Positions 1-64,000 of a stretch of DNA of 64,000 nt are shown here, in pieces. This DNA is from Acuticoccus yangtzensis (lineage in GTDB: Bacteria; Pseudomonadota; Alphaproteobacteria; Rhizobiales; Amorphaceae). The position numbers and the translations under genes are program-made. The number at the start of each line of letters is the position of its first letter. Positions within the stretch are counted from its first letter, which is position 1. The notes beneath the pieces are model-generated. The model had not been told where the DNA came from and did no database searches. It saw nothing but the letters and a program-made list of their open reading frames with translations. The stretch is taken from assembly GCF_001927245.1 (NCBI RefSeq), contig NZ_MJUX01000010.1:1-64000 (forward strand). The letters are read 5' to 3'.

Positions 1-105
1 TCCCTTGAGAGCCGTTGTAGACGACAACGTTGATAGGTCGGATGTGGAAGCGTGGCGACATGCGTAGCTTACCGATACTAATCGCTCGATCGGCTTGATC
101 ACTCT
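1..105 (+). rRNA. 23S ribosomal RNA, 3' end (partial)
   Basis: The first hundred bases carry the conserved 3' end of bacterial 23S rRNA, including the stretch that reads ACCGATACTAATCGCTCGAT followed by CGGCTTGATC, as in alphaproteobacterial 23S genes. The gene is cut by the window edge. The exact mature 3' end is uncertain by several bases. A 5S gene about 320 bases downstream on the same strand confirms the 16S-23S-5S order of an rRNA operon. Confidence 0.9.
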
Positions 106-421
106 CATTACCTGTGCCCATCCGGCAGAGCCGGATGGACCTAGCTAATGTTCTTTGTTGGTCGCAAGCGACACTTCGAAGGCCTTCGGGCTGCAAGTGG
201 CGCTGCACACAAAGCACCCCAACACATGTGCCTCTGGCACACCATAAGACAGGAAAGACGTGCGGTCCGGTTCGCCGGACACAGGCGAACACGGGTTCCC
301 ATCGCACCCTCCGCGCTTAAGCAGCGCGGAACGCGATCGCCCCGTGAAACGCGCTCATCGAGCCCGAAGGCCGATGCGCACGAAAAAAAATCCAGTTTCA
401 CGAACACAACAATCTTCGCCG
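106..421 (+). other. 23S-5S internal transcribed spacer
   Basis: This is the roughly 315-base spacer of the rRNA operon. It begins with a perfect 9-bp hairpin at 118-138 (CCATCCGGC, loop AGA, GCCGGATGG) just after the 23S end, a plausible precursor-processing stem. A boxA-like element, TGTTCTTTG, lies at 149-157, followed by further stem-forming sequence; boxA is where antitermination factors act in rRNA operons. No tRNA gene is visible in the spacer and no coding region is supported. Confidence 0.65.
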
Positions 422-538
422 GCCTGGTGGCCTTTGCGAGGGGCCTCCACCCGATCCCATTCCGAACTCGGCCGTTAAACCCCTCAGCGCCGATGGTACT
501 CTGGCTTAAGCCACGGGAGAGTAGGTCGCCGCCAGGCC
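422..538 (+). rRNA. 5S ribosomal RNA
   Basis: A complete 5S rRNA of about 117 bases. The ends pair as the terminal helix (GCCTGGTGGC at the 5' end with GCCGCCAGGC at the 3' end). The internal conserved segment CCGATCCCATTCCGAACTCG and the later GGGAGAGTAGG are diagnostic of 5S. It follows the 23S gene on the same strand and is the last gene of the rRNA operon. Confidence 0.95.
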
Positions 539-579
539 TGCCAAGATTGTTGCACCCTTCTCTTCACACCCCCACACAC

Positions 580-618
580 ACGACGCCCCCGATCGCCTAA
601 CCGCGACGGGGGCGTCGT
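580..618 (+). terminator. Hairpin terminator of the rRNA operon
   Basis: A perfect 12-bp stem (ACGACGCCCCCG pairing with CGGGGGCGTCGT) with a 15-base loop begins about 40 bases after the 5S gene. It lacks a clear T-run, as is common in GC-rich genomes, but its position and stability fit the end of the rRNA transcript. Confidence 0.65.
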
Positions 619-756
619 CGTGTCCGCACCCCAACACCCACCACACGCGATCACCCGAAGGCCGCCCCTGCGGGAAGGCGAGCTGTCAGCCGCAACCGTC
701 TACGCCGGGCGCGGGTGCCAGGGCATGAAATCGTCGAGCCGACGAGCGGGCCGACC

Positions 757-935
757 TGACGTTGCCCCCGAAGTGTCCCCGCTCTTAGCCGGACTCTGTT
801 CGTACTATGGTCTGCCCAGACCGGGTTGCAAACCCGTTCGGGGTGAGACCGCCCAGGCTGGTGTACGGGCGGTCGTGGTTGTAGTCGGCCCGCCACTCCC
901 CGACGATGCGGCGAGCGGCCGGAAAATCGCACGTC
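757..935 (-). pseudogene. IS3-family transposase remnant (C-terminal end plus terminal repeat)
   Basis: On the minus strand, about 45 codons ending in a TAA at 785-787 encode the C-terminal tail of an IS3-type integrase: the segment containing WRADYNHDRPYTSLGGLTPN matches the conserved W..DYN..RPH.SLG..TP ending of these transposases. Just beyond the stop, plus-strand sequence TGACGTTGCCCCCGAAGTGT at 757-776 resembles the terminal inverted repeat of IS3/IS407-type elements. Nothing upstream of about 935 continues the transposase, so this is the truncated right end of an element. It lies between the rRNA operon and the pyruvyl transferase genes. Confidence 0.7.
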
Positions 936-956
936 AGCCCCCGCCGCCCACACCCC

Positions 957-2261
957 TCAACACGCCAGATCCGCCGCAGCGCCCGCGCTGAGCTGCTCCA
1001 GATGGTCGGATACGCCGATGCCGAGCGCACCCAGCCGCGCCTTCAAGGTGGCGGCGGTACGCTGGCGCCAGGCGTCGAAGGCCGCGCCGTCGAAGCGGAT
1101 CTCCCCCAGCGCCGCGCCGATGGCGGGGGCGGCCATCACCGCCTCCATCGACAGCGACGGCAGGTGCATCGTCTCCGCCAACTCGCCTGTGCGCGAATCG
1201 TGGGCGATCACCACCCCCGGCGTCCCCGCCGCGATCGCCGCCATGTTGCCGTGCAAGCGCGTGCCGATGACGAGGGAAAGCTGCCCCATCTCGCGGATCC
1301 ACTCGGGCGCGGAGGTGTAGAACCGCCCGCGCCGGGCCATGAAGCTCCAGAAGGCGGCCTCGCCCTCCTCCGACGTCCCGCCCCCGGACGTTTCGCCTAC
1401 AGACGTCCCGCCCCCAGACGTCCTGCCCTCGGATGTCTCGCCGGACCGGCCGCCGCCTTCCCCCTCGGGGGCCAGCACGGAACGGATGATCGCGCGCGGC
1501 CCGGCCGCCACGTTCTCCCAGCGCCGCCCGGCCGCATGGATCGTCTCAGGCCCGCCGGACTGCTGAATATAAAGCCCGCCCCGCTCTCGCAGCCAGGCGA
1601 GGAGACGCTGCTCCAGCGCCTTCTTGTGCGCCTCGCGGGCGATCTCGAACGGCGCCGCCGCCGTCAGCCCGAAGAGCGGGATCTCGGGGCTTTCCTTGAT
1701 GGCGGTGAGACGCGCCTCCATCGCCGCCCCGGCCGCCGGGTCGGGGTTGAGCAAGGCCGAAGGGCAGCCCAGCACCTCCACATCGTCGATGCCGAACTCG
1801 GCGCAAACGATCTGCGAGAACCGCCCGCGCACGGTGACGAGGGCGGCACGGTCGCGGATGACGCCGGCGAGCCGCGACACCTGCGGATCCGCCTTCAAGG
1901 CGGCGATGGTCGCCCTCTCCCCGCCGAGCTTGGGCGACTGGGCGCCGAGGCCGAGCACCACCAAAGGCCGCTTGGCGCGCTCCAAAAAGTTCGAGAAGCC
2001 GGTCCAATCCGCCCCCAGGCGCAGGTGATTGGCCGCCGGCACGACGACATAGTTCACCCCGGCCAGCGCTTTGGGATCCGTATAGGGGATCTCGGACCGG
2101 CCGATGTGGCGTTGCGGCGCGGCGAGCAGCCGAGACGCCGCGAATTGGAACATGAGGTTCCCGGAATTGGCCCCCAGCACGGCCAGAAGCTCCGGCATGT
2201 CGAACCGGGACGGGTCGCGCACATAGCCCGGCGTCCCCAGGATCGCCACCGGCTCACTCAT
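957..2261 (-). CDS. Polysaccharide pyruvyl transferase family protein (copy 1)
   Basis: This 434-residue protein resembles the polysaccharide pyruvyl transferase family (CsaB/WcaK type), enzymes that move a pyruvyl ketal from phosphoenolpyruvate onto surface sugars in the cytoplasm. Visible family features are the GANSGNLMFQ segment near residue 30, a VLGLGAQSP strand near 100, a TVRGRFSQ motif near 145, and a C-terminal GTRLHGNMAAIAAG motif with HDSRTGEL. A low-complexity insert of five TS-containing pentapeptides, encoded at 1372-1446, sits about two thirds along and looks like a disordered loop. The ATG is preceded by AGGGG at about 5 bases. The next gene on the same strand is a clear paralog, implying a tandem duplication. 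The acceptor glycan is unknown. Confidence 0.75.
   Translation of the reverse strand: MSEPVAILGTPGYVRDPSRFDMPELLAVLGANSGNLMFQFAASRLLAAPQRHIGRSEIPYTDPKALAGVNYVVVPAANHLRLGADWTGFSNFLERAKRPLVVLGLGAQSPKLGGERATIAALKADPQVSRLAGVIRDRAALVTVRGRFSQIVCAEFGIDDVEVLGCPSALLNPDPAAGAAMEARLTAIKESPEIPLFGLTAAAPFEIAREAHKKALEQRLLAWLRERGGLYIQQSGGPETIHAAGRRWENVAAGPRAIIRSVLAPEGEGGGRSGETSEGRTSGGGTSVGETSGGGTSEEGEAAFWSFMARRGRFYTSAPEWIREMGQLSLVIGTRLHGNMAAIAAGTPGVVIAHDSRTGELAETMHLPSLSMEAVMAAPAIGAALGEIRFDGAAFDAWRQRTAATLKARLGALGIGVSDHLEQLSAGAAADLAC
1372..1446 (-). repeat. Five in-frame 15-bp tandem repeats inside pyruvyl transferase copy 1
   Basis: Five consecutive 15-base units (plus-strand consensus GACGTCCCGCCCCCG with substitutions) lie fully inside the reading frame. 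They encode pentapeptides of the form GETSE, GRTSG, GGTSV, GETSG, GGTSE. The paralog downstream lacks this insert at the same place, so it looks like a lineage-specific expansion. Confidence 0.8.
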
Positions 2262-2398
2262 CTCCGCCCCCTGTCCTCGGTCATGAAGAGGTCTCCCTTG
2301 TCATGAAGAGCCCTCCGTGAATCCGGCGTTCAATCGGCACAGCCTGCCCGTCAGGTCAACGCCGTAGGGCGAACCGGAGGCCGCATGGCGCCGCATCC

Positions 2399-3637
2399 TC
2401 ATGCGGCCAGCGCCGCGATCTCGTCCGCCAGCCGCAGCCCCAGCCCGGCGAAGGCGTCCCGGTAGCCCGCCGCGATCTCGGCCCGATTGGCGTCGAAACG
2501 GGCCGCGTCGAAACGGGCGCGTTCCAGCATCGTCGCACGCGCCCCCGCCTCCCCCGCCGCGGCCGCCGTAACGTCGCCGAGGGTCAGCGACGGCAGCGCC
2601 ATCCGCTCGACCAACTCGCCGGTGCGCGAATCGTGGGTGACGACGATACCGGGGATCGCCCCCGCGATCGCCGCCATGTTGCCGTGCAGGCGCGTGCCGA
2701 TCACCGCGTCGAAGGGCTTCACCGCGTCGATCCACGCCGCCGCATCGCTGAAGAGGCGGCCGCGCTCGCGCATCAGAGCCGCGAAATCGTCCAGACCCAT
2801 CGCCGGCGCCAGGATGCGCCGCAGCGACAAGGCCGCCGACAGCGGCACCGCGGCGAAATCGCCCTTGGCCATGGAGACGGCCACCGTCCCGCCCGATTGC
2901 TGCACGTAAAGCCCGTTGCAGGCGGCCATCTCGGCGAACAGCACCCGCTCGGCCTCCAGCTTGGCGGGGTCGGATTGGATCTCGAAGGGCGCCGCGGCGG
3001 CCAGCGCGAAACGCGCCCCGGCCTTATCGCGTGCACCCTTATCGGGCGCACCCTTATCGCGGGCCTTCCCGAGCCGCCAGGCGATCGCCCGGCCGAGGTC
3101 CGGCCGCGGATTGAGGAACAGGGACGGGCAACCGAGCGCCACCGTGCCCGCCAGCCCCAGCGCCTCGCACACCCGTTGCGAGAACGGCCCGCGCACGCTC
3201 ACCAGCGCCGCCTTGTCCGCCAGCACCCCGGCGAGGCGCGTCACCGAGCGGTCCGCCTTCAGCGCCGCGATGGTCGCCTCCTCGCCGTCCTTGCCCGGCG
3301 CCTGGCTGCCGAGGCCGAGCACGATCAGCGGCACGTCGACACGCTCCAGCGCGCTCGCGAAGCCGTCCCAGTCCGTCCCCAGGCGCAGGTGATTGGCGAC
3401 CGGCAGAACGAGGGCGCGCGCCCCCGCCAGCACCCGTTCGGCGTCCGCCCCGGCGAGCGTGGCCACATGCACCGTCTCTTCGGCAAAAAGTCGCGGTGCG
3501 GCGCGTTGAAACATCAGGTTGCCGGAATTGGCGCCGACGCGGGCCAGGAGCGCCTCCGTGGACAGCGCCCCCGCATCGGCCACGGCACCCGGCGGACCGA
3601 GGACGGCAAGGTGAGTTCCAGCCTTCAGAACGCTCAA
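2399..3637 (-). CDS. Polysaccharide pyruvyl transferase family protein (copy 2)
   Basis: A 412-residue paralog of the neighbouring gene, sharing in the same order GANSGNLMFQ, ANHLRLGTDW, VLGLGSQAP, SVRGPFSQ, LGCPS, QQSGG and the C-terminal IGTRLHGNMAAI and HDSRTGEL motifs. It belongs to the polysaccharide pyruvyl transferase family and is expected to pyruvylate a surface glycan. I chose a TTG start at 3637 because GGAGA lies 8 bases upstream and the protein then starts in register with copy 1; an upstream ATG at 3724 would add 29 low-complexity residues. A short 15-bp repeat at 3031-3060 encodes a Lys/Asp/Gly-rich loop. The two genes read the same way with about 137 bases between them and could be co-transcribed. 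Confidence 0.72.
   Translation of the reverse strand: MSVLKAGTHLAVLGPPGAVADAGALSTEALLARVGANSGNLMFQRAAPRLFAEETVHVATLAGADAERVLAGARALVLPVANHLRLGTDWDGFASALERVDVPLIVLGLGSQAPGKDGEEATIAALKADRSVTRLAGVLADKAALVSVRGPFSQRVCEALGLAGTVALGCPSLFLNPRPDLGRAIAWRLGKARDKGAPDKGARDKAGARFALAAAAPFEIQSDPAKLEAERVLFAEMAACNGLYVQQSGGTVAVSMAKGDFAAVPLSAALSLRRILAPAMGLDDFAALMRERGRLFSDAAAWIDAVKPFDAVIGTRLHGNMAAIAGAIPGIVVTHDSRTGELVERMALPSLTLGDVTAAAAGEAGARATMLERARFDAARFDANRAEIAAGYRDAFAGLGLRLADEIAALAA
3031..3060 (-). repeat. Two in-frame 15-bp repeats inside pyruvyl transferase copy 2
   Basis: Plus-strand GTGCACCCTTATCGG and GCGCACCCTTATCGC are adjacent 15-base copies, with a partial third copy just before them (GGCCTTATCGC). They encode the KGAPDKGARDK loop. 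The sequence differs from the repeat in copy 1, but the 15-bp period is the same. Confidence 0.65.
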
Positions 3638-3871
3638 ACCTGTCTCCGCCCCGCCGCCGGATCTTCTCCCACAAGGCCCCTTAAGGGCCGGTGACCGCGC
3701 CCACAAGGGGGGCTTCGCCGCCACCCTTCACAATCTTGGATGGCAATTTGCGCCGCGGGCCTCTCTCCCTCGACCCCGTGCTTCGCGTTGAGACTGTTCT
3801 ATTCTAAAAGCCCCTGAACAATCAGTGCGCCTTCCAGGGCGCGCACCCTGCAAAAGACTTGGGAGACGAGG

Positions 3872-6046
3872 ATGAGCGAAACCGTCCAGCGCCACGGATT
3901 GACCGTTGCCGAGCCTCTGGCCCGGCTCATCGAGGACGAGGTGCTGACGGGTGTCTCAGCCGATGCCTTCTGGTCCGGCTATGCCGCGCTCCTCGCCGAC
4001 CTGATGCCGAAGAACCGCGCTCTGCTTGCCGAGCGCGACCGCCTGCAGGCCGAGATCGACCGCTTCAACGAGGCCCAGAAGGGCCAGCCCTACGACGTCG
4101 CCGCCGAAGTCGCCTTCCTCAAGGAGATCGGCTACCTGAAGGACGAGCCCGCCCCCTTCGAGGTCACCACGAAGAACGTTGATCCCGAGATCGCCTCGAT
4201 CGCCGGGCCGCAGCTCGTCGTGCCGGTGATGAACGCCCGCTTCGCCCTCAACGCCGCCAACGCGCGCTGGGGCAGCCTCTATGACGCCCTCTACGGCACC
4301 GACGCCATCCCCGGCGCCGCCGCAGGCTCGCGCTACGATGCCGAGCGCGGCGAGAAGGTCGTCGCCTGGGCCGCCGACTTCCTCGACGCCCACCTGCCGC
4401 TCGCCGCAGGCTCCCACAAGGAGGTCACCGCCTACCGTCCCGACCGGCGCGAGCTCCTCGCCGATGTCGGCGGCACGCCGATGCCCTTCGCCGACACCGT
4501 CACCTATGTCGGCCAGATCCGAAAGGGCGAGACGGTCCGCTATGTGCTGAAGCACAACGGGCTTCACGTCATCCTCGTCATCGACGCCTCCACCGAGGTC
4601 GGCGCCGCCCATCCCGCCGGCCTCGCCGACGTCGTCCTGGAATCGGCGATGACCGCGATCCAGGACTGCGAGGATTCCGTCGCCGCCGTCGACGCGGAGG
4701 ACAAGGTCCTCGTCTATCGCAACTGGCTCGGCCTCATGAAGGGCGACCTCGCCGAGACCTTCCAGAAGGGCGGCGAGACGATGACCCGCCGTCTCAACCC
4801 GGACCTCGAAGTCGAGGCGCCCACCGGCGAAGTCGTCACCCTGCCCGGCCGCTCGCTTCTCCTGGTGCGCAATGTCGGCCACCTCATGACCACCGATGCG
4901 GTGATGCTGAACGGCGAGGAAACGCCCGAAGGCATGCTCGACGCCATCGTCACCGTCGCCGCGGCCATGCACGACCTGAAGAAGCGGGACGTGAAGCCGA
5001 AGAAGCGCACCGATCTCGACAAGATCACCAACTCGCGCGCCGGCTCGGTCTACGTGGTGAAGCCGAAGATGCACGGCCCCGACGAGGTCGCCTTCGCCGG
5101 CGAGCTCTATGGCCGCGTCGAGACCATCCTCGGCCTGCCGAAGAACACCGTGAAGCTCGGCGTGATGGACGAGGAGCGGCGCACCTCCGCCAACCTCCTC
5201 GCCTGCATGGAGGCGGTGAAGGAGCGGCTCGTCTTCATCAATACCGGCTTCCTCGACCGCACCGGCGACGAGATCCACACCGCCATGAAGGCCGGCCCCG
5301 TGGTGCCGAAGGACGAGATGAAGTCCGCCGCCTGGCTCGCCGTCTACGAGGACATGAACGTCGACGCGGGCCTTGCCGCCGGGCTGCCGGGGCACGGCCA
5401 GATCGGCAAGGGCATGTGGGCCAAGCCCGACAAGATGGCCGAGATGCTGGACGCCAAGATCGGCCACCCGAGCGCCGGCGCCAACACCGCCTGGGTGCCC
5501 TCCCCGACCGCCGCCACCCTCCACGCGACGCACTACCACGCCGTCGACGTCGCCGCCCGCCAGGCCGAGCTGAAGGGCCGCGCGAAGGGCGCCAAGGAGA
5601 CGCTGCTGACGCCGCCGCTTCTCGCCGGACGCAACCTCGATCCCGAGACCGTCGCCCGCGCGCTGGACGATTCCTGCCAATCCATGCTCGGTTATGTCGT
5701 GCGCTGGGTCGACCAGGGCATCGGCTGCTCCAAGGTGCCCGACATCAACGATGTCGGCCTGATGGAAGACCGCGCGACCCTGCGCATCTCCGCCCAGCTC
5801 CTCGCCAACTGGCTGATGCACGGCCTTATCACCGAGGCCGAGATCGACGCCTCGCTGAAGCGCATGGCCGAGAAGGTGGACGCCCAGAATGCCGGCGACC
5901 CGGCCTACAAGCCGATGGCCCCCGGCTTCGACGGTTACGCCTTCCGCGCCACCCGCGCGCTGATCATGGAAGGCGCCGCCCAGCCGTCCGGCTACACCGA
6001 GCCCCTGTTGCACCGCTTCCGCCGCGAGGCGAAGGCCGCCGCCTGA
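3872..6046 (+). CDS. glcB: Malate synthase G
   Basis: This 724-residue protein is malate synthase G, which condenses glyoxylate with acetyl-CoA to malate in the cytosol (glyoxylate cycle and glycolate use). Its length matches the family (about 720 residues). Recognisable segments are the N-terminal helical region, the catalytic-barrel motif [15 protein letters not shown] near residue 270, [10 protein letters not shown] near 285, and the C-terminal hallmark [20 protein letters not shown] near residue 635, which carries the family's active-site region. The ATG at 3872 follows GGGAGACGAGG. The gene stands alone, with a 234-base upstream gap that probably holds its promoter. In this window full of acetyl-CoA-yielding and sugar-acid pathways it is the link to central metabolism. 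Confidence 0.96.
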
Positions 6047-6059
6047 GGGTCTCCCCGGA

Positions 6060-6206
6060 CCTGATGTGACCGGACCTGATGTGACCGGACCGGTTTCGCC
6101 CGGTCCGCCTTTACCGACGCGCCGGGCTTCGGCCCCGCGCTGTCCGACACGCCAGGCTCCGGCCCCGCGCTGTCCAACATGCCGGGCTCTGGCCCGGCCT
6201 CATCCC
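6060..6206 (+). repeat. Intergenic tandem repeats downstream of glcB
   Basis: Two adjacent 15-base copies of CCTGATGTGACCGGA at 6060-6089 are followed by three diverged 30-base units at 6117-6206, each built around CGCCGGGCTTCGGCCCCGCG-like sequence. The array sits between the malate synthase stop and the ribosome binding site of the small membrane protein. The GC-rich units can form stems and might end the glcB transcript. Confidence 0.6.
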
Positions 6207-6223
6207 GACGCGGGAGGCGCCTC

Positions 6224-6421
6224 ATGGATCTGTGGTGGTTCAGAATGGTCATGTGGGCCCGGCGCCGCCCCTCGCGCCAGATGATGCTGGCCCTGGTCGG
6301 CGTCGCCATCCTCGTCGCCGTCGTCATGAGCATCGAAGCCGCCGGCCTCTGGCCCGACTGGGCGACCGCCGACCGTGTCGGCCGCCGCGGCCCCGGGATC
6401 CACGCCACGCCGGTGGAGTAG
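6224..6421 (+). CDS. Small single-pass membrane protein of unknown function
   Basis: A 65-residue protein starting MDLWWFRMVMWARRRPSRQ, then one hydrophobic segment at about residues 20-40 (MMLALVGVAILVAVVMSIEA) and a short polar tail. The positive residues just before the membrane segment suggest the N-terminus stays in the cytoplasm. GGGAGG lies 6 bases before the ATG, a good ribosome binding site, which supports it as a real gene. It follows malate synthase on the same strand, but the repeats between them make co-transcription uncertain. I do not recognise a function. Confidence 0.6.
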   Translation: MDLWWFRMVMWARRRPSRQMMLALVGVAILVAVVMSIEAAGLWPDWATADRVGRRGPGIHATPVE

Positions 6422-6596
6422 CGGCGCGGCCGGCGGCTCACCCAAGGCGCTGTGCCGATGGGACCGCCGTTGCGAGGGAGTTCCACCTTCGCGCTCCCTC
6501 TGAAGTCGGCTGTTGCCGACTTCAGCCTCTCAGATGCCCAAACTGCGCAACAGCGCAGTTGGGTCTCCCCAGCGGGCAGGCGGTGAAGGCAGAAGC

Positions 6597-7130
6597 CGAG
6601 GCGTTTCTGGCGACGATGCGGAACGAACGGCTCGCCGCAGATCGACGAGCCGCGGCGTTCCGGTCGGACACGCAGCATCGAAGACGACCGTTTCGCCGAG
6701 GGGATCGAGCGGACGCTGAGCCGGACGCCGCGTGACGCGACGCACTGGTCCATCCGCGGTGGTGAAGGAAATCGGCCTGTCGTGCACACCACGGTCCGCC
6801 GGATTCGGCTGCAGTGCGAACGCAGCCGCAACCGGCGAAGGCGGCCCGACCGACCCGCAGTTCGTCGTCAAGGTGTGCGATATCGTCGGACTGTACCGAT
6901 CGCCGCCGGACCGGGCGCTGGTCCTGGACGCGGACGAGAAGAGGCGCTCGATCGCGAGCAACCGGTCCTGTCGATCAGGCCGGGCAGCGCCGAGCGGCGC
7001 ACGCACATCGACGCCCGGCAGCGGGTCGGCGCCGGCGGGACGGCGCTGGGCCACCGGACGCCGCGTGATGCAGGGCGAAGTCCGTCCGGGCATCACGTCG
7101 TCGGTCGCCGCGCTCGACGTCGCTCCAGGT
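6597..7130 (+). pseudogene. IS630-family transposase, decayed
   Basis: Several reading frames, taken in order, spell an IS630-type transposase: an RRSGRTRSIEDDR-like segment and IERTLSRTPRDATHWSIR near 6640-6760, VKEIGLS near 6763, DPQFVVKVCDIVGLY and PPDRALVLDADEK near 6855-6945, then ALDREQPVLSIRPGSAERRTH and a final SVAALDV. These match the order of conserved blocks in IS630 proteins, including the first catalytic Asp (VLCVDEK in intact relatives, here VLDADEK). At least two frameshifts and many substitutions show it is dead. It fills most of the 750-base gap between the small membrane protein and the CoA-transferase. Confidence 0.75.
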
Positions 7131-7176
7131 GGCTGGAGTTCAGGCCGCGCCCCGGCCCATCCCGCCCCGCCCTGCT

Positions 7177-8361
7177 TCAGATCACACCGCTTTCGCGCAG
7201 GGACGCGATCCGCTCCGGGTCGTAGCCCAGCGCCGCCAAGACGGTGTCGGTGTCGGCGCCGAGTTCGGGGGCCGGGGCGCGCATCTCGCACGGCGCCTCG
7301 GTGAGCTTCATCGGGAAGCCCAGCATGCGCACCGGACCGCGGCCCGGATGCTCCACCTCGCAGAGCATCTCGCGCGCCTTGGTCTGCGGGTCCTCGAACA
7401 CCTCGGGATAGGTGAGCACCCGCCCGCACGGAACGCCCGCCGCGTTGAGCACGTCGACCCAGTGGTCGCGCGTGTTCGTGCCGATCTTGGCGTCGATGAT
7501 CGCGTTGACCTGCGGGCGGTTCTTCATCCGCGCCGCATTGGTCGCGAAGTCGGGGCCGGCGAGAGCCTCGCGCAGCTCCAGCGCGTCGATCAGGCGGTCG
7601 TAGATCTGGTCGTTGCTGGGCGCGATGGCGACGTCACCATCGCGGGCGCGGAAGACGCCGTAGGGCGCCACCACCGGATGATCGTTCCCGTTGCGGCCCA
7701 TCTCGTTGCCGGTGGCGAGGTAGTTCGCCGCGAAATAGGACGAGAAGGAGAGGATGGAATCGACCAGCGCGACGTCGATGCGCTCGCCCTTCCCGGTCAC
7801 CTCCCGCCGCCGCAGCGTCGCCGCCACCGCAAGCGCCCCGTAGAGGCCCGCGACGAGGTCGGAGATCGGCAGGCCGGCCCGCAGAGGCTCACGGTCCGGA
7901 TAGCCCGTGGAGCTCATGAAGCCGCTCATCGCCTGGGCGATGAAGTCGAAGGACGGGCGGTCCTTGTAGGGCCCTGTCTGGCCGTAGCCGGAGATCGAGC
8001 AGACCACGAGGTCCGGCTTCAGCGCCTTCAGCACCTCGTCGGTGAGACCCATCTTGGCCAGCACGCCGGGGCGGAAATTCTCCACCAGAACGTCCGCCGT
8101 CGCGACGAGCTCCTTGACGACCGCCATGCCTTCCGCGGTGCGCATGTTGAGCTTCACCGAGCGCTTGTTGCGGTTGAAGCCGGCGAAGTACCAGGAGAAG
8201 CCGTCACGCATGCCGCCCTGGCCGCGGATCTGGTCCCCGGCCGGGGTCTCCACCTTGATGACCTCCGCACCGAGGTCGGCGAGGAGCATGGTGGAGAACG
8301 GACCGGCGAGCACGCGGGTGAGGTCGACGACGCGGATGCCGGCGAGCGGACCTTGCGACAT
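7177..8361 (-). CDS. CaiB/BaiF (family III) CoA-transferase
   Basis: This 394-residue cytosolic enzyme belongs to the family III CoA-transferases, which move CoA between carboxylic acids. The N-terminus LAGIRVVDLTRVLAGPFSTM and the segment VLVENFRPGVLAKMGL are characteristic, as are DFIAQAMSGFM and GKGERIDVALVDS. The catalytic Asp should be the one in the VKLNMRTAEG-to-FRPG region of the N-terminal Rossmann fold, but I cannot place it with certainty. I chose the ATG at 8361 because GGAG lies 6 bases upstream; a TTG at 8373 would add four residues. It ends a minus-strand run behind a TRAP transporter, with 15 bases between them, so it probably activates the imported acid as a CoA thioester. 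The substrate is unknown. Confidence 0.88.
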   Translation of the reverse strand: MSQGPLAGIRVVDLTRVLAGPFSTMLLADLGAEVIKVETPAGDQIRGQGGMRDGFSWYFAGFNRNKRSVKLNMRTAEGMAVVKELVATADVLVENFRPGVLAKMGLTDEVLKALKPDLVVCSISGYGQTGPYKDRPSFDFIAQAMSGFMSSTGYPDREPLRAGLPISDLVAGLYGALAVAATLRRREVTGKGERIDVALVDSILSFSSYFAANYLATGNEMGRNGNDHPVVAPYGVFRARDGDVAIAPSNDQIYDRLIDALELREALAGPDFATNAARMKNRPQVNAIIDAKIGTNTRDHWVDVLNAAGVPCGRVLTYPEVFEDPQTKAREMLCEVEHPGRGPVRMLGFPMKLTEAPCEMRAPAPELGADTDTVLAALGYDPERIASLRESGVI

Positions 8362-8376
8362 GAATTGCTCCAATGA

Positions 8377-9654
8377 TCAGACTTGGCCCGGCAGCCACAG
8401 GATGACGGCCGGGAAGACGGTCGCGATGCCGAGAACGACGAGCGACCATAGAAGGAAGGGCCAGACCGCCCGGATGACGCGCACCAGCGGGATCTGGCCG
8501 ATGCCCGCCACCACGAAGAGAAGCAGACCCACCGGCGGCGTCAGCATGCCGATCATGAGGTTCATGACCATCACGAGCCCGAGGTGGACCGGATCGATGC
8601 CCAGCGCCACGCCGACCGGCAGCAGCGAGGGGATGAAGATCACCAGCGCCGGCAGCGGCTCCAGGAAGCAGCCGATCGCCAGCAGGATCAGGTTGATGAG
8701 AATGAGCCCCACGAGCGGGTCGGAGGTGACCGACAGGATCCCGTTCGCGATGGCGTCGTTGATCTTCGCCTCGGCGAGGAGCCAGCCGAACGGTCCCGCG
8801 GCCGCGAGCAGGAAGAGCACCGCCGCCGCCGAGCGCGTGGCGAGGAAGATCACCCGCCCCAGCGCCTTCAGGCCGATGGCGCGGTAGACGAACACCGACA
8901 CCAGCAGCGCATAGAGCGCGGCCGCCGCGGAGGCCTCGATGTCGGTCACGTAGCCGAAGCGCATGCCGAGCACGATGATGACGGGCATCCCGAGCGCGAA
9001 CAGCGAATATTGTGTGGTGGCGAGGATCGCCCGCAGCGTCTGGCGCGGTCGCGAGGGATAGTTCTTCGTCCGCGCGATCAGCCAGCAGATCACCATGTAT
9101 CCGGCCGCCAGAAGAACGCCCGGCACGATGCCCGCCATGAACAGCTTCAGCACCGAGACATTGGCGATCACCGCATAGATGATCATCGGCACCGAAGGCG
9201 GGATGATCGGCCCCAGCATGGCGCCCGCGGCGACGACCGCGCCGGCATAGCCCTCCGGATAGCCCTCCTTCTTCATCGCCGGGATCAAGAGCCCGCCGGT
9301 CGCCGCGGCATCGGCCACGGCCGAGCCGGATACGCCGGCCATGATGAGGTTGGAGGTGATCGAGACCTGGCTGAGGCCGCCCTTGACGTGGCCGATCACC
9401 GACAGCGCCCAGTCCACCAGGCGCCGCGTCAGCCCGCCATGGTTCATGATCTCCGCCGCCAGCACGAAGAGCGGGATCGTCACCAGGGTGGAATCGTTGA
9501 CCGCGTTCGACATGGTGAGCGGCACCATGATGAGGTCGACCGGATAGCTCGGATGCACGATCATGCCGACGATGGCCGCGGCCACCATCGACAGCCCCAC
9601 GTCGAATCCGACGAGGACGGCGCCGAGGAAGACGAGGAAGATGATGGTCAGCAT
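8377..9654 (-). CDS. TRAP transporter large permease, DctM family (system 1)
   Basis: A 425-residue, very hydrophobic protein of the DctM family, the sodium-coupled channel subunit of TRAP importers. About twelve membrane segments are visible. Family hallmarks are the GVSGSAVADAAATGGLLIPAM segment near residue 95, GAMLGPIIPPSVPMIIYAV near 135 and NLMIGMLTPPVG near 350. The ATG at 9654 overlaps the end of the small-permease gene by 7 bases, so the two are translationally coupled. Together with the DctQ and DctP genes behind it this makes a complete importer for an organic acid, next to a CoA-transferase. Confidence 0.93.
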   Translation of the reverse strand: MLTIIFLVFLGAVLVGFDVGLSMVAAAIVGMIVHPSYPVDLIMVPLTMSNAVNDSTLVTIPLFVLAAEIMNHGGLTRRLVDWALSVIGHVKGGLSQVSITSNLIMAGVSGSAVADAAATGGLLIPAMKKEGYPEGYAGAVVAAGAMLGPIIPPSVPMIIYAVIANVSVLKLFMAGIVPGVLLAAGYMVICWLIARTKNYPSRPRQTLRAILATTQYSLFALGMPVIIVLGMRFGYVTDIEASAAAALYALLVSVFVYRAIGLKALGRVIFLATRSAAAVLFLLAAAGPFGWLLAEAKINDAIANGILSVTSDPLVGLILINLILLAIGCFLEPLPALVIFIPSLLPVGVALGIDPVHLGLVMVMNLMIGMLTPPVGLLLFVVAGIGQIPLVRVIRAVWPFLLWSLVVLGIATVFPAVILWLPGQV

Positions 9655-10172
9655 GCCTGATCCTCCGGCCCGGTGCCGTCGACGACACGGGGGGCGTCCC
9701 GGCCCGAAAAGCGCAGGACGAGCCGCACCGCCAGGATGATGATCGCCGCCGCCGAACTGACGGCGAGAGCCAGAAAAGTGACGTCCGAGGAGAAGGGCGT
9801 TCCCATGATCACCTGTCCGGAGCCGACCTCGACCAGGCGCCACACCTTCCACTGGATGACGCCGAAGATGGCGATCGCCGCGACGTCGCTGACGACGTCG
9901 CGGGCGGCGAGGAGGCGGGCGGGCAGCATCCCGTCGATGAGGTCGACGCGGATGTTGGTGCGCGCCCTCAAGGCGAGCACCAGGCCGAGGAAGGTCACCC
10001 AGACGAGCGCGAGCTGCGCGATCTGGTCATAGGCGTTGAAGGCGGTGTCGTAGATGTAGCGGTCGGACGCCGAGCCGAGGGTGAAGATCGCGACGATGAC
10101 CATGACGATCATCGCCGCGACCTTGAGGATGAAGGCGAGGCCCGCCTCGATCCGCGCGAGAATGCCGAGCAT
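9648..10172 (-). CDS. TRAP transporter small permease, DctQ family (system 1)
   Basis: A 174-residue protein with four predicted membrane segments (about residues 12-32, 48-65, 85-105 and 128-148), typical of DctQ in length and layout. The segment AQLALVWVTFLGLVLALRAR, followed by RVDLIDGML, is the usual conserved core between helices 2 and 3. It supports docking of the binding protein onto the large permease. It lies between the binding protein gene (21 bases upstream) and the large permease (7-base overlap). Confidence 0.9.
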   Translation of the reverse strand: MLGILARIEAGLAFILKVAAMIVMVIVAIFTLGSASDRYIYDTAFNAYDQIAQLALVWVTFLGLVLALRARTNIRVDLIDGMLPARLLAARDVVSDVAAIAIFGVIQWKVWRLVEVGSGQVIMGTPFSSDVTFLALAVSSAAAIIILAVRLVLRFSGRDAPRVVDGTGPEDQAC

Positions 10173-10193
10173 ATCGGGAGGGCCCCTGTCCGC

Positions 10194-11198
10194 TCAGTCT
10201 TGGTGCTGAAGGGCGCGGATCTGCGCGACCAGGCCCTCGGGCCAGACCTTGCCCTCATACTCCTTGTACACGTCCTTCAGGGCCTCGCGGAACGCCTCGC
10301 GGTCGGGCTCGGTGTAGGTCACGCCGGCCTCTTCGAGGATGCTGCGCGCCTCGGCGTCGAGGGCGTTGGTGGCGTCGGTCGAGACCTGTCCGGCCTCTTT
10401 GCCGGCCTCGCGGAAGATCTCCTTGTCGGCGTCGGACAGACGGTTCCAGACCTGCTCGGAGATGAACCAGCCGGTGACGCCGTAGACGTGGTCCGTGGCG
10501 GACCAATATTTGGCGACCTCGTGGAACTTCGGCGGAATGGCGAGCTCGAAGCCGTTGTCCTGGCCGTCGACGATGCCGCGGGACAGGGCGTTGTAGATCT
10601 CGGTCATGCCGAGCGGGGTGATCTGGGTGCCCAGCGTCTCGAAGGTCGACTCGTAGATGTCGATGCCCGCGACGCGCATGCGCAGGCCCTTCAGGTCCTC
10701 CGGCTTCTCGATCGGGCCCTTGGTGGTCTGGATCGCGCGGGGCGAACGGTCGCCATAGGTGCTGAAGATGCGCACGCCCGTGCGCTCGGCGATGTCGGAA
10801 TAGATCTTCTGGAAGAGATCCGAGTTCAGCACCTTCGCCGCACTCGCCTTGCTGTCGAAGAGGTAAGGCACGATCGCGACCTTCATCTCTTCGGCGCCCT
10901 TCATGAAGGAGGCGACGGTCACGTCGAAATAGGCCATGTCGATGGTGCCGAGCTGCATGCCGGTGAGGAGCTGCTGCATGCCGCCGATCTGGCCGTCGGT
11001 GTAGACGGCGATCTCGATCCGGCCGTCGGTCTTCTCCTTCACGATGTCGGCGAAGGCGTGCATGGCCTGGCCCCAGGGGCTCGTGGCGGTGGCGAAGGTG
11101 CCCATGCGCAGGGTCATGTCCTGCGCGGCGGCGGGCATCGCGCTCACCGCGGCGAGGCCGGCCGCGGCGAGGGTGGCGAGTAGGGTCTTCTTCATCAT
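10194..11198 (-). CDS. TRAP transporter substrate-binding protein, DctP family (system 1)
   Basis: A 334-residue periplasmic binding protein. MMKKTLLATLAAAGLAAVSA with a likely AQA-type cleavage after PAAAQ is a signal peptide. The mature protein has the DctP pattern: GGMQQLLTGMQLGTIDMAYF near residue 80, PIEKPEDLKGLRMRV near 160 (with the Arg that usually binds a substrate carboxylate) and NALSRGIVDGQDNG near 200. The start at 11198 has GGAGG 7 bases before the first of two ATGs. It is the first gene of the dctP-dctQ-dctM-CoA-transferase run. The ligand is not predictable, but carboxylates are usual for this family. Confidence 0.93.
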   Translation of the reverse strand: MMKKTLLATLAAAGLAAVSAMPAAAQDMTLRMGTFATATSPWGQAMHAFADIVKEKTDGRIEIAVYTDGQIGGMQQLLTGMQLGTIDMAYFDVTVASFMKGAEEMKVAIVPYLFDSKASAAKVLNSDLFQKIYSDIAERTGVRIFSTYGDRSPRAIQTTKGPIEKPEDLKGLRMRVAGIDIYESTFETLGTQITPLGMTEIYNALSRGIVDGQDNGFELAIPPKFHEVAKYWSATDHVYGVTGWFISEQVWNRLSDADKEIFREAGKEAGQVSTDATNALDAEARSILEEAGVTYTEPDREAFREALKDVYKEYEGKVWPEGLVAQIRALQHQD

Positions 11199-11407
11199 GG
11201 ATGGTCCTCCCGTTATTATGAGCCCGGCGGGTGCCGGTGCGATGGGGCCGCCTCGCGCTGGAGGCGGCCGAACCTCCCTGCGAGCCGGGAGGAATGGCAC
11301 GGCGCGGGCCCGGCGCGGGGCCTCGCTTTCATGTCGATCTTACTGGCGGCGGCGTTGGGTGCAGCACCGTACGGCGCTGGACGCGCCGGATGCATCGAAC
11401 GGCGCGA

Positions 11408-12385
11408 CTAGAAGCGCCAATGAACCGGTTCGGCCCCCTTCACCGGAGCCGGCATGTGGAGGATCTTCTCGCAGAAGAGGGTGCCGAGATAGATCGTCGA
11501 CAGATCCGGCCCGCCGAAGGCGATGCTGGCGAGGTTGCCGAGGGATCGCTTGCCGCCGCTGTCGACCAGAGGACGCGCGCACTCGCCCGCGTCGAACCGG
11601 GCGATGCAGTCCGCCAGAACGTCAGGGTCGCAGTCCTCCACCAGGATCTCCTGGCGCCCGTCCGCATGGGTGCGCACCACGCGGTTGGAGCACACCGAGA
11701 CGATCCACAGCCCGCCTTCGGCATCGAAGGTGAGGCCGTCGGGGAAGGTGCCGGGGCCGTATTGAGCGACCAGCTCCTTGGGGCCGAGATCGCCGTTCGG
11801 CGCGATGGCGAAGCGGGAGGTGCGCTGGCCCATCGTCTCGTTGACATAGAGCCAGTGCCCGGACGGATCGACGACGCCCTCGTTGGTGAAGTCGATGTCC
11901 GAGGCGACGATGCGCGCGTTCGCGCCGTCGCTCTCCATCACCGCGACGAAACCGTCACCGCGCCCCTTGAACATCATCTTTTCGCGCGGGACCTGCAGGG
12001 TGGACACGGTCACCCAGATCCGCCCGAGCGTGTCGATGCCGACGAAGTTGGTGGGCGGCAGCGCCATGCCGTCGATCTCGAGGAGGCGCGGGGTCAGCGT
12101 GCCGTCGTCGGCGAGATGATAGACGCCCCCGGTCGGGCCGAGATTGGCGATCAGGAAGGAGCGATCGGGAAGCAAAGCGATGCCGTTGGGCAGGAACCCC
12201 TCGGGGGCGTCCTTCGCAATGATGTGACGGGTCGCGCCGGAGGGATCCACATGGCTGACGCCGCCGACCCCGTTCCCGGCACAATAGGAGACGTAGAGAT
12301 CGCCGGTGAGGGTGGTGATCACGCATTCCGGACGAGCCAACGCTTCGCCGACCCCGCCGATTGCGCCGGGCGAGATGCCATCCAT
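11408..12385 (-). CDS. SMP-30/gluconolactonase/LRE family protein
   Basis: A 325-residue six-bladed beta-propeller hydrolase of the SMP-30/gluconolactonase family, which use a central divalent metal to open lactones. Family features are PNGIALLPDRSFLIANLG near residue 70, DFTNEGVVDPSGHWLYVNET near 160 and PDGLTFDAEGGLWI near 215, each supplying conserved Asn or Asp metal ligands. The start at 12385 has GGAGG 5 bases upstream. No signal peptide is seen. It lies upstream of the TRAP system on the same strand with a 209-base gap, and is divergent from a LysR gene that may control the cluster. The substrate is likely a sugar lactone, but this is inference. Confidence 0.85.
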   Translation of the reverse strand: MDGISPGAIGGVGEALARPECVITTLTGDLYVSYCAGNGVGGVSHVDPSGATRHIIAKDAPEGFLPNGIALLPDRSFLIANLGPTGGVYHLADDGTLTPRLLEIDGMALPPTNFVGIDTLGRIWVTVSTLQVPREKMMFKGRGDGFVAVMESDGANARIVASDIDFTNEGVVDPSGHWLYVNETMGQRTSRFAIAPNGDLGPKELVAQYGPGTFPDGLTFDAEGGLWIVSVCSNRVVRTHADGRQEILVEDCDPDVLADCIARFDAGECARPLVDSGGKRSLGNLASIAFGGPDLSTIYLGTLFCEKILHMPAPVKGAEPVHWRF

Positions 12386-12620
12386 AAGGTCCTCCACAAT
12401 TCGACCCGTCTCTGTCGCGGACGCTGGGCCGCGCGGCGGGCTTCTGACCGGGGGGCCGACGGATGGTGCGCGGCCCCGTCGGAACGCTATTGCGTCAGGC
12501 GACGAAGAGAGAAGACGTCGTTCGGAATACCCGCGTTCTGAATCGGCGAAGACCGGCCGGGTGAGCGCTTCGGCGGCGCGAGGTCCGCCGGCGGGCGCGC
12601 GCCGCTTTCCAGCGGGGGCG

Positions 12621-12639
12621 CCGCGATCTAGGATCGCGG
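12621..12639. promoter_or_regulatory. Inverted repeat in the divergent lactonase/LysR promoter region
   Basis: A perfect 8-bp inverted repeat CCGCGATC-TAG-GATCGCGG lies in the 356-base gap between the divergent lactonase and LysR genes, about 100 bases before the LysR ATG. LysR proteins bind dyad sites in such gaps, so it is a candidate operator; it could also be a hairpin in the LysR leader. The rest of the gap shows no gene. Confidence 0.35.
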
Positions 12640-12741
12640 TATGACGATACGACGTGCAGCCAAGAGCCGGCGCCGGCGCGGTGTCGGCGCCGCGAGCCGC
12701 GCGCGCCCGGCGCGACCTGCGCCGCAACAGCCGAAACACCG

Positions 12742-13665
12742 ATGAGCCGCTTCGACCTCACGACCCTGCGCATTTTCGTGGCGGTCTACAATCTCAAAAG
12801 CCTCACGCGGGCGGCGGAACAGGAGCACATCGCCTCCTCCGCCGTCAGCAAGCGCATCAACGATCTCGAGACAGAGCTCGACGTGCAGCTCTTCTACCGC
12901 CACCCGCGCGGGGTCAGCGCGACGCCCGCGGGCGAGGCCCTCGCCGTTCACGCCCGCGTCCTGTTCGAGCGCGTCAACGAGATGGCGGCGGACCTCTCCA
13001 CCTATGCCAGCGGCTCGCGCGGCGAGGTGCGGATCCACGCCCATTCATCGGCGATGCATCAGTTCCTGCCGTGCGAGATCGCGAGCTTCACCCGCCTCTA
13101 TCCGGAGATCCGCGTCATCCTGCGGGAGGAGACGACGCCCAACGTCTTCCACTCGATGCAGGACGGCATCGCCGACATCGGCGTCGTCGCCGGCCACATG
13201 TCGCTGCCGGCGGGACTGTCGGCGATCGCCTGGCGCGAGGATCAGCTCATCGCGCTGCTGCCGGCCTCCGACCCGCTCGCCTCGTGTGCCTCGGTGCCCT
13301 TCAGCGCCCTCTCGAAGCGCTCCTTCATCAGCCTGGAGACGGGCAGCTCGCTGCAGGTCCTCTTGTCCAAGGCGGCCGAGGCCCAGGGGGTGACGATCGA
13401 TCCGCTGCTGGAGGTGACGACCTTCGGCTCGGCGATCGAAATGGCGGCGGCGGGCCTCGGCTTCGCGATCATGCCGGGCGGTGTGGTGCCGGACGATCCG
13501 CGCGTGCTGTGCGTGCCGCTCGAGGACGCCTGGGCGCGCCGCACGCTGTCCCTGTGCATCCGCTCCTCCGGCCGCCTCAACGCCGCGGTGCGGCTGATGC
13601 TGCGCCATCTCAGCAGCGAGGCGGAGACTTATCGACCGGAGAGGACGCCCCTTCCCAACGAATAA
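12742..13665 (+). CDS. LysR-family transcriptional regulator
   Basis: A 307-residue LysR-type regulator. The N-terminal winged helix-turn-helix (about residues 3-62) includes LRIFVAVYNLKSLTRAAEQ and SAVSKRINDLETELDVQLFY, the standard pattern. The C-terminal effector domain (about 90-295) follows, with GLGFAIMPGGVV near 235. No ribosome binding site is obvious before the ATG, so translation may be weak or leaderless. It is divergent from the lactonase and TRAP genes and 58 bases upstream of the HMG-CoA-lyase-like gene, placing it to regulate both arms of the cluster in response to the imported acid or its CoA ester. Confidence 0.92.
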   Translation: MSRFDLTTLRIFVAVYNLKSLTRAAEQEHIASSAVSKRINDLETELDVQLFYRHPRGVSATPAGEALAVHARVLFERVNEMAADLSTYASGSRGEVRIHAHSSAMHQFLPCEIASFTRLYPEIRVILREETTPNVFHSMQDGIADIGVVAGHMSLPAGLSAIAWREDQLIALLPASDPLASCASVPFSALSKRSFISLETGSSLQVLLSKAAEAQGVTIDPLLEVTTFGSAIEMAAAGLGFAIMPGGVVPDDPRVLCVPLEDAWARRTLSLCIRSSGRLNAAVRLMLRHLSSEAETYRPERTPLPNE

Positions 13666-13723
13666 TGGTTCCCTTCCAGCCCCCCCTCTAGACTGGAAGA
13701 AAGAACAAGGAAGAGGAAGCACC

Positions 13724-14677
13724 ATGACCGAGAACGAAGTCGAAATCGTCGAGGTGGGGCCGCGCGACGGACTCCAGAACATCGCCAAATATGTTCCGAC
13801 CGCGGTGAAGATCGACCTGATCCGGCAGCTCGCCGGTGCCGGCTTCACGCGCATGGAATTCGGCTCCTTCGTGAGCCCCAAGGCGATCCCGCAGATGAAG
13901 GACATGGAGGCGGTGCTTGAGGGCCTGCCGCCGATGCCGGGCGTCACCGGGATGACCCTGGTGCCCAACTCCAAAGGGGCGCAACGCGCGCTCGCGGCGG
14001 GGGTGAAGGACCTCATCTTCGTGATGTCGGTCTCCGAGCCTCACAACCAGTCCAACGTGCGCCGCCCGACCGAGGCCTCCATCGCCGACTTCAAGGCGAC
14101 GCTCGAGGAGATCGACCCGCTGGGCGAGCTCACCATCCGCGTCGGCCTCGCCACCTGCTTCCACTGTCCCTTCGACGGCGTGATCGACGAGGACAAGGTG
14201 ATCTCCACGATCGAGAAGATCGTCCCGATCCGCGAGGGCATGGAATATGCCATCAGCGACACCACCGGGATGGCCACTCCCGCCCACGTCAAGAGCCTGA
14301 CCAAGCGGTGCATCGACACCTTCGGCGGCAGCGCGCGCTTCTGCTTCCACGGGCACGACACGGCCGGCTTCGGCATCGCCAACGTCCTGGCGGCGATGGA
14401 GGGCGGCATCCGCTCCTTCGACACTTCCGTCGCGGGTCTCGGCGGCTGCCCCTTCGCGCCCGGCGCCACGGGCAACATCCCGAGCGAGGACGTGGTCTAC
14501 CTGTTCCAGCGCCTCGGCGTGACGACCGGTATCGACCTCGAGAAGCTGCTCGACGCGGGCACGATGATCCTGGCCGAAAGCGGTGCGCCGATGGCGAGCC
14601 ACGTTCGGGCGATCCCGCGGGCGCGCCTGTTCGCCGACCTCCTCGGCATCCCGCCGAGCCGCGCCGTCGCGGCCTGA
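13724..14677 (+). CDS. Hydroxymethylglutaryl-CoA lyase family protein
   Basis: A 317-residue TIM-barrel enzyme of the HMG-CoA lyase family, which splits 3-hydroxy-3-methyl acyl-CoA thioesters into acetyl-CoA and a ketoacid. Catalytic signatures are clear: EVGPRDGLQN at the N-terminus (Arg and Asp), RFCFHGHDTAGFG near residue 205 with the metal-binding HGH, and GLGGCPFAPGATGN near residue 240 with the catalytic Cys. The ATG follows AGGAAG. It lies 58 bases after the LysR gene. Paired with a CoA-transferase, it may act on a branched hydroxy diacid rather than true HMG-CoA, which is needed only in leucine breakdown; no leucine-degradation partner is nearby. Confidence 0.9.
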   Translation: MTENEVEIVEVGPRDGLQNIAKYVPTAVKIDLIRQLAGAGFTRMEFGSFVSPKAIPQMKDMEAVLEGLPPMPGVTGMTLVPNSKGAQRALAAGVKDLIFVMSVSEPHNQSNVRRPTEASIADFKATLEEIDPLGELTIRVGLATCFHCPFDGVIDEDKVISTIEKIVPIREGMEYAISDTTGMATPAHVKSLTKRCIDTFGGSARFCFHGHDTAGFGIANVLAAMEGGIRSFDTSVAGLGGCPFAPGATGNIPSEDVVYLFQRLGVTTGIDLEKLLDAGTMILAESGAPMASHVRAIPRARLFADLLGIPPSRAVAA

Positions 14678-14713
14678 GGCACGGCCCGCCGACGCGGCGC
14701 CCCCGCTCGGGTG

Positions 14714-14858
14714 CATCGTGCGGACTGCCGTCCGCTCGAGTGGATCGTGCGAACTGTCGTTCGCTCGAGCGGATCATGCGGACTGCCGTCCGCTCGGGCG
14801 GATCGTGCGAGCTGCCGTTCGCTCGGGCGGATCATGCGAACTTTCGTTCGGTCGGGCG
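14714..14858 (+). repeat. Five tandem 29-bp intergenic repeats
   Basis: Five consecutive 29-base units start at 14714, 14743, 14772, 14801 and 14830, with a core GATCGTGCGRACTGCCGTYC followed by GCTCGAGCG-like bases. Units differ at several positions each. The array begins about 36 bases after the stop of the HMG-CoA-lyase-like gene. Each unit has short self-complementary parts (CTCGAG, CGTGCG). Confidence 0.8.
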
Positions 14859-15454
14859 GGCCGGCGCCACATCCTCCTGCCTGAGGGGCCCGCGCCCGGC
14901 GCCGGCGGCGCGCCGCCCCGCCTGCGCGTCCGGCCCCCCGCCAGGCGAGGAGGAGGGCGGCCCCCGGCATGCCGCGGCCACCTTTGCGGCCCTCGACACC
15001 CCCGGCGCCGTGTGATGGCCGGAGCGTATCCGGGCGAAGGCCGATCACCGCCCCGAACCGGGCGAGCGGCCAATAGAGCGCCGGGCCTCGGTGTCCGGCG
15101 AGGCGGGCGACCAGCCGCATCGGCCGCCGCCTTGCCGCCGGGGATATGCTGGAGATCCTCTCCCTATCGTGCGGGAGGGGCGTCCCAAGCAACTGTTCAG
15201 GGTTCAAGAGCGACGCGGAAGGGACCCATGCTCCCTAACATGCTCGGCGACACTCGGGGGGACGGGCTCCCTTCCGCAGCTCTCATGCGACCATCTCGAC
15301 AACAGACAGGGGCGGCAGCCCCTCTTTCACTCGCCGTTCGGCCGGCCGGCGGCGACGCCTCGGTCCGTCCGGAGGTCCGAGGCGCCGGCATCGGCATCGA
15401 AGGCGGGAGCGAAAAGACCATGGCGGCCTGCTGCGGAAAGGTGCGCTACCGGCG
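14859..15454. other. Gene-poor stretch, nothing recognised
   Basis: About 600 bases between the 29-bp repeats and the broken antitoxin gene. It is GC-rich, and frames open here show no recognisable protein pattern and have arginine/proline-rich composition typical of non-coding DNA in such genomes. I see no RNA gene or clean insertion-sequence end. Confidence 0.4.
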
Positions 15455-15593
15455 AACTTGCGCGTCTCGGCGCAGGCGATGGCGGCCTTCACGGCGGTGC
15501 GCACCGCCTGGGCCTTGGTCCGCGCCCCGGCGAGCCCATCACCTCCGCGGCGAGACCGTTGACGCCCTCGTTCGTGACGAAGAGTTCCGCATG
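15455..15593 (-). pseudogene. Frameshifted VapB-type antitoxin
   Basis: On the minus strand one frame reads HAELFVTNEGVNGLAAEVMG and, one base out of frame, the next reads LAGARTKAQAVRTAVKAAIA followed by CAETRK. Joined, they match the intact antitoxin at 30960 (LFIRDETINELAVEAMALTG, then AKNKTEAVRAALQAAIASAK) along its DNA-binding half. A single-base loss near 15530 breaks the frame, the start is also out of frame, and the C-terminal toxin-binding half is missing. No PIN-domain toxin is visible beside it. It is a dead remnant of a PSK-type vapB. Confidence 0.65.
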
Positions 15594-15839
15594 GGTCCCG
15601 GCCGGAACCCGCCTGCCGAGACCATGGTGGCGATAAGGTCCGTCCCATGAGGCGGTGTCGAAGGGCGGCGCCGCGCGCTGCGGCCGACGACGGCGCGGCG
15701 GCATCATCATGGGCGCCCGCCGGGCCGCGAGGAGAGGGGCGCATATATCGTCAACGACTCATAATCAGCGTCAATTTTTGAATTGCCCGAAGTCTGCGGA
15801 TCCTGCAGCATCAGGTCTGCAAGGCAGCGAACAAGAACA

Positions 15840-17282
15840 ATGACCTTCCATAGCCGACTGACGGCGCTGCTTGGTTCGGCCAATGTGCTGGTCGACCACG
15901 ACGCCCAATCCTACCTCACCGACTGGCGCAAGCTGCGGACGGGACGAGCCCTCGCCGTGGCGCGTCCGGGCACGACCGAGGAAGTCGCCGCGCTGGTGCG
16001 CCTGTGCGCCGCCGAGGGCGTGCCCATCGTCCCGCAGGGCGGCAACACCGGTCAGGTCGCAGCCGCCACGCCCGACGAAAGCGCCACCGCCCTCGTCGTG
16101 TCGCTGGAACGCATGAACCGCGTGCGCGAGATCGACGTAGCGAACGACACGATCACCGTGGAGGCGGGGTGCATCCTCGCCGCGGTGCAGGACGCCGCGC
16201 GCGAGGCGGGGCGGCTCTTCCCGCTGTCCCTCGGCGCCGAGGGAAGCTGCCAGATCGGCGGCAACCTCTCCACCAATGCCGGCGGCATCAAGGTGCTGCG
16301 CTACGGCAATGCGCGCGAGCTGACCCTGGGGCTCGAGGTCGTCACCGCCGAGGGCGCGATCTGGAACGGCCTCGCGGGTCTGCGCAAGGACAACACCGGC
16401 TACGACCTGCGCGATCTTTATATCGGCGCGGAGGGGACGCTCGGCATCATCACCGCGGCGACGCTGAAGCTCTATCCGCTGCCGGCGGCCGAGCACACCG
16501 CCTTCCTCGCCCTGCGCACGCTGCCCGACGCCTCCGCGGTGCTCGCCGCCGCCCGCGCCGCGCTCGGCGATGCCTTGGTGGCCTTCGAGGTGATGTCCGG
16601 CCCGGCGCTCGCCCTCGTCGCCGCCCGTTTTCCCGAGCAGCGCCTGCCGCTGACCGACATCGCCGACGATGTCGCCTGGTTCGCCCTCGTCGAGACCGCC
16701 GGGGCGGCGGAGGACGACGAGAGGCTGATGGCGACGCTCGCCGAGGCGATGGAAGAGGGCCGCGTGGTGGACGCCGCCGTCGCCGGATCCGACGCGCAGC
16801 GCGCCGCGATGTGGCGGCTGCGCGAAAGCATCACCCTCGCCATCTCCGAGACCGGGCCCTGCATCAAGCACGACGTCTCGCTGCCGCGCTCGCGCATGGA
16901 CTCCTTCGTGGCGGCGAGCGACGCCGACCTCGCGATGCTCTATCCCGGCGCGCGGCTGATCGTCTTCGGCCATCTCGGCGACGGCAACCTGCACTACAAC
17001 GTGCTGGGCCCCGAGGGAGCGAGCCGCGCCGACGTCGCGGCGATGAGCCCCGCCGTGCAGCGCATGGTGCACGACCGCGTGGTGGCCGCCGGCGGCTCGA
17101 TCAGCGCCGAGCAGGGGATCGGCTGGGCGCGCATCGACGATCTGCGCCGCTACAAGGATCCCGTCGCGCTCGACCTGATGCACCGCGTCAAGGCCGCCCT
17201 CGACCCGCGCGGGATCATGAATCCCGGCAAGGTTCTCGCTCCCGAGACCGCGCCCCAACCCGTACCGGACCCGGTGCCCTAG
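15840..17282 (+). CDS. FAD-linked 2-hydroxyacid dehydrogenase (GlcD/D2HGDH family)
   Basis: A 480-residue flavoprotein of the FAD_binding_4/FAD-oxidase C family, which oxidises D-2-hydroxy acids such as D-lactate, glycolate or D-2-hydroxyglutarate. The FAD domain (about residues 35-215) includes VPIVPQGGNTGQV, SLGAEGSCQIGGNLSTNAGG and YIGAEGTLGIITAATLK; the C-terminal domain contains FGHLGDGNLHYN with metal-ligand His residues, EQGIGWAR and LDPRGIMNPGKVL. The order and length match D-2-hydroxyglutarate dehydrogenase-like enzymes. The ATG at 15840 lacks a strong ribosome binding site. It precedes a TRAP importer by 57 bases, so it probably oxidises what that system imports. Confidence 0.9.
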   Translation: MTFHSRLTALLGSANVLVDHDAQSYLTDWRKLRTGRALAVARPGTTEEVAALVRLCAAEGVPIVPQGGNTGQVAAATPDESATALVVSLERMNRVREIDVANDTITVEAGCILAAVQDAAREAGRLFPLSLGAEGSCQIGGNLSTNAGGIKVLRYGNARELTLGLEVVTAEGAIWNGLAGLRKDNTGYDLRDLYIGAEGTLGIITAATLKLYPLPAAEHTAFLALRTLPDASAVLAAARAALGDALVAFEVMSGPALALVAARFPEQRLPLTDIADDVAWFALVETAGAAEDDERLMATLAEAMEEGRVVDAAVAGSDAQRAAMWRLRESITLAISETGPCIKHDVSLPRSRMDSFVAASDADLAMLYPGARLIVFGHLGDGNLHYNVLGPEGASRADVAAMSPAVQRMVHDRVVAAGGSISAEQGIGWARIDDLRRYKDPVALDLMHRVKAALDPRGIMNPGKVLAPETAPQPVPDPVP

Positions 17283-17339
17283 GTCACAGATCGACCTCGC
17301 ACCGCGCCGCGACGACCACAATAAACTGGGAGGATCAGA

Positions 17340-18350
17340 ATGTTTATCGACCGCACGAACCTGCGTCGCCGCATGGCGACCATCGGCGCCGCCGCGCTGA
17401 TGGCGACCATGGTGGCCGGCGCCGCCGACGCCCAGACCGTGATCAAGCTCGGCTGGCCGACGTCCGACACCGAGACCGATCCCTACGCCATCATGGCGCG
17501 CACCTTCGCCGACGAGCTGGAGAAGGCCGCCCCCGGCAAGTACAAGGTGCAGTTCTACGGCAACCACCAGCTCGGCGACGAGACGCAGATGCTCCAGGGC
17601 CTGCAGCTCGGCACCCTGGAAGTCGGCGTCTTCACCAGCACCTATGTCGGCAACATCGCTCCGGCCTTCCAGCTGAACGATCTGCCGTTCATGTACGCCG
17701 ACTACGACACCGCCAACACCGTCCTCGACGGCGAGGTGGGCCAGGCGATCCTCGGCACGCTCGACTCCAAGGGCATGACCGGCCTCACCTTCGGCCAGGG
17801 CGGTTTCCGCAACGTCATCAACAACACGCGGCCGATCAACACGCCGGACGACCTCGCCGGCATCCGCCTGCGCGTGCAGCCGAGCGACCTCTTCCTCGAC
17901 ACCTTCCGCGCGCTCGGCGCCAACCCGGTGCCGATGACGTGGAGCGACGTCTTCACCGCCGTCCAGCAGGGCACGGTCGACGGGCTGGAGATCCCGCTGC
18001 CGGTGATCTACGCCAACAAGTATCCCGAGGTGACGAAGTATCTGTCGCTCACCAAGCACACCTACAACGCCATCGCGCTGATCGGCTCCAAGCAGTTCAT
18101 CGGCCGCATGAGCGACGAGGACCGCCAGGTGATGATGGACGCGGCGAAGGCGGCCGCGGCGCGCCAGCGCGAGACGATGACCGGCATCGAGGCGGACATC
18201 GTCGACAAGATCAAAGAGGCCGGCATGGAGGTCAACGACGTGTCCGATCTCGCCCCCTTCCGCGAGCGCGTGACGGACATCTACGAGAGCTATCGCGACA
18301 CGATCGGTCCCGAGATCTTCGACCTCGCGATGGAAAAGACCAAGAGCTGA
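17340..18350 (+). CDS. TRAP transporter substrate-binding protein, DctP family (system 2)
   Basis: A 336-residue periplasmic binding protein with a signal peptide of about 31 residues (RRRMATIGAAALMATMVAGA, then ADAQ). DctP-family features are GDETQMLQGLQLGTLEVGVF near residue 80, INTPDDLAGIRLRVQ near 170 with the carboxylate-binding Arg, and VFTAVQQGTVDGLE near 205. GGAGG stands 6 bases before the ATG. It is followed within 1 base by DctQ and then DctM, giving a complete importer. The gene is distinct from the other three DctP proteins in the window, so a different ligand is expected. Confidence 0.94.
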   Translation: MFIDRTNLRRRMATIGAAALMATMVAGAADAQTVIKLGWPTSDTETDPYAIMARTFADELEKAAPGKYKVQFYGNHQLGDETQMLQGLQLGTLEVGVFTSTYVGNIAPAFQLNDLPFMYADYDTANTVLDGEVGQAILGTLDSKGMTGLTFGQGGFRNVINNTRPINTPDDLAGIRLRVQPSDLFLDTFRALGANPVPMTWSDVFTAVQQGTVDGLEIPLPVIYANKYPEVTKYLSLTKHTYNAIALIGSKQFIGRMSDEDRQVMMDAAKAAAARQRETMTGIEADIVDKIKEAGMEVNDVSDLAPFRERVTDIYESYRDTIGPEIFDLAMEKTKS

Positions 18351-18351
18351 G

Positions 18352-18882
18352 ATGCCCGCGCCCCTTCTGACGGGCGGCCCGCGCTGGCTTTCGGGCCTTG
18401 AGCGCGGGCTCGCGGCTGGCATCGGCGTCGCGACCGTTCTGACGGGCGCGACGCTGATCTTCAGTCTCATCATCGGTGTCTTCTACCGCTACGTCCTCCA
18501 GGCCTCGCTGAGCTGGACCGACGAGGTGGCGATGCTGTGCTTCTCCTGGTCGGTCTTCCTGGCCGCGCCGATCCTCGTGCGCGACAACGCGCACGTTCGG
18601 GTGGAGATCATCGAGTCGCTGTTGCCGGCGCCGGTCTTCCGGGTGCTGGACATGCTCATCTGGATCGCGATCGCTGTGACCGGCGGCTACATGGTCTGGG
18701 CCGGATGGGCCTTCATGACGCTGACATTCGGACAGACCTCGCCGGCGGTGCGCTATCCGCTGTGGGTGCGCAACCTGTCGCTGCCGGTCTCCGGCGGCCT
18801 GATCGCCGTCTACGCGCTGTTGCGCCTGTTGGCCTCGGCACGCGGCGACCGCCCCGCGGACCGCACGGAGCTTGCCGCATGA
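18352..18882 (+). CDS. TRAP transporter small permease, DctQ family (system 2)
   Basis: A 176-residue protein with four membrane segments and the DctQ core (SLSWTDEVAMLCFSWSVFLA, then NAHVRVEIIESLLPAPV) near residues 45-95. It starts immediately after the binding-protein stop and ends in a 4-base ATGA overlap with the large permease gene, so all three subunits are co-translated. Confidence 0.92.
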   Translation: MPAPLLTGGPRWLSGLERGLAAGIGVATVLTGATLIFSLIIGVFYRYVLQASLSWTDEVAMLCFSWSVFLAAPILVRDNAHVRVEIIESLLPAPVFRVLDMLIWIAIAVTGGYMVWAGWAFMTLTFGQTSPAVRYPLWVRNLSLPVSGGLIAVYALLRLLASARGDRPADRTELAA

Positions 18883-20159
18883 GCGTGCTCGCCCTCTTCC
18901 TCTCTCTCGGCCTCATCGTCCTTCTCGTCATCGGCGTGCCGATCGCCTTCACGCTGACGATCCTCACCATCGGCGGTCTCTACATCGCCGATATCAACCC
19001 GATCATCGCCGCCCAGCGGATGCTGGCGGGGACGGACGTCAACAGCCTGCTCGCCATCCCCGGCTTCATCCTCGCCGGCGACCTGATGGGGGCGGGCGGC
19101 CTGTCGCGGCGCCTGGTGCGCTTCGCCGCGGCGATCTTCGGCGTCTTCACCGGGGGTCTCAGCATCGCCACCGTGATGGCCGGCACCTTCTTCGGCGCGA
19201 TCTCCGGCTCCGCGCCGGCGACGACCGCCGCCGTGGGCTCGGTGATGATCGACGAGCTGGAGCGGCGCGGCTACCGGCGCGACTTCGCCGCGGCGCTCTC
19301 CACCTCCGTCGGCCCGCTCGGCCAGATGATCCCGCCGTCGATCCCGATGGTGATCTGGGGCGTGCTCGCCGAGCAGTCGATCAGCAAGCTGTTCCTCGCC
19401 GGCGTGGTTCCCGGCATCCTCTCCGCGCTCGGCTTCATCGTCGTGTGCGTGTGGACCGCCAAGCGCAACGGCATCCCCGCCGATGCCGCGGTGACGCGGG
19501 CCGAGTTCGTCCACGTTCTGAAGGACGGCGTGTGGGCGCTTCTGGCGCCGGTCATCATCCTCGGCGGCATCTATGGCGGCGTGTTCACGCCGACGGAGGC
19601 CTCGATGGTGGGCGTGCTCTACGGCCTCATCACCGGCGTGTTCATCTACCGCGAACTGTCGCTCAAAGCGCTCTACGACACGGTGCTGCGCAGCCTGAAG
19701 CTGAGCGGGATGATCATGTTCATCATCGCCGCGGCCTACGGCTATGCCTACCTGATGGCGAGCGAGCAGATCCCGCTGCAGATCGCCGAGGTGCTGCTCT
19801 CGGTCTCGGACAACCCGGTCGTCATCCTGCTGATGGTCAACGTTCTCCTGCTGGTGCTCGGCGCCGTGATGGACAACGTGTCGGCGATGGTGATCCTGTC
19901 CGGCGTTCTCACCGCCATCGGCGTGCAGGTCGGGATGGATCCGATCCAGCTCGGCGCGATGGTGGTCATCAACTTCGCGGTCGGCATGGTGACGCCGCCC
20001 GTCGGCTACTCGATCTTCGTGGCCTCCGCGGTGAGCGGGCTGAAGGTGGAGACGATCGCCAAGCGGCTGTGGCCGTTCCTGCTCGTCTTCGTCCTCGTCG
20101 TCCTCGCCGTGACGTTCGTGCCCGCGGTGACCTTGTGGCTTCCCAACCAACTCGGATGA
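18879..20159 (+). CDS. TRAP transporter large permease, DctM family (system 2)
   Basis: A 426-residue membrane protein with about twelve helices. DctM hallmarks are GTFFGAISGSAPATTAAVGSVM near residue 105, GPLGQMIPPSIPMVIWGVLA near 145, GGIYGGVFTPTEASMVGVLY near 230 and NFAVGMVTPPVG near 365. It moves the solute delivered by DctP across the inner membrane with sodium. Its ATG overlaps the DctQ stop. The next gene, an amidohydrolase, begins 14 bases after the stop and is likely in the same operon. Confidence 0.94.
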   Translation: MSVLALFLSLGLIVLLVIGVPIAFTLTILTIGGLYIADINPIIAAQRMLAGTDVNSLLAIPGFILAGDLMGAGGLSRRLVRFAAAIFGVFTGGLSIATVMAGTFFGAISGSAPATTAAVGSVMIDELERRGYRRDFAAALSTSVGPLGQMIPPSIPMVIWGVLAEQSISKLFLAGVVPGILSALGFIVVCVWTAKRNGIPADAAVTRAEFVHVLKDGVWALLAPVIILGGIYGGVFTPTEASMVGVLYGLITGVFIYRELSLKALYDTVLRSLKLSGMIMFIIAAAYGYAYLMASEQIPLQIAEVLLSVSDNPVVILLMVNVLLLVLGAVMDNVSAMVILSGVLTAIGVQVGMDPIQLGAMVVINFAVGMVTPPVGYSIFVASAVSGLKVETIAKRLWPFLLVFVLVVLAVTFVPAVTLWLPNQLG

Positions 20160-20173
20160 CGAAAGGGCCGACG

Positions 20174-21073
20174 ATGAGCGTCGCCAACACCACGCCGGAC
20201 ATCCCGGCGCCCGTGGCCGAGCCGAAGAAGCCGGACCATATCCTGCCCGCCGGCAGCTGCGACTGCCACGCCCACATCTTCGGGCCGGCCGAGCGCTACC
20301 CTTACGCGGCGGAGCGGGACTACACCCCGCACGACGCGCCGCTGTCGATGTATGCCGGGCTTCTCCACCACCTCGGCTTCTCGCGCGCGGTGCTGGTGCA
20401 GGCCAGCGTCTACGGCACCGACAACAGCCAGATGGCCGACGCGCTGGAGGCGGCGAAGAGCGAGCCGCACGGCATCGAGTGGCGCGGCATCGCGGTGCTG
20501 CCGGAAAGCGTCAGCGATGCCGAGCTGGAGCGGCTGAACGGCCTCGGCGTGCGCGGCGCGCGGCTCAACCTCCTCAACAAGGGGGCGGGCCTGTCGTTCG
20601 ACGACGTGAAGGCCCTCGCCGACCGTCTCGCCCCGCTCGACTGGCACCTGCAGTTCCTCATCGACATCTCCACGTTCGCGGATTTTCGCGGGCGCATGTC
20701 GCGGCTGCCGGTGACGAGCGTGATCGACCATATCGGCCACTTTCCCGGACAGCTCGGGCCGCAATCGGCGGGCTTCCAGGATCTCCTGGCGCTCGTCAGG
20801 GAGGGGCGGACCTGGGTCAAGGTGAGCGGGCCCAACCGCTTCGCCCGTCAGCCGGTGCCGCCTTATGACGATGCCGTTCCGCTGACCGAGGCGCTGGTGG
20901 AGGCCGCGCCCGATCAGCTCGTGTTCGGCACCGACTGGCCGCACGTGAGGCTCAAGACGCCGATGCCCGACGACGGGGCGCTGGTCGACGAGTTCATGCG
21001 CTGGATCGGCAACGACGCGGCCATCGCCCAGCGCATTCTGGTGGACAACCCGGCGCGTCTCTACGGCTTCTAG
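20174..21073 (+). CDS. Amidohydrolase family protein (2-pyrone-4,6-dicarboxylate hydrolase-like)
   Basis: A 299-residue TIM-barrel metal hydrolase of the amidohydrolase 2 family. Visible active-site parts are CDCHAHIFGP near residue 32 with the HxH pair, VIDHIGHFPG near 180 and GTDWPH near 253 with the late Asp. This pattern and length fit the group that includes LigI, which opens 2-pyrone-4,6-dicarboxylate. AAAGGG stands before the ATG. It is the last gene of the FAD oxidase-TRAP-hydrolase run, so it may hydrolyse an imported cyclic ester or lactone; the true substrate is not shown by the sequence. Confidence 0.85.
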   Translation: MSVANTTPDIPAPVAEPKKPDHILPAGSCDCHAHIFGPAERYPYAAERDYTPHDAPLSMYAGLLHHLGFSRAVLVQASVYGTDNSQMADALEAAKSEPHGIEWRGIAVLPESVSDAELERLNGLGVRGARLNLLNKGAGLSFDDVKALADRLAPLDWHLQFLIDISTFADFRGRMSRLPVTSVIDHIGHFPGQLGPQSAGFQDLLALVREGRTWVKVSGPNRFARQPVPPYDDAVPLTEALVEAAPDQLVFGTDWPHVRLKTPMPDDGALVDEFMRWIGNDAAIAQRILVDNPARLYGF

Positions 21074-21105
21074 CCTAGCAGACTCAGCGATCCTCGGGAG
21101 GGGCG

Positions 21106-21133
21106 GGCCGCCGCGCACGCGGCCGCGGCGGCC
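21106..21133 (+). terminator. Strong hairpin after the amidohydrolase gene
   Basis: A perfect 10-bp GC stem (GGCCGCCGCG with CGCGGCGGCC, 8-base loop) starts 33 bases after the amidohydrolase stop. No T-run follows. Position and stability suggest the 3' end of the operon transcript. Confidence 0.5.
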
Positions 21134-21239
21134 GGGATGGAGCGGCAGGCGCTGCGCTATGCGCCTTGCGCCACAACGCACAAGGCGTGGCAGGGCTTGT
21201 CGATCGCCCGAGGTCGGGCCGGCCGCCCGCACTCGGGTG

Positions 21240-21370
21240 AAGGCGAGCTGGCGCTCGTCGCGGAGCGGATCTTCCGCGGTCCCGACCCGCGTGCCGATGG
21301 TGTGTCCTGCTGGACGCTACCGGACCTGTGCCGCTTCATCAGGCACCTCAGAGCACGCTGTCATGGCCCT
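21240..21370 (+). pseudogene. IS630-type transposase fragment (N-terminal winged-helix part)
   Basis: The plus strand reads GELALVAERIFRGPDPRADG, then VSCWTLPDLCRFIRH. This matches a conserved block of the N-terminal DNA-binding region of IS630 transposases (LLAERVxxGPDPxxDGxSxxTLxDL). The same block occurs as a second fragment at 43235. Flanking sequence does not continue the transposase. It lies in the 340-base gap between convergent transcription units. Confidence 0.6.
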
Positions 21371-21415
21371 CGACGGCGCAGGCTGGCATGGCGCCGGGGC
21401 GCTCGTCCCAGCAGC

Positions 21416-22597
21416 CTATTGCGCGGCCCAGGTCAGTTCGGAAACCTCCCGCGCCTCTGGCCAGCCGATGCTGGGGCCGTGGCCGCGGAAGTTACGCAGC
21501 CACCAGGCCCAGTCGGGCTGGACGAGGTGGAACGGGTCGGGGTGGGCGAGCTCGCGTGCCGCCCAGATCGGCCAGTGCGGGTTGGCGAGCGCCGGCCGGC
21601 CGAGGAAGACGAGATCGATCAACTCCTCTCGGATCACCCTGTCGGCGTTCTGCGGCACGCCGAGATTCCAGCTCGTGGCCACCGGCAGCCCCACCGCATC
21701 GCGGACCCGTTTCGCGCGCGAGATCATGAACGCGACCTCGTTGAAGGGCGGGTCGACCATCTCGTCGGTGTTGAAGCCGAGCGAGACGTCGGCGAGGTCG
21801 AGGCCGTGCGCCTTCATCATGCCGATCGCGGTGACCGCGTCCTCGAACTGCGTGCCCTTCGGGTTGAGGTCGTCGGCGCCGAGACGCATCGTCAGCGGGT
21901 ACTCCTCCGGCCAGACCGCCCGCACCGCGTCGAGCGCCTCGAGGTGGAATCGCACGCGGTTCTCGAGGCTGCCGCCGTACTGGTCGGTCCGCTGGTTGGC
22001 GATCGGCGAGAGGAAGCTCGCGCCGAGATAGCCGTGCGCGTAGTGCATCTCCAGCCACTTATAACCCGCGTCGAGCGCGCGCCGCGCGGCGTCTGCGTAG
22101 GACCGGTGCAACGCCGCGATCTCCTCGACCGTCAGCGCGTGGACGGGATAGACGTGACCGCCGCCGCCGTAGGGGATCGCGGACGGGGCGACGCAGGTCC
22201 ACCCGTCCGGATGGTCCGGTGGCAGCTGCTTCCACGTGCCTTCCGCGTTGGTGCCTTTGTGCGGCGGCAGCTCGCTGCCCTTGCGGCCGGTGTGGCCGAG
22301 CTGGATCGCCGGTACGCCGCCCATGCGCTCGATGATGGCGCAGACCCGCGCGTGGCCCTCGATCTGGTCGTCGCTCCAGATGCCGGCGCAGGAGGTGGTG
22401 GTGCGCCCGTCCGGCGTGATCGCCATCTGCTCGCCGAACACCAGGGCGAAGCCGCCGGCGGCGCGGGCACCGAGATAGCTGACGTGATAGTCGTCGAGCT
22501 TGCCGTCGACGGAGTTGTACATCGTCATCGGCGACATGACGATGCGGTTGCGCAGCGTCACGCCCTTCAGCGTGAAGGGGCTGAACAGATCGGGCAT
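21416..22597 (-). CDS. NADH:flavin oxidoreductase, old yellow enzyme family
   Basis: A 393-residue FMN-dependent TIM-barrel enzyme of the old yellow enzyme family, which reduces activated C=C bonds or acts as a dienoyl-CoA-type reductase. Motifs: LRNRIVMSPMTMYNS near residue 16, QLGHTGRKG near 99, EMHYAHGYLGASFLSPIANQ near 182 with the adjacent QRTDQYGGSLENR, and DLVFLGRPALANP near 345 in the FMN phosphate site. Its length lacks the extra C-terminal domains of 2,4-dienoyl-CoA reductase. GGAG stands 7 bases before the ATG. It is the 3'-most gene of a minus-strand cluster with a cupin, a GST and a peptide transporter. Confidence 0.9.
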   Translation of the reverse strand: MPDLFSPFTLKGVTLRNRIVMSPMTMYNSVDGKLDDYHVSYLGARAAGGFALVFGEQMAITPDGRTTTSCAGIWSDDQIEGHARVCAIIERMGGVPAIQLGHTGRKGSELPPHKGTNAEGTWKQLPPDHPDGWTCVAPSAIPYGGGGHVYPVHALTVEEIAALHRSYADAARRALDAGYKWLEMHYAHGYLGASFLSPIANQRTDQYGGSLENRVRFHLEALDAVRAVWPEEYPLTMRLGADDLNPKGTQFEDAVTAIGMMKAHGLDLADVSLGFNTDEMVDPPFNEVAFMISRAKRVRDAVGLPVATSWNLGVPQNADRVIREELIDLVFLGRPALANPHWPIWAARELAHPDPFHLVQPDWAWWLRNFRGHGPSIGWPEAREVSELTWAAQ

Positions 22598-22791
22598 GGG
22601 CGATCTCCAGTGAGAATCGGGCCTCGGGGGTCAGTGCGCACGCGCGCCCGTCTCGGTTCGCGCGTCGGTCCCGGTCGTCTCCTCGGCAGACGTCGTCGCT
22701 TGCCGCCCGACGTCGGATCGCCGGTGCGCTGTTGCCGGGGCGCCGGATGTCGTCCGCCCCGGAGGTGGCGGGGGATCCCCCCGCCCTCGGC

Positions 22792-23247
22792 TCAGGCCTG
22801 GCGCGGCCGCCGCGGCACCTCTCCCGCGGGAGTGGTGGTGAACTCCTCGGAGGAGCGCATCGCCTCCTCGGGGCCGGGGGGCGAGTAGATGGCGAGGATG
22901 TGGACCGGCTCCCAGCCGCGGTTGATCGTCGAGTGGTAGGCGCCGCGCGGGATCGAGACGAGGTCGCCCCGGCGGATCGTGCGGTACTGCGGCTTCCCTT
23001 CATCGAACTCGATCATCATCTCCGCCTCGCCCACGTGGACGAAGATGAGCTGCTCGGCGGCCGGATGGTTGTGGCGGGCGTGGCCCTCTCCCGGCGCGAA
23101 GACGATCGACACCGCGGAGAGGTTCTGCATGCCGTTGATCGCAGGCTCGGCGAGAACCTTTCCGACGACCCAGCTCGAGGCGATGGTGTCGACGTCGCCG
23201 GGCGAGACGGCCACGGTTCTTGCACGCGTCGTGTTCTTGGTCAGCAC
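22792..23247 (-). CDS. Cupin-domain protein
   Basis: A 151-residue single-domain cupin. The two cupin motifs are visible: GEGHARHNHPAAEQLIFVHV near residue 53 (metal-binding HxH and Glu) and RGDLVSIPRGAYHSTINRG near 90. These bind a metal and usually form a small dioxygenase, isomerase or sugar-binding protein. I chose a GTG start at 23247 because AGGAGA lies 7 bases before it and nothing recognisable is coded upstream. It sits between the old-yellow-enzyme and GST genes on the same strand. Exact activity is unknown. Confidence 0.8.
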   Translation of the reverse strand: MLTKNTTRARTVAVSPGDVDTIASSWVVGKVLAEPAINGMQNLSAVSIVFAPGEGHARHNHPAAEQLIFVHVGEAEMMIEFDEGKPQYRTIRRGDLVSIPRGAYHSTINRGWEPVHILAIYSPPGPEEAMRSSEEFTTTPAGEVPRRPRQA

Positions 23248-23336
23248 GTCGGGTCTCCTGGCGCCTTCGGGCGCTCGTCTGGGAAAGTCGGCAGGCGTCG
23301 GACGCGCCGCCGCACGGGGCGTCCTGCGGGGCCGCG

Positions 23337-23972
23337 TCAGGCCACCTTGTCGCGGATGATCTGCGGCACCGGCACCGTCGCTGCGAAGGAGGGGCGTTTC
23401 TCCATTCGGTCCGAGTAGGCGGCAAGGTTCGGGTGCTGTTGCCGCCAGGGATTGTCCGGCCAGCGCACGTCGAGGTAGCGCAGCACCGTCGCCACCGAGA
23501 TGTCGGCCTGGGTAAACGTCTCGCCCCAGGCGAACGCCTTGTCGCCGATGACGCGGGAGAGCTCGGCGAGGCCGCCGACCAGCTTGCGCTCCTGGCGGGC
23601 GTACCATTCCGGGCTGCGGCGCGAGGGGTCGCGGTTGTTCTCCCAGAACATCAGCACCAGCGCGTCGCAGATGCCGTCGCCGAGGATCTCGAAGCGCTTC
23701 ACCGCGAGGATGCCGTCCCGGTCCTTCGGCACGAGCGGCGGCTCGGGATGCATCATCTCGACCCACTCGTTGATGTAGCGGGATTCGAAGACCGAGGTTC
23801 CGTCGTCACAGATGAGCACGGGGAGCTTCTCGAGCGGGTTGTGCTGCGGCGTCTGGGTGGTGGAATCCCAAGGCACCTCGGTGACGAGGTCGAAGGGGAT
23901 GTCCTTCTCGATGAGCTGGATTCGCACTTTGCGCGCGTAGGGGCTCGGGGTGGCGCTGATGAGGCGGTACAT
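23337..23972 (-). CDS. Glutathione S-transferase family protein
   Basis: A 211-residue GST. The N-terminal thioredoxin-like domain includes SATPSPYARKVRIQLIEKDI with the Ser/Pro/Tyr active-site region, PLEKLPVLICDDG with the conserved cis-proline, and VFESRYINEWV with the Glu-Ser glutathione site. The helical C-terminal domain includes KAFAWGETFTQADISVATVL, whose Asp is the family N-capping residue. The ATG at 23972 lies 2 bases after the stop of the transporter ATPase gene, so it is part of that operon. It may use glutathione to process or detoxify the imported compound. Confidence 0.9.
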   Translation of the reverse strand: MYRLISATPSPYARKVRIQLIEKDIPFDLVTEVPWDSTTQTPQHNPLEKLPVLICDDGTSVFESRYINEWVEMMHPEPPLVPKDRDGILAVKRFEILGDGICDALVLMFWENNRDPSRRSPEWYARQERKLVGGLAELSRVIGDKAFAWGETFTQADISVATVLRYLDVRWPDNPWRQQHPNLAAYSDRMEKRPSFAATVPVPQIIRDKVA

Positions 23973-23974
23973 TC

Positions 23975-25045
23975 TCAAAGTCTCGCGGTGGCGATGGAAC
24001 GGGGGGAAGAGGCGACGGCGCCGCCGGGGCGCGGGGTGGCCGGGGCCCCCGCGAGCGCCCTTTCCGCGAGCGCGCCGCCTTCGAACGTTCCCGCCTCGAA
24101 CGCCCTGTGACAGGCGACCATGTGGCGGTCCCGCGCGTCGGTGAGGTGGGGGACCTCCTCGGCGCAGCGGGGGATGGCGATCGGGCAGCGGGTGCGGAAA
24201 CGGCAGCCGGACGGCGGGTTGGTCGGGCTCGGCACCTCGCCGGCGAGGCGCGGCCGGCGGGCGCGGCGGCGCGAGGGGTCGGCCACCGGCGCGGCGTCGA
24301 GGAGGGCGCGGGTATAGGGGTGGAGCGGGCGCGCCCACAGATCCTCGCGCCGCGCCACCTCGACGATCCTGCCGAGGTACATCACCGCGACGCGATCGGA
24401 GACGTACTCCACCACGGAGAGGTCGTGCGAGATGAAGAGGTAGGCGAGGCCGAACTCCTCCTTGAGGTCGGCGAGGAGGTTGAGGACCTGGGCGCGGACC
24501 GAGACGTCGAGCGCCGACACCGGCTCGTCGCAGATGATGACTTTGGGGTTCAGCGCCAGCGCCCGGGCGATGCCGATCCGCTGTCGCTGGCCGCCGGAGA
24601 ACTCGTGCGGGTGGCGCCCGGCGGCGTCGGCCGGCAGGCCCACCTTCTCGAGGAGCCATGCGACGCGCTCGCGCCGCTCCTTGCGCGCCCCCTGGTTCTG
24701 GACGATCAGCGGCTCCTCCAGGGCACGGCCGACCGTGACGCGCGGGTTGAGCGAGGCGAAGGGGTCCTGGAAGACCATCTGGAGGTCGCGCCGCAGGGTG
24801 CGCAGGGCGCGCTTCGGGAGGCGCGTGATCTCGCGGCCCTCCACCATCACCGAGCCGGAGGTCGGCGCGTGGAGCTGCATGATGGTCTTGCCGAGGGTGG
24901 ACTTGCCGCAGCCCGATTCGCCGACGAGGGAGAGGGTCTCGCCGCGGTCGAGCTCCAGCGATACGCCGTCGACGGCGTGGACCACGCGGCCGTCGCCGGC
25001 CGGGAAGTGCTTCACGAGGTCGTTGACGAGGAGGACGTTGGTCAT
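23975..25045 (-). CDS. Peptide/nickel-type ABC transporter ATP-binding protein, DppF/OppF family
   Basis: A 356-residue ATPase of the oligopeptide/dipeptide transporter family. Walker A GESGCGKS is near residue 42, the signature [15 protein letters not shown] near 146, Walker [13 protein letters not shown] near 165 and the switch His in [10 protein letters not shown] near 198. The C-terminal extension carries the Cys cluster CRFRTRCP, typical of the Dpp/Opp family. The ATG at 25045 overlaps the stop of the partner ATPase (ATGA). The last about 30 residues are low-complexity Ala/Pro/Arg-rich. Both ATPases drive the permeases encoded upstream. Confidence 0.93.
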
Positions 25046-26118
25046 GCGTGGGCCTCCACGGCGTGCGGGACGCGCTTGTGGGCGAAGGTCTCGCCGCTGC
25101 GGATGCAGGCGACGGCGTGGGTTCCGCCGGCCCGCTCCAGCGGCGGCACGGCGGCGCGGCAGGCCTCGATCGCGTGGGGGCAGCGCGGCGCGAAGGCGCA
25201 GCCGTCCGGCATCCGGTCGAGCGGCGGCACCATGCCGGGAATCTCGGTGAGGCGGGGCGGGCGGCGCCCGGCGATCCGGGGGCCCGCGGCGATCCCGCCG
25301 TCCGGCGTCGCGCGGATGAGGCCCTGGGTGTAGGGGTGGCGCGGCTGGGCGAACAGCTCCTGTACGCCGGCCTCCTCCACCTTGCGCCCGGCGTACATCA
25401 CCGCCACCCGGTCGGCGGTCTCGGCCACCACGCCGAGATCGTGGGTGATGATGACGAGCCCCATGCCGAGCCGGTCGCGCATCTCCATCAGGAGGTCGAG
25501 GATCTGCGCCTGGACCGTCACGTCGAGCGCGGTCGTCGGCTCGTCGGCGATGAGGAGCTTCGGGTCGCAGGCGATCGCCATCGCGATGACGACGCGCTGG
25601 CGCATCCCGCCCGACAGCTCGTGCGGGTACTGTCCGACGCGCCGCGACGGGTCGGAGAGGCCGACGAGGTCGAGGAGGTCGACCGCCTTCTCGCGCGCCT
25701 CGCGCCGGGACAGGCGCTTGTGGCGGATCAGCGTCTCGGCGATCTGCTCGCCGACGGTGAGCACCGGGTTCAGCGAGGTCATCGGCTCCTGGAAGATCAT
25801 GCCGATCCCCTCGCCGCGGACCTCCTGCATCGCGCGGTCGGTGAGGGGGACGAGGTCGCGCCCCTCGAACAGGATCTCGCCCTTCACGATCCGTCCCGGC
25901 GGGGTCGCGATCAGCTTCAGGACGCTCATCGCGGTGACGGACTTGCCGCACCCCGATTCGCCGACGACGGCGAGGATCTCGCCGCGGCGCACCGCGAGGG
26001 AGACGCCGTTCACCGCCTTCATCACGCCGCGGGGGGTGAAGAAGTGGGTGTGGAGGTCGCGGATCTCGAGCAGCGGGGCGGGCGCCGCAGCGGAGGTTGG
26101 GGACAACACGGGCGTCAC
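25042..26118 (-). CDS. Peptide/nickel-type ABC transporter ATP-binding protein, DppD/OppD family
   Basis: A 358-residue ATPase and partner of the downstream DppF-type subunit. Walker A GESGCGKS is near residue 49, the signature [16 protein letters not shown] near 160, Walker [13 protein letters not shown] near 180 and the switch segment [10 protein letters not shown] near 210; the C-terminal [10 protein letters not shown] is the family Cys motif. The GTG at 26118 overlaps the upstream permease stop (GTGA). A second GTG at 26109 has AGGTGA 5 bases before it and could be the real start, removing three residues. Confidence 0.92.
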
Positions 26119-26957
26119 CTGTTCTTGAGACGCGGGTTGAGCGCGTCGTTGAGCCCCTCGCCGACGAGGTTGAGGGCGAGCACGGTGAGGAGGATCGCGA
26201 AGCCGGGGATCGCGGTGATGTACCAGGCGCTCCGCAGCGCATCGCGCCCGGCGCCGATGATCGAGCCCCAGCTCATGACGTTGGGGTCGCCGAGGCCGAG
26301 GAAGGCGAGGCCGGCCTCGGTGAGGATCGCCGTCGCCACCATGAGCGAGCCCATGACGATGATCGGCCCCAGCGCGTTCGGCAGGATCTGCGTGGCGATG
26401 ATCCTGAGGTCGCCCATGCCGATGGAGCGGCTCGCCTGGACGAACTCGCGCTCGCGCAGGGCGAGCACCTCGCCGCGCACCAGGCGCGCCACGGACGGCC
26501 AGGAGACGAGCGCGATGGCGAGCGTCACGTTGGTCACCGAGGGGGTGAGGATCGCCACCACGACGATCGCGAAGATGAACTGCGGGATCGTCTGGAACAG
26601 CTCGGTGACGCGCATCAGGAGCGTGTCGGCGAGGCCGAGATAGTAGCCGGCGAGCGCGCCGACGAGGGTGCCGAAGAGGGTCGCGAGGAGAGTGGCGACG
26701 AAGCCGATGGTGAGCGAGACCTTGGCGCCGTGGAAGATGCCGCTCGCAAGGTCGCGGCCCATCATGTCCGAGCCGAGCCACACCTCGGCGTCCTCGCCCG
26801 GCCAGACGAAGGGCATGGTCACCATGTCCCACGGGTCGGACGGGTAGACGAACGGGGCGGACAGCGCCATCGCGCCGACGAAGAGGAGGACGAGGACGCC
26901 GGCGAGCGCCGCGCGGTTGCGCGCGAAGCGGCGGGCGAAGGAGAGGATGCCGTTCAT
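26115..26957 (-). CDS. Peptide/nickel-type ABC transporter permease, DppC family
   Basis: A 280-residue inner-membrane protein with an N-terminal membrane segment at about residues 19-40 and five more helices. The ATPase-contact EAA loop is visible around residues 180-200 ([20 protein letters not shown]). [20 protein letters not shown] near 230 is typical of DppC. I chose the ATG at 26957, one base after the DppB stop; an upstream ATG would lie inside dppB. It forms the translocation pore with DppB. Confidence 0.93.
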
Positions 26958-26958
26958 C

Positions 26959-28008
26959 TCAGCGGATCCTGATGCGCGGGTCGAGGCGGGTGTAGGCAAG
27001 GTCGACCAGGATGTTGGTGACGACGACGAGAACCGAGCACATGAGGAGGATGCCGAGGAGCAGGTTGACGTCGCGCTGGTAGACCGCCTCGAAGGCGAGG
27101 CGGCCGAGGCCGGGCCAGGAAAACACCGTCTCCACCAGCACCGAGCCGCCGAGCATGGTGCCGATCTGGACGCCGAGGAGCGTCGTCAGCGGCAGGAGCG
27201 CGTTGCGCACCACGTGGCGCCAGGTGATGCGCCGCTGCGACAGGCCCTTGGCGCGCGCGGTCGTCACGTAGTCCTGGTTGAACACCTCCAGCATCGCCGC
27301 GCGCATCACGCGCGTGTAGATGGCGACGTAGAACATCGCGAGCGTGACGACCGGCATCACCATGTGCCGCGCGACGTCGAGCACCGCGTCGATCCCGGTG
27401 TAGCCGGCGGCGATCGAGGCCATCCCGCTCGACGGCAGCCAGCCGAGGTTGACCGAGAAGAGCACGATCATCATCAGCCCGAGCCAGAACACCGGCGTCG
27501 CGAACGAGAGCATCGCGAACACGGAGATGAGATTGTCACGCCAGGAGTTGACGCGGCTCGCGGCGAGGACGCCGAGCAGCGCGCCGACGGCGACCGCGAG
27601 GACGACCGAGGAGATCATCAGGAGGAGCGTCGCCGGCAGGCGGCCGAGCAGCAGGTCGAGGACAGGCTCGTTGTGGCGGAACGAGAAGCCGAGGTCGAGC
27701 TGGACGAGGCGCCAGACGTAGTTGGCGAGCTGGACGTGGACCGGCTGGTCGAGGCCGAAGCGGGCCTTGAGGTCGGCGAGATATTCGGCCGTCGCCGAGC
27801 CCGATTCGCCGGCGAGCACCTCCGCCGCGTCACCCGGCGCGAGCTGCAGCAGGGCGAAGTTGAAGAGGACGACCGCGAACAGGAGCGGGATCGCCCGCAC
27901 CAGGCGCCCGGCGACGAAGCGCACCCCGGCCGGAACGGGGAGGCGGGAGAAGGCCGCGCGGGCCTTCTCCTTCAGCGTGAGGTCGGGGGAGGTGATGGGC
28001 ATCGTCAT
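26959..28008 (-). CDS. Peptide/nickel-type ABC transporter permease, DppB family
   Basis: A 349-residue inner-membrane permease with six membrane helices. Features are LLFAVVLFNFALLQLAPGDA near residue 40, the periplasmic region with RFGLDQPVHVQLANYVWRLV, and the EAA loop NQDYVTTARAKGLSQRRITW near 245. DppB proteins of this family often have this length. The ATG at 28008 has only a weak GAGG upstream, and a second ATG two codons later is possible. It follows the binding-protein gene by 11 bases. Confidence 0.92.
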   Translation of the reverse strand: MTMPITSPDLTLKEKARAAFSRLPVPAGVRFVAGRLVRAIPLLFAVVLFNFALLQLAPGDAAEVLAGESGSATAEYLADLKARFGLDQPVHVQLANYVWRLVQLDLGFSFRHNEPVLDLLLGRLPATLLLMISSVVLAVAVGALLGVLAASRVNSWRDNLISVFAMLSFATPVFWLGLMMIVLFSVNLGWLPSSGMASIAAGYTGIDAVLDVARHMVMPVVTLAMFYVAIYTRVMRAAMLEVFNQDYVTTARAKGLSQRRITWRHVVRNALLPLTTLLGVQIGTMLGGSVLVETVFSWPGLGRLAFEAVYQRDVNLLLGILLMCSVLVVVTNILVDLAYTRLDPRIRIR

Positions 28009-28019
28009 GGGCCGGTGCC

Positions 28020-29633
28020 TCAGTCGGCGATCAGGTAGGCGTCGGCGAAGCTGCCGCCGATCACCCCGTCGGCGGTGATCGTGTGGTTCTTCAGCTTCGC
28101 GCTGGCGATGGTGGCGAAGCGGGTCTCCATCAGCGGGATGACGGAGAGGTCGGTCATCGCGAGGGCCTGCATGTCGAGGTAGAGCGCCTTGCGCTTCTCG
28201 GGGTCGTTCTCGCTCTGCGCGGCCTCGAGCAGGCGGTCCATCTCGGGGTTCGCGTAGCCGGTCGGGTTGGAATAGACGACGCCCGGCTGGATCGACTTCG
28301 ACCAGAACAGCCGCTGCACACCCTGCGTCGGATCGGCGAAGGCGCCGTAATAGAGGCTGTCGATGTCGAAGTCGTAGTCGGTGTAGACGCGCTTGAAGAA
28401 GGTCGGCAGGTCCTGGCTGCGGATCGAGGCGTCGATGCCGACCTTGCCGAGCTGCTGCTTGATGAACTCGGCGGTGCGGACGTAGTCGGTGCCGAGCGGG
28501 ATCGGGTCGATGGTGATCGAGAAGCGCTTGCCGCCCTTCATCGGATAGCCCGCCTCGTCGAGCAGCGCCTCGGCCTTGGCGGTGTCGTAGGGGTAGGCCG
28601 GGATGGTGCCCTCGGCGGCGTGGAAGGCCTCGACCGGGGAGGGGATCGGGCTCGTCGCCGGCTTGCCGTAGCCCATCCACACGATCTTCGTCATGAGGTC
28701 GCGGTTGACGGCGTAGGCGATCGCCTGGCGCACGCGGCGGTCGTCGAGCGGCGGCTTGCGGGTGTTCACCTCCATCAGCATGAAGGGCGACATGTAGGCG
28801 TAGCCGTCCGTGGTGATGGTGAGGTCGGGATCGTCCTGCAGGCGCACCATGTCCGTCAGCGGGACCGGGCTGAGGCCGGCGATGTCGATCTCGCCCGATT
28901 CGAGGCCGGCGGCGCGTGCCGAGGCGTCGTTGATGATGCGGAAGACGATCCTGTCGAGGTGCGGCTTGCCGGCGTCCCAGTAGTCCGGGTTCTTCTCGAG
29001 CAGGATGTAGTTGCCCTTCTCCCATTCCTTGAACACGAACGGGCCGGTGCCGATCGGCTGGTTGATCGCCGGGTTCGCCGGGATGTCGGTGCCGCCGAAG
29101 ACGTGCTTGGGCGTCATCGGCGCCTCGTAACCGGAGGCGAGGGCGACGAGGAGCGGCGGGGCGGGCTCGGAGAGCTTGAGGATCGCGGTGTGCTCGTCCG
29201 GCGTCTCGACCGCCGTCACCTTGGCGAACGCCGAGCGGCCGCGCGGGTGGAGCTTCTTCAGGACGTCCATGATGGTGAACTGGACGTCGGCCGAGGTGAA
29301 CGGCTCGCCGTCGTGCCAGGTCACGCCTTCGCGCAGGTGGAACGTGTAGGTGAGGCCGTCCGGGCTGATCTCCCAGCTCGTGGCGAGCACCGGGCGCATT
29401 TCGAGGTCGACGCCGAGCGCCATCAGCGGTTCCATGATCTTGGAGCCGACGATTCCCATCTGCAGCGTCGTGTTGATCGAGGTGAGGACGAAGGGCGGCT
29501 CGGGGGAGAGCGCGAAGGTGATCGCCCCTCCGTTCGTCGGCGGCTCCTCGGCGAAGGCGGGCGCTGCCGCGGCGATGGTCAGGGCGCCGGCGAACGCACA
29601 GCGCGCGAAGGTGGCGAAAAGTCTGGAAATCAC
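28020..29633 (-). CDS. ABC transporter substrate-binding protein, family 5 (DppA/OppA type)
   Basis: A 537-residue periplasmic binding protein of the family 5 peptide/nickel group. A signal peptide spans about residues 1-28 (FATFARCAFAGALTIAAAAP, then AFA cleavage). Family motifs are PDGLTYTFHLREGVTWHDGE with FTSADV near residue 90, IGTGPFVFKEW near 195 and DDRRVRQAIAYAVNRD near 300. I chose a GTG start at 29633 because GGAGA lies just upstream and the signal peptide then starts at once; an ATG at 29723 would add 30 residues. It is the first gene of the eight-gene minus-strand cluster. The ligand could be a peptide or another small molecule; the OYE, cupin and GST enzymes downstream hint at a non-peptide. 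Confidence 0.92.
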   Translation of the reverse strand: MISRLFATFARCAFAGALTIAAAAPAFAEEPPTNGGAITFALSPEPPFVLTSINTTLQMGIVGSKIMEPLMALGVDLEMRPVLATSWEISPDGLTYTFHLREGVTWHDGEPFTSADVQFTIMDVLKKLHPRGRSAFAKVTAVETPDEHTAILKLSEPAPPLLVALASGYEAPMTPKHVFGGTDIPANPAINQPIGTGPFVFKEWEKGNYILLEKNPDYWDAGKPHLDRIVFRIINDASARAAGLESGEIDIAGLSPVPLTDMVRLQDDPDLTITTDGYAYMSPFMLMEVNTRKPPLDDRRVRQAIAYAVNRDLMTKIVWMGYGKPATSPIPSPVEAFHAAEGTIPAYPYDTAKAEALLDEAGYPMKGGKRFSITIDPIPLGTDYVRTAEFIKQQLGKVGIDASIRSQDLPTFFKRVYTDYDFDIDSLYYGAFADPTQGVQRLFWSKSIQPGVVYSNPTGYANPEMDRLLEAAQSENDPEKRKALYLDMQALAMTDLSVIPLMETRFATIASAKLKNHTITADGVIGGSFADAYLIAD

Positions 29634-29870
29634 AAGGCTCTCCGAGGTCTTAGGGGTGCGGTTCACTGGTCGTTCCTGCCCTGAGGCGCCATCTGCACAT
29701 AAGATCGACAGTGACCTGCTCATGTAATAAGCAATATCCCTTCAGTCTTCGTGCCCGCCTTTCTGTGAACGTTTGGCGTGATCGGCATGTTTGCCAAGAA
29801 CCGTTCTGCGGTCTATCGAAAAGCCAGCGAAGTTTTTCAGGAAATCGGATCGGACAGGAGGGTGCATGTC

Positions 29871-30782
29871 ATGGTAGAGCAACCTGTCGGCGGGTCCGAC
29901 GAATTTTCCGCAGCGGATACGCATCGGATCGGCTTGTGGCCCGAGCACCGCATGATTGCACAAAGCGCCGGGCGCGGATGGCGGAACGTCTATGCCTCGG
30001 TTGCGCAAGTCAATCGATGGTCTGGCGCGCTGACGCCCGTCAAAAATTACTGCGTGGCGTTTTGTCTAAACAAACCCGTTACGCTGACGCGCACCCTATC
30101 GAGCGATAGCAAACCGAAGCGACTCACGGTTCGTCCTCGACAATTCTTCATCATCCCGGCCTATGAGGAGACGAACTGGGACCGCTCCGGCACCTCGGAC
30201 ATGCTGATGGTGTATCTGCGGCAGGAGCTGATCGAGGCGATCGCGGCGGCCTCGGGGCGACCGGCCGGCGCCGAGCTGCAGCCCCGGTTCGGCGAGGTCG
30301 ACCCGATGCTGGAGCAGCTCGCCCTCTCTGTCGTCGGCGCGCTGGAGCGCACCAGCGGCGAGACCGACCCCCTCTATATCGACAGCGTCGCCCATATGAT
30401 GGCGAGCCACCTCCTCGTGCGCCACTCGCTGGTGCCGCAGGTCGCGCAGGGCGGCGGCACCCTCGGCGACGCCGGCCAGCTGCACCGGCTGCGCGACTTC
30501 ATCGAGGCCTCGCTCGACACGCCGCTCGGGCTCGAGCGCCTCGCCGGGGAGGCCGGCATCGGCATCCATACCTTTCCGAAGGCGTTCGCCCGGCATTTCG
30601 GCCAGACGCCGCACCAGTACGTGCTGACCCGCCGGGTGGAGCGCGCCAAGGCGCTCCTCGCGGGGAGCAACCTGCCGATCGCCGAGATCGCCCTCCAGGC
30701 TGGCTTCTCCAACCAGAGCCATCTCACGGCGGCGTTCCGCCAGCGTGTCGGCCTCTCCCCTGCCGCCTGGCGCAAGCTGTGA
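29871..30782 (+). CDS. AraC-family transcriptional regulator
   Basis: A 303-residue regulator with a C-terminal AraC/XylS DNA-binding domain at about residues 205-300: LHRLRDFIEASLDTPLGLER, then LAGEAGIGIHTFPKAFARHF and GQTPHQYVLTRRVERAKALL, ending with AEIALQAGFSNQSHLTAAFR, the second helix-turn-helix. The N-terminal half (about 20-180) is a cupin-like sensing region with no clear relative. The ATG at 29871 has AGGAGG 9 bases upstream; an earlier ATG at 29778 is less likely. It is divergent from the peptide ABC transporter operon and is its likely regulator. Confidence 0.88.
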   Translation: MVEQPVGGSDEFSAADTHRIGLWPEHRMIAQSAGRGWRNVYASVAQVNRWSGALTPVKNYCVAFCLNKPVTLTRTLSSDSKPKRLTVRPRQFFIIPAYEETNWDRSGTSDMLMVYLRQELIEAIAAASGRPAGAELQPRFGEVDPMLEQLALSVVGALERTSGETDPLYIDSVAHMMASHLLVRHSLVPQVAQGGGTLGDAGQLHRLRDFIEASLDTPLGLERLAGEAGIGIHTFPKAFARHFGQTPHQYVLTRRVERAKALLAGSNLPIAEIALQAGFSNQSHLTAAFRQRVGLSPAAWRKL

Positions 30783-30896
30783 ACGGCTGAACCGCGGCGC
30801 TATGTTGATCTCATCGTGTTCGCCGCACGGCGTCCGGATTGGTCGCACGGTGCGAGATCGGTTGGAGATCGCGGCCCGCCCGCTCCGGCGGAAGCC

Positions 30897-30955
30897 TTGA
30901 CACGCAGGCACGCGGATATTCAATTTGAGACATCAGGATATCCATGACGGGATAT
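30897..30955 (+). promoter_or_regulatory. Candidate promoter and operator of the vapBC operon
   Basis: TTGACA at 30897-30902 matches the -35 consensus, with an AT-rich -10-like region (TATTCAAT) at 30917-30924, at slightly short spacing. An inverted repeat ATATCC-ATGACG-GGATAT at 30938-30955 lies just before the vapB ATG at 30960. VapB proteins repress their own operon by binding such dyads, so this is a likely autoregulatory operator. Confidence 0.45.
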
Positions 30956-30959
30956 ACAT

Positions 30960-31205
30960 ATGCCGGGCCTGTTCATCAGGGATGAGACCATCAACGAACT
31001 CGCCGTGGAAGCCATGGCGCTGACCGGGGCGAAGAACAAGACCGAGGCCGTTCGCGCCGCGCTGCAGGCCGCCATCGCCTCGGCCAAGGAGCGCGTGCCG
31101 CTGCATCAACGGCTCGAAGCCGCGCAGGCGCTCGCCGATAAGATCGGCCCCGTCGATCCGGATTATGACGCGAAGGCCGACTCCGATGCGCTGTGGGAAA
31201 GCTGA
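30960..31205 (+). CDS. vapB: VapB-type antitoxin (PSK family)
   Basis: An 81-residue antitoxin. The N-terminal half, with LFIRDETINELAVEAMALTG, then AKNKTEAVRAALQAAIASAK, is the DNA-binding part of PSK-operon type (Rv0623-like) antitoxins. The C-terminal half, PLHQRLEAAQALADKIGPVD, should wrap and block the toxin. The gene ends 3 bases before the toxin gene. It likely neutralises VapC and represses the operon. Ribosome binding site before the ATG is weak. Confidence 0.88.
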   Translation: MPGLFIRDETINELAVEAMALTGAKNKTEAVRAALQAAIASAKERVPLHQRLEAAQALADKIGPVDPDYDAKADSDALWES

Positions 31206-31208
31206 GCG

Positions 31209-31628
31209 GTGTTCATCGACGCGTCCGCGATCATCGCGATCCTCAATCGGGAACCGGGCTCGGAGGAACTGGTCAAGCGCCTCGCGGCCAGTCGCAGCCA
31301 AGCCTATTTCTCGCCGCTCGCCCATTTCGAGGCGGTGATCGGGCTGGCGCGTTCCAGATCGGGGCGGCATCGCTCGCCGACGGCAGCGCAGGTCGAGGCG
31401 GCCCGCAAAGCCGTCGACGCCTTTCTGGCCGAGGTTCGGGCCGAGACCATGCCGATTTCGGACACCGTCGGTTTGGCGGCGATCAGGGCCGCAGAGACCT
31501 ATGGCAAGGCCGTGGGGCACGAGGCCGACCTCAACTTCGGCGATTGCTTCGCCTATGCCTGCGCGAAGGCTCGCCGCATCGCCCTCCTCTACAAAGGCAA
31601 TGATTTCCTGAAGACCGACCTCGCATGA
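31209..31628 (+). CDS. vapC: VapC-type PIN-domain ribonuclease toxin
   Basis: A 139-residue PIN-domain protein starting at GTG 31209 (MFIDASAIIAILN). The acidic metal-binding residues of VapC toxins are visible as Asp4, Glu41 (HFEAVIG), Asp112 (NFGDCFAYA) and a further Asp132 (KGNDFLKTDL). VapC cleaves specific RNAs, often initiator tRNA or the 23S sarcin-ricin loop, and slows growth when its antitoxin is lost. It is co-transcribed with the antitoxin 3 bases upstream. All key residues are intact, so the pair appears functional. Confidence 0.9.
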   Translation: MFIDASAIIAILNREPGSEELVKRLAASRSQAYFSPLAHFEAVIGLARSRSGRHRSPTAAQVEAARKAVDAFLAEVRAETMPISDTVGLAAIRAAETYGKAVGHEADLNFGDCFAYACAKARRIALLYKGNDFLKTDLA

Positions 31629-32145
31629 CGTCGGGATGACGTCGGGGGCGACCCAAGAAACTGACAGACGCCAATCTGGGCGAGCCCGGCGCGCTCGCGG
31701 TCCTGTTCAGACTTCGATCCCTCGCCGGTCACCAATGGGCCGGAATTGCTAGCCTTCTAGCGTCCTCTGAAACAGCATCCGCCATTTTTGTTTCAAGCGC
31801 AGTCTGCCTGGTTGTTGGCAAACCAGGACTTATGCGACGCGCCGAGACGTGAGCAGTCCTGCGACCTCGCCGCGTTGCACATTCGCGTTGCGGATTGAGC
31901 CGGCTTTTCCTGTCGAGGCAGCGTGGACGTGAAGGGCTTGCGGCCGGCAGGGGATTTCTCCCGGAACGCGCGCCGTCCATCGGCCACCGACGGCCGCGAC
32001 GGCGGACGCCAGGCGGACGTTCCGACGCGAAAGTGTGATCACATTTCGGGAATGGGCCAGGATGGGACTTGGCAACTTCAACACGAACGCATCTAAATAG
32101 GTGCAGGCACACCTGCTGCAATAATAACCATAAACGGACCAGGAC
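31629..32145. other. Intergenic stretch between vapC and the enolase-superfamily genes
   Basis: About 500 bases without a supported gene. It starts with a direct repeat (ATGACGTCGGG twice at about 31626-31648). A 7-bp hairpin CCTGGTT-GTTGGCA-AACCAGG lies at 31807-31827 and could end the vapBC transcript. The last 110 bases before the ATG at 32146 are AT-richer and include a palindrome described separately. No tRNA or insertion sequence is visible. Confidence 0.45.
32034..32043. promoter_or_regulatory. Palindrome upstream of the enolase-superfamily operon
   Basis: TGTGATCACA is a perfect 10-bp palindrome, extended to AAGTGTGATCACATTT with one mismatch, about 100 bases before the first gene. 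It resembles half sites used by GntR- or CRP-type regulators. A GCAGG-CACA-CCTGC dyad lies closer to the ATG, near 32104. No regulator gene lies beside this operon, so control may come from elsewhere. Confidence 0.4.
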
Positions 32146-33261
32146 ATGCTCATTACGGCGATCGAAAGTTCCGTCGTCTCGGTGCCCTTCACGATGGGCG
32201 GACCGTATTGGTCTTTCGCCGGTAAGACCTGGGATCGACTGGACATCCTGCTCGTCAAGGTCGAGACGGAGGACGGTCTCGTCGGCTGGGGCGAGGCGTT
32301 CGGACATGCCGGTCTCGACGCCACGCGCGCCGCGCTCGACCATATCGTCGCGCCATTGGCGGTGGGGGCGGATGCCGGCGACATCAACGCGCTCACACGC
32401 AAAATCCTGCACAGCGTCCACCTTCTGGGACGCAACGGGGCGTTCGTCTACGCCTTCAGCGGCATCGAGATCGCGCTGTGGGACCTCCTCGGCAAGCGGA
32501 CCGGCCAGCCGCTGTGGCGCCTTCTGGGCGGCAGCCGGCCGGGCCGGCTCGGCGCCTATGCCAGCCTCCTGTCCTACCGCGGCGACGTCGACCTCGTCGG
32601 CAAATGCACCGCCGAGGCGCGCGCCCAGGGCTATCGCGGCATCAAGCTGCACGAGGTGACCCGCCCGTCCGTGCTGGCCGCCAAGGAGGCCGCGCCCGAC
32701 TGCGAGATCATGCTGGACGTCAATTGCGCCTGGTTGCCGCCGGTCGCCCGCGAGGCGGCGCGATCACTCGCCGGTGACGGCCTCAGGTGGCTGGAAGAGC
32801 CGGTCTGGCCGCCGGAGGATACGGCCGGCCTCGCCAGCCTCAAGCGCTACGGCATCCCGCTCGCGGCCGGCGAGAACACCGCGGGTCTGTTCGGCTTCCG
32901 CGCGCTGATCGAAGCCGGCGCCATCGACATCGCCCAGCCGAGCGTCACCAAGGTCGGCGGCATCGGCGAGATGATGCGCATCATCGCCCTCGCGGACGCG
33001 CACGGCGTCGAGATGATGCCGCACAGCCCCTATTTCGGGCCGGGCTTCCTGGCGACTCTGCACCTGTCCGCCGCGCTCCTCGAGCGGCCGCTGGTCGAGG
33101 TGCTGTGGATGGACATGGAGGCCAACCCGTTCGACCCCTGGGTGCGGGTCACGGACGGAACGGTGGGCGTGCCGGACGGGCCGGGCCTCGGCTGCGATCC
33201 CGACCCGGACGTCCTGAAAGCCTACGCCAAAGGCGAAACCGTACGGACGGAGCGTTCCTGA
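32146..33261 (+). CDS. Mandelate racemase/muconate lactonizing enzyme family protein (enolase superfamily), 1
   Basis: A 371-residue enolase-superfamily enzyme. The metal ligands are present: Asp191 (LDVNCAW), Glu217 (WLEEPV) and Glu243 (AAGENT). At the second-strand position, where mandelate racemase has KxK, this protein has Lys167-Leu-His169. At the position of the Asp that pairs with the catalytic His it has Ser266 (QPSVTKVGG), while His293 (MPHSPYFGP) remains. So it differs from classical racemases and sugar-acid dehydratases, and its reaction cannot be assigned. It shares one base with the next enolase-superfamily gene (TGATG). Neighbours are an ABC importer. Confidence 0.88.
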   Translation: MLITAIESSVVSVPFTMGGPYWSFAGKTWDRLDILLVKVETEDGLVGWGEAFGHAGLDATRAALDHIVAPLAVGADAGDINALTRKILHSVHLLGRNGAFVYAFSGIEIALWDLLGKRTGQPLWRLLGGSRPGRLGAYASLLSYRGDVDLVGKCTAEARAQGYRGIKLHEVTRPSVLAAKEAAPDCEIMLDVNCAWLPPVAREAARSLAGDGLRWLEEPVWPPEDTAGLASLKRYGIPLAAGENTAGLFGFRALIEAGAIDIAQPSVTKVGGIGEMMRIIALADAHGVEMMPHSPYFGPGFLATLHLSAALLERPLVEVLWMDMEANPFDPWVRVTDGTVGVPDGPGLGCDPDPDVLKAYAKGETVRTERS

Positions 33262-34343
33262 TGCGCGTGACACAGGTCGAGACCCGCGCCCTCAAACTCC
33301 CCCTCGCCGCGCCGATCGGCAGCGCGCTCGGCGCGATCGAGGGGTTCGGCGTGATCCTCGTGACCGTGCGGACCGACGGCGGCGTCACCGGAGAAAATCT
33401 CGTCTTCACCCTGAACGACCGCCGCACCAAGGTGCTGCGGCAGATGGTCGACGACCTCGCCGATCAGATCGTCGGCTTCGATGCCGGCCACATCGCCGCC
33501 TTCTGGGCGCGTGCATGGAAGGACATCAACTTCATCGGCCACCAGGGCGTGGCGGTGATGGCGATCTCGGCCCTCGACGGGGCGCTGTGGGACGCGCTCG
33601 GCAAGGCGGCGGGGCTGCCGCTCTATCGCCTGCTGGGCGGCGCCGGTTCGTCCGTTCCGCTCTACCATAGTGGCGGCCTATGGCTGTCGCGCTCCACCGA
33701 TGAACTGGTGGAAGAGGCGGGGCGGTTCATGGCGCAAGGCTTCAAGGCCATGAAGATGCGCCTCGGCAACGCCGACCCGCGGGTGGACGCGGCCCGCGTG
33801 CGTGCCGTGCGCGAGGCCATCGGCCCGGACATCAAGCTGATGGCCGACGCCAACCAGGGACAGACCGAGGCAAAGGCGATCCGGCTCGGCCGCCTGTTAG
33901 AGGAATTCGATCTAACCTGGTTCGAGGAGCCGTTGCCGGCCTGGGATCTCGACGGGCTGGCGCGGGTCGCGGCCGCGCTCGACACGCCGATCGCCAGCGG
34001 CGAGACCGAGTATACGCGGTACGGTTTCCGCCGCATGCTGGAGCTGCGCTCGGCCGACATCCTGATGCCGGATCTGCAGCGTGTCGGCGGTGTCAGCGAG
34101 TTCATGCGGGTCGGCCACATGGCCCAGGCGTACGACGTGGCGGTGTCGTCCCACCTCTTCCCGGAAACCAGCATCCAGGTCCTCGGCGCGCTCTCCAATG
34201 CCGTCTTCCTCGAGTACATGCCCTGGTTCAGCGACCTCTACAACGAACGGCTTGAGATCGCGGATGGTATGGCCCTGGTTCCGGAACGTCCGGGGTGGGG
34301 CTTTACTTTCAATGCGGACTTCATCGATAAAGTAAGTGCTTAA
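33261..34343 (+). CDS. Mandelate racemase/muconate lactonizing enzyme family protein (enolase superfamily), 2
   Basis: A 360-residue enolase-superfamily enzyme with positions aligning one off from mandelate racemase: Lys165-Met-Arg167 (racemase Lys164, Lys166), metal ligands Asp196, Glu222 and Glu248, and the catalytic dyad Asp271 (MPDLQRVGG) and His298 (SSHLF). Replacement of the second Lys by Arg suggests one-base chemistry, such as a dehydration or cycloisomerisation, rather than two-base racemisation; this is inference. It overlaps the previous gene by one base and is 64 bases before the ABC binding-protein gene. Two differing enolase-type enzymes in tandem suggest successive steps. Confidence 0.9.
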   Translation: MRVTQVETRALKLPLAAPIGSALGAIEGFGVILVTVRTDGGVTGENLVFTLNDRRTKVLRQMVDDLADQIVGFDAGHIAAFWARAWKDINFIGHQGVAVMAISALDGALWDALGKAAGLPLYRLLGGAGSSVPLYHSGGLWLSRSTDELVEEAGRFMAQGFKAMKMRLGNADPRVDAARVRAVREAIGPDIKLMADANQGQTEAKAIRLGRLLEEFDLTWFEEPLPAWDLDGLARVAAALDTPIASGETEYTRYGFRRMLELRSADILMPDLQRVGGVSEFMRVGHMAQAYDVAVSSHLFPETSIQVLGALSNAVFLEYMPWFSDLYNERLEIADGMALVPERPGWGFTFNADFIDKVSA

Positions 34344-34407
34344 GATCGGCATAAGATAACGCCGACGAAAATAACAACATAGAAATAACAACATAGGAGG
34401 AAGCGGC

Positions 34408-35595
34408 ATGAGGATCACCCGTCGGGGATTCACACTCGGAGCCGCGAGCCTGGCGGCGAGCACGACGCTCGCACGCCCGGCTCTGGCGCAAAGCGAACCG
34501 ATCCGCGTGGGCTGGCTCGCCGCATTGACCGGGCCGAGCTCGGCACCGGCCATCGGTTTCGATCGCGGCGTGCACTATGCCACCGATGCGATCAACGCGG
34601 CCGGCGGCGTCAACGGCCGTCAGATCGAGCTGGTCGTGCGCGACACGCAGGGCGACCCGACCAAGGCCGTCAACGCCGCGCAGGAGATGATCAGCCGCGC
34701 GCGGGTCCACGCCATCTGGGGGCCGACCAACTCCGGCGAATCGCTCGCGACCACGCCGATCATGGCCCGCGCCGGGGTGCCGAACGTCCACCCCTGCTTC
34801 GTCGACGCGTTGATCGACACCAAGCGCTATCCCAACGCCTTCCGCATGGCCCCGTCCAACACGCAGATCGACAATGCCGTCGGCGACTACGGCGTTAAGA
34901 TCCTTGGCAAGAAGAAGTTCGCCGTCATCGGCGACACCACCGGCTACGGCACCACCACGGTGAAGAGTTCGTCCGCCGCCTTCGAGGCGCGCGATTCCGA
35001 GGTGGTCTACGCCGGCACCATCGAGCAGACCCAGCCCGACGTCACGAGCGACATGCTGCGCATGAAGAACGCCGGCGCCGAGGCGATCGCGATCTGGACG
35101 GTCTCCCCCGGCCTCATCTCGCGCATCCTGAACACCCGCGCCAACCTCGACTGGGACGTACCGGTCATCGGCCATCCGGCGATGGGGTCCGGCGAGGTCG
35201 GCCGCCTGGTGGACAAGCCGGAAAACTGGAGCAACGCCTACATTCTCGGTTTCCGCAACACGAGCTATGGCGACGACGGCAAGCTGCCGGATCACGTCCA
35301 GGCCTTCGTGGACAAGATCAAGAGCGAGATCGACCTCGACGACACGACATTGTGGTGGATCCTCGACGGCGTCGATTCGATCAACATCATCGCGGATGCC
35401 GTGCGCGAAACCGGCACGACCGACCCGAAGGACATCATCGGCTACTGGAACGCTCAGGCGGACTATCCCGGTCTGTTCGCGAGCTACACCTTCTCGCCGG
35501 ACCAGCACAACGGCCTGTCGCCCGAAGACCTCGTCATGTCCGAAGCCAACAGTCAGAAGTACGGGGCCTACAAGCTGGCGCCGGGCTACGAATAG
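34408..35595 (+). CDS. Branched-chain-type ABC transporter substrate-binding protein (LivJ/LivK-like)
   Basis: A 395-residue periplasmic binding protein of the leucine/isoleucine/valine type (Peripla_BP_6). The N-terminus ITRRGFTLGAASLAAS has a twin-arginine motif followed by a hydrophobic stretch and LARPALAQ cleavage, so Tat export is likely. The mature domain includes GWLAALTGPSS, NAAGGVNGRQIELVVRDTQG and VKILGKKKFAVIGDTTGYG. AGGAGG stands before the ATG, and a direct repeat (AAATAACAACATAG) lies just upstream. Given the enolase-superfamily genes beside it, the ligand may be a hydroxy or aromatic acid rather than an amino acid. Confidence 0.9.
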   Translation: MRITRRGFTLGAASLAASTTLARPALAQSEPIRVGWLAALTGPSSAPAIGFDRGVHYATDAINAAGGVNGRQIELVVRDTQGDPTKAVNAAQEMISRARVHAIWGPTNSGESLATTPIMARAGVPNVHPCFVDALIDTKRYPNAFRMAPSNTQIDNAVGDYGVKILGKKKFAVIGDTTGYGTTTVKSSSAAFEARDSEVVYAGTIEQTQPDVTSDMLRMKNAGAEAIAIWTVSPGLISRILNTRANLDWDVPVIGHPAMGSGEVGRLVDKPENWSNAYILGFRNTSYGDDGKLPDHVQAFVDKIKSEIDLDDTTLWWILDGVDSINIIADAVRETGTTDPKDIIGYWNAQADYPGLFASYTFSPDQHNGLSPEDLVMSEANSQKYGAYKLAPGYE

Positions 35596-35616
35596 ACCCT
35601 AACCGACAGCACAAAA

Positions 35617-36477
35617 ATGCTCCCAGCGATCTTAGCGTCCGGCCTCGCAATGGGGTCGATCTACGCCATGATGGGCGTCGTCTACAACGTGATGTTCTCA
35701 GCCTCTCGGGTGATGAGCTTCACGACCGGACAGCTCGGCATGCTCGGCGGCGTCCTCGGCGCCGCCTTCGTGGGCATCCTCGGGCTTCCGGCCATCGTCG
35801 GCCTCGTTCTCACCCTCGCGTGCTGCGCCCTCGTCGGCATCGTGACCGAGGTCGTCGCGGTCCGTCCGGTTCTCGACAAGCTCGACCAGCACCTCTACGT
35901 GCTGTCGACGCTCGCCCTCGCGCTGATGATTCAGCAGTTCGTGGCGATCGAGTGGAGCACCGAGCCTCAGCCATTCCCGCAGCTCATCGGCTTCGGGGGT
36001 GGCGGCCCGACGGACGAGAAGTTCTGGCTGCCGGTGCTCGCCTGCGCGGTCACCGTGGTCGGTCTGGAACTCCTCTTCCGCCACACCCTCGTCGGGCGCG
36101 CCTTCCTGGCGATCTCGGAGGACAACTATGCCGCCCGCGCGCTCGGCCTGCCCGAGCGGCGCCTCAGGATGGCGAGCTACGCGCTGGCGGGCATGATCGG
36201 CGGTCTCGCCGGCTTCGCGTCCGGCCAGCTCCTGCTCGCCTTCTTCGCCAACGGGCCCTACCTCAACTTCTACGGCTTCGTGCCGGTGGCGCTGGGCGGG
36301 CTCGGCAACAATCGTGGCGCGATCATCTCCGGGCTGCTGCTCGGACTCGTGCAGCAGGCCGCCCACTTCACCTTCGGCGGCGTGTTCACCTCGGTCGCCG
36401 TCTTCGCCGTCTTCATCGTTGCCTTGCTCGCCGCGCCTCAGGGTCTGTTCGGCCAGCCGAAGCAACGCCGGGTCTGA
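35617..36477 (+). CDS. Branched-chain-type ABC transporter permease, LivH family
   Basis: A 286-residue inner-membrane permease of the LivH family with about eight membrane helices. Conserved features are GLAMGSIYAMMGVVYNVMFS at the N-terminus, GRAFLAISEDNYAARALGL near residue 150, the cytoplasmic loop that contacts the ATPase, and GGLGNNRGAIISGLLLGLVQ near 230. It starts 21 bases after the binding-protein gene and ends 13 bases before the fused permease-ATPase gene. Confidence 0.93.
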   Translation: MLPAILASGLAMGSIYAMMGVVYNVMFSASRVMSFTTGQLGMLGGVLGAAFVGILGLPAIVGLVLTLACCALVGIVTEVVAVRPVLDKLDQHLYVLSTLALALMIQQFVAIEWSTEPQPFPQLIGFGGGGPTDEKFWLPVLACAVTVVGLELLFRHTLVGRAFLAISEDNYAARALGLPERRLRMASYALAGMIGGLAGFASGQLLLAFFANGPYLNFYGFVPVALGGLGNNRGAIISGLLLGLVQQAAHFTFGGVFTSVAVFAVFIVALLAAPQGLFGQPKQRRV

Positions 36478-36490
36478 CCGAGGTGATGAC

Positions 36491-38290
36491 GTGAACCACA
36501 CCGCCTCGACCCCCCGCCCCGCCGCGGCCCCCGCGCTCGGCCACACGCTCCTGAAGCTGATCCCCTACGCGGCCATCCTCGCCGTCGCGCTCGTCCTGCC
36601 CTTCATCGCCAACGACTATTGGGTGCTGATCGCCACCCGCGCGGCGATCTACTGGGTGCTCGTCTCGGCGCTCAATCTCGTCGTCGGGTTCGCCGGCCAG
36701 CTCGCCATCGGCTGGGTCGCGCTGCTGACGCTCGGGGCCTACACGACGAGCGTCCTCACCGCCGGTACGGTTCTGCCGCCGATGCCGCTGCTCGTCGCCT
36801 TCGCGGCGGCCGCCGTGGTCGGTGCGCTGGCGGGCCTCCTCGTCGGTCTTCCGGCGCTGCGCCTGCGCACCTTCTACTTCGCGATGACGACCCTGGGCTT
36901 CGCCACCATCACCACCCAGATCGCCCTCGCCTGGCAGGACGTCACCGGCGGCGGCATCGGCATCCCCGGCCCCTGGCTCCCCTCCCCGTTCGACAACGCG
37001 CTCGGCTTCTACCTCCTGTGCCTCGGCCTTGCCGCCGTGCTCACCTGGATGACGGCCAACGTCGCCCGCAGCCGCTTCGGCCGCGGCCTCGTCGCCATTC
37101 GCGATGCGGAGGTGGCGGCGGAGGTGTCGGGCATCTCCAAACCGGCGCTTCTGGTGGCGGTCTTCCTGTTCAGCGGGGCCGCGGCCGGGGTCGCGGGCGG
37201 GCTGTTCGCGACGCTGCAGTCCTACATCTCGCCCGAAGCCTTCACCTTCGACCTGTCGGTGCTGTTCTTCATCGCCATCCTGATCGGCGGGCGCGGGTCG
37301 ATCCTGGGACCGCTGATCGCGACGATCGTGCTCACCTGGCTGCCGGAGTTCGCCGCCCCCCTCGTGGTGTGGTCGACCTTCCTCTACGCCTTGCTGCTCC
37401 TCGTCATCGTGCTGGCGGTCCCCGGCGGCATCGCCGCGATGCTCGACTTCGGCAGCCGGCGGCCGCTGGCGCGCGATCGCGCCGTGGTGCCGCGCGAGGA
37501 GCTCCTCGGCGCCCTCTTCACCGAGCGGCCGGCATCCAGTGCCATCGTCCTCAAGGACGTGGTGCTGAGCTTCGGCGCGGTGCGGGCGATCGACGGCCTC
37601 GACCTCACGATCGATCCGGGCGAGGTGCACGGCCTCATCGGTCCGAACGGTTCGGGCAAAACCACCACGCTCAACGTGATCTGCGGCTTCTACAAGCCCG
37701 ATACCGGCACCGTCCGGGTCGGCGACGACGTCCTGAAGCCCGGCGAGCCGCAGCACCGCGCCGAGGTGGGGATCGCCCGGACCTTCCAGACACCGCGCCT
37801 GATCGGCGAATCCACCGTGCTCGAGAACGTGATGGTCGGTGGCGACACCAGCGGCCGCGCCACCTTCGCCGAGGCGCTGCTCAACCTACCGCGCAACCAC
37901 GCGGACGAGGTGATGCTGCGGGAACGGGCCGATCTGGCGCTGCGCATCGTCGGGCTGGAGGCGCTCGCCGGCGTCAGGGCCGACCGGCTGCAGCACAGCG
38001 AGCTGCGGTTCATGGAGATCGCGCGGGCGCTGATGCTGCAACCGCGCTTCCTGCTCCTCGACGAGCCCGCCGCGGGCCTCTCGGGCGACGAGATCGCCCG
38101 CCTCGGCAGCCTCATCGAAAGCGTCAGCCGCCACGGCGTCGGCGTCCTGCTCGTGGAGCACCACGCCGATCTGATCTTCAAGATCTGCCACCACGTGACC
38201 GTGCTCGATCTGGGCCGGGTGCTGGCGGACGGAACGCCGGACGAGGTGAGAACCCATGAGGACGTGGTGAGTGCTTACCTTGGCGGATAA
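36491..38290 (+). CDS. Fused LivM-type permease and LivG-type ATPase
   Basis: A 599-residue fusion. Residues about 20-320 are a LivM permease with about ten membrane helices (NLVVGFAGQLAIGWVALLTL, AIRDAEVAAEVSGISK, LIGGRGSILGPL). Residues about 350-599 are a LivG ATPase with Walker A GPNGSGKTTT near 384, GIARTFQTPRL near 430, and Walker B FLLLDEPAAGLSGDE near 525. The ABC signature is degenerate: LQHSELRFMEIARALM has no LSGGQ glycines. LivG proteins often have relaxed signatures, but this one is more altered than usual. The GTG at 36491 follows GAGGTGA. Such permease-ATPase fusions are known in alphaproteobacteria. Confidence 0.92.
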   Translation: MNHTASTPRPAAAPALGHTLLKLIPYAAILAVALVLPFIANDYWVLIATRAAIYWVLVSALNLVVGFAGQLAIGWVALLTLGAYTTSVLTAGTVLPPMPLLVAFAAAAVVGALAGLLVGLPALRLRTFYFAMTTLGFATITTQIALAWQDVTGGGIGIPGPWLPSPFDNALGFYLLCLGLAAVLTWMTANVARSRFGRGLVAIRDAEVAAEVSGISKPALLVAVFLFSGAAAGVAGGLFATLQSYISPEAFTFDLSVLFFIAILIGGRGSILGPLIATIVLTWLPEFAAPLVVWSTFLYALLLLVIVLAVPGGIAAMLDFGSRRPLARDRAVVPREELLGALFTERPASSAIVLKDVVLSFGAVRAIDGLDLTIDPGEVHGLIGPNGSGKTTTLNVICGFYKPDTGTVRVGDDVLKPGEPQHRAEVGIARTFQTPRLIGESTVLENVMVGGDTSGRATFAEALLNLPRNHADEVMLRERADLALRIVGLEALAGVRADRLQHSELRFMEIARALMLQPRFLLLDEPAAGLSGDEIARLGSLIESVSRHGVGVLLVEHHADLIFKICHHVTVLDLGRVLADGTPDEVRTHEDVVSAYLGG

Positions 38291-38291
38291 C

Positions 38292-38996
38292 ATGCTCCTG
38301 GAGGTTACCGACCTCGTCGCCGGCTACGGCAAGATCGACGTCCTGCACGGCGTGACCCTTCACGTCGCGGCGGGAGAGGTGGTGTCCCTTCTGGGACCGA
38401 ACGGAGCCGGCAAGACCACACTGCTGGGGGCGATCTCCGGCCTCATCCCCGTCACCTCCGGCACGGTCCGGTTCGACGGGAACGACATGAAGGGCGCCAG
38501 CGCTCGCCACTATGCCAAGGCGGGACTGGCGCACGTGATCGAGGGGCACCGGATCTTCAGCCAGCTCACCGTGACGGACAATCTGCTCCTTGCCGGCTAC
38601 GATCTGTCACGTCACGAGCGGACTGAGCGGATCGAGACGGCGCTGTCGCTGTTCCCCGAGATCAGCGCCAAGCGCGATGACAAAGGCGGGGCTCTGAGCG
38701 GCGGTCAGCAGCAGATGCTCGCCATCGCTCAGAGCGTGGTGCGCAATCCGAAGCTCCTGCTGCTGGACGAGCCGTCGGCGGGCCTCTCGCCGGTTCTGGT
38801 CGATCGCGTGCTCACGGTCGTCTCCGAGCTGAAGGCCGCGGGCACCGCCGTCCTATTGGTCGAGCAGCTGGTGGACAAGGCGGTGTCGGTGTCGGACCGC
38901 ATCTATGCGCTCGCCCAAGGCCATATGGTCGTGGAGACGTCGGCCGATACCTCCGACCTTCACCACCGCCTCGAAGCGGCCTATTTCGGCGGCTGA
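38292..38996 (+). CDS. Branched-chain-type ABC transporter ATP-binding protein, LivF family
   Basis: A 234-residue ATPase of the LivF family: MLLEVTDLVAGYGKIDVLHG, Walker A GPNGAGKTT near residue 36, signature LSGGQQQMLAIAQSVV near 138, Walker B LLLLDEPSAGLSP near 158. Unlike its LivG partner it keeps an intact signature. I chose the ATG at 38292, one base after the upstream stop; a GTG at 38271 inside the previous gene would add seven residues. A hairpin CTTCCCC-GATGGG-GGGGAAG at 39038-39057 may end the operon. Confidence 0.92.
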   Translation: MLLEVTDLVAGYGKIDVLHGVTLHVAAGEVVSLLGPNGAGKTTLLGAISGLIPVTSGTVRFDGNDMKGASARHYAKAGLAHVIEGHRIFSQLTVTDNLLLAGYDLSRHERTERIETALSLFPEISAKRDDKGGALSGGQQQMLAIAQSVVRNPKLLLLDEPSAGLSPVLVDRVLTVVSELKAAGTAVLLVEQLVDKAVSVSDRIYALAQGHMVVETSADTSDLHHRLEAAYFGG

Positions 38997-39277
38997 GTCG
39001 TTGCCGGCGGTGATCCCGTCGGCGTCGCGCGCGTGGCCTTCCCCGATGGGGGGGAAGCAACAGCCCAGAACATCCGCCGCCTCGTCAAGTGGGCCGCGGA
39101 ATGAGCGGCAAACCGCCCACGCCAGGCGGCAACGGACGGCCCGTCACGCAAAATCCGCCCAAGCCGAACGGCACGACGATCGCCGGGCGGTGCCTCAACC
39201 GCGCTGCGAAAACCCTTTTTCACCGGTATCCGGCATTTGCGGGAGGGGGGGCGGCCTGCCCCACGCGAAACACTTTG

Positions 39278-39306
39278 TTGACAGGGCTTTCACGACGCAC
39301 CTAGCC
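39278..39306 (+). promoter_or_regulatory. Candidate promoter of TRAP system 3
   Basis: TTGACA at 39278-39283 is a perfect -35 hexamer. A 17-base spacer leads to a weak -10 region (CTAGCC) about 55 bases before the dctP ATG. Strong -35 with weak -10 is common in alphaproteobacterial promoters. The rest of the 365-base gap after livF shows only the short hairpin at 39038-39057 and no gene. Confidence 0.4.
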
Positions 39307-39361
39307 TCTCTGCTTAATAACAAGAGGGTTTCAGACCCTCGCTCAGGGAGGACGACCGTCT

Positions 39362-40423
39362 ATGACCGGAATCGGACAGGGCCTATCGGCTCGCGCGGGC
39401 CGTTTCGTCGGGCGCGTGGCCACGGGAGTGAGCGGCACCTTTGCCGTGCTCGCCTTGGCCACCACCTTCACCGCCACCCCCCTCGTCTCCGACGCCCACG
39501 CACAAGAGGTCCAGCTCACCTTCGCGAGCCCCTACCCGGACGCGCTTTTCCACGTCGAAAACATCCGCATGTTCATCGAGGATCTCGAGACATCCTCTGA
39601 CGGGCGGATCGCGGTCAAATTCTATCCCGCGCAGTCGCTCTTCAATCACTCCGAAGCGATGCAGGCGGTGCGCACCGGCCAGGTCGACATCGCCGAACTG
39701 CAGCTGACCCAGTTCGCCAACCAGGAGGAGCTCTACAACGTCGAGGCCCTCCCCTACCTCGCCAAGAGCTTCGACGAGGCGATGACCCTGTGGGAGATCG
39801 CCCTCCCGGCCATCACCGAGCGGCTGAAGCAGGACCGCATCATGCCGCTCTACACGGTGCCCTGGCCGCCGCAGGCCTTCTACGCCAACAAAGAGCTGAA
39901 GACGCTCGCCGACATGGAGGGCCTGAAGTTCCGCGTCTACAACCCGATCGGCGCGCGCATGGCCGAGTCGATGGGGGCCGAGCCCGTGCTCGTCGGCGGC
40001 GGTGAGGTGCCCCAGGCCTTCTCCACCGGCATGATCGATTCCATGATCACCTCGTCCGCCTTCGGCGCGTCGGCGTCGGCCTGGGACTATGTCGACGTCT
40101 TCAACGACGTGCAGGCCTGGTTCGGCTACGACCAGATCGTCATGAACGTCCGCTCCTTCCAGCGCCTGCCGGAGGACCTGCAGCAAATCGTGCTGGACGC
40201 CGCCGCGCGCGCCGCCGAGCGGGGGCTGCAGATGTCCAAGGACGCCCACGTCGGCGAAATGGGGACGCTCGAGAAGAACGGCATGACCGTCCTGGAGGGC
40301 AACTCCGAGTTCATCGCTGCCGCGCGCGAGGCGACCGCGCCGATCATTGAGGACTGGATCGCGAAGGTCGGCCCGAAGGGGGAGGCCATCGTCTCCGAGT
40401 TCCGCAAGCGCACGCAGGACTAG
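39362..40423 (+). CDS. TRAP transporter substrate-binding protein, DctP family (system 3)
   Basis: A 353-residue periplasmic binding protein. A long signal peptide (about 47 residues) ends in VSDAHAQ. The mature part shows DctP features: HSEAMQAVRTGQVDIAELQL near residue 98, KTLADMEGLKFRVYNPIGAR near 180 with the carboxylate-binding Arg, and VPQAFSTGMIDSMI near 218. GGAGG stands upstream. It starts the third TRAP operon, followed by DctQ (21 bases), a 204-base gap, DctM and a metallo-beta-lactamase-fold hydrolase. Confidence 0.93.
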   Translation: MTGIGQGLSARAGRFVGRVATGVSGTFAVLALATTFTATPLVSDAHAQEVQLTFASPYPDALFHVENIRMFIEDLETSSDGRIAVKFYPAQSLFNHSEAMQAVRTGQVDIAELQLTQFANQEELYNVEALPYLAKSFDEAMTLWEIALPAITERLKQDRIMPLYTVPWPPQAFYANKELKTLADMEGLKFRVYNPIGARMAESMGAEPVLVGGGEVPQAFSTGMIDSMITSSAFGASASAWDYVDVFNDVQAWFGYDQIVMNVRSFQRLPEDLQQIVLDAAARAAERGLQMSKDAHVGEMGTLEKNGMTVLEGNSEFIAAAREATAPIIEDWIAKVGPKGEAIVSEFRKRTQD

Positions 40424-40444
40424 GCCCCGAGCCAGCGGCATCCC

Positions 40445-40951
40445 ATGCGCGTCCTCAACGCCCTCTATACCGCGGGCCTGGTGCTCGCCGGCGCATGCGT
40501 CGGCGTCACCACGCTGCTCGTTCTGCTCCAGGTCGGGGGGCGTCTCGCCGGCGTCCTCATCCCCGCGGTGCCGGAAATCGCGGGCTTCCTTCTCGGCGCG
40601 ACGATCTTCCTCGCGATGCCGGCGACGATGCGCTCAGGCGAGCAGATCCGTATCACCCTCGTCCTCGACACGATGGGGAAGCGGCTGCGCTTCGTGCTGG
40701 AGCTTCTGTTCCGCGTCGTGGGGGCGGCGGTCGCCTTGTACCTCGCCTGGCGCCTTGCCATCCTCGCCTATGATTCCTGGGATTTCGGCGATCGCTCGGC
40801 CGGGCTCGTCGGCATCCCGGTCTGGATTCCGCAGGCGGCGATGACAGTCGGGATCCTGCTCCTTGGCGTGCGCTTCCTGGAGGAGCTCGCCATCATGGTC
40901 CTGAAGGGCACGATCATCACCTACGACATCCACTCCCCGTCCGGCTCATGA
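40445..40951 (+). CDS. TRAP transporter small permease, DctQ family (system 3)
   Basis: A 168-residue protein with four membrane segments and the DctQ pattern: an N-terminal helix LYTAGLVLAGACVGVTTLLV, a second helix IAGFLLGATIFLAMPATMRS with the polar EQIRITLVLD after it, and two more helices. It follows the binding-protein gene by 21 bases. Unlike the other TRAP operons here, its stop is separated from the large permease by about 200 bases. Confidence 0.88.
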   Translation: MRVLNALYTAGLVLAGACVGVTTLLVLLQVGGRLAGVLIPAVPEIAGFLLGATIFLAMPATMRSGEQIRITLVLDTMGKRLRFVLELLFRVVGAAVALYLAWRLAILAYDSWDFGDRSAGLVGIPVWIPQAAMTVGILLLGVRFLEELAIMVLKGTIITYDIHSPSGS

Positions 40952-41102
40952 GCCGAAGCGGCGCGGCGTTCACGCGGCCCGCCCCGCCGCACGTGCTCCG
41001 GCCGGACCGCCGGCAGGGCGCGCCGATCCTGCCGGCCCACCTGCGCAAGATGCGGCGCCGACGACCGTGGATCCGAGGCGCCCACGTCGTTCGGCAGGCG
41101 GT

Positions 41103-41130
41103 GCGGCGCCCCTCCCCCTTCGGGCGCCGC
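41103..41130 (+). promoter_or_regulatory. Stable hairpin in the dctQ-dctM gap of TRAP system 3
   Basis: GCGGCGCCC pairs perfectly with GGGCGCCGC across a 10-base loop (CTCCCCCTTC), ending 25 bases before the dctM ATG. No T-run follows, so it is not a classic terminator. It could stabilise one part of the mRNA or reduce dctM translation, since the ATG at 41156 has no clear ribosome binding site. Confidence 0.45.
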
Positions 41131-41155
41131 GGCGCCGCAACCTCGATATAGCTCT

Positions 41156-42451
41156 ATGGAAATCCTACAGGCGCTGGCTCTCTGCGCGCTCCTCTTCGGG
41201 CTCCTCGGCCTCGGGATCAGTGTCGCGATCACGCTCGTGATCGTCGGCATCCTGGGGCTCTTCTTCCTCTCCAATGCCCCGATCGGCCCCGTCGTCTCCA
41301 CTGCGATCTGGGGATCGACGACAATCTGGACGCTCGCCGCCCTGCCGCTTTTCATCTGGATGGGCGAGATCCTTTTCCGCACCCGCCTGTCGGAGGACAT
41401 GTTCCGGGGCCTGACGCCGTGGGTGAACCGCCTCCCCGGGGGGCTCCTTCACGTGAACAATGTCGGCTCGGGGATCTTCGCGGCGGTCTCCGGCTCGTCC
41501 GCCGTCACGGCGGCCACGATCGGCAAGATCTCGCTGTCGGAGCTGCGTTCGCGCGGTTATCCCGACCGCCTCGCCGTCGGCACCCTCGCGGGGGCGGCGA
41601 CGCTCGGCTTCCTCATCCCGCCCTCGGTGCCGCTCATCGTCTACGGCGTCGGCGCGGAGGTCTCCATCGCCCGCCTCTTCATCGGCGGCCTGGTGCCGGC
41701 GGCGATCATCCTGGCGCTCTTCATGATCCTCACGGGGGTTTGGTCGAAGCTGCGCGGCGACATGCCGAAGGAGGTCGACAACTACACCTGGCGCCAGAAG
41801 CTCAAGGCGCTGCTCCTGCTGCTCCCGGTGCTCGGCCTGATGGTCGCCGTCATCGGCTCGATCTACGCCGGCTGGGCCACGCCCACCGAATCGGCCGCGG
41901 TCGGCGTGCTGGGCGCGCTCGTCATGTCGCTGGCGGGCGGGTCCCTCACCTGGAACACCTTCGCGCAGAGCCTCATGGGGGCGGCGCGCACCACCTGCAT
42001 GATCGGCTTCATCGTCGGCGGCGCCACGGTCCTCACCGTGATGTTCAATTATACCGGCATCCCGCTGACCCTCGCCAAGGCGGTCGCCGCGCTCGACCTC
42101 AACCCCTACCTCTTCATGTTCGTCCTGACGGCCATCTACCTGGTGCTCGGCTGCGTGCTGGAGGGGATCTCGATCATGGTGCTGTCGGCCGCGATCTTCG
42201 TGCCGGTGGTTTCGGCGATGGGCTTCGACCTCATCTGGTTCGGCATCTACCTCGTCATCATCATCGAGATGGCGCTGATCACGCCGCCCATCGGCTTCAA
42301 TCTGTTCGTCATCCAGCAGATCTCGGGGCGGGACATCCTCTTCATCTCGGCGGCCGCACTGCCGTTCTTCGCCACGCTGCTGTTCGCCACGGCGCTCATC
42401 GTCGTCTTCCCCGAACTGGTGCTGTGGCTGCCCGACCTCATGATGCGCTAG
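41156..42451 (+). CDS. TRAP transporter large permease, DctM family (system 3)
   Basis: A 431-residue membrane protein with about twelve helices. DctM hallmarks: GIFAAVSGSSAVTAATIGKI near residue 105, GAATLGFLIPPSVPLIVYGV near 145, SIYAGWATPTESAAVGVLGA near 235 and EMALITPPIGFNLFVIQ near 370. It lies 204 bases after DctQ and 26 bases before the hydrolase gene. All three subunits of the importer are therefore present. Confidence 0.93.
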   Translation: MEILQALALCALLFGLLGLGISVAITLVIVGILGLFFLSNAPIGPVVSTAIWGSTTIWTLAALPLFIWMGEILFRTRLSEDMFRGLTPWVNRLPGGLLHVNNVGSGIFAAVSGSSAVTAATIGKISLSELRSRGYPDRLAVGTLAGAATLGFLIPPSVPLIVYGVGAEVSIARLFIGGLVPAAIILALFMILTGVWSKLRGDMPKEVDNYTWRQKLKALLLLLPVLGLMVAVIGSIYAGWATPTESAAVGVLGALVMSLAGGSLTWNTFAQSLMGAARTTCMIGFIVGGATVLTVMFNYTGIPLTLAKAVAALDLNPYLFMFVLTAIYLVLGCVLEGISIMVLSAAIFVPVVSAMGFDLIWFGIYLVIIIEMALITPPIGFNLFVIQQISGRDILFISAAALPFFATLLFATALIVVFPELVLWLPDLMMR

Positions 42452-42477
42452 CGCGCCCCTATACCGGAGACCCCGCC

Positions 42478-43164
42478 ATGACCGTGAGCTACGAGATCCT
42501 CCTCAAGGGATCGAGCGCGATGCTGGACGTCGGCTATATCGGGCTGACGAACCTCACCCTGATCCACACCGACACCGGGCCGATCCTGGTCGACGTCGGC
42601 CACGCGGTGAACTGGCAAGGGCTGGAGCGCGCGCTCGCCGAGCGCGGCATGGCGCCGAAAGATGTGTCGCGGATCTTCCTGTCCCATCTGCACTGCGACC
42701 ACGTCCTCAACCTTCACAAGTTCCCCGAGACGACAGAGGTCTTCGTCAGTCGCGCCGAGTACGATTACGCGGCGAATCCGCACCCCAACGACCCGTTCGT
42801 GCCGTTCATGGTGCGCGAGCAGGTCGCCAAGTACCGCACGCACTTCCTGGAGGGCTCGGGCGAGCTGGCGCCGGGGGTGCGCTACCTTCCGGCCCCGGGC
42901 CACACGCCCGGCTGCATGGCCCTTGTCCTCGATACCGAGGGCGGCAAGACGGTGGTGGCCCAGGACGCCATCAAGTTCCCGAAGGAGGTCTTCGCCCAGC
43001 GTGTCAACGACGCCTTCGACACCCCCGAGCGCGCAACCGAAACGATCCGCCATCTCCTGACCCTCGGCGACCGCATCATCCCCGGCCACTTCGTCGAGAT
43101 GCGCCGCGAGGGCGACAGCTGGACCTGGGACGACGCCGCCGAACTCAACCTGCTTCTGCGGTAG
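42478..43164 (+). CDS. Metallo-beta-lactamase-fold hydrolase
   Basis: A 228-residue hydrolase of the metallo-beta-lactamase fold. The zinc motif HLHCDH is at about residues 70-75, a later His in PAPGHTPGCM near 142, and a C-terminal IIPGHFVEM near 203 gives the remaining ligands; VVAQDAIKF supplies the bridging Asp. Size and pattern resemble AHL-lactonase-like or glyoxalase II-like proteins. GGAG stands before the ATG. As the last gene of the TRAP 3 operon it probably hydrolyses the imported ester or lactone; quorum-signal cleavage is possible but unsupported. Confidence 0.88.
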   Translation: MTVSYEILLKGSSAMLDVGYIGLTNLTLIHTDTGPILVDVGHAVNWQGLERALAERGMAPKDVSRIFLSHLHCDHVLNLHKFPETTEVFVSRAEYDYAANPHPNDPFVPFMVREQVAKYRTHFLEGSGELAPGVRYLPAPGHTPGCMALVLDTEGGKTVVAQDAIKFPKEVFAQRVNDAFDTPERATETIRHLLTLGDRIIPGHFVEMRREGDSWTWDDAAELNLLLR

Positions 43165-43234
43165 GACGCGCGCACCGCTCGGTTCGGTCTTCGGCGACCT
43201 ATGATACCGCCGCTGTGACCCGTAACGGTTTGGC

Positions 43235-43363
43235 GTGGAGGGGGAGCAGGCCCTCCTCGCCGAGCGGGTCTGCAAGGGTCCCGATCCCGAGGATGCCGGC
43301 CCGTCGCGCCGGACGCTGCCCGATCTCACCGCGTTCGTCGCCGAGCGGTTCGGCAAGCGGGGT
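43235..43363 (+). pseudogene. IS630-type transposase fragment (N-terminal winged-helix part)
   Basis: The plus strand reads EGEQALLAERVCKGPDPEDA, then RTLPDLTAFVAERFGKRGLS. This is the same IS630 N-terminal block as the fragment at 21240, but diverged from it. It stops abruptly at the 3' end of the convergent LysR gene. No catalytic domain follows. Confidence 0.6.
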
Positions 43364-44302
43364 CTAAGCCACCCCGTCCGGCGCGCTCCAACCGAAGCGC
43401 GCCGCGATCTCCCGTGCGACCACGCCCAACTCGTCATGCACCGCCTGCGCGGCGGGGGAGACGTGGCGGTCACGCCGATGGACGATGCCGATCAGCCGGT
43501 GTGCGGTCGGCTCGGCGATGGGGCGGCTGAAGAGGTCGCCCACCGACAGCGCGTCGAGCGCCAGGCGCGGCAGGAGGGCGATCCCCAGCCCCTCGCGCAC
43601 CAGAAGCACCGCCGTCGCCATGTTGGTCACGTCGTAGCGCAGGCCCGGCGGCCCCTCCTCCCGCCCGAAGGCGCGCTCGAACACGGCGCGCGCGCTGGAC
43701 CCGCGTGACAGGAAGATGAGGTCGAGCGGCTGCAGATCGCGCCAGGTGATGGTGTCGTGCCGCGCGATCGGGTGATCGGGCGGGGCGACCACGGTGAAGC
43801 AGTCGGCCACCAGAGGGGTGAAGGAGAATTGCGGCGCCTGCCGGGCGAGCGTCGCCACGGCGAATTCGATCTGATTGGTGCGCACCATCGAGATGAGATC
43901 GTCGTTGTGGGCCTCGACGATGCGCACGCGCACCGCCGGATTGCGCCGGCGCAGCCGCCCCAGCGTCTCCGGCAGAAGCGACAGCGCCGCCGACGGCAGA
44001 GCCCCCAGGACCGCCCCGCCGCGCCGCAGCGCGCTGAGGTCGCTCATGGAATGATAGGCTTCCTCCAAATCGGCCACGGGCCGCTCCACCCGCAACGCGA
44101 ACTCCTCCCCCGCCGAGGTCAGGCTGATGCTGCGCGTCGTCCGCTCGAACAGCTTGAGGCCGAGGATCGCCTCCAGATCCTTGATCAGCGCGGTGAACGA
44201 AGGCTGGGTGACCCCCAGCCGCTCGGCCGCATGGGTGAAGGACCCCGTCTCCACCGCGAGCAGGAAGGCCTTGAGGGCACGGTATTTGATATTCATCGTC
44301 AT
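43364..44302 (-). CDS. LysR-family transcriptional regulator
   Basis: A 312-residue LysR-type protein: helix-turn-helix at about residues 6-65 (LKAFLLAVETGSFTHAAERL, then VTQPSFTALIKDLEAILG) and an effector domain at about 95-300 with LVREGLGIALLPR near 240. It is divergent from the RraA-type aldolase gene across a 105-base gap that contains AT-rich sequence (TATCTATTTTTATCTAATAA) suited to promoters. It likely controls the sugar-acid cluster downstream. There is no clear ribosome binding site, and a second ATG at 44296 is an alternative start. Confidence 0.92.
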   Translation of the reverse strand: MTMNIKYRALKAFLLAVETGSFTHAAERLGVTQPSFTALIKDLEAILGLKLFERTTRSISLTSAGEEFALRVERPVADLEEAYHSMSDLSALRRGGAVLGALPSAALSLLPETLGRLRRRNPAVRVRIVEAHNDDLISMVRTNQIEFAVATLARQAPQFSFTPLVADCFTVVAPPDHPIARHDTITWRDLQPLDLIFLSRGSSARAVFERAFGREEGPPGLRYDVTNMATAVLLVREGLGIALLPRLALDALSVGDLFSRPIAEPTAHRLIGIVHRRDRHVSPAAQAVHDELGVVAREIAARFGWSAPDGVA

Positions 44303-44407
44303 ACGCTAACAAAGCCTCGGCAATATCTATTTTTATCTAATAACCGCCGCGCCTAGAATTTCCACCAGGCTGGTCACAGAGCCGGGCAACAACGACGCGA
44401 GGGCGGA

Positions 44408-45085
44408 ATGAGCGCAGTGGATGGGCTGTCGGACGAGGCGCTGCTGGAGCGCTGTGGCAAGATCGCCAGCAGCACCTGGTCGGATGCGATGGATTCACTC
44501 GGCCTCGGCGGGCTCGTGGAAGGGCTGACGCAACGCGGCGGACAGGGCCGCGCGGTCGGTTTCGCGGTCACGGCGCAGCAGGTCGCCGGCGAATTCGGCC
44601 AGTTCGACCGGAGCGAGTTCGGCGTCGGCAAGCTGGTCGACGCGGCGCGGCCGGGCACGATGTTGATGGTCACCTCCAACGGGGCCGTGGTCTCCTCGAT
44701 GGGCGGCATCGCCGCCCTCGCGGCCTCCAAGCAGGGCGCGACCGGCGTGGTGATCGACGGCGCCTGCCGCGATGTCGATGAGATCGCGGCGACCGGGCTG
44801 TGGATGGCGACGCGCCATGTGACCCCGCGCACCGGCAAGACGCGGCTGTCTTTGGTGGAGATGGGCGGTTCCGTTCTGGTCGGCGGCATTCGCGTCACTG
44901 CGGGCGACCTCGTGGTGGCGGACGATACCGGCATCGTGGTGATCCCGCGCGGGCGCATCGCCGAGGTGCTGGCGGCGGCCGAGAAGGCGCTGGCGGTGGA
45001 TGAGGCGGTGGAAGGGGGCGTGCGCGCCGGCAAGCCCTTCGCCGAGGCGGCGGCGGCGGCCAACTATCTCCCCGCCGCGGGCTGA
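44408..45085 (+). CDS. RraA family protein (4-hydroxy-4-methyl-2-oxoglutarate aldolase-like)
   Basis: A 225-residue protein of the RraA/HMG aldolase family. The active-site segment VIDGACRDVDEI gives Arg121 and Asp122, equivalent to the catalytic Arg and metal-linked Asp of the class II pyruvate aldolases of this family; GGIAALAASKQGATG before it is conserved. RraA itself (an RNase E inhibitor) shares the fold, but the metabolic context and the intact active site favour an aldolase that splits a 4-hydroxy-2-oxo acid to pyruvate and an aldehyde or ketoacid. GAGG precedes the ATG; the next gene follows by 2 bases. Confidence 0.88.
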   Translation: MSAVDGLSDEALLERCGKIASSTWSDAMDSLGLGGLVEGLTQRGGQGRAVGFAVTAQQVAGEFGQFDRSEFGVGKLVDAARPGTMLMVTSNGAVVSSMGGIAALAASKQGATGVVIDGACRDVDEIAATGLWMATRHVTPRTGKTRLSLVEMGGSVLVGGIRVTAGDLVVADDTGIVVIPRGRIAEVLAAAEKALAVDEAVEGGVRAGKPFAEAAAAANYLPAAG

Positions 45086-45087
45086 TC

Positions 45088-46029
45088 ATGGCTGGCTACG
45101 ACGTCGTTCAGATCGACACGGTGGGTGCGGCCGCCGACGCGGCCTTGGCCGAGCGGCGCAAGGTGCTGAACCTCATCGGTGCACCGATCCCGGCCGACCT
45201 CACCGCCCTGGCGCCGGACGCGAAGGTGCTCGTCACCACCGTGCGGCGCGGCGTGACGCGCGAGCTGATGGCGGCGCTTCCGGCGCTGAAGGCGGTGTGC
45301 AGCTGGGGCGTCGGGTTCGACACGCTGGACGTGGGCGCGGCCCGCGAGATGGGCATCGGCGTCAGCTATACGCCGGGCGTTCTCGACGACTGCGTCGCCG
45401 ATCTCGCCTTCGCGCTGCTCTTGGGAACGGCGCGGCGCTTGGCCGAGGCGGACCGCTATGTCCGGTCCGGTTCCTGGTGCCGATCCGGGGCCTTTCCCGA
45501 GACGGTCAAGGTCAGCGGCAAGCGCCTCGGCATCCTCGGCATGGGCCGGATCGGCGAGGCGATCGCCCGCCGCGGGGCGGGATTCGACATGCCCATCGGC
45601 TACCACAATCGGCGCCCCAAGGCGGATGCGCCGGGCATCTATTTCGACGACCTGGCGGGGCTCGCCACATGGGCGGACGTCCTCGTCGTCGCCTGTCCGG
45701 GCGGGCCGGCGACCTATCGCCTGGTGAACGCCGCGGTGCTGGAGGCGCTGGGGCCGCGCGGCATCCTCGTCAACATCGCGCGCGGTTCGGTGGTCGACCA
45801 GGCCGCGCTCGTGGCAGCGCTCCAGGCCGGCACGCTCGGCGGTGCGGGGCTCGACGTGTTCGAGGAAGAGCCCTCCGCCCCGGCCGCCCTGGTGGCGATG
45901 GATCAGGTGGTGCTGACACCCCACTACGGCAGCTGCACCCAAGAGACCCGCCGGGCGATGGGCGACCTCGTCGTCGCCAACGCGGAGGCGGTGCTGGACG
46001 GCGGGGCCCTGCTGACCCCGATCCCCTGA
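45088..46029 (+). CDS. D-isomer-specific 2-hydroxyacid dehydrogenase
   Basis: A 313-residue NAD(P)-dependent dehydrogenase of the D-2-hydroxyacid family. The nucleotide-binding motif GMGRIG is near residue 151, and the catalytic Arg lies in NIARGSVVDQ near 231, with EEEPSA near 265 and the catalytic His in TPHYGS near 280. This resembles glyoxylate/hydroxypyruvate reductases. Its start lies 2 bases after the aldolase gene, implying one operon. It may reduce a 2-oxo product such as hydroxypyruvate or glyoxylate. Confidence 0.92.
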   Translation: MAGYDVVQIDTVGAAADAALAERRKVLNLIGAPIPADLTALAPDAKVLVTTVRRGVTRELMAALPALKAVCSWGVGFDTLDVGAAREMGIGVSYTPGVLDDCVADLAFALLLGTARRLAEADRYVRSGSWCRSGAFPETVKVSGKRLGILGMGRIGEAIARRGAGFDMPIGYHNRRPKADAPGIYFDDLAGLATWADVLVVACPGGPATYRLVNAAVLEALGPRGILVNIARGSVVDQAALVAALQAGTLGGAGLDVFEEEPSAPAALVAMDQVVLTPHYGSCTQETRRAMGDLVVANAEAVLDGGALLTPIP

Positions 46030-46213
46030 CCCCTACCCTTCGAGGCGCGCCGCCCTGCGGCGACGCGCGACGAGATCCGGTGGCCGGCGCACGCCCGCCG
46101 GTCCGACCGGCGGAGCGGCGGCCCCGGCGTGTCCTCCCCGCGCCGGGGGGCCGCCGCTCCCTTCCCATCAGATACCGGGGCGGCATGCGCGTCCCCAACG
46201 ACCGAGACCCCTC

Positions 46214-47647
46214 ATGGATCACATCATCGCCGAACGGCTGACGAGCATCGACCCCGCGACGGGCGCCGAGGCCGGCAGCGTCGCCGTCACCACGCCCGCC
46301 GCGCTCGACCGCATGGTGGAGACCGCCGCCGCCGCGTTCCGGGACAGCGGTTGGAAGGATCTTCTGCCGCACAAGCGGGCCGAGGTGCTGCGGGCGATCT
46401 CCGACCGGCTGGAGGCCGAAAAGGAAAGCCTGGCGCGGCTGCAGATGCGCGACAACGGCAAGCCGCTCTCGGAATGCCGGGGCATGGTCGACTATGCCGT
46501 CGGCACCTTTCGCTACTACGCCTCCGCCTGCGAGACGCTGCAGACCGAGGTGACGACGCCGCGCGGCCCCTATGTGTCGATGACGGTGCTGGAGCCCTAC
46601 GGCGTGGTGGCGGCGATCACGCCGTGGAACTCGCCGATCATGAACGACGCGACGAAGGTCGCCCCGGCGCTCGCGGCGGGCAACGCGGTGCTGCTGAAGC
46701 CGTCCGAAGATGCGCCGCTTCTGGCGCCCGAGCTGGCGCGCATCGCGCTGGAGGCGGGGCTTCCGGAGGGGCTTCTCCAGGTGGTGCAGGGCCGGGGGGC
46801 TGCGATCGGTGCGGCGCTGGTGGCGCACCCGGGCGTGGCGATGATCTCCTTCACCGGCGGCACGGCGACGGGCCGGGCCATCGGCAAGGTGGCGGCGGAC
46901 CGCGTCGCGCCGGTGGCGCTGGAGCTCGGCGGCAAGTCGCCCCACATCGTGTGCGCCGACGCGGATCTCGACCTCGCCGTCGCGGCCGTCATCTCGGGCA
47001 TCTTCGGCTCGGCGGGGCAGTCCTGCGTCGCCGGCTCGCGCGTCTTCATCGAAGCGTCGATCTATGACGAGGTGCTGGGGCGCGTCGCCGAGCGGGCCCG
47101 CTCGATCCGCGTCGCCGCGCCCGATGCGGACGGCGTGGAGATGGGGCCGCTCGCCTCGTTCCACCACCGCGAGCGGGTCGAGGCCTTCGTGGCGCGGGCC
47201 CGCAGCGAGGGCGGGCGCGTTCTCGCCGGCGGCGCCCGGCCGGAAGGAGCCGCCTACGAGGCCGGCGCCTACTATCTGCCGACCGTCATCGACGGCCTCG
47301 CCCCCGACAGCCTGACCTGTCAGGAGGAGGCGTTCGGCCCGGTCCTGGTGGCGCTTCCCTTCAGCGACGAGGCGGAGCTGATCGCGCTCGCCAACGGCAC
47401 CGCCTTCGGCCTCGCCTGCGGCATCTGGACCGGCGACTTCCGCAAGGGCTGGCGCCTCGGCCGCGCGCTCGAGGCGGGCTCGGTGTGGGTCAACACCTAC
47501 AAGCAGTCCGTCACCTCGACGCCCTTCGGCGGCTTCAAGTCGAGCGGCATCGGACGGGAGAAGGGGCTCGACGGGCTGCGCCTCTATGCGCAGGTGAAGA
47601 GCCTTTATTTCGGCCTGCAGACGACGCCCTTCCCCGTCTCCAAGTAA
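46214..47647 (+). CDS. NAD(P)-dependent aldehyde dehydrogenase
   Basis: A 477-residue aldehyde dehydrogenase. The general-base Glu is in LELGGKSPH near residue 241 and the catalytic Cys in GSAGQSCVAGSR near 275; the cofactor site GFTGGTATGRAIG-type sequence is near 220, and the C-terminal PFGGFKSSGIGREKG is typical. It oxidises an aldehyde to the acid. It lies 184 bases after the 2-hydroxyacid dehydrogenase on the same strand and 43 bases before the next dehydrogenase. In this cluster it probably oxidises the aldehyde released by the aldolase. Confidence 0.95.
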   Translation: MDHIIAERLTSIDPATGAEAGSVAVTTPAALDRMVETAAAAFRDSGWKDLLPHKRAEVLRAISDRLEAEKESLARLQMRDNGKPLSECRGMVDYAVGTFRYYASACETLQTEVTTPRGPYVSMTVLEPYGVVAAITPWNSPIMNDATKVAPALAAGNAVLLKPSEDAPLLAPELARIALEAGLPEGLLQVVQGRGAAIGAALVAHPGVAMISFTGGTATGRAIGKVAADRVAPVALELGGKSPHIVCADADLDLAVAAVISGIFGSAGQSCVAGSRVFIEASIYDEVLGRVAERARSIRVAAPDADGVEMGPLASFHHRERVEAFVARARSEGGRVLAGGARPEGAAYEAGAYYLPTVIDGLAPDSLTCQEEAFGPVLVALPFSDEAELIALANGTAFGLACGIWTGDFRKGWRLGRALEAGSVWVNTYKQSVTSTPFGGFKSSGIGREKGLDGLRLYAQVKSLYFGLQTTPFPVSK

Positions 47648-47690
47648 CGCGGCCCGCGGGCCCTCACATCAGGCAAGAAGAAGAGACGTT

Positions 47691-48575
47691 ATGACCGACA
47701 AGGTGGCAGTCTACGGGCTGGGCAACATGGGGTTCGTGCAGGCCGAGCGGATCGCGAAGGCGCTGCCGACGGTGGTCTATGACCTGTCGCCGGAGCGCAT
47801 GGCGGCGGCCGAGGCGTTCGGCGCCCGGCCGATGACGGGGCCGGCGGACGTCGCCGGCTGCCGCTTCGTCGTTCTGTGCCTGCCGACGCCCGCGGCCTCG
47901 CGCGCGGTGCTCGCCGCCATCGCCCCGCAGCTGGCGGACGGCGCGGTGGTGATCGAGACCAGCACGGTGAACCCGGACGACGTGCGCGCCGAGGCGAAGG
48001 CGCTGGAAGGCACCTCCGCCCGGCTGATCGACGCCTCGATCCTCGCCGGGGTGAGCCAGATGGCGGCGGGCACGGCGACGCTGCTTCTCGGCGGCGACGA
48101 CGCGGCGATGGACGAGGCCAAGCCGGTGCTCGACGCCATCGCCGTCAAGCAGATCCGTTTCGGTGCGCTCGGGGCGGGGGCCGCGGCGAAGGTCATCAAC
48201 AACGCGGTCGCCCACGCGGTGATGGTGGTGGTCGCCGAGGCCGGATCGATGGCGATGGCCAACGATGTCGAGGTCGACAAGCTCGTCGGTCTCCTGTCGG
48301 ACGCCGAGATGGGCCTGCACCGGCCGCTCACCTTCCGCTATGCCAAGCGCGTGATGGACGACGATTATGCCGGCGGCATGCCGCTGGCCGCCGCCCGCAA
48401 GGACTCCGAGCTGGCGTTGACGCTGGCCCAGAAGAGCGGCGTTCCGCTGTTCGCGATCCAGGCCTGCCACAGCATCTACGAGCTGGGTGTCGCCGCCGGC
48501 TACGCCGAGGAGGATTATGCGGCGATCGCCAAGCTGTGGCGCGATTGGGGCCGCCCCGCGGCCCCATCAGCTTAA
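47691..48575 (+). CDS. 3-hydroxyisobutyrate dehydrogenase family (beta-hydroxyacid dehydrogenase)
   Basis: A 294-residue NAD(P)-dependent beta-hydroxyacid dehydrogenase. The N-terminal VYGLGNMGFVQAERIAK is the Rossmann glycine motif, the substrate-binding region ASILAGVSQMAAGTATLLLG is near residue 120, and the catalytic Lys is in GAAAKVINNAVAH near 168. Relatives include tartronate semialdehyde reductase and 3-hydroxyisobutyrate dehydrogenase. AAGAAGAGA precedes the ATG. Its last codons and TAA stop lie inside the first unit of the 31-bp repeat array at 48550, so the array has set the C-terminus (GRPAAPSA). Confidence 0.92.
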   Translation: MTDKVAVYGLGNMGFVQAERIAKALPTVVYDLSPERMAAAEAFGARPMTGPADVAGCRFVVLCLPTPAASRAVLAAIAPQLADGAVVIETSTVNPDDVRAEAKALEGTSARLIDASILAGVSQMAAGTATLLLGGDDAAMDEAKPVLDAIAVKQIRFGALGAGAAAKVINNAVAHAVMVVVAEAGSMAMANDVEVDKLVGLLSDAEMGLHRPLTFRYAKRVMDDDYAGGMPLAAARKDSELALTLAQKSGVPLFAIQACHSIYELGVAAGYAEEDYAAIAKLWRDWGRPAAPSA

Positions 48576-48797
48576 ACGCAGCCGCCCCGCGGCCCCATCA
48601 GCTTAAACGCGGCCGCCCCGCGGCCCCGTCCGCCTGAGCGCGGCCGCCCCGCGGTCCCATCAGCTTGAACGCAGCCGCCCCGCGGCCCCGTCCGCTTGGG
48701 CACGGCCGCCCGGCGGCCCCGTCAGCTTGAGCGCGGCCGCCCCGCGGCCCCGTCAGCCTGAGCGCGGCCGCCTCGCGGCCCCGTTCGCCTGAGCCGC
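48550..48797 (+). repeat. Eight tandem 31-bp repeats
   Basis: Eight exact-period 31-base units start at 48550 and every 31 bases after. The first part, GCCGCCCCGCGGCCCC, is nearly constant; the second part (ATCAGCTTAAACGCG or GTCCGCCTGAGCGCG) varies. Each unit contains the palindrome CCGCGG, so an RNA copy could fold into repeated GC stems. The first unit encodes the end of the upstream dehydrogenase. The array lies between two convergent transcription units and may act as a terminator. The next 217 bases to 49014 show no gene. Confidence 0.85.
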
Positions 48798-49014
48798 GGG
48801 GCGCTTCACGTTCCAAGTGCCCAGTTCGCAACGGGCGGCCTGGCCGAGCCGGAGCCCGCCGGAAGCACCGGCGCGCCGCACGAACGGGGAAGGCGCGCCC
48901 CTTACGCAAAAGGGCCGGAGCGCGGCGCGCCCCCGGCCCTTCAGCTTAAGGCCCTTTCACCCCCAGAACCGCGCCACGATGTTTCGCCCGCGAAACATCC
49001 CCGTAACGCCCGCC

Positions 49015-50289
49015 TCAGCGCCCGATGAGAGCGAGCGGCGCCGACGTGATCCACGGCACGTAGGTCACCAGCATCAGACAGGCGATGATGACGGCGACCA
49101 GCGGCAACAGGTGGCGGATCATCTGTTCCAGGCCGATCTTCGCCACGGCGGCGGCGGCGAAGAGGTTCACGCCGAACGGCGGCGTGATCATGCCGAGCGC
49201 CAGGTTGGTGATCATCACCAGACCGAAGTGCACCGGGTCGATGCCGAAGCGGATCGCGACGGGCGCCAGGATCGGCGCGATGACGACGATCGACGCCGCG
49301 GTCTCCACGAACATGCCCACCAGGAAGAGGAACACGTTGACGGCGAGGAGGAACATCACCGGCCCGTCGAAGGTCTCGACGATGAAGCCGCCGATCATCG
49401 CCGGAATGCCGGCGCGGGTGATGACGAAGGAGAAGAGCCCGGCCATGGAGATGATGAACATCACGATGGCGGCCGACAGGGTGGACGAGCGGACCACCCG
49501 CAGAAGCCCCATGAGGGTCAGCTCGCGGTAGACCAGCATCGACACCACCAGCGCATAGACCACGGCGACGACGGAGGCCTCGGTCGGCGTGAAGATGCCG
49601 CCATAGATGCCGCCGAGGATGACGACCGGCATCAGAAGCGCCAGCAGCGACCGGCGCAGGCTGCGGCCGAACGGCTTCACGGGCAGGTCCTCGGCCGGGG
49701 TGTGGCCGGTGATGCGCGTCCAGACGATGACGTAGACCGTCAGCGCCAGGGCGATCAGCGCGCCGGGGCCGAGGCCGGCCACGAAGAGGTCGCCGACGGG
49801 CGCCTGGGCCGACACGCCGTAGAGGATCATCGGGATCGACGGCGGGATCAGGACGCCGAGCTCGGCCGACGTCGCCTGGAGGGAGGCCGCGAAACCGACG
49901 GGATAATTCTGCCGCGTCATCGCCGGGATGAGGATGGCGCCGATCGCGAAGGTGGTGGCGACGGACGAGCCGGAGACGGCGGCGAAGATCATGCACACCA
50001 TCACGCAGGTGATGGGAAGGCCGCCGCGCACGTCGGCGAGGATGCTGTCGACGAGATCGACGAGGCGGGACGAGATGCCGCCCGCCGCCATGATGTTGCC
50101 GGCGAGGATGAAGAAGGGGATGGCGGCCAGCGGGAACTTGTCGAGGGCGATGAAGGCCTGCTGGGGCACGACGATGAGGGGCAGGCCGGTGAACAGCGTG
50201 CCGATGACGCCGGACAGGCCGATGGCGACGGCCACCGGAACGGCGATCAGCATCAGCCCCACCATGGCGATGATCATGGCAGCGAGCAT
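49015..50289 (-). CDS. TRAP transporter large permease, DctM family (system 4)
   Basis: A 424-residue membrane protein with about twelve helices. DctM motifs: MIFAAVSGSSVATTFAIGAI near residue 95, SAELGVLIPPSIPMILYGVS near 135, GGIYGGIFTPTEASVVAVVY near 225 and NLALGMITPPFGVNLF near 355. I chose the ATG at 50289, where AAGGA lies 7 bases upstream. It is 10 bases after the DctQ stop and is the last gene of a minus-strand operon that starts with an enolase-superfamily enzyme. Confidence 0.94.
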   Translation of the reverse strand: MLAAMIIAMVGLMLIAVPVAVAIGLSGVIGTLFTGLPLIVVPQQAFIALDKFPLAAIPFFILAGNIMAAGGISSRLVDLVDSILADVRGGLPITCVMVCMIFAAVSGSSVATTFAIGAILIPAMTRQNYPVGFAASLQATSAELGVLIPPSIPMILYGVSAQAPVGDLFVAGLGPGALIALALTVYVIVWTRITGHTPAEDLPVKPFGRSLRRSLLALLMPVVILGGIYGGIFTPTEASVVAVVYALVVSMLVYRELTLMGLLRVVRSSTLSAAIVMFIISMAGLFSFVITRAGIPAMIGGFIVETFDGPVMFLLAVNVFLFLVGMFVETAASIVVIAPILAPVAIRFGIDPVHFGLVMITNLALGMITPPFGVNLFAAAAVAKIGLEQMIRHLLPLVAVIIACLMLVTYVPWITSAPLALIGR

Positions 50290-50299
50290 GGCGGGGTCC

Positions 50300-50833
50300 T
50301 TAAAGCGCGGCGCCGGGGGCGGACGGGTCCGCGTCCGGTTCCTCGGCGGGCGGGTCGATGACGTGGGCGACGAGGGCCAGGATCGACAAGGCGGCACCGG
50401 CCGGCAGCGCGGCGTAGACGTATGACGCCGGAACGCCGAGCCCGGCGATGGTCTGGAAGCGCACGCGCCAGACGATGGAGATGCCCTGCCACAGAAGGAT
50501 CCACAAAAGGATGAGGATGGCCCCGGCGCCGGCGAGACGCAGCACGTGCCGCGCGTGCCCCGTGGTGGCCTTCTTCAGCGCGTCGACCGAGATCAGCGTC
50601 CCGGTGCGCATCGCCCCGCACAAAGCAAGGTAGGTCATCCAGATCAGCGCGCTCTGAATGAACGGCTCCGACCATGAGGCCGGAACGAACAGAACGAAGC
50701 GCGCCAACACCTGATAGAAGCCGACGCCGACGGCGGCGACGAGGCAGAAGCACCCGAGTGCCACCGCCGTCACCGTGACGGCGCGCTCGGTGGCGAGCGC
50801 GCCGCGACGGATGTGCGTCAGCGCAGCGTTCAT
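50300..50833 (-). CDS. TRAP transporter small permease, DctQ family (system 4)
   Basis: A 177-residue protein with four membrane segments and the DctQ core VPASWSEPFIQSALIWMTYL near residue 55 followed by RTGTLISVDALKK. Its ATG overlaps the DctP stop (ATGA), and DctM follows after 10 bases. The C-terminal tail is acidic and proline-rich. Confidence 0.9.
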   Translation of the reverse strand: MNAALTHIRRGALATERAVTVTAVALGCFCLVAAVGVGFYQVLARFVLFVPASWSEPFIQSALIWMTYLALCGAMRTGTLISVDALKKATTGHARHVLRLAGAGAILILLWILLWQGISIVWRVRFQTIAGLGVPASYVYAALPAGAALSILALVAHVIDPPAEEPDADPSAPGAAL

Positions 50834-51819
50834 TGCGCGTTGCGGATCTTGTCGAGCGTCTCGGCGCCGAATTCCGCCGCGAAATCCTCGAAGACCGGGC
50901 CGAGGGCGTCCTGGAAGGACTGCTTGTCGACGGTCTCGATCACGGTCATGCCCTGGCCGCGCAGGGTGTCGAGCCCGGTCGCGATGGCCTTTTCGACCTC
51001 TTCACGGTTGCGCGTCATCGCGTTGTGGGCGGCTTCGCTGATGATCGCCTGATCCTCGTCTGAGAGGCTGCCCCAGGCCATCGGCGAGATGAGCACCACG
51101 AGCGGGGTGAAGGCGTGGTCGGTGAGGCTGACGTACTTCTGCACTTCGCCGAAGCGGTTGTTGACGATGGCGCCGATCGGATTCTCCTGGCCGTCGACCA
51201 CGCCCTGCTGCAGCGCGGTATAGACCTCGGGAATGGCCATCGGCGTCGGCAGCACGCCGAGCGCGTCCCACACCTTGATGTGCATCTCGTTCTGCTGGGT
51301 GCGGATCTTCAGGCCGTCGACGTCGGCGACGGTCTCGACCGGCTTGACCGAGTTGGTCAGCTCGCGAAAGCCCATGCCGCCGAAGGCGAGGCCGACGAGG
51401 CCCTTGCTCGGCATGCTCTCGAGGATCTCCTCGCCCATGTCGCCGTTCAACACGGCCTCGGCGTGGTCGAAGTCGCGGAACAGGAAGGGGATGTCGAAGA
51501 CGCGCAGCTCGGGGACGAAATTGGCGACGATGGAGGTGGACGACACGGTCATGTCCACGGTGCCGAGCTGCAGGCCCTCGATGACCTCGCGGTCACCGCC
51601 CAGAGCGCCGCCGCCGGACAGCCGGACGGCGATGCGCCCGCCGGTCTTCTCGGCGACCTCTTCGGCGAACTGGCCCATGGCGATGGCTTCGGGCGCGGCG
51701 GGACCGCCGACGAAGCCGAGGCTGAGGGTGGTGTCCTGGGCGATCGCCGGGGAGACGAAGGTTGCGACGAAGGCGAGGGGGGCAGCCGCCAGGAGCGCGG
51801 CGAGCGGCAGATGTTTCAT
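50830..51819 (-). CDS. TRAP transporter substrate-binding protein, DctP family (system 4)
   Basis: A 329-residue periplasmic binding protein with a signal peptide ending near residue 27 (PAIAQ). DctP features: GDREVIEGLQLGTVDMTVSS near residue 75, VETVADVDGLKIRTQQNEMH near 160 with the carboxylate-binding Arg, and TALQQGVVDGQENP near 200. This pattern is close to the group that binds C4-dicarboxylates, hexuronates or other sugar acids. AAGGA precedes the ATG. It sits 17 bases after the enolase-superfamily gene, supporting a sugar-acid ligand. Confidence 0.93.
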   Translation of the reverse strand: MKHLPLAALLAAAPLAFVATFVSPAIAQDTTLSLGFVGGPAAPEAIAMGQFAEEVAEKTGGRIAVRLSGGGALGGDREVIEGLQLGTVDMTVSSTSIVANFVPELRVFDIPFLFRDFDHAEAVLNGDMGEEILESMPSKGLVGLAFGGMGFRELTNSVKPVETVADVDGLKIRTQQNEMHIKVWDALGVLPTPMAIPEVYTALQQGVVDGQENPIGAIVNNRFGEVQKYVSLTDHAFTPLVVLISPMAWGSLSDEDQAIISEAAHNAMTRNREEVEKAIATGLDTLRGQGMTVIETVDKQSFQDALGPVFEDFAAEFGAETLDKIRNAQ

Positions 51820-51836
51820 CAGATTTCCTTCCCTGA

Positions 51837-52988
51837 TTATTGTTCGATCGACCAGTGGTCGGTGACGTACGGCGCCAGCGCCTCGGGATCGATGGCGAGG
51901 CCGAGGCCCGGCCCGTCCGGAACGGGGATGGTGCCGTCGGCGCCGGGTGTGGGGTCGAGCACGGCGGCGCGCAGCGGGTTGTGGCTGGTGTCGTACTCGA
52001 AGAGGGGGAGAGGGCGCGCGCCCTGCGGCGTCGTCGTCAGCGAGGCGATCTGCAGCCCGGCGAGGAAGTTGACCCCCGCGCCCCAGACGTGGGGGATCAT
52101 CGGCAGGCCGAAGGCGTCGCACAGACCGGCGATGCGCATCGTCTCGGTGATGCCGCCGGCGAGCGCGATGTCCGGCTGGACGATGGCGAGGGCGCGCGTT
52201 GCGATCGCCTCGCGAAAGGCGCCCGCGCCGCAGAAGGATTCGCCGCCGGAGAGCGGGACCGGCAGGCGCGCCGCGATCTCGCGATAGGCGGGAAGATCGT
52301 CGTGCGGCACCGGCTCCTCGATCCACCTGAGGCCGATGTCGGACACGCGGGCGGCAAGCTCCAGCGTGTCGTGGACGGTCGAGCCCTCGTTGAGGTCGAT
52401 CATGAGGTCGGTGTCCGGCCCCAGGATGGTGCGCGCCGTGCGGATCGCCGCCTCGTCGCGCGCCGGGCCGACGCCGACCCTCAGCTTGACCGCCTTGAAG
52501 CCCGCCTTCGCGAAGCCTGTGACGGCCTCCTCGAAGCCGTCATAGCGATCGGCCCCTGCGGGCATCAGCGGGCCGCTCGCATAGGTGGAGACGCTGTCCC
52601 TCAGGCGGCCGCCGAGGAGCCCGGCGATGGACTGGCCGCAGGCCCGGCCGAAGGCGTCCCACGCGGCGATGTCGATGGCGCTGAGCGCCATGTGGGCCTG
52701 GCCGCGCCGGTCCGGCACGACGCGGCGCAGCATGGCCGCCTGCAGCGCGCGCGGGGCGGTGATGTCGGCGCCGAGCACGGTGGGGGCGAGGACGGAGCGG
52801 ATGAAGGCGGCCGAAGCGTCGGCGAAGGCCCAGGTCTCGCCCCAGCCGCTGAGGCCGCCGGCGGTGGTGAGCCGAACGAGGAGACTGCGCCGCTCGGTGA
52901 AGGTGCGGGTTGCGTTGCCCGCTTCGCGCGGCATGGCGCAGCTGAGTGCAAATCCTTCGATCCGCACGATCCGGTCGGCCGTTCCCAC
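51837..52988 (-). CDS. Mandelate racemase/muconate lactonizing enzyme family protein (enolase superfamily), 3
   Basis: A 383-residue enolase-superfamily enzyme. Residues: Lys168-Leu-Arg170 at the KxK position, metal ligands Asp198 (MIDLNEG), Glu224 (WIEEPV) and Glu250 (SGGESF), Asp273 (QPDIALAGG) and His300 (MIPHVWG) as the catalytic dyad. This arrangement is common in sugar-acid dehydratases and cycloisomerases, which yield 2-keto-3-deoxy acids. It is the first gene of the minus-strand TRAP 4 operon and is divergent from a LysR regulator. The 2-keto acid it may form would suit the RraA-type aldolase in the neighbouring operon. Confidence 0.9.
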   Translation of the reverse strand: MGTADRIVRIEGFALSCAMPREAGNATRTFTERRSLLVRLTTAGGLSGWGETWAFADASAAFIRSVLAPTVLGADITAPRALQAAMLRRVVPDRRGQAHMALSAIDIAAWDAFGRACGQSIAGLLGGRLRDSVSTYASGPLMPAGADRYDGFEEAVTGFAKAGFKAVKLRVGVGPARDEAAIRTARTILGPDTDLMIDLNEGSTVHDTLELAARVSDIGLRWIEEPVPHDDLPAYREIAARLPVPLSGGESFCGAGAFREAIATRALAIVQPDIALAGGITETMRIAGLCDAFGLPMIPHVWGAGVNFLAGLQIASLTTTPQGARPLPLFEYDTSHNPLRAAVLDPTPGADGTIPVPDGPGLGLAIDPEALAPYVTDHWSIEQ

Positions 52989-53024
52989 GATGCCTCCTCA
53001 AATGATGGGTGAGGGGTGTTTATT

Positions 53025-53085
53025 TCATTGTGATTTTTGCCTCCAATGAGATTATCTGCGCCCCAATGATCAGGATTTTCAATGA
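53025..53085. promoter_or_regulatory. CAATGA repeats in the divergent LysR/enolase-TRAP promoter
   Basis: In the 93-base gap the hexamer CAATGA occurs at 53044, 53064 and 53080, and its complement TCATTG at 53025. The pair at 53025 and 53044 forms an inverted repeat with a 13-base spacer. The last copy overlaps the LysR ATG at 53082. This suits multiple half-sites for the LysR protein on an autoregulated divergent promoter. Confidence 0.5.
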
Positions 53086-53984
53086 GTCGGATCACCATCG
53101 CGCAGCTCGAAGCGTTCCACTGGACGGCGGCTCTGGGGTCGGTGGAGCGGGCGGCGAAGCAGCTGAACCTGGCCCAGCCGACGATTTCGCTGCGGCTGAA
53201 AGGACTTGAAGAGGCGATCGGCAAGCCGCTGTTCGACCGCTCCGGCCGCGGGGTGAGGCTGACGCCGGTGGCGCGCGAGCTGATGCCGGAGGCGCAAGGG
53301 GTGCTCCTCGGCATCGAGAGGATGGCGCGGCACGGCGAGGGCGGCGGCGTCGCCGGTCCTGTGCGCATCGGCGTGGCGGAGGGGTTCGCGATGGTGTGCC
53401 TGTCGCAGATCCTGGAGCGGCTGACGGGGCACTATCCGCGGCTGCAGCCGGACCTCGTGGTGGCGACGTCGATGACGTTGGAGACCGAGCTGCACAAGAC
53501 CAATCTCGACCTTGCCGTTCTGGTGAGCCCGGCTGCGGCGCCGGGATTCACGATCCTCCCCTTCGGGGTGCAGGAGGTGGGATGGGTCGCGGCGGCGGGG
53601 TGGGATCTGCCACAGGTGGTGCGGCCGGCCGATCTCGCCGCGCGGCCGGTGATCGTGAACCCGCCGAACACGGCGAGCTACCGGCAGACGATCGGCTGGT
53701 TCGGCGCGGCGGGGGCGCGGCCTGAGCGGCTGGTGACGTGTTCCAGCGTCGCGCTTCAGGCGCACATCATCGAGACCGGCGCGGCGGCGGGGATCTATCC
53801 GGTGAAGATGGCCGAGGCGGCGGTGGCGGCGGGGCGCGTCAGGGTGCTGCGAACCGATCCCGCACTGCAGGACGTGACCATCGCGGCGAAATACGCGGAG
53901 GGTCCGCCGAACCCGGCCATCGGCGCCGTGCTGGAGAGCGTGCGCGAGGTGCTGGCGGGGATGGACTATGTGCGGCCGGGGTGA
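53082..53984 (+). CDS. LysR-family transcriptional regulator
   Basis: A 300-residue LysR-type regulator: helix-turn-helix at about residues 5-62 (LEAFHWTAALGSVERAAKQL, then LAQPTISLRLKGLEEAIGKP) and an effector domain at about 88-295. AGGA stands 6 bases before the ATG. It is divergent from the enolase-superfamily and TRAP genes, so it is the likely sensor of the imported acid or its product. The repeated CAATGA sites between them support this. Confidence 0.93.
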   Translation: MSRITIAQLEAFHWTAALGSVERAAKQLNLAQPTISLRLKGLEEAIGKPLFDRSGRGVRLTPVARELMPEAQGVLLGIERMARHGEGGGVAGPVRIGVAEGFAMVCLSQILERLTGHYPRLQPDLVVATSMTLETELHKTNLDLAVLVSPAAAPGFTILPFGVQEVGWVAAAGWDLPQVVRPADLAARPVIVNPPNTASYRQTIGWFGAAGARPERLVTCSSVALQAHIIETGAAAGIYPVKMAEAAVAAGRVRVLRTDPALQDVTIAAKYAEGPPNPAIGAVLESVREVLAGMDYVRPG

Positions 53985-54361
53985 GGCGCGTGAGAGGTGA
54001 AGGGCGGGTGAGGAAGGGCGGCTTTGATGGAGCGCGGCCCGAGCGCTGTTCGAAGGGGGCGCCGCCGCTGCGAGGGCGTTCCCCCCTCGCGCTCCCCCTG
54101 CCTCGCCGGCGGGCAGGTGTCAGTCCGGTCGCAAGACGACCGTACCGACACGCTGCAAGGCTCGGTCGGACCGCAGCGGCGTCAAGCCGCCGTCCTCCCC
54201 GTGCTCGCCCGCCCAGAAGAGGGCGGCCTTGCGCGCGGGTCCGGGCGGCAACTTGACCCCGCCGCGTTCCTCGGCCGGCCGCGATGGCCCGGCATCGTGC
54301 GGAGCCGTACTGAAAAGTGGCGGTTTCGGGGGGTGCGCCACGCTCCTCGTCTGCGCTGCGG
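53985..54361. other. Intergenic stretch, nothing recognised
   Basis: About 375 bases between the LysR gene and the UDP-glucuronate decarboxylase. It is GC-rich with several short inverted repeats (for example GGGGGCGCCGCC near 54055). On the minus strand a frame of about 60 codons is open, but it has no recognisable family pattern, so I do not call a gene. It may be the site of an old insertion or deletion. Confidence 0.35.
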
Positions 54362-55333
54362 TCAGATCAGCTCCAGCTCGCCGACCAGCTTGCGGAAGTA
54401 GCCGATCGTGTGGTCGAGACCGTCGTCCAGCGCCACCTTGGGCGTCCAGCCGAGAAGCGCCTTGGCCTTGGTGATGTCGGGGCGGCGCTGCTTGGGGTCG
54501 TCCTGCGGCAGCGGCATCTGGACGAGCTCGGAGCGGGCGCCCGTCTTCGCGATCGTCTTTTCGGCGAGCTCGCGGATGGTGAACTCGCCGGGGTTGCCGA
54601 TGTTGATCGGCCCGGTGACCTCGGGGCCGGTGTCCATCAGGCGGACGAACCCGTCGATGAGATCGTCGACATAGCAGAAGGAGCGCGTCTGCGAGCCGTC
54701 CCCGTAGATGGTGATCGGCTCGCCCGTCAGCGCCTGGACGACGAAGTTGGAGACGACGCGCCCGTCCGCATGGTGCATCCGCGGCCCGTAGGTGTTGAAG
54801 ATGCGCGCCACCTTGATCTGAAGCCCATGCTGGCGGTGATAGTCGAAGAACAGCGTCTCGGCGCAGCGCTTCCCCTCGTCGTAGCAGGAGCGCGGGCCGA
54901 TGGTGTTGACGTTGCCCCAATATTCCTCGGGCTGCGGATGGACCGAGGGGTCGCCATAGACCTCGCTGGTGGAAGCCTGGAAGATCTTCGCCTTCACCCG
55001 CTTGGCAAGGCCCAGCATGTTGATCGCGCCGATGACGGAGGTCTTCGTCGTCTGCACCGGGTCGTGCTGGTAGTGGATCGGCGAGGCCGGGCAGGCGAGG
55101 TTGTAGATCTCGTCCACCTCCACATAGAGCGGGAAGGTGATGTCGTGCCGCAGGAACTCGAAGCGGGGTTCGTTGTGGAGGTGGTCGATGTTGCGCTTCG
55201 TGCCGGTGAAGAGGTTGTCGACGGCCAGCACCTCGTGACCCTCCGCCAACAGTTTGTCGGTCAGGTGCGAGCCGAGGAAGCCGGCGCCGCCTGTGACGAG
55301 GATGCGTTTGCGGGACTCGTAGAGACGGGGCAT
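54362..55333 (-). CDS. UDP-glucuronate decarboxylase (UDP-xylose synthase)
   Basis: A 323-residue short-chain dehydrogenase/epimerase of the UXS type, which turns UDP-glucuronate into UDP-xylose. The NAD motif GGAGFLG is at residues 15-21, the catalytic Tyr-x3-Lys is in SCYDEGKR near 150, and the family-specific [20 protein letters not shown], then [20 protein letters not shown] segments match UXS closely. It makes the sugar precursor for xylose-containing surface glycan. It reads minus, upstream of an IS256 remnant and the sulfotransferase and glycosyltransferase genes. A related UDP-sugar epimerase is less likely because of these UXS-specific segments. Confidence 0.9.
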
Positions 55334-55529
55334 GAGGGCCTTCGGCGCAAGGGTGGGTGTCGAGAGCTCATCAGCGATTGTGCCGCCGAGCCGGACGACG
55401 CTATCGGCCCGCGGTCACCAAATCAAACGAGCATTGCCGCCGTGGAGGCGCTCTCGGCGGAGAGGGCAACGGATGGGAGGGATGGATCCGTGCGCCGGCC
55501 CCTGCCGCTGCAACCGGCTGCACCGCAGC

Positions 55530-55715
55530 GTGCTCAAGCCGACCTCGTCGAGGTTCGGGATGCGCCCGACCGGGCGAGCGCCGAGGCCGCGATCGCGGGT
55601 GTTCGCCGACAAGGACGGTGCCCAATACGCCAAGGCCGCCCAATACGCCAAGGCCGTGGGGTGCCTGGTCAAGGACCAGGACGCGCTCCTCAGGGTCTTC
55701 GACTTCCCTGCCTAA
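55530..55715 (+). pseudogene. IS256-family transposase remnant
   Basis: Two plus-strand frames joined by a single-base shift near 55610 read AQADLVEVRDAPDRASAEAA and then KAVGCLVKDQDALLRVFDFP with a TAA stop. This matches the part of IS256 transposases just before the conserved FDFPAEHW segment. An 18-bp direct duplication (CAATACGCCAAGGCCG twice, 55623-55656) lies inside it. The rest of the transposase is missing. Confidence 0.65.
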
Positions 55716-56866
55716 AGCTTGTACCTTCTGCGGATCCGGTCGGCCTCCGTCGTCACCACCGGATCGTCAGGGCACAGGCCCTCGGCATAGGCCAGACGCG
55801 ACCGCGCCCCGTCGAGGTTCTTCCCGTCCGCCATGTGACGCGCCTGGAGGCACGCCCGCAGCGCCTCGTTGGCGTTCAGAAGATCCGACACCAGAAGAAC
55901 CGTCGCCTCGAAGGCCGGCGTGCCGGGGCCGGCCGCGGGAGGGGCGTCCGATCCCTCCGGGGGCGGCGTGTCGAACAGGGACGTGCCGAAGGTCTCGTTC
56001 ACGAACGCGACGTCCGGGCGCGTCCTCTCGTGCACCGTCCGGCGGACCGGGAGAGGCAGCGTGAACTTTTGCCCCGGAAGCTGCTCGAACGTCAGCGTCT
56101 CGCGCCCCGTGCGCCGCGCCGAACGACCCTCGGGCCCGAACATCGGCCGCAACGTGTTCAGCGCTGACAACATCTCCGCCGCCTCCATGGAAAGGGACTC
56201 GTTGTCCCTTTTCTCATGCGCCAGAACCGCCGCCTTCGCCGCCGCGCTGAACCCCAAGGTGTCGCAGAAGTCGGCCACCAAGCCGCCCTCCGCCTTCGTC
56301 CCCGCCCCGAAATCGCGGATCCTCACATGGTCCCGCCCGAACACCGCGATCGCGTTGGCAAGACGCCCCTTCCAGTTCGGAAGCTCCGGCTTGGCGTAGA
56401 GATCGGCCAGCACCATCCCGCCCTTCAGAAGCTGCTGCGTCACGCTGGCCGTGTAGCCGATCGGCTCGCGCAGATAATAAATCACCTCGATCCGGTCCAC
56501 ATAGAGACCGAACCAGTCCCGCAACGCGCCGAGCTCGCCGCGCGACAGGTTCGCCGCACCCTCCGCCGAGATCACCAGCGTGTCCCAGTCGTCCCGCTCC
56601 AGCTCGTGGACGAGCTCGGCCCGGTAACGCGCCTGAAGCCCCGTCAGCGCCTCCGCCGTCTGGATGTTCGCCATCTTGTTGGAGATGTGCCGCGCCGGAT
56701 CGTCCATGAAGAGCGTGCACACCGGGTTGGTGTGGTTCGCCGCAAGGCCCGGATAAAGGATCCTGTCCAGCGCCAGAAGATCCCCCCGCGCCGCGTGGCA
56801 GGCGTTCTGGATCGACGTCGTCCCGGTCTTCGGCATGCCGGAATGAAAGAGAAGCGTGCGGGTCAT
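55712..56866 (-). CDS. Sulfotransferase-like protein
   Basis: A 384-residue protein with a PAPS-type P-loop at its N-terminus (LFHSGMPKTGTTSIQNACHA, residues about 6-25), where MPKTGTTS is the 5'-phosphosulfate loop of sulfotransferases. IEVIYYLREPIGY near residue 132 resembles the 3'-phosphate-binding region. These features suggest transfer of sulfate from PAPS to a glycan or other acceptor. The C-terminal third is unassigned. It starts 17 bases after the large glycosyltransferase gene, so the two are likely co-transcribed. A sulfated surface polysaccharide is the most natural product, but this is inference. Confidence 0.75.
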   Translation of the reverse strand: MTRTLLFHSGMPKTGTTSIQNACHAARGDLLALDRILYPGLAANHTNPVCTLFMDDPARHISNKMANIQTAEALTGLQARYRAELVHELERDDWDTLVISAEGAANLSRGELGALRDWFGLYVDRIEVIYYLREPIGYTASVTQQLLKGGMVLADLYAKPELPNWKGRLANAIAVFGRDHVRIRDFGAGTKAEGGLVADFCDTLGFSAAAKAAVLAHEKRDNESLSMEAAEMLSALNTLRPMFGPEGRSARRTGRETLTFEQLPGQKFTLPLPVRRTVHERTRPDVAFVNETFGTSLFDTPPPEGSDAPPAAGPGTPAFEATVLLVSDLLNANEALRACLQARHMADGKNLDGARSRLAYAEGLCPDDPVVTTEADRIRRRYKL

Positions 56867-56883
56867 CGGGGCGGGTCCGGCGG

Positions 56884-59800
56884 TCAGGAGGCGGGTGAGG
56901 TCGGGCGGGGCGAGGCGGAGGAGGACGAGGCGGCAGCGGACGAGGCGGAACGGCGCGCCACCTCGGCCTTGTGCCGCCGCGCGGCGAAACCGTAGATGTC
57001 GAGATAGGCGTCCGCCATCAGGTCCGGGCTGAACTTGTCCGCCACCTTCGCCCCGCGCCGGGCGAAGTCGGCCCGCACCGCCGGGTCCAGCATCTCGCCC
57101 ATCGCCCGCGCCACGTCCGCGGCGAAGGCCTCCGTGTCCCGCTGCACCCGGATCAGCGCCCCGCCCGGCCCCTCGTCCAGCGCCAGCATGTTGGCGATCT
57201 CGCCGATGTCGCTCGCGATGATCGCCAGCCCCTCCTGCGCCGCCTGGATCAGACAGAGCGGCGCCGATTCGCCCGGATAACGCGTCGGCAGGATGGCGAC
57301 GTCCGACAGCGCGTAGATGCCGTTCACCCGCGACTGGTAGCCGAGGAAGGTCACACCGTCGCCGGCCAGATCCCCCGCCAGCGCCTCCGCCTCCTCCGCC
57401 TTCTCGCCGTTGCCGACCAGGAGGAGATGCATCGCCTTGCCCGGATGCGCCGCCTTCAGCGCCCTGAAGGCCATCACCGCGACACGCCACCCCTTCCGCT
57501 CGATCCCCCGCGCCACGAAGGTGAAGACGACGGCGTCCCGGCCGATCCCCATCTCCGCCCGCGTCCTCTCGAACGGCGCCGTGTCCCGCGTCAGCGCGTT
57601 GCCGACCTTGAAGAGCCTGTCGCGCGGAAAACCGCCGTGGCGGAAGAGGGAGAGGTTCTTGTCCGCCGTGTAGACGACCGCCGAGGCGTTGTTTCCGAGC
57701 GCCTCCACATAGGCCGCCACCTTGTGATCGGAGAGGTCCAGAAAGTCGTGCGAGCCGTGCAAGGTCACCACATAAGGCGCCGCCTGCAGCGAGAAATCGA
57801 GGCTGAAGAAGGAGCTGTCGATCGCGTTCACATGGGTGTGGACGATGTCGATCTCCGCCGCGGCGAGATAGGCGTCGCGCCCCATCATCGCCATGTCGGC
57901 GATGTCGTAGACGGGGATCCCCGCCGGCAGCATCTCCCGCATCTCCGGCTGCACCTCCGACAGGTTCTGCGCCAGCAGCGACACGGTGAGGCCGCGCTCC
58001 GCCATCAGCGCGGCGAGGCGGATCGCGAACACCTCCCCGCCCCCCGAATGGAAGCCGAGGAAGCCGATCTGCAGATGCCGCATCGCCCGCGGCGCCGCCA
58101 TGATCGCCTCCACCGGGACGAGCTCCTCGAAGACGTGGGTCTCGTCCATGCCGAAGTGGGCGAACTCGGCCCGCACGATGTCGAGGAAACGCCGGCGCGT
58201 CGCGGCGGGAATGTCCCACATCTCGCACAGCGCCGGCATGATCCGCCCATATTCGCCCCAATAATAAGGCTTGGTGAAGTTGGACGCGGAGGTGTTGCTG
58301 CCGTGCTGGCGGAAATAGGCGACGGCCTGCGGCTCGTAGACGATCTGCCCGCCGCCGGCGATGCGGCTATAAAGGTACCAGTCGCCGGCGATCTTGAAGG
58401 TCTTCGCCCGCTCCCACACCGCGGCGGGAAGGCTTTGGCGGCGGAACATCGTCCCGCCCACGTTGGCCATCACGTTGCGCACGCCGAACGCGGCCGCGAA
58501 CCACGCCGCCGCGGGACGCTTCACCATCGCCGACCAGTCGAGCGGCTCGGCGCTCGCCCTCAGCCCGTCCATCCCCCCCATCGGCGCGCCGTCCGCGGCC
58601 GCGAACTCGATCCGCCCGAACGCCATCGTCACGCTCTCGTCGCGGAAGTGGCGCACCAGCTTCTCGGCGAAGTCCGGCTCGCAGAAATCGTCGCTCTCGC
58701 AGATCCACACGAGGTCGCCCCGGGCAAGGCCCACCCCCTTCTCCCACTGGGCGAAGACGTTGCCCGCATTGGCGGCGTTGAAGGCCGTGCGCACCGGGCG
58801 CGAACAGCCCGCCGCCAGCCGCTCGATCACCTCCCGGCTGTCGTCGGTGGACGCGTCGTCGAGGATGACGATCTCCAGATGCGGGTAGGTCTGACCTTCG
58901 ATCGAGGCGATGCGCTCTTCCAGAAAGCGCGCGTGGTTGAAGTTCGGCACGATGGCGCTGACGAGGAGGTCCGCCCCCGCCGCCCGCGCATAGTAGGCGT
59001 CGGGGTTTCGAAGCTCGGCCTTGCCGTGGGCATGGTAGTGCCAGAAGGCGCCGAAGGCGTGGCCCGCGAGGTCCGGGTTGGAGCGGCGATAGAAGACGGG
59101 GTCGAAGCCCGGCTCCGGCCGCAAGCCCGCCCGCTCGCCGATGGTGAGATAATGGGTCAGAGGATCGAGCCCGCTCGCGGCCGCCTCCGGATAGGTGGCG
59201 CAATAAAAATCAGCGTCGAAGAAGGGGGCGACGACGGGCGCTTCCACCGGCACCCGCGCTTCCGCCTGGCGCCGCGCGAACTCCTCGGTGCTGCGGGCGA
59301 GCGCTTGCGGATCGGCAAAGCCCTCCGGCCCCGCATGGGCGATGAAGTGCCAGAAGAGGTTGAAGCGCGCCCCGGCGAGTTCCGGGAAGGCGGCGCGGTA
59401 GAGGACGGGGTCGAACCCCTTCACCGGCTGCCGCCCCTCCCCCTCGCCATGGCGCACATAATGAAGCACCGCATCGAACCCCGCCGCGGCGACGTCCGGA
59501 TACATCGCGACATAGCCGGCCGGGTCGATGAAGGGGCCGAGCGCCTCGATCAGCCGCGCCTCGTCGGTGGCGGGGTCGAGCTCGGCCGGGACGCCGTCCG
59601 GGGTATAGAGGGGGGTCGTCGACGCGCGCCCCTTGCGGCCCTGGAAGAGGCCGATCGCCGTAAAATGCCAGAAGAGGTTGAAGGGGGCGTGCGCCAGATT
59701 CGGGTTGTCGGCGCGGTAGAAGAGCGGGTCGAAATCGGCGGACGGGGCGAACCCCGCCGCCTCCCCGGCCTCCAGATAATGCCGGATGGGGCCGCCCTCG

Positions 59801-60672
59801 TGCGCCGCCGCCTCCGGGTGGGCGGCGAGGTAGAAGGCGGTGTCGAAAAATGGCGCGATGGCGGCCTCTTCGGCGGCGCGCCGGATGGGACTTGTGCGAG
59901 CGGCCCCTTCGCGTCCCGCTCGCCCTTCGATCAGTCCGGCGGTCAGATAGTGCCAGAAGAGGTTGAACGGCGCCTTGGCGATGTCGGGATAGGCGGCGCG
60001 GTAGAAGGCGGGGTCGAAGTCGGCGCGCGGCGAGGCTCCGGCCGCCTCGCCGATCGTGAGATAATGCCGCGCGGGACCGCCGTCGTGCGTCGCCGCCTCC
60101 GGGTGGGCGAGGAGATAGGCCGCCTCGTCCATGTGCCGCGCCACCAGCGCCTCCTGCGCCCGGCGCCCGGTCGCAAGGTCCGCCGCGTAGCCCGCCGCCG
60201 CCCCCACGGTGACGTAGTGGAGGAAGAGGTTTTTCACCGCCTCCCCCTCACCCGTCCCGCTGCCCGGCGTGCTGCTGCCCGGCCCGTTGTCTGACGCGCC
60301 GCTGTCCGTTCCGCTGCTGCCTGCCGTCTCGCTGCCTGCCGTGCCGCTGCTCGTTCCGCTGCTGTCCGCCCCGCCGTTGCCTGACGCGCCGCTGCCTGAT
60401 GCGCCGTTATCTGGCACGCTGGCTTTCCCGGCGTCCCCACCGGTCACGAGGTGCGGATAGCGCAGCCTGTAGCGCGCGGGGTTGAAGTCGGCGCGGGGGG
60501 CGCGCCCCTCCGCCTCGCCGAAGCGCACATAATGGGTGAGGGGGTCCATGCCCGCCGCGGCGACGTCCGGGTTCTCGGCAAGGTAGAAGTCCGCGTCGAA
60601 ATGGGCGGCGAGGGTCGCGAGGTCCTCTGGCGAGAGGCCGCCTCGTGCGGTGTCGGGTCGATCGGCGCTCAC
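56884..60672 (-). CDS. Large glycosyltransferase with N-terminal repeats, GT2 and GT4 domains
   Basis: A 1262-residue cytosolic protein. Residues about 24-552 hold five repeats of about 75 residues, each with a FDxxFYL..P(D/E)AAA..DPL.HYL..GE..G half and a FDPxxYR...P.LA...FNLFWHY half. Residues about 566-800 form a GT2 domain (VSAIVPNFNHARFLEERIAS; acidic ESDDFCEPD near 659). Residues about 868-1230 form a GT4 domain (GFHSGGGEVFAIRLA near 873; PGESAPLCLIQAAQEG near 1133, with Gln where the second Glu of EX7E is usual). A Ser/Gly linker interrupts repeat 1. I chose a GTG at 60672, with AGGAG 5 bases upstream, over a GTG at 60732. It likely builds part of a surface glycan. Confidence 0.85.
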   Translation of the reverse strand: MSADRPDTARGGLSPEDLATLAAHFDADFYLAENPDVAAAGMDPLTHYVRFGEAEGRAPRADFNPARYRLRYPHLVTGGDAGKASVPDNGASGSGASGNGGADSSGTSSGTAGSETAGSSGTDSGASDNGPGSSTPGSGTGEGEAVKNLFLHYVTVGAAAGYAADLATGRRAQEALVARHMDEAAYLLAHPEAATHDGGPARHYLTIGEAAGASPRADFDPAFYRAAYPDIAKAPFNLFWHYLTAGLIEGRAGREGAARTSPIRRAAEEAAIAPFFDTAFYLAAHPEAAAHEGGPIRHYLEAGEAAGFAPSADFDPLFYRADNPNLAHAPFNLFWHFTAIGLFQGRKGRASTTPLYTPDGVPAELDPATDEARLIEALGPFIDPAGYVAMYPDVAAAGFDAVLHYVRHGEGEGRQPVKGFDPVLYRAAFPELAGARFNLFWHFIAHAGPEGFADPQALARSTEEFARRQAEARVPVEAPVVAPFFDADFYCATYPEAAASGLDPLTHYLTIGERAGLRPEPGFDPVFYRRSNPDLAGHAFGAFWHYHAHGKAELRNPDAYYARAAGADLLVSAIVPNFNHARFLEERIASIEGQTYPHLEIVILDDASTDDSREVIERLAAGCSRPVRTAFNAANAGNVFAQWEKGVGLARGDLVWICESDDFCEPDFAEKLVRHFRDESVTMAFGRIEFAAADGAPMGGMDGLRASAEPLDWSAMVKRPAAAWFAAAFGVRNVMANVGGTMFRRQSLPAAVWERAKTFKIAGDWYLYSRIAGGGQIVYEPQAVAYFRQHGSNTSASNFTKPYYWGEYGRIMPALCEMWDIPAATRRRFLDIVRAEFAHFGMDETHVFEELVPVEAIMAAPRAMRHLQIGFLGFHSGGGEVFAIRLAALMAERGLTVSLLAQNLSEVQPEMREMLPAGIPVYDIADMAMMGRDAYLAAAEIDIVHTHVNAIDSSFFSLDFSLQAAPYVVTLHGSHDFLDLSDHKVAAYVEALGNNASAVVYTADKNLSLFRHGGFPRDRLFKVGNALTRDTAPFERTRAEMGIGRDAVVFTFVARGIERKGWRVAVMAFRALKAAHPGKAMHLLLVGNGEKAEEAEALAGDLAGDGVTFLGYQSRVNGIYALSDVAILPTRYPGESAPLCLIQAAQEGLAIIASDIGEIANMLALDEGPGGALIRVQRDTEAFAADVARAMGEMLDPAVRADFARRGAKVADKFSPDLMADAYLDIYGFAARRHKAEVARRSASSAAASSSSASPRPTSPAS
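60238..60417 (-). repeat. Low-complexity Ser/Gly/Ala coding repeat inside the large glycosyltransferase
   Basis: About 60 codons (protein residues 86-145) consist of variants of a 15-base unit (plus strand GCTGCTGTCCGCCCC or GCTGCCTGACGCGCC) giving a Gly/Ser/Ala/Thr/Asn chain. The run splits the first N-terminal structural repeat where the other four copies have only a few residues. It is probably a flexible, unstructured loop. Confidence 0.75.
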
Positions 60673-60790
60673 ACTTGCTCCTGGCCTCGGGCCTCGTTCG
60701 GGCCTCGCCGGCCGGTTGCCCTGTCGGATCACGGCGCCGTCCGCCTGAGGAGGACCGCCGCACCTGCCTGTCCGTGGCCGAATTGGCCGT

Positions 60791-61503
60791 GCGGAGCAAG
60801 CCCACGGTCATCGCCCATGCAGGCAAGCCCCGCGGTCATCGCCCATGCGGGTCAAGCCCCACGGCCATCACCCATGCAGGCCGAGCCCCACGGCTATCGC
60901 CCATGCAGGCCAAGCCCCACGGTCACCGCCCATGCGGGCAAGTCCCGCGATCACCGCCCATGCGAGGCAAGCCCCGCGGCCATCGCCCATACGGGCCAAG
61001 CCTCGCGGCCATCGCCCATGCGGGCCAAGCCCCACGGTCACCGCCGATGCGGGCCAAGTCCGCGGTCATCACCCATGCGGGCAAGCCCCACGGTCATCGC
61101 CCATGCGGGCAAGCCCCACGGTCACCGCCGATGCGGGGCAAGCCCCGCGGTCATCGCCCATGCGGGCAAGCCCGCGGTCATCGCCCATGCGGACAAGCTC
61201 CGCGGTCATCGCCCATGCGGGCAAGCTCCGCGGTCATCGCCCATGCGGGCAAGTCCCGCGGTCATCACCCATGCGGGCAAGCCCCGCGGTCATCACCCAT
61301 GCGGGCGAAGCCCCGCGGTCATCGCCCATGCGGGCATGTCCCGCGGTCACCGCCCATGCGGGCCGAGCCCCACGGCCATCGCCCATACGGGCAAGCCCCA
61401 CGGTCACCGCTCATGCGGGCAAGACCCGTGGTCATCGCCCATGCGGGCAAGCCCACGGTCACCGCCCATGCGGGCAAGTCCCGTGGTCATCGCCCATGCG
61501 GGG
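60791..61503 (+). repeat. Array of about 24 tandem 28-bp repeats
   Basis: About 24 full units plus partial ends, each 27-29 bases (mostly 28), with consensus GCCCATGCGGGCAAGCCCCG followed by CGGTCATC. Units vary by substitution and single-base indels. Each has a short stem (GCCC-ATGC-GGGC) and a CCGCGG-like palindrome. There are no unique spacers, so it is not a CRISPR array. It fills the divergent gap between the large glycosyltransferase and the GT2 gene, which spans 60673-61669; the remaining about 165 bases before the GT2 ATG show nothing else. Confidence 0.9.
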
Positions 61504-61669
61504 ATCCGGCGGGGAAGAGCGCATCCGAAGGGGACACGGGATAAGGCAGGGACACGGGGCGGGCGCCTCGTCCACAATGGCATGTTAAAAGGAGCCGCCG
61601 GCAGCCTCAGCGTCCCCGCGTTGAACAACCCAGAACCACGTCCACACGGCAGCCGGCCCGAGGGGAGAC

Positions 61670-63352
61670 ATGAGCTTTTCGATCATCACCGTCGCGCTCG
61701 ACGCGGCGGACACCCTGCCCGCCACCCTGGAAAGCATCCTCGCCCAGGATTTCGAGGCCGTTCAGACCATCCTCGTCGACGGCACCAGCACCGACGCCAC
61801 CCCCGAGGTCATCGCCCGCTACAAAGACGCCGTCGACGTCGTCGCAGAGGTGTTCGACGCCGGCATCTTCTACGCCATGAACGCCGCCCTCGCCCACGCC
61901 ACCGGCGACTACGTGCTGTTCATGAATGCCGGCGACCGCTTTCTCGCAGAGGACACCCTGTCCGCCGTCTGGGCCCGGCGCATCGGCGATCCGGACATCA
62001 TCTACGGCGACCACCTCTATGCCGCCGGCGGGCGCACCACCCTCACCCGAGCCGGCGACATGGCCGAACTCGCCGCCACGCTGAAGGAAGGCCGCCTGTC
62101 GCCCGCCTGGCAGTCGGCCATCCCCGCCCACCAGGCCACCTTCACCCGCACCCGCCTCCTCCAGGCCAAGGGCTACGACACCCTGTTCGAGATCTGCGCC
62201 GACCACGCCTTCCTGTTCGACGCCTTCGCCTCGGGCGCCAGCTTCCACTATGTCGACGAGCCGGTGGCGATCTATGCCGGGGGCGGCCTGTCGGCCCGGC
62301 GCAACCTGCGCTGCCGGCTGGAATTCGCCGCCCTCTACCGCCGCTTCAGCGACCACCCGGCCCGCGTCGACCGCTACTTCTTTCCCGAGGAGACGCCGCC
62401 CGCCTTCCCGCTGACCACCCCCGCCATGGGCGCCGTCATCGCCGGCCTGCTGGATGCGCCCGGCACCGTGCGTCCAACGGACCGGGACAAGGCCGGGCCG
62501 CAGAGCGCCGCGCCGGACGGCGCCAGCCGGAACGGGAGCGGTCAGGACGGGTCCAGCCAGGACGGATCATGGTGCGCCGGAGCCGGCTTCACCCTCCTCA
62601 CCCCGCGCGGCAGCCGCGCCAAAGCCCTCACCCTCGCCGGCGAAACCCCCTTCGGCGAGCAGACCATCACCCTTCGCACCGCCGGCGAGGAGATCGCATC
62701 CCGCCGCCTCCCTCGCGGCGCCTTCGCCGTCACCCTCCCCCTCTCCGCCCTGCTGCCGCCGGGCACCGCCGTGCAGGTGGAAACACGCCACGGCGCCGTC
62801 CTCGACGAGGCGGGCGGGCGCTATGCCAGCCTGCGCCTGGAGCGCGCCGCCTTCGAGCCCTTCACCGCCCTCCCCGCCCCGCCGCTCCCCTTCGGCGAAA
62901 CCGTCTTCTCCTCCACACGCCAGCCTGACAGCGCCGCCCTCCTCGCCTTCGGCTGGGCCGACCTCGAAGCCACGCACGTCTGGTCCCTGGTCAAATCGGC
63001 CGAGATCGCCTTCACCGCGTCCGGCCCTGCGCGCGAGATCGTCGTCGTCGCCCATCCCAACCCCGTCCTTCCCGGCGGGCAGACCCTCACCCTGGCGCTG
63101 AACGGCGAACCTCTCGCCACCGCCCCCCTGTCCGGACGGACCGACCTGCGCGCCAAGGTCGGCCCCCATTGGAACGCCGCCGGGGAGAACCGCCTGACCC
63201 TCACCGTATCGGCCCTCGCCGAGCCGCCGTCCGACCCGCGCAGCCTCGGCCTGGCGCTGGAGAGGATGATCGTGACACCCGCGTCCGCCGCCCCCGCCCC
63301 TGCTGCCCCCGCCACCGGCGCGGCGGCCTCGCCCATGGAGGAGGCCCGATGA
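61670..63352 (+). CDS. Glycosyltransferase family 2 protein with C-terminal extension
   Basis: A 560-residue protein. Residues about 1-220 are a GT2 domain resembling WcaA/colanic-acid type transferases: MSFSIITVALDAADTLPATL, ILVDGTSTDATPEVI near 35, and FYAMNAALAHATGDYVLFMN near 67 with NAGDRF as the acidic motif. A Ser/Gly-rich low-complexity insert at about residues 283-302 separates it from an about 250-residue tail rich in beta-strand-like segments, which I do not recognise. The ATG follows GAGGGGAGAC. Its TGA overlaps the next gene (ATGA). It lies divergent from the large glycosyltransferase across the 28-bp repeat array. Confidence 0.85.
   Translation: MSFSIITVALDAADTLPATLESILAQDFEAVQTILVDGTSTDATPEVIARYKDAVDVVAEVFDAGIFYAMNAALAHATGDYVLFMNAGDRFLAEDTLSAVWARRIGDPDIIYGDHLYAAGGRTTLTRAGDMAELAATLKEGRLSPAWQSAIPAHQATFTRTRLLQAKGYDTLFEICADHAFLFDAFASGASFHYVDEPVAIYAGGGLSARRNLRCRLEFAALYRRFSDHPARVDRYFFPEETPPAFPLTTPAMGAVIAGLLDAPGTVRPTDRDKAGPQSAAPDGASRNGSGQDGSSQDGSWCAGAGFTLLTPRGSRAKALTLAGETPFGEQTITLRTAGEEIASRRLPRGAFAVTLPLSALLPPGTAVQVETRHGAVLDEAGGRYASLRLERAAFEPFTALPAPPLPFGETVFSSTRQPDSAALLAFGWADLEATHVWSLVKSAEIAFTASGPAREIVVVAHPNPVLPGGQTLTLALNGEPLATAPLSGRTDLRAKVGPHWNAAGENRLTLTVSALAEPPSDPRSLGLALERMIVTPASAAPAPAAPATGAAASPMEEAR
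62514..62575 (+). repeat. In-frame 15-bp repeats inside the GT2 gene
   Basis: Three to four variant 15-base units around GGACGGCGCCAGCCG, GGTCAGGACGGGTCC and AGCCAGGACGGATCA encode a Gly/Ser/Gln/Asp-rich stretch at the junction between the GT2 domain and the C-terminal part. The period matches the other coding repeats in the window. Confidence 0.6.
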
Positions 63353-64000
63353 TCCTCGTCGTCGAACCCGCCGCCGGCCTCGCCGCCGATCCCAACATCC
63401 TCGCCCCCGACCTCGCCGGGCTCGCCTCCGAGCTTGCCCCCGAGCGTGCCGGAGAGGGCACCGCGCTCGGCGAAACAGGTGAGGTGCGCCGCATCGAGGT
63501 GGACCTTGGCCGTCTCGATGCCGCGCCCGAACGCCTCGCCGAGATCGCCGCCCTCCTCGCCCCTCCAGGCGATGGGGAAGAGCCCGCCCTCACCCTCTTC
63601 TGGCGCACCGAGGACGTCGCCGCCCGCCTCCTCGCCTTCGGCCTCGGGCCTGCGGTCATCGTCCCCTCCGCCCGCCAGCGCCCCGCCGCCTATTGGCAGA
63701 TGTTCACCGGATCGGCGCGCTTCCTCACCCTTTCGCGCCGCCTGCACGAGGCGCTGCAGGCCGCCGAATGCCGCTCCGCCGTGTTCGATTATTGGCCCGA
63801 GCCGCCCGCCTCGATCCCCCATCGCGCCGTCGCTCCGGCCGACTGGAGCGCGGTCTTCGTCGATGCCGGCGGGGACACGCTGCCGACCGCCGCCAGCGTC
63901 GCCCAGCAGTGCCGCATCCTCGGCATCGGCGACCTCACCGTCCTCACCCCGGACGAAGCCGCGGCCCCCGGCGGCATGAAGGACGGCGCCCTCTTCGTCT
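63349..64000 (+). CDS. Unrecognised protein of the glycan locus (partial, cut by window end)
   Basis: An open frame starting with ATG at 63349 (MILVVEPAAGLAADPNILAP), overlapping the GT2 stop by 4 bases and running without a stop to the window end, giving at least 217 codons. There is no signal peptide or membrane segment in the visible part. ALTLFWRTEDVAARLLAFGL and SVAQQCRILGIGDLTVLTPD look like alternating strands and helices as in glycosyltransferase or sugar-nucleotide folds, but I cannot assign a family. The ATGA coupling to the GT2 gene implies a role in the same glycan pathway. Confidence 0.7.
   Translation, partial: MILVVEPAAGLAADPNILAPDLAGLASELAPERAGEGTALGETGEVRRIEVDLGRLDAAPERLAEIAALLAPPGDGEEPALTLFWRTEDVAARLLAFGLGPAVIVPSARQRPAAYWQMFTGSARFLTLSRRLHEALQAAECRSAVFDYWPEPPASIPHRAVAPADWSAVFVDAGGDTLPTAASVAQQCRILGIGDLTVLTPDEAAAPGGMKDGALFV

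Follow-up and report, generated by a model that had tools for sequence, protein, structure and literature searches.

Closest described systems

Galactarolactone cycloisomerase (Gci; 4hpn/4ggb), from Agrobacterium, acts after uronate dehydrogenase in the oxidative uronate pathway and, in oxidative sugar-acid pathways, turns a lactone into a 2-keto-3-deoxy acid (excerpt of PMC6353982). In mandelate racemase (MR; 1mdl and others), Lys166 and His297 serve as the two acid-base catalysts (excerpt of PMC9835602), and Lys164, Lys166, Asp270 and His297 are all retained in one MR-like cycloisomerase that has been characterised (excerpt of PMC9706016). Further points of comparison are the L-talarate/galactarate dehydratases (2pp0, 2og9/3cb3; curated family NF047820) and 3ugv, an enolase from BAL199 whose title names just an enolase with bound Mg.

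Here we describe two adjacent MR-like enzymes, E1 and E2, that resemble these systems and differ from them in the active site. E1 shares the fold of Gci, and some relatives of E1 adjoin a relative of uronate dehydrogenase. However, 4ggb has K-I-K and QPD where E1 has K-L-H and QPS, and no uronate-dehydrogenase-like gene was found next to E1 in loci of the type described here. The L-talarate/galactarate dehydratases are the best curated family and the best PDB profile match of E2, whereas 2pp0 and 2og9 have K-L-K where E2 has K-M-R. Mandelate racemase resembles E2 in fold (TM about 0.95, 31-32% identity) and in its Asp, His and first Lys. At the position of Lys166, E2 has Arg and E1 has His; the Asp, too, is missing from E1. 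The BAL199 enolase has K-L-R with an aligned Asp and His and comes first in a PDB search with the E2 sequence by itself (220.4 bits), although identity is 34%.

Layout of the locus

The window is the whole stretch of 64,000 nucleotides that was analyzed. E1 and E2 are encoded in it at the head of a row of six genes on the forward strand:

32146..33261 (+): E1, enolase-superfamily (MR-like) protein, 371 aa; from Pfam, alignment and predicted structure
33261..34343 (+): E2, enolase-superfamily (MR-like) protein, 360 aa; from Pfam, alignment and predicted structure
34408..35595 (+): substrate-binding protein of a branched-chain-amino-acid-type (HAAT) ABC importer; Pfam Peripla_BP_6
35617..36477 (+): LivH-like permease; Pfam BPD_transp_2
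36491..38290 (+): LivM-like permease fused to a LivG-like ATPase; BPD_transp_2 and ABC_tran in one frame
38271..38996 (+): LivF-like ATPase; Pfam ABC_tran

The start of the LivM-LivG fusion at 36491 comes from the coding model, and the frame used in the Pfam search ran from 36314. The best NCBIfam relatives of the LivF-like ATPase are LivF and UrtE, with scores below cut-off, and the nearest solved relative of the binding protein is titled just putative Leu/Ile/Val-binding protein.

E1 and E2 meet in a TGATG junction, in which the last base of the E1 stop codon TGA is the first base of the E2 ATG, and the importer genes (34408-38996) follow downstream of the pair according to Pfam and the coding model. 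An earlier sequence-only reading of this DNA had reported the one-base overlap and the ABC importer behind the pair. We obtained the same coordinates and frames, and found the importer to be conserved with the pair. That reading also took the overlap to imply equal production of the two enzymes, which is an overstatement: what the overlap suggests is translational coupling.

We propose, with a confidence slightly short of even, that the six genes (32146-38996) make up a small catabolic cassette in which the HAAT-type importer would take up a small carboxylic acid, E1 would catalyze a beta-elimination and E2 would act on the same compound.

Upstream of E1, a divergent LysR-type gene lies 93-313 bases away in 18 of the 31 other window-type loci (defined below). 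In the window its place is taken by genes for a VapB-like antitoxin and a PIN-domain protein (30960-31628, forward strand). A perfect palindrome, TGTGATCACA, is located at 32034-32043, about 100 bases before E1, in a single copy in the window; in its place, the relatives L038, L039 and L048 have ATAAG-N5-CTTAT upstream of E1. A promoter-like scan gave no matches, and terminator-like sites were at chance level.

Conservation of the pair and importer across genomes

All counts of loci refer to distinct loci, with repeats merged (L114-L117, L119/L134, L120/L152/L153, L121/L154 and L123/L155). The clade of E1 sequences of the window type contains 32 sequences, including that of the window, with a tree support of 96/40, or 99/100 without the Polaromonas row. 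E2 and importer genes lie beside E1 in 22 of the 32 sequences counted, and all six genes occur together in at least 18 loci besides the window; the DNA of three pair loci (L010, L030 and L041) ends inside the importer. E1 and E2 overlap in 21 of the 22 loci; the overlap is 4 bases long in 18 of these and a single base in the other three (the window, L029 and L041). The other locus, L050, has a 13-base gap between the two genes and its importer in front of the enzymes. The LivM-LivG fusion is found in the window and its window-type relatives.

Two window-type loci (L024 and L031) have E1 and the importer without E2, and a search of the L024 genome found no E2 orthologue (best match 40%). Neither E2 nor importer was seen in six nearly identical Alcaligenaceae or betaproteobacterial E1 loci (L033-L036, L042 and L052), of which L035, L042 and L052 are short contigs; searches of the L033 and L036 genomes found no E2 orthologue (best matches 37 and 36%). 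Two loci (L045 and L051) are broken off by contig ends. No other gene of the window was common to more than 2 of the 31 window-type loci at 40% identity or above.

The pair also occurs in other arrangements. In L053 the order is E2, importer, E1; an Azospirillum plasmid (L104) carries the same gene set with E2 on the other strand, and LivM and LivG are separate genes in both. E2 is followed by E1 after 19, 19 and 98 bases in G430, G258 and G352, respectively, which are genomes from a single genus. These three layouts (window-type, L053/L104 and G430/G258/G352) correspond to separate clades of the E1 tree.

Co-occurrence was scored in 385 genomes of the class, with no more than five first-look candidates considered in each. 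Relatives were detected in 16 genomes for E2 (E up to 1e-75) and in 39 for E1 (E up to 1e-60). Nine genomes, including the window's own, have both, against 1.6 expected (hypergeometric 3e-6, with kinship ignored), and in four of the nine the two genes are non-adjacent. Seven genomes have an E2 relative without E1 and 30 an E1 relative without E2. The locus counts support the pair and its importer as a conserved unit.

The sequence-only reading had suggested that E1 and E2 catalyze consecutive steps of one acid pathway. This is weakened by the two loci that have E1 and importer without E2 and by the six that have E1 with neither, and because E1 and importer can occur without E2, we lean a little towards E2 as an accessory enzyme.

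The active site of E1 and the K-x-H clade

Both Pfam domains of the family were detected in E1 above their cut-offs (MR_MLE_N, 68 bits; MR_MLE_C, 181.7 bits), and the AlphaFold2 model has a pLDDT of 96.6. By alignment, D191, E217 and E243 occupy the three acidic metal-ligand positions of the enolase superfamily, and E1 probably belongs to the MR-like branch as an enzyme that depends on a metal and abstracts an alpha-proton. The canonical K-x-K of the MR subgroup is absent in both enzymes, being K-L-H in E1 (K167-L168-H169) and K-M-R in E2. The canonical His-Asp dyad is absent in E1: H293 and E318 align, and Ser266 fills the Asp column.

To place these residues, we used a 138-row alignment of relatives of E1 and E2. 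It contains 47 K-x-H rows, in which the dyad column is Ser in 45 and Asp in 2. In the 91 rows without K-x-H the same column is Asp in 86, Glu in 3, Arg in 1, Asn in 1 and Ser in none. The Lys-Leu-His and Ser266 that had been picked out in the sequence-only reading are borne out by the alignment, and the description of the E1 site as non-standard stands.

A contig scan with E1 as the query, from which the best 80 loci were taken, was supplemented by genome searches. Once plasmid and genome loci had been added, the K-x-H clade had at least 80 members, some of them nearly identical, with 39-100% identity to E1. Nine residues are invariant among the 80 members counted (K167, H169, D191, E217, E243, N244, K269, H293 and E318). 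Residue 266 is Ser in 76 of them and Asp in four (L013, L062, L182 and L183); the sequences with Asp lie at two separate positions in the E1 tree, with no well-supported branches that exclude one origin.

Judged from these alignments, E1 is a real, conserved and uncharacterised variant of the MR-like active site and no single-gene oddity. The distribution of Ser and Asp between K-x-H and other rows indicates that the His169 and Ser266 substitutions are linked and maintained, and because Ser occurs in 45 of 47 K-x-H rows and in none of the 91 others, they may be one coupled catalytic redesign. It is possible, if on the less probable side, that the K-x-H + Ser clade constitutes a mechanistic subgroup of MR-like enolases with a coupled acid-base redesign (His on strand 2 combined with an unpaired His on strand 7), a substrate class still unassigned and E2 as its partner in one pathway.

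A degenerate or non-catalytic paralogue might also be expected to lack the dyad Asp and the second Lys. We regard this as very improbable, as K167, H169, D191, E217, E243, K269, H293 and E318 are invariant in the 80 clade members counted, E1 is kept where E2 is missing and the predicted fold is confident. For E1 as an active enzyme, the likeliest reading of the aligned residues is that the strand-2 side (K167/H169) would abstract the proton, and the unpaired His293 may act as an acid or a hydrogen-bond donor.

E2 and its relatives

E2 is also recognized by both Pfam domains above cut-off (MR_MLE_N, 66.6 bits; MR_MLE_C, 220.3 bits), and its AlphaFold2 model has a pLDDT of 96.5. Alignment places K165-M166-R167, D271, H298 and E318 in the active site, with D196, E222 and E248 as metal ligands. 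The Lys-Met-Arg motif and the preserved dyad (D271/H298) agree with what had been reported from the sequence. Calling this site non-standard finds little backing, as Arg at the K-x-R position is common (30 of the 91 non-K-x-H rows) and is also found in the solved 3ugv. K-x-R, Asp and His are invariant in all 38 members of the E2 clade; in one of them, L163, the third metal ligand is replaced by Gln. By analogy with mandelate racemase, as far as the excerpted source describes it, an Arg and a His with its Asp would be an arrangement fit for two-face chemistry, either epimerisation or elimination.

One E2 relative (L160 8224-11511; 52% identity) is followed by genes for a CaiB-type CoA-transferase and a CitE-like lyase, a gene order hinting at another pathway for E2-type enzymes.

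In an alternative reading, the two enzymes work in parallel and not in series: the importer would admit stereoisomers or analogues, E2 would act as an epimerase or racemase that fixes the wrong isomer, and E1 alone would commit the compound to breakdown. Consistent with this, E1 and importer occur without E2 in L024, with no orthologue in the genome, and in L031, the nearest folds of E2 include mandelate racemase and another protein titled racemase, and candidate acid-base residues are kept on both faces of E2. The presence of E1 in 22 of 22 window-type E2 loci points weakly the same way, although these loci were found with E1 as the query. However, at the limits used, no E1 relative appears in 7 of the 16 genomes of the class that carry an E2 relative, and E2 relatives also lie beside CoA-transferase and CitE-like genes, so that E2-type enzymes need not serve E1. 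Parallel action seems doubtful to us. In the proposed cassette, we infer that E2 would share its substrate with E1, either presenting another stereoisomer to E1 or converting the product of E1. Work on SAR202, in the excerpt of PMC6946804, proposed that many enolase-superfamily paralogues unlock stereochemically complex compounds, and by analogy the E1/E2 pair would fit that proposal.

Comparison with curated families and solved structures

All 16 NCBIfam families listed for E1 and all 18 listed for E2 scored below their own cut-offs. The best for E1 was arabinonate dehydratase (151.5 bits, cut-off 650), and the best for E2 was L-talarate/galactarate dehydratase NF047820 (267.1 bits, cut-off 500), to which E1 scored 145 bits.

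We then searched the PDB with profiles of the two clades. The E1 profile gave 440-551 bits for 22 held-out clade members and 266 bits for the best true non-member; eight rows first taken as non-clade turned out to be clade members under another start coordinate and were left out of the non-member score. The best PDB chain, 3bjs, scored 258.9 bits. With the E2 profile, which itself contains most of the 38 members, these members scored 409-664 bits and 13 other rows at most 276, and the best PDB chain was 2og9 with 289.5 bits. Given this gap in scores, the PDB search found no solved structure that belongs to the E1 or the E2 clade.

The E1 model matched 4hpn best in both Foldseek and VIA-align (Z 46.4, rmsd 2.1, 355 aligned residues, 31% identity). 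The second match, one Z unit behind at 45.4, was 3ozm, the structure of a protein from Bordetella with xylarate and lyxarate. The nearest folds of E2 are 2ovl, 3ugv, talarate dehydratases such as 3cb3, and mandelate racemase. A further PDB entry, 4q6w, reportedly solved with a hydroxybenzoate, plays no part in the argument.

The sequence-only reading would have given way to an experimentally assigned group carrying the same residues. Searches of NCBIfam and the PDB by sequence, profile and fold, with residues read in 3-5 chains per search, found no characterised group with the residues of E1 or E2, and neither enzyme joins a curated or solved family. Nothing on the E1/E2 clade was found by motif, context or pair in open-licence papers.

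Gene neighbours and reaction class

A relative of uronate dehydrogenase lies beside the E1 relative in six of the 80 clade members counted (L065, L106, L108, L109, L111 and L113), with alignment ends 19-49 bases apart; the protein from L111 matches 3rft with an E of 2e-52. HpcH/HpaI aldolase-like genes are near E1 relatives in seven of the 80, six of them adjacent or overlapping (L057, L058, L065, L177, L179 and L180) and one at 467 bases (L173). Their HpcH/HpaI identity was checked with Pfam for L065, L057 and L179. Oxidative sugar-acid pathways lead from a dehydrogenase through an enolase-superfamily enzyme to an aldolase or semialdehyde dehydrogenase, which favours beta-elimination for E1; the relatives that give these hints are 39-47% identical to E1. 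By such an elimination E1 would most likely form a 2-keto-3-deoxy-type acid, either through dehydration or by opening a lactone or cyclic ether.

In one of these loci (L065 8110-14200, Pelagibacteraceae), the K-x-H enzyme gene overlaps the HpcH/HpaI aldolase gene, a uronate-dehydrogenase-like gene lies in front and three Gfo/Idh/MocA oxidoreductases lie further behind. In L106 (7192-9089) and L113 (7204-9098), the annotated uronate-dehydrogenase-like gene shares 4 bases with that of the K-x-H enzyme, the same overlap that E1 and E2 show in most window-type loci.

Other E1 relatives are near genes for acyl-CoA dehydrogenase, enoyl-CoA hydratase, CoA-transferase or dioxygenase, and a cluster of CoA-transferase, acyl-CoA dehydrogenase and enoyl-CoA hydratase genes was seen in 10 of 43 loci. 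With both sugar-acid and CoA/dioxygenase neighbours, the E1 clade is mixed, which speaks against carrying the sugar-acid hints straight over to E1. Window-type loci have neither sugar-acid nor CoA-type genes as common neighbours.

These neighbours bear on a different reading, in which an aromatic or branched-chain hydroxy acid is degraded and E1 and E2 perform racemase or dehydratase steps ahead of an unlinked CoA activation. The importer is of the branched-chain type; the pair relatives in L104 are accompanied by a CaiB-type CoA-transferase, two acyl-CoA dehydrogenases and an enoyl-CoA hydratase, and those in L053 partly so; and in L160 the neighbours of the E2 relative are CaiB-type and CitE-like genes. 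We consider the reading unlikely nonetheless: CoA genes are not common to window-type loci, where single CaiB-like or acyl-CoA-dehydrogenase-like matches occur near L025 and L049, and the nearest fold of E1 is that of a sugar-lactone enzyme.

Co-occurrence of the pair and importer in many bacteria points to an uncharacterised breakdown of some small acid. Among enolases, the MR-like branch serves as a model of the evolution of new activities through changes of acid-base residues around one metal site. The coupled gain of His and loss of Asp, combined with a conserved cassette, offers a direct handle, as the binding protein can report the substrate and the enzymes can then be assayed in vitro.

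Other genes in the window

The genome has 12 PF13378 matches, 11 of them above cut-off. A third MR-like protein in the window (51837-52988, reverse strand; K-L-R, Asp, His) is encoded near LysR-type and TRAP-transporter-like genes, which were named from the look of their sequences and their order. Genes resembling RraA, 2-hydroxyacid dehydrogenase, aldehyde dehydrogenase and 3-hydroxyisobutyrate dehydrogenase stand in a row at 44408-48575 (forward strand), all below NCBIfam cut-offs; in relatives they are unlinked to E1, save for one aldehyde dehydrogenase match (42%) in L030. The gene at 20156-21073 (forward strand) encodes a protein related to 4-sulfomuconolactone hydrolase (180.7 bits against a cut-off of 500), and the three genes before it are TRAP-transporter-like, as judged by order and length.
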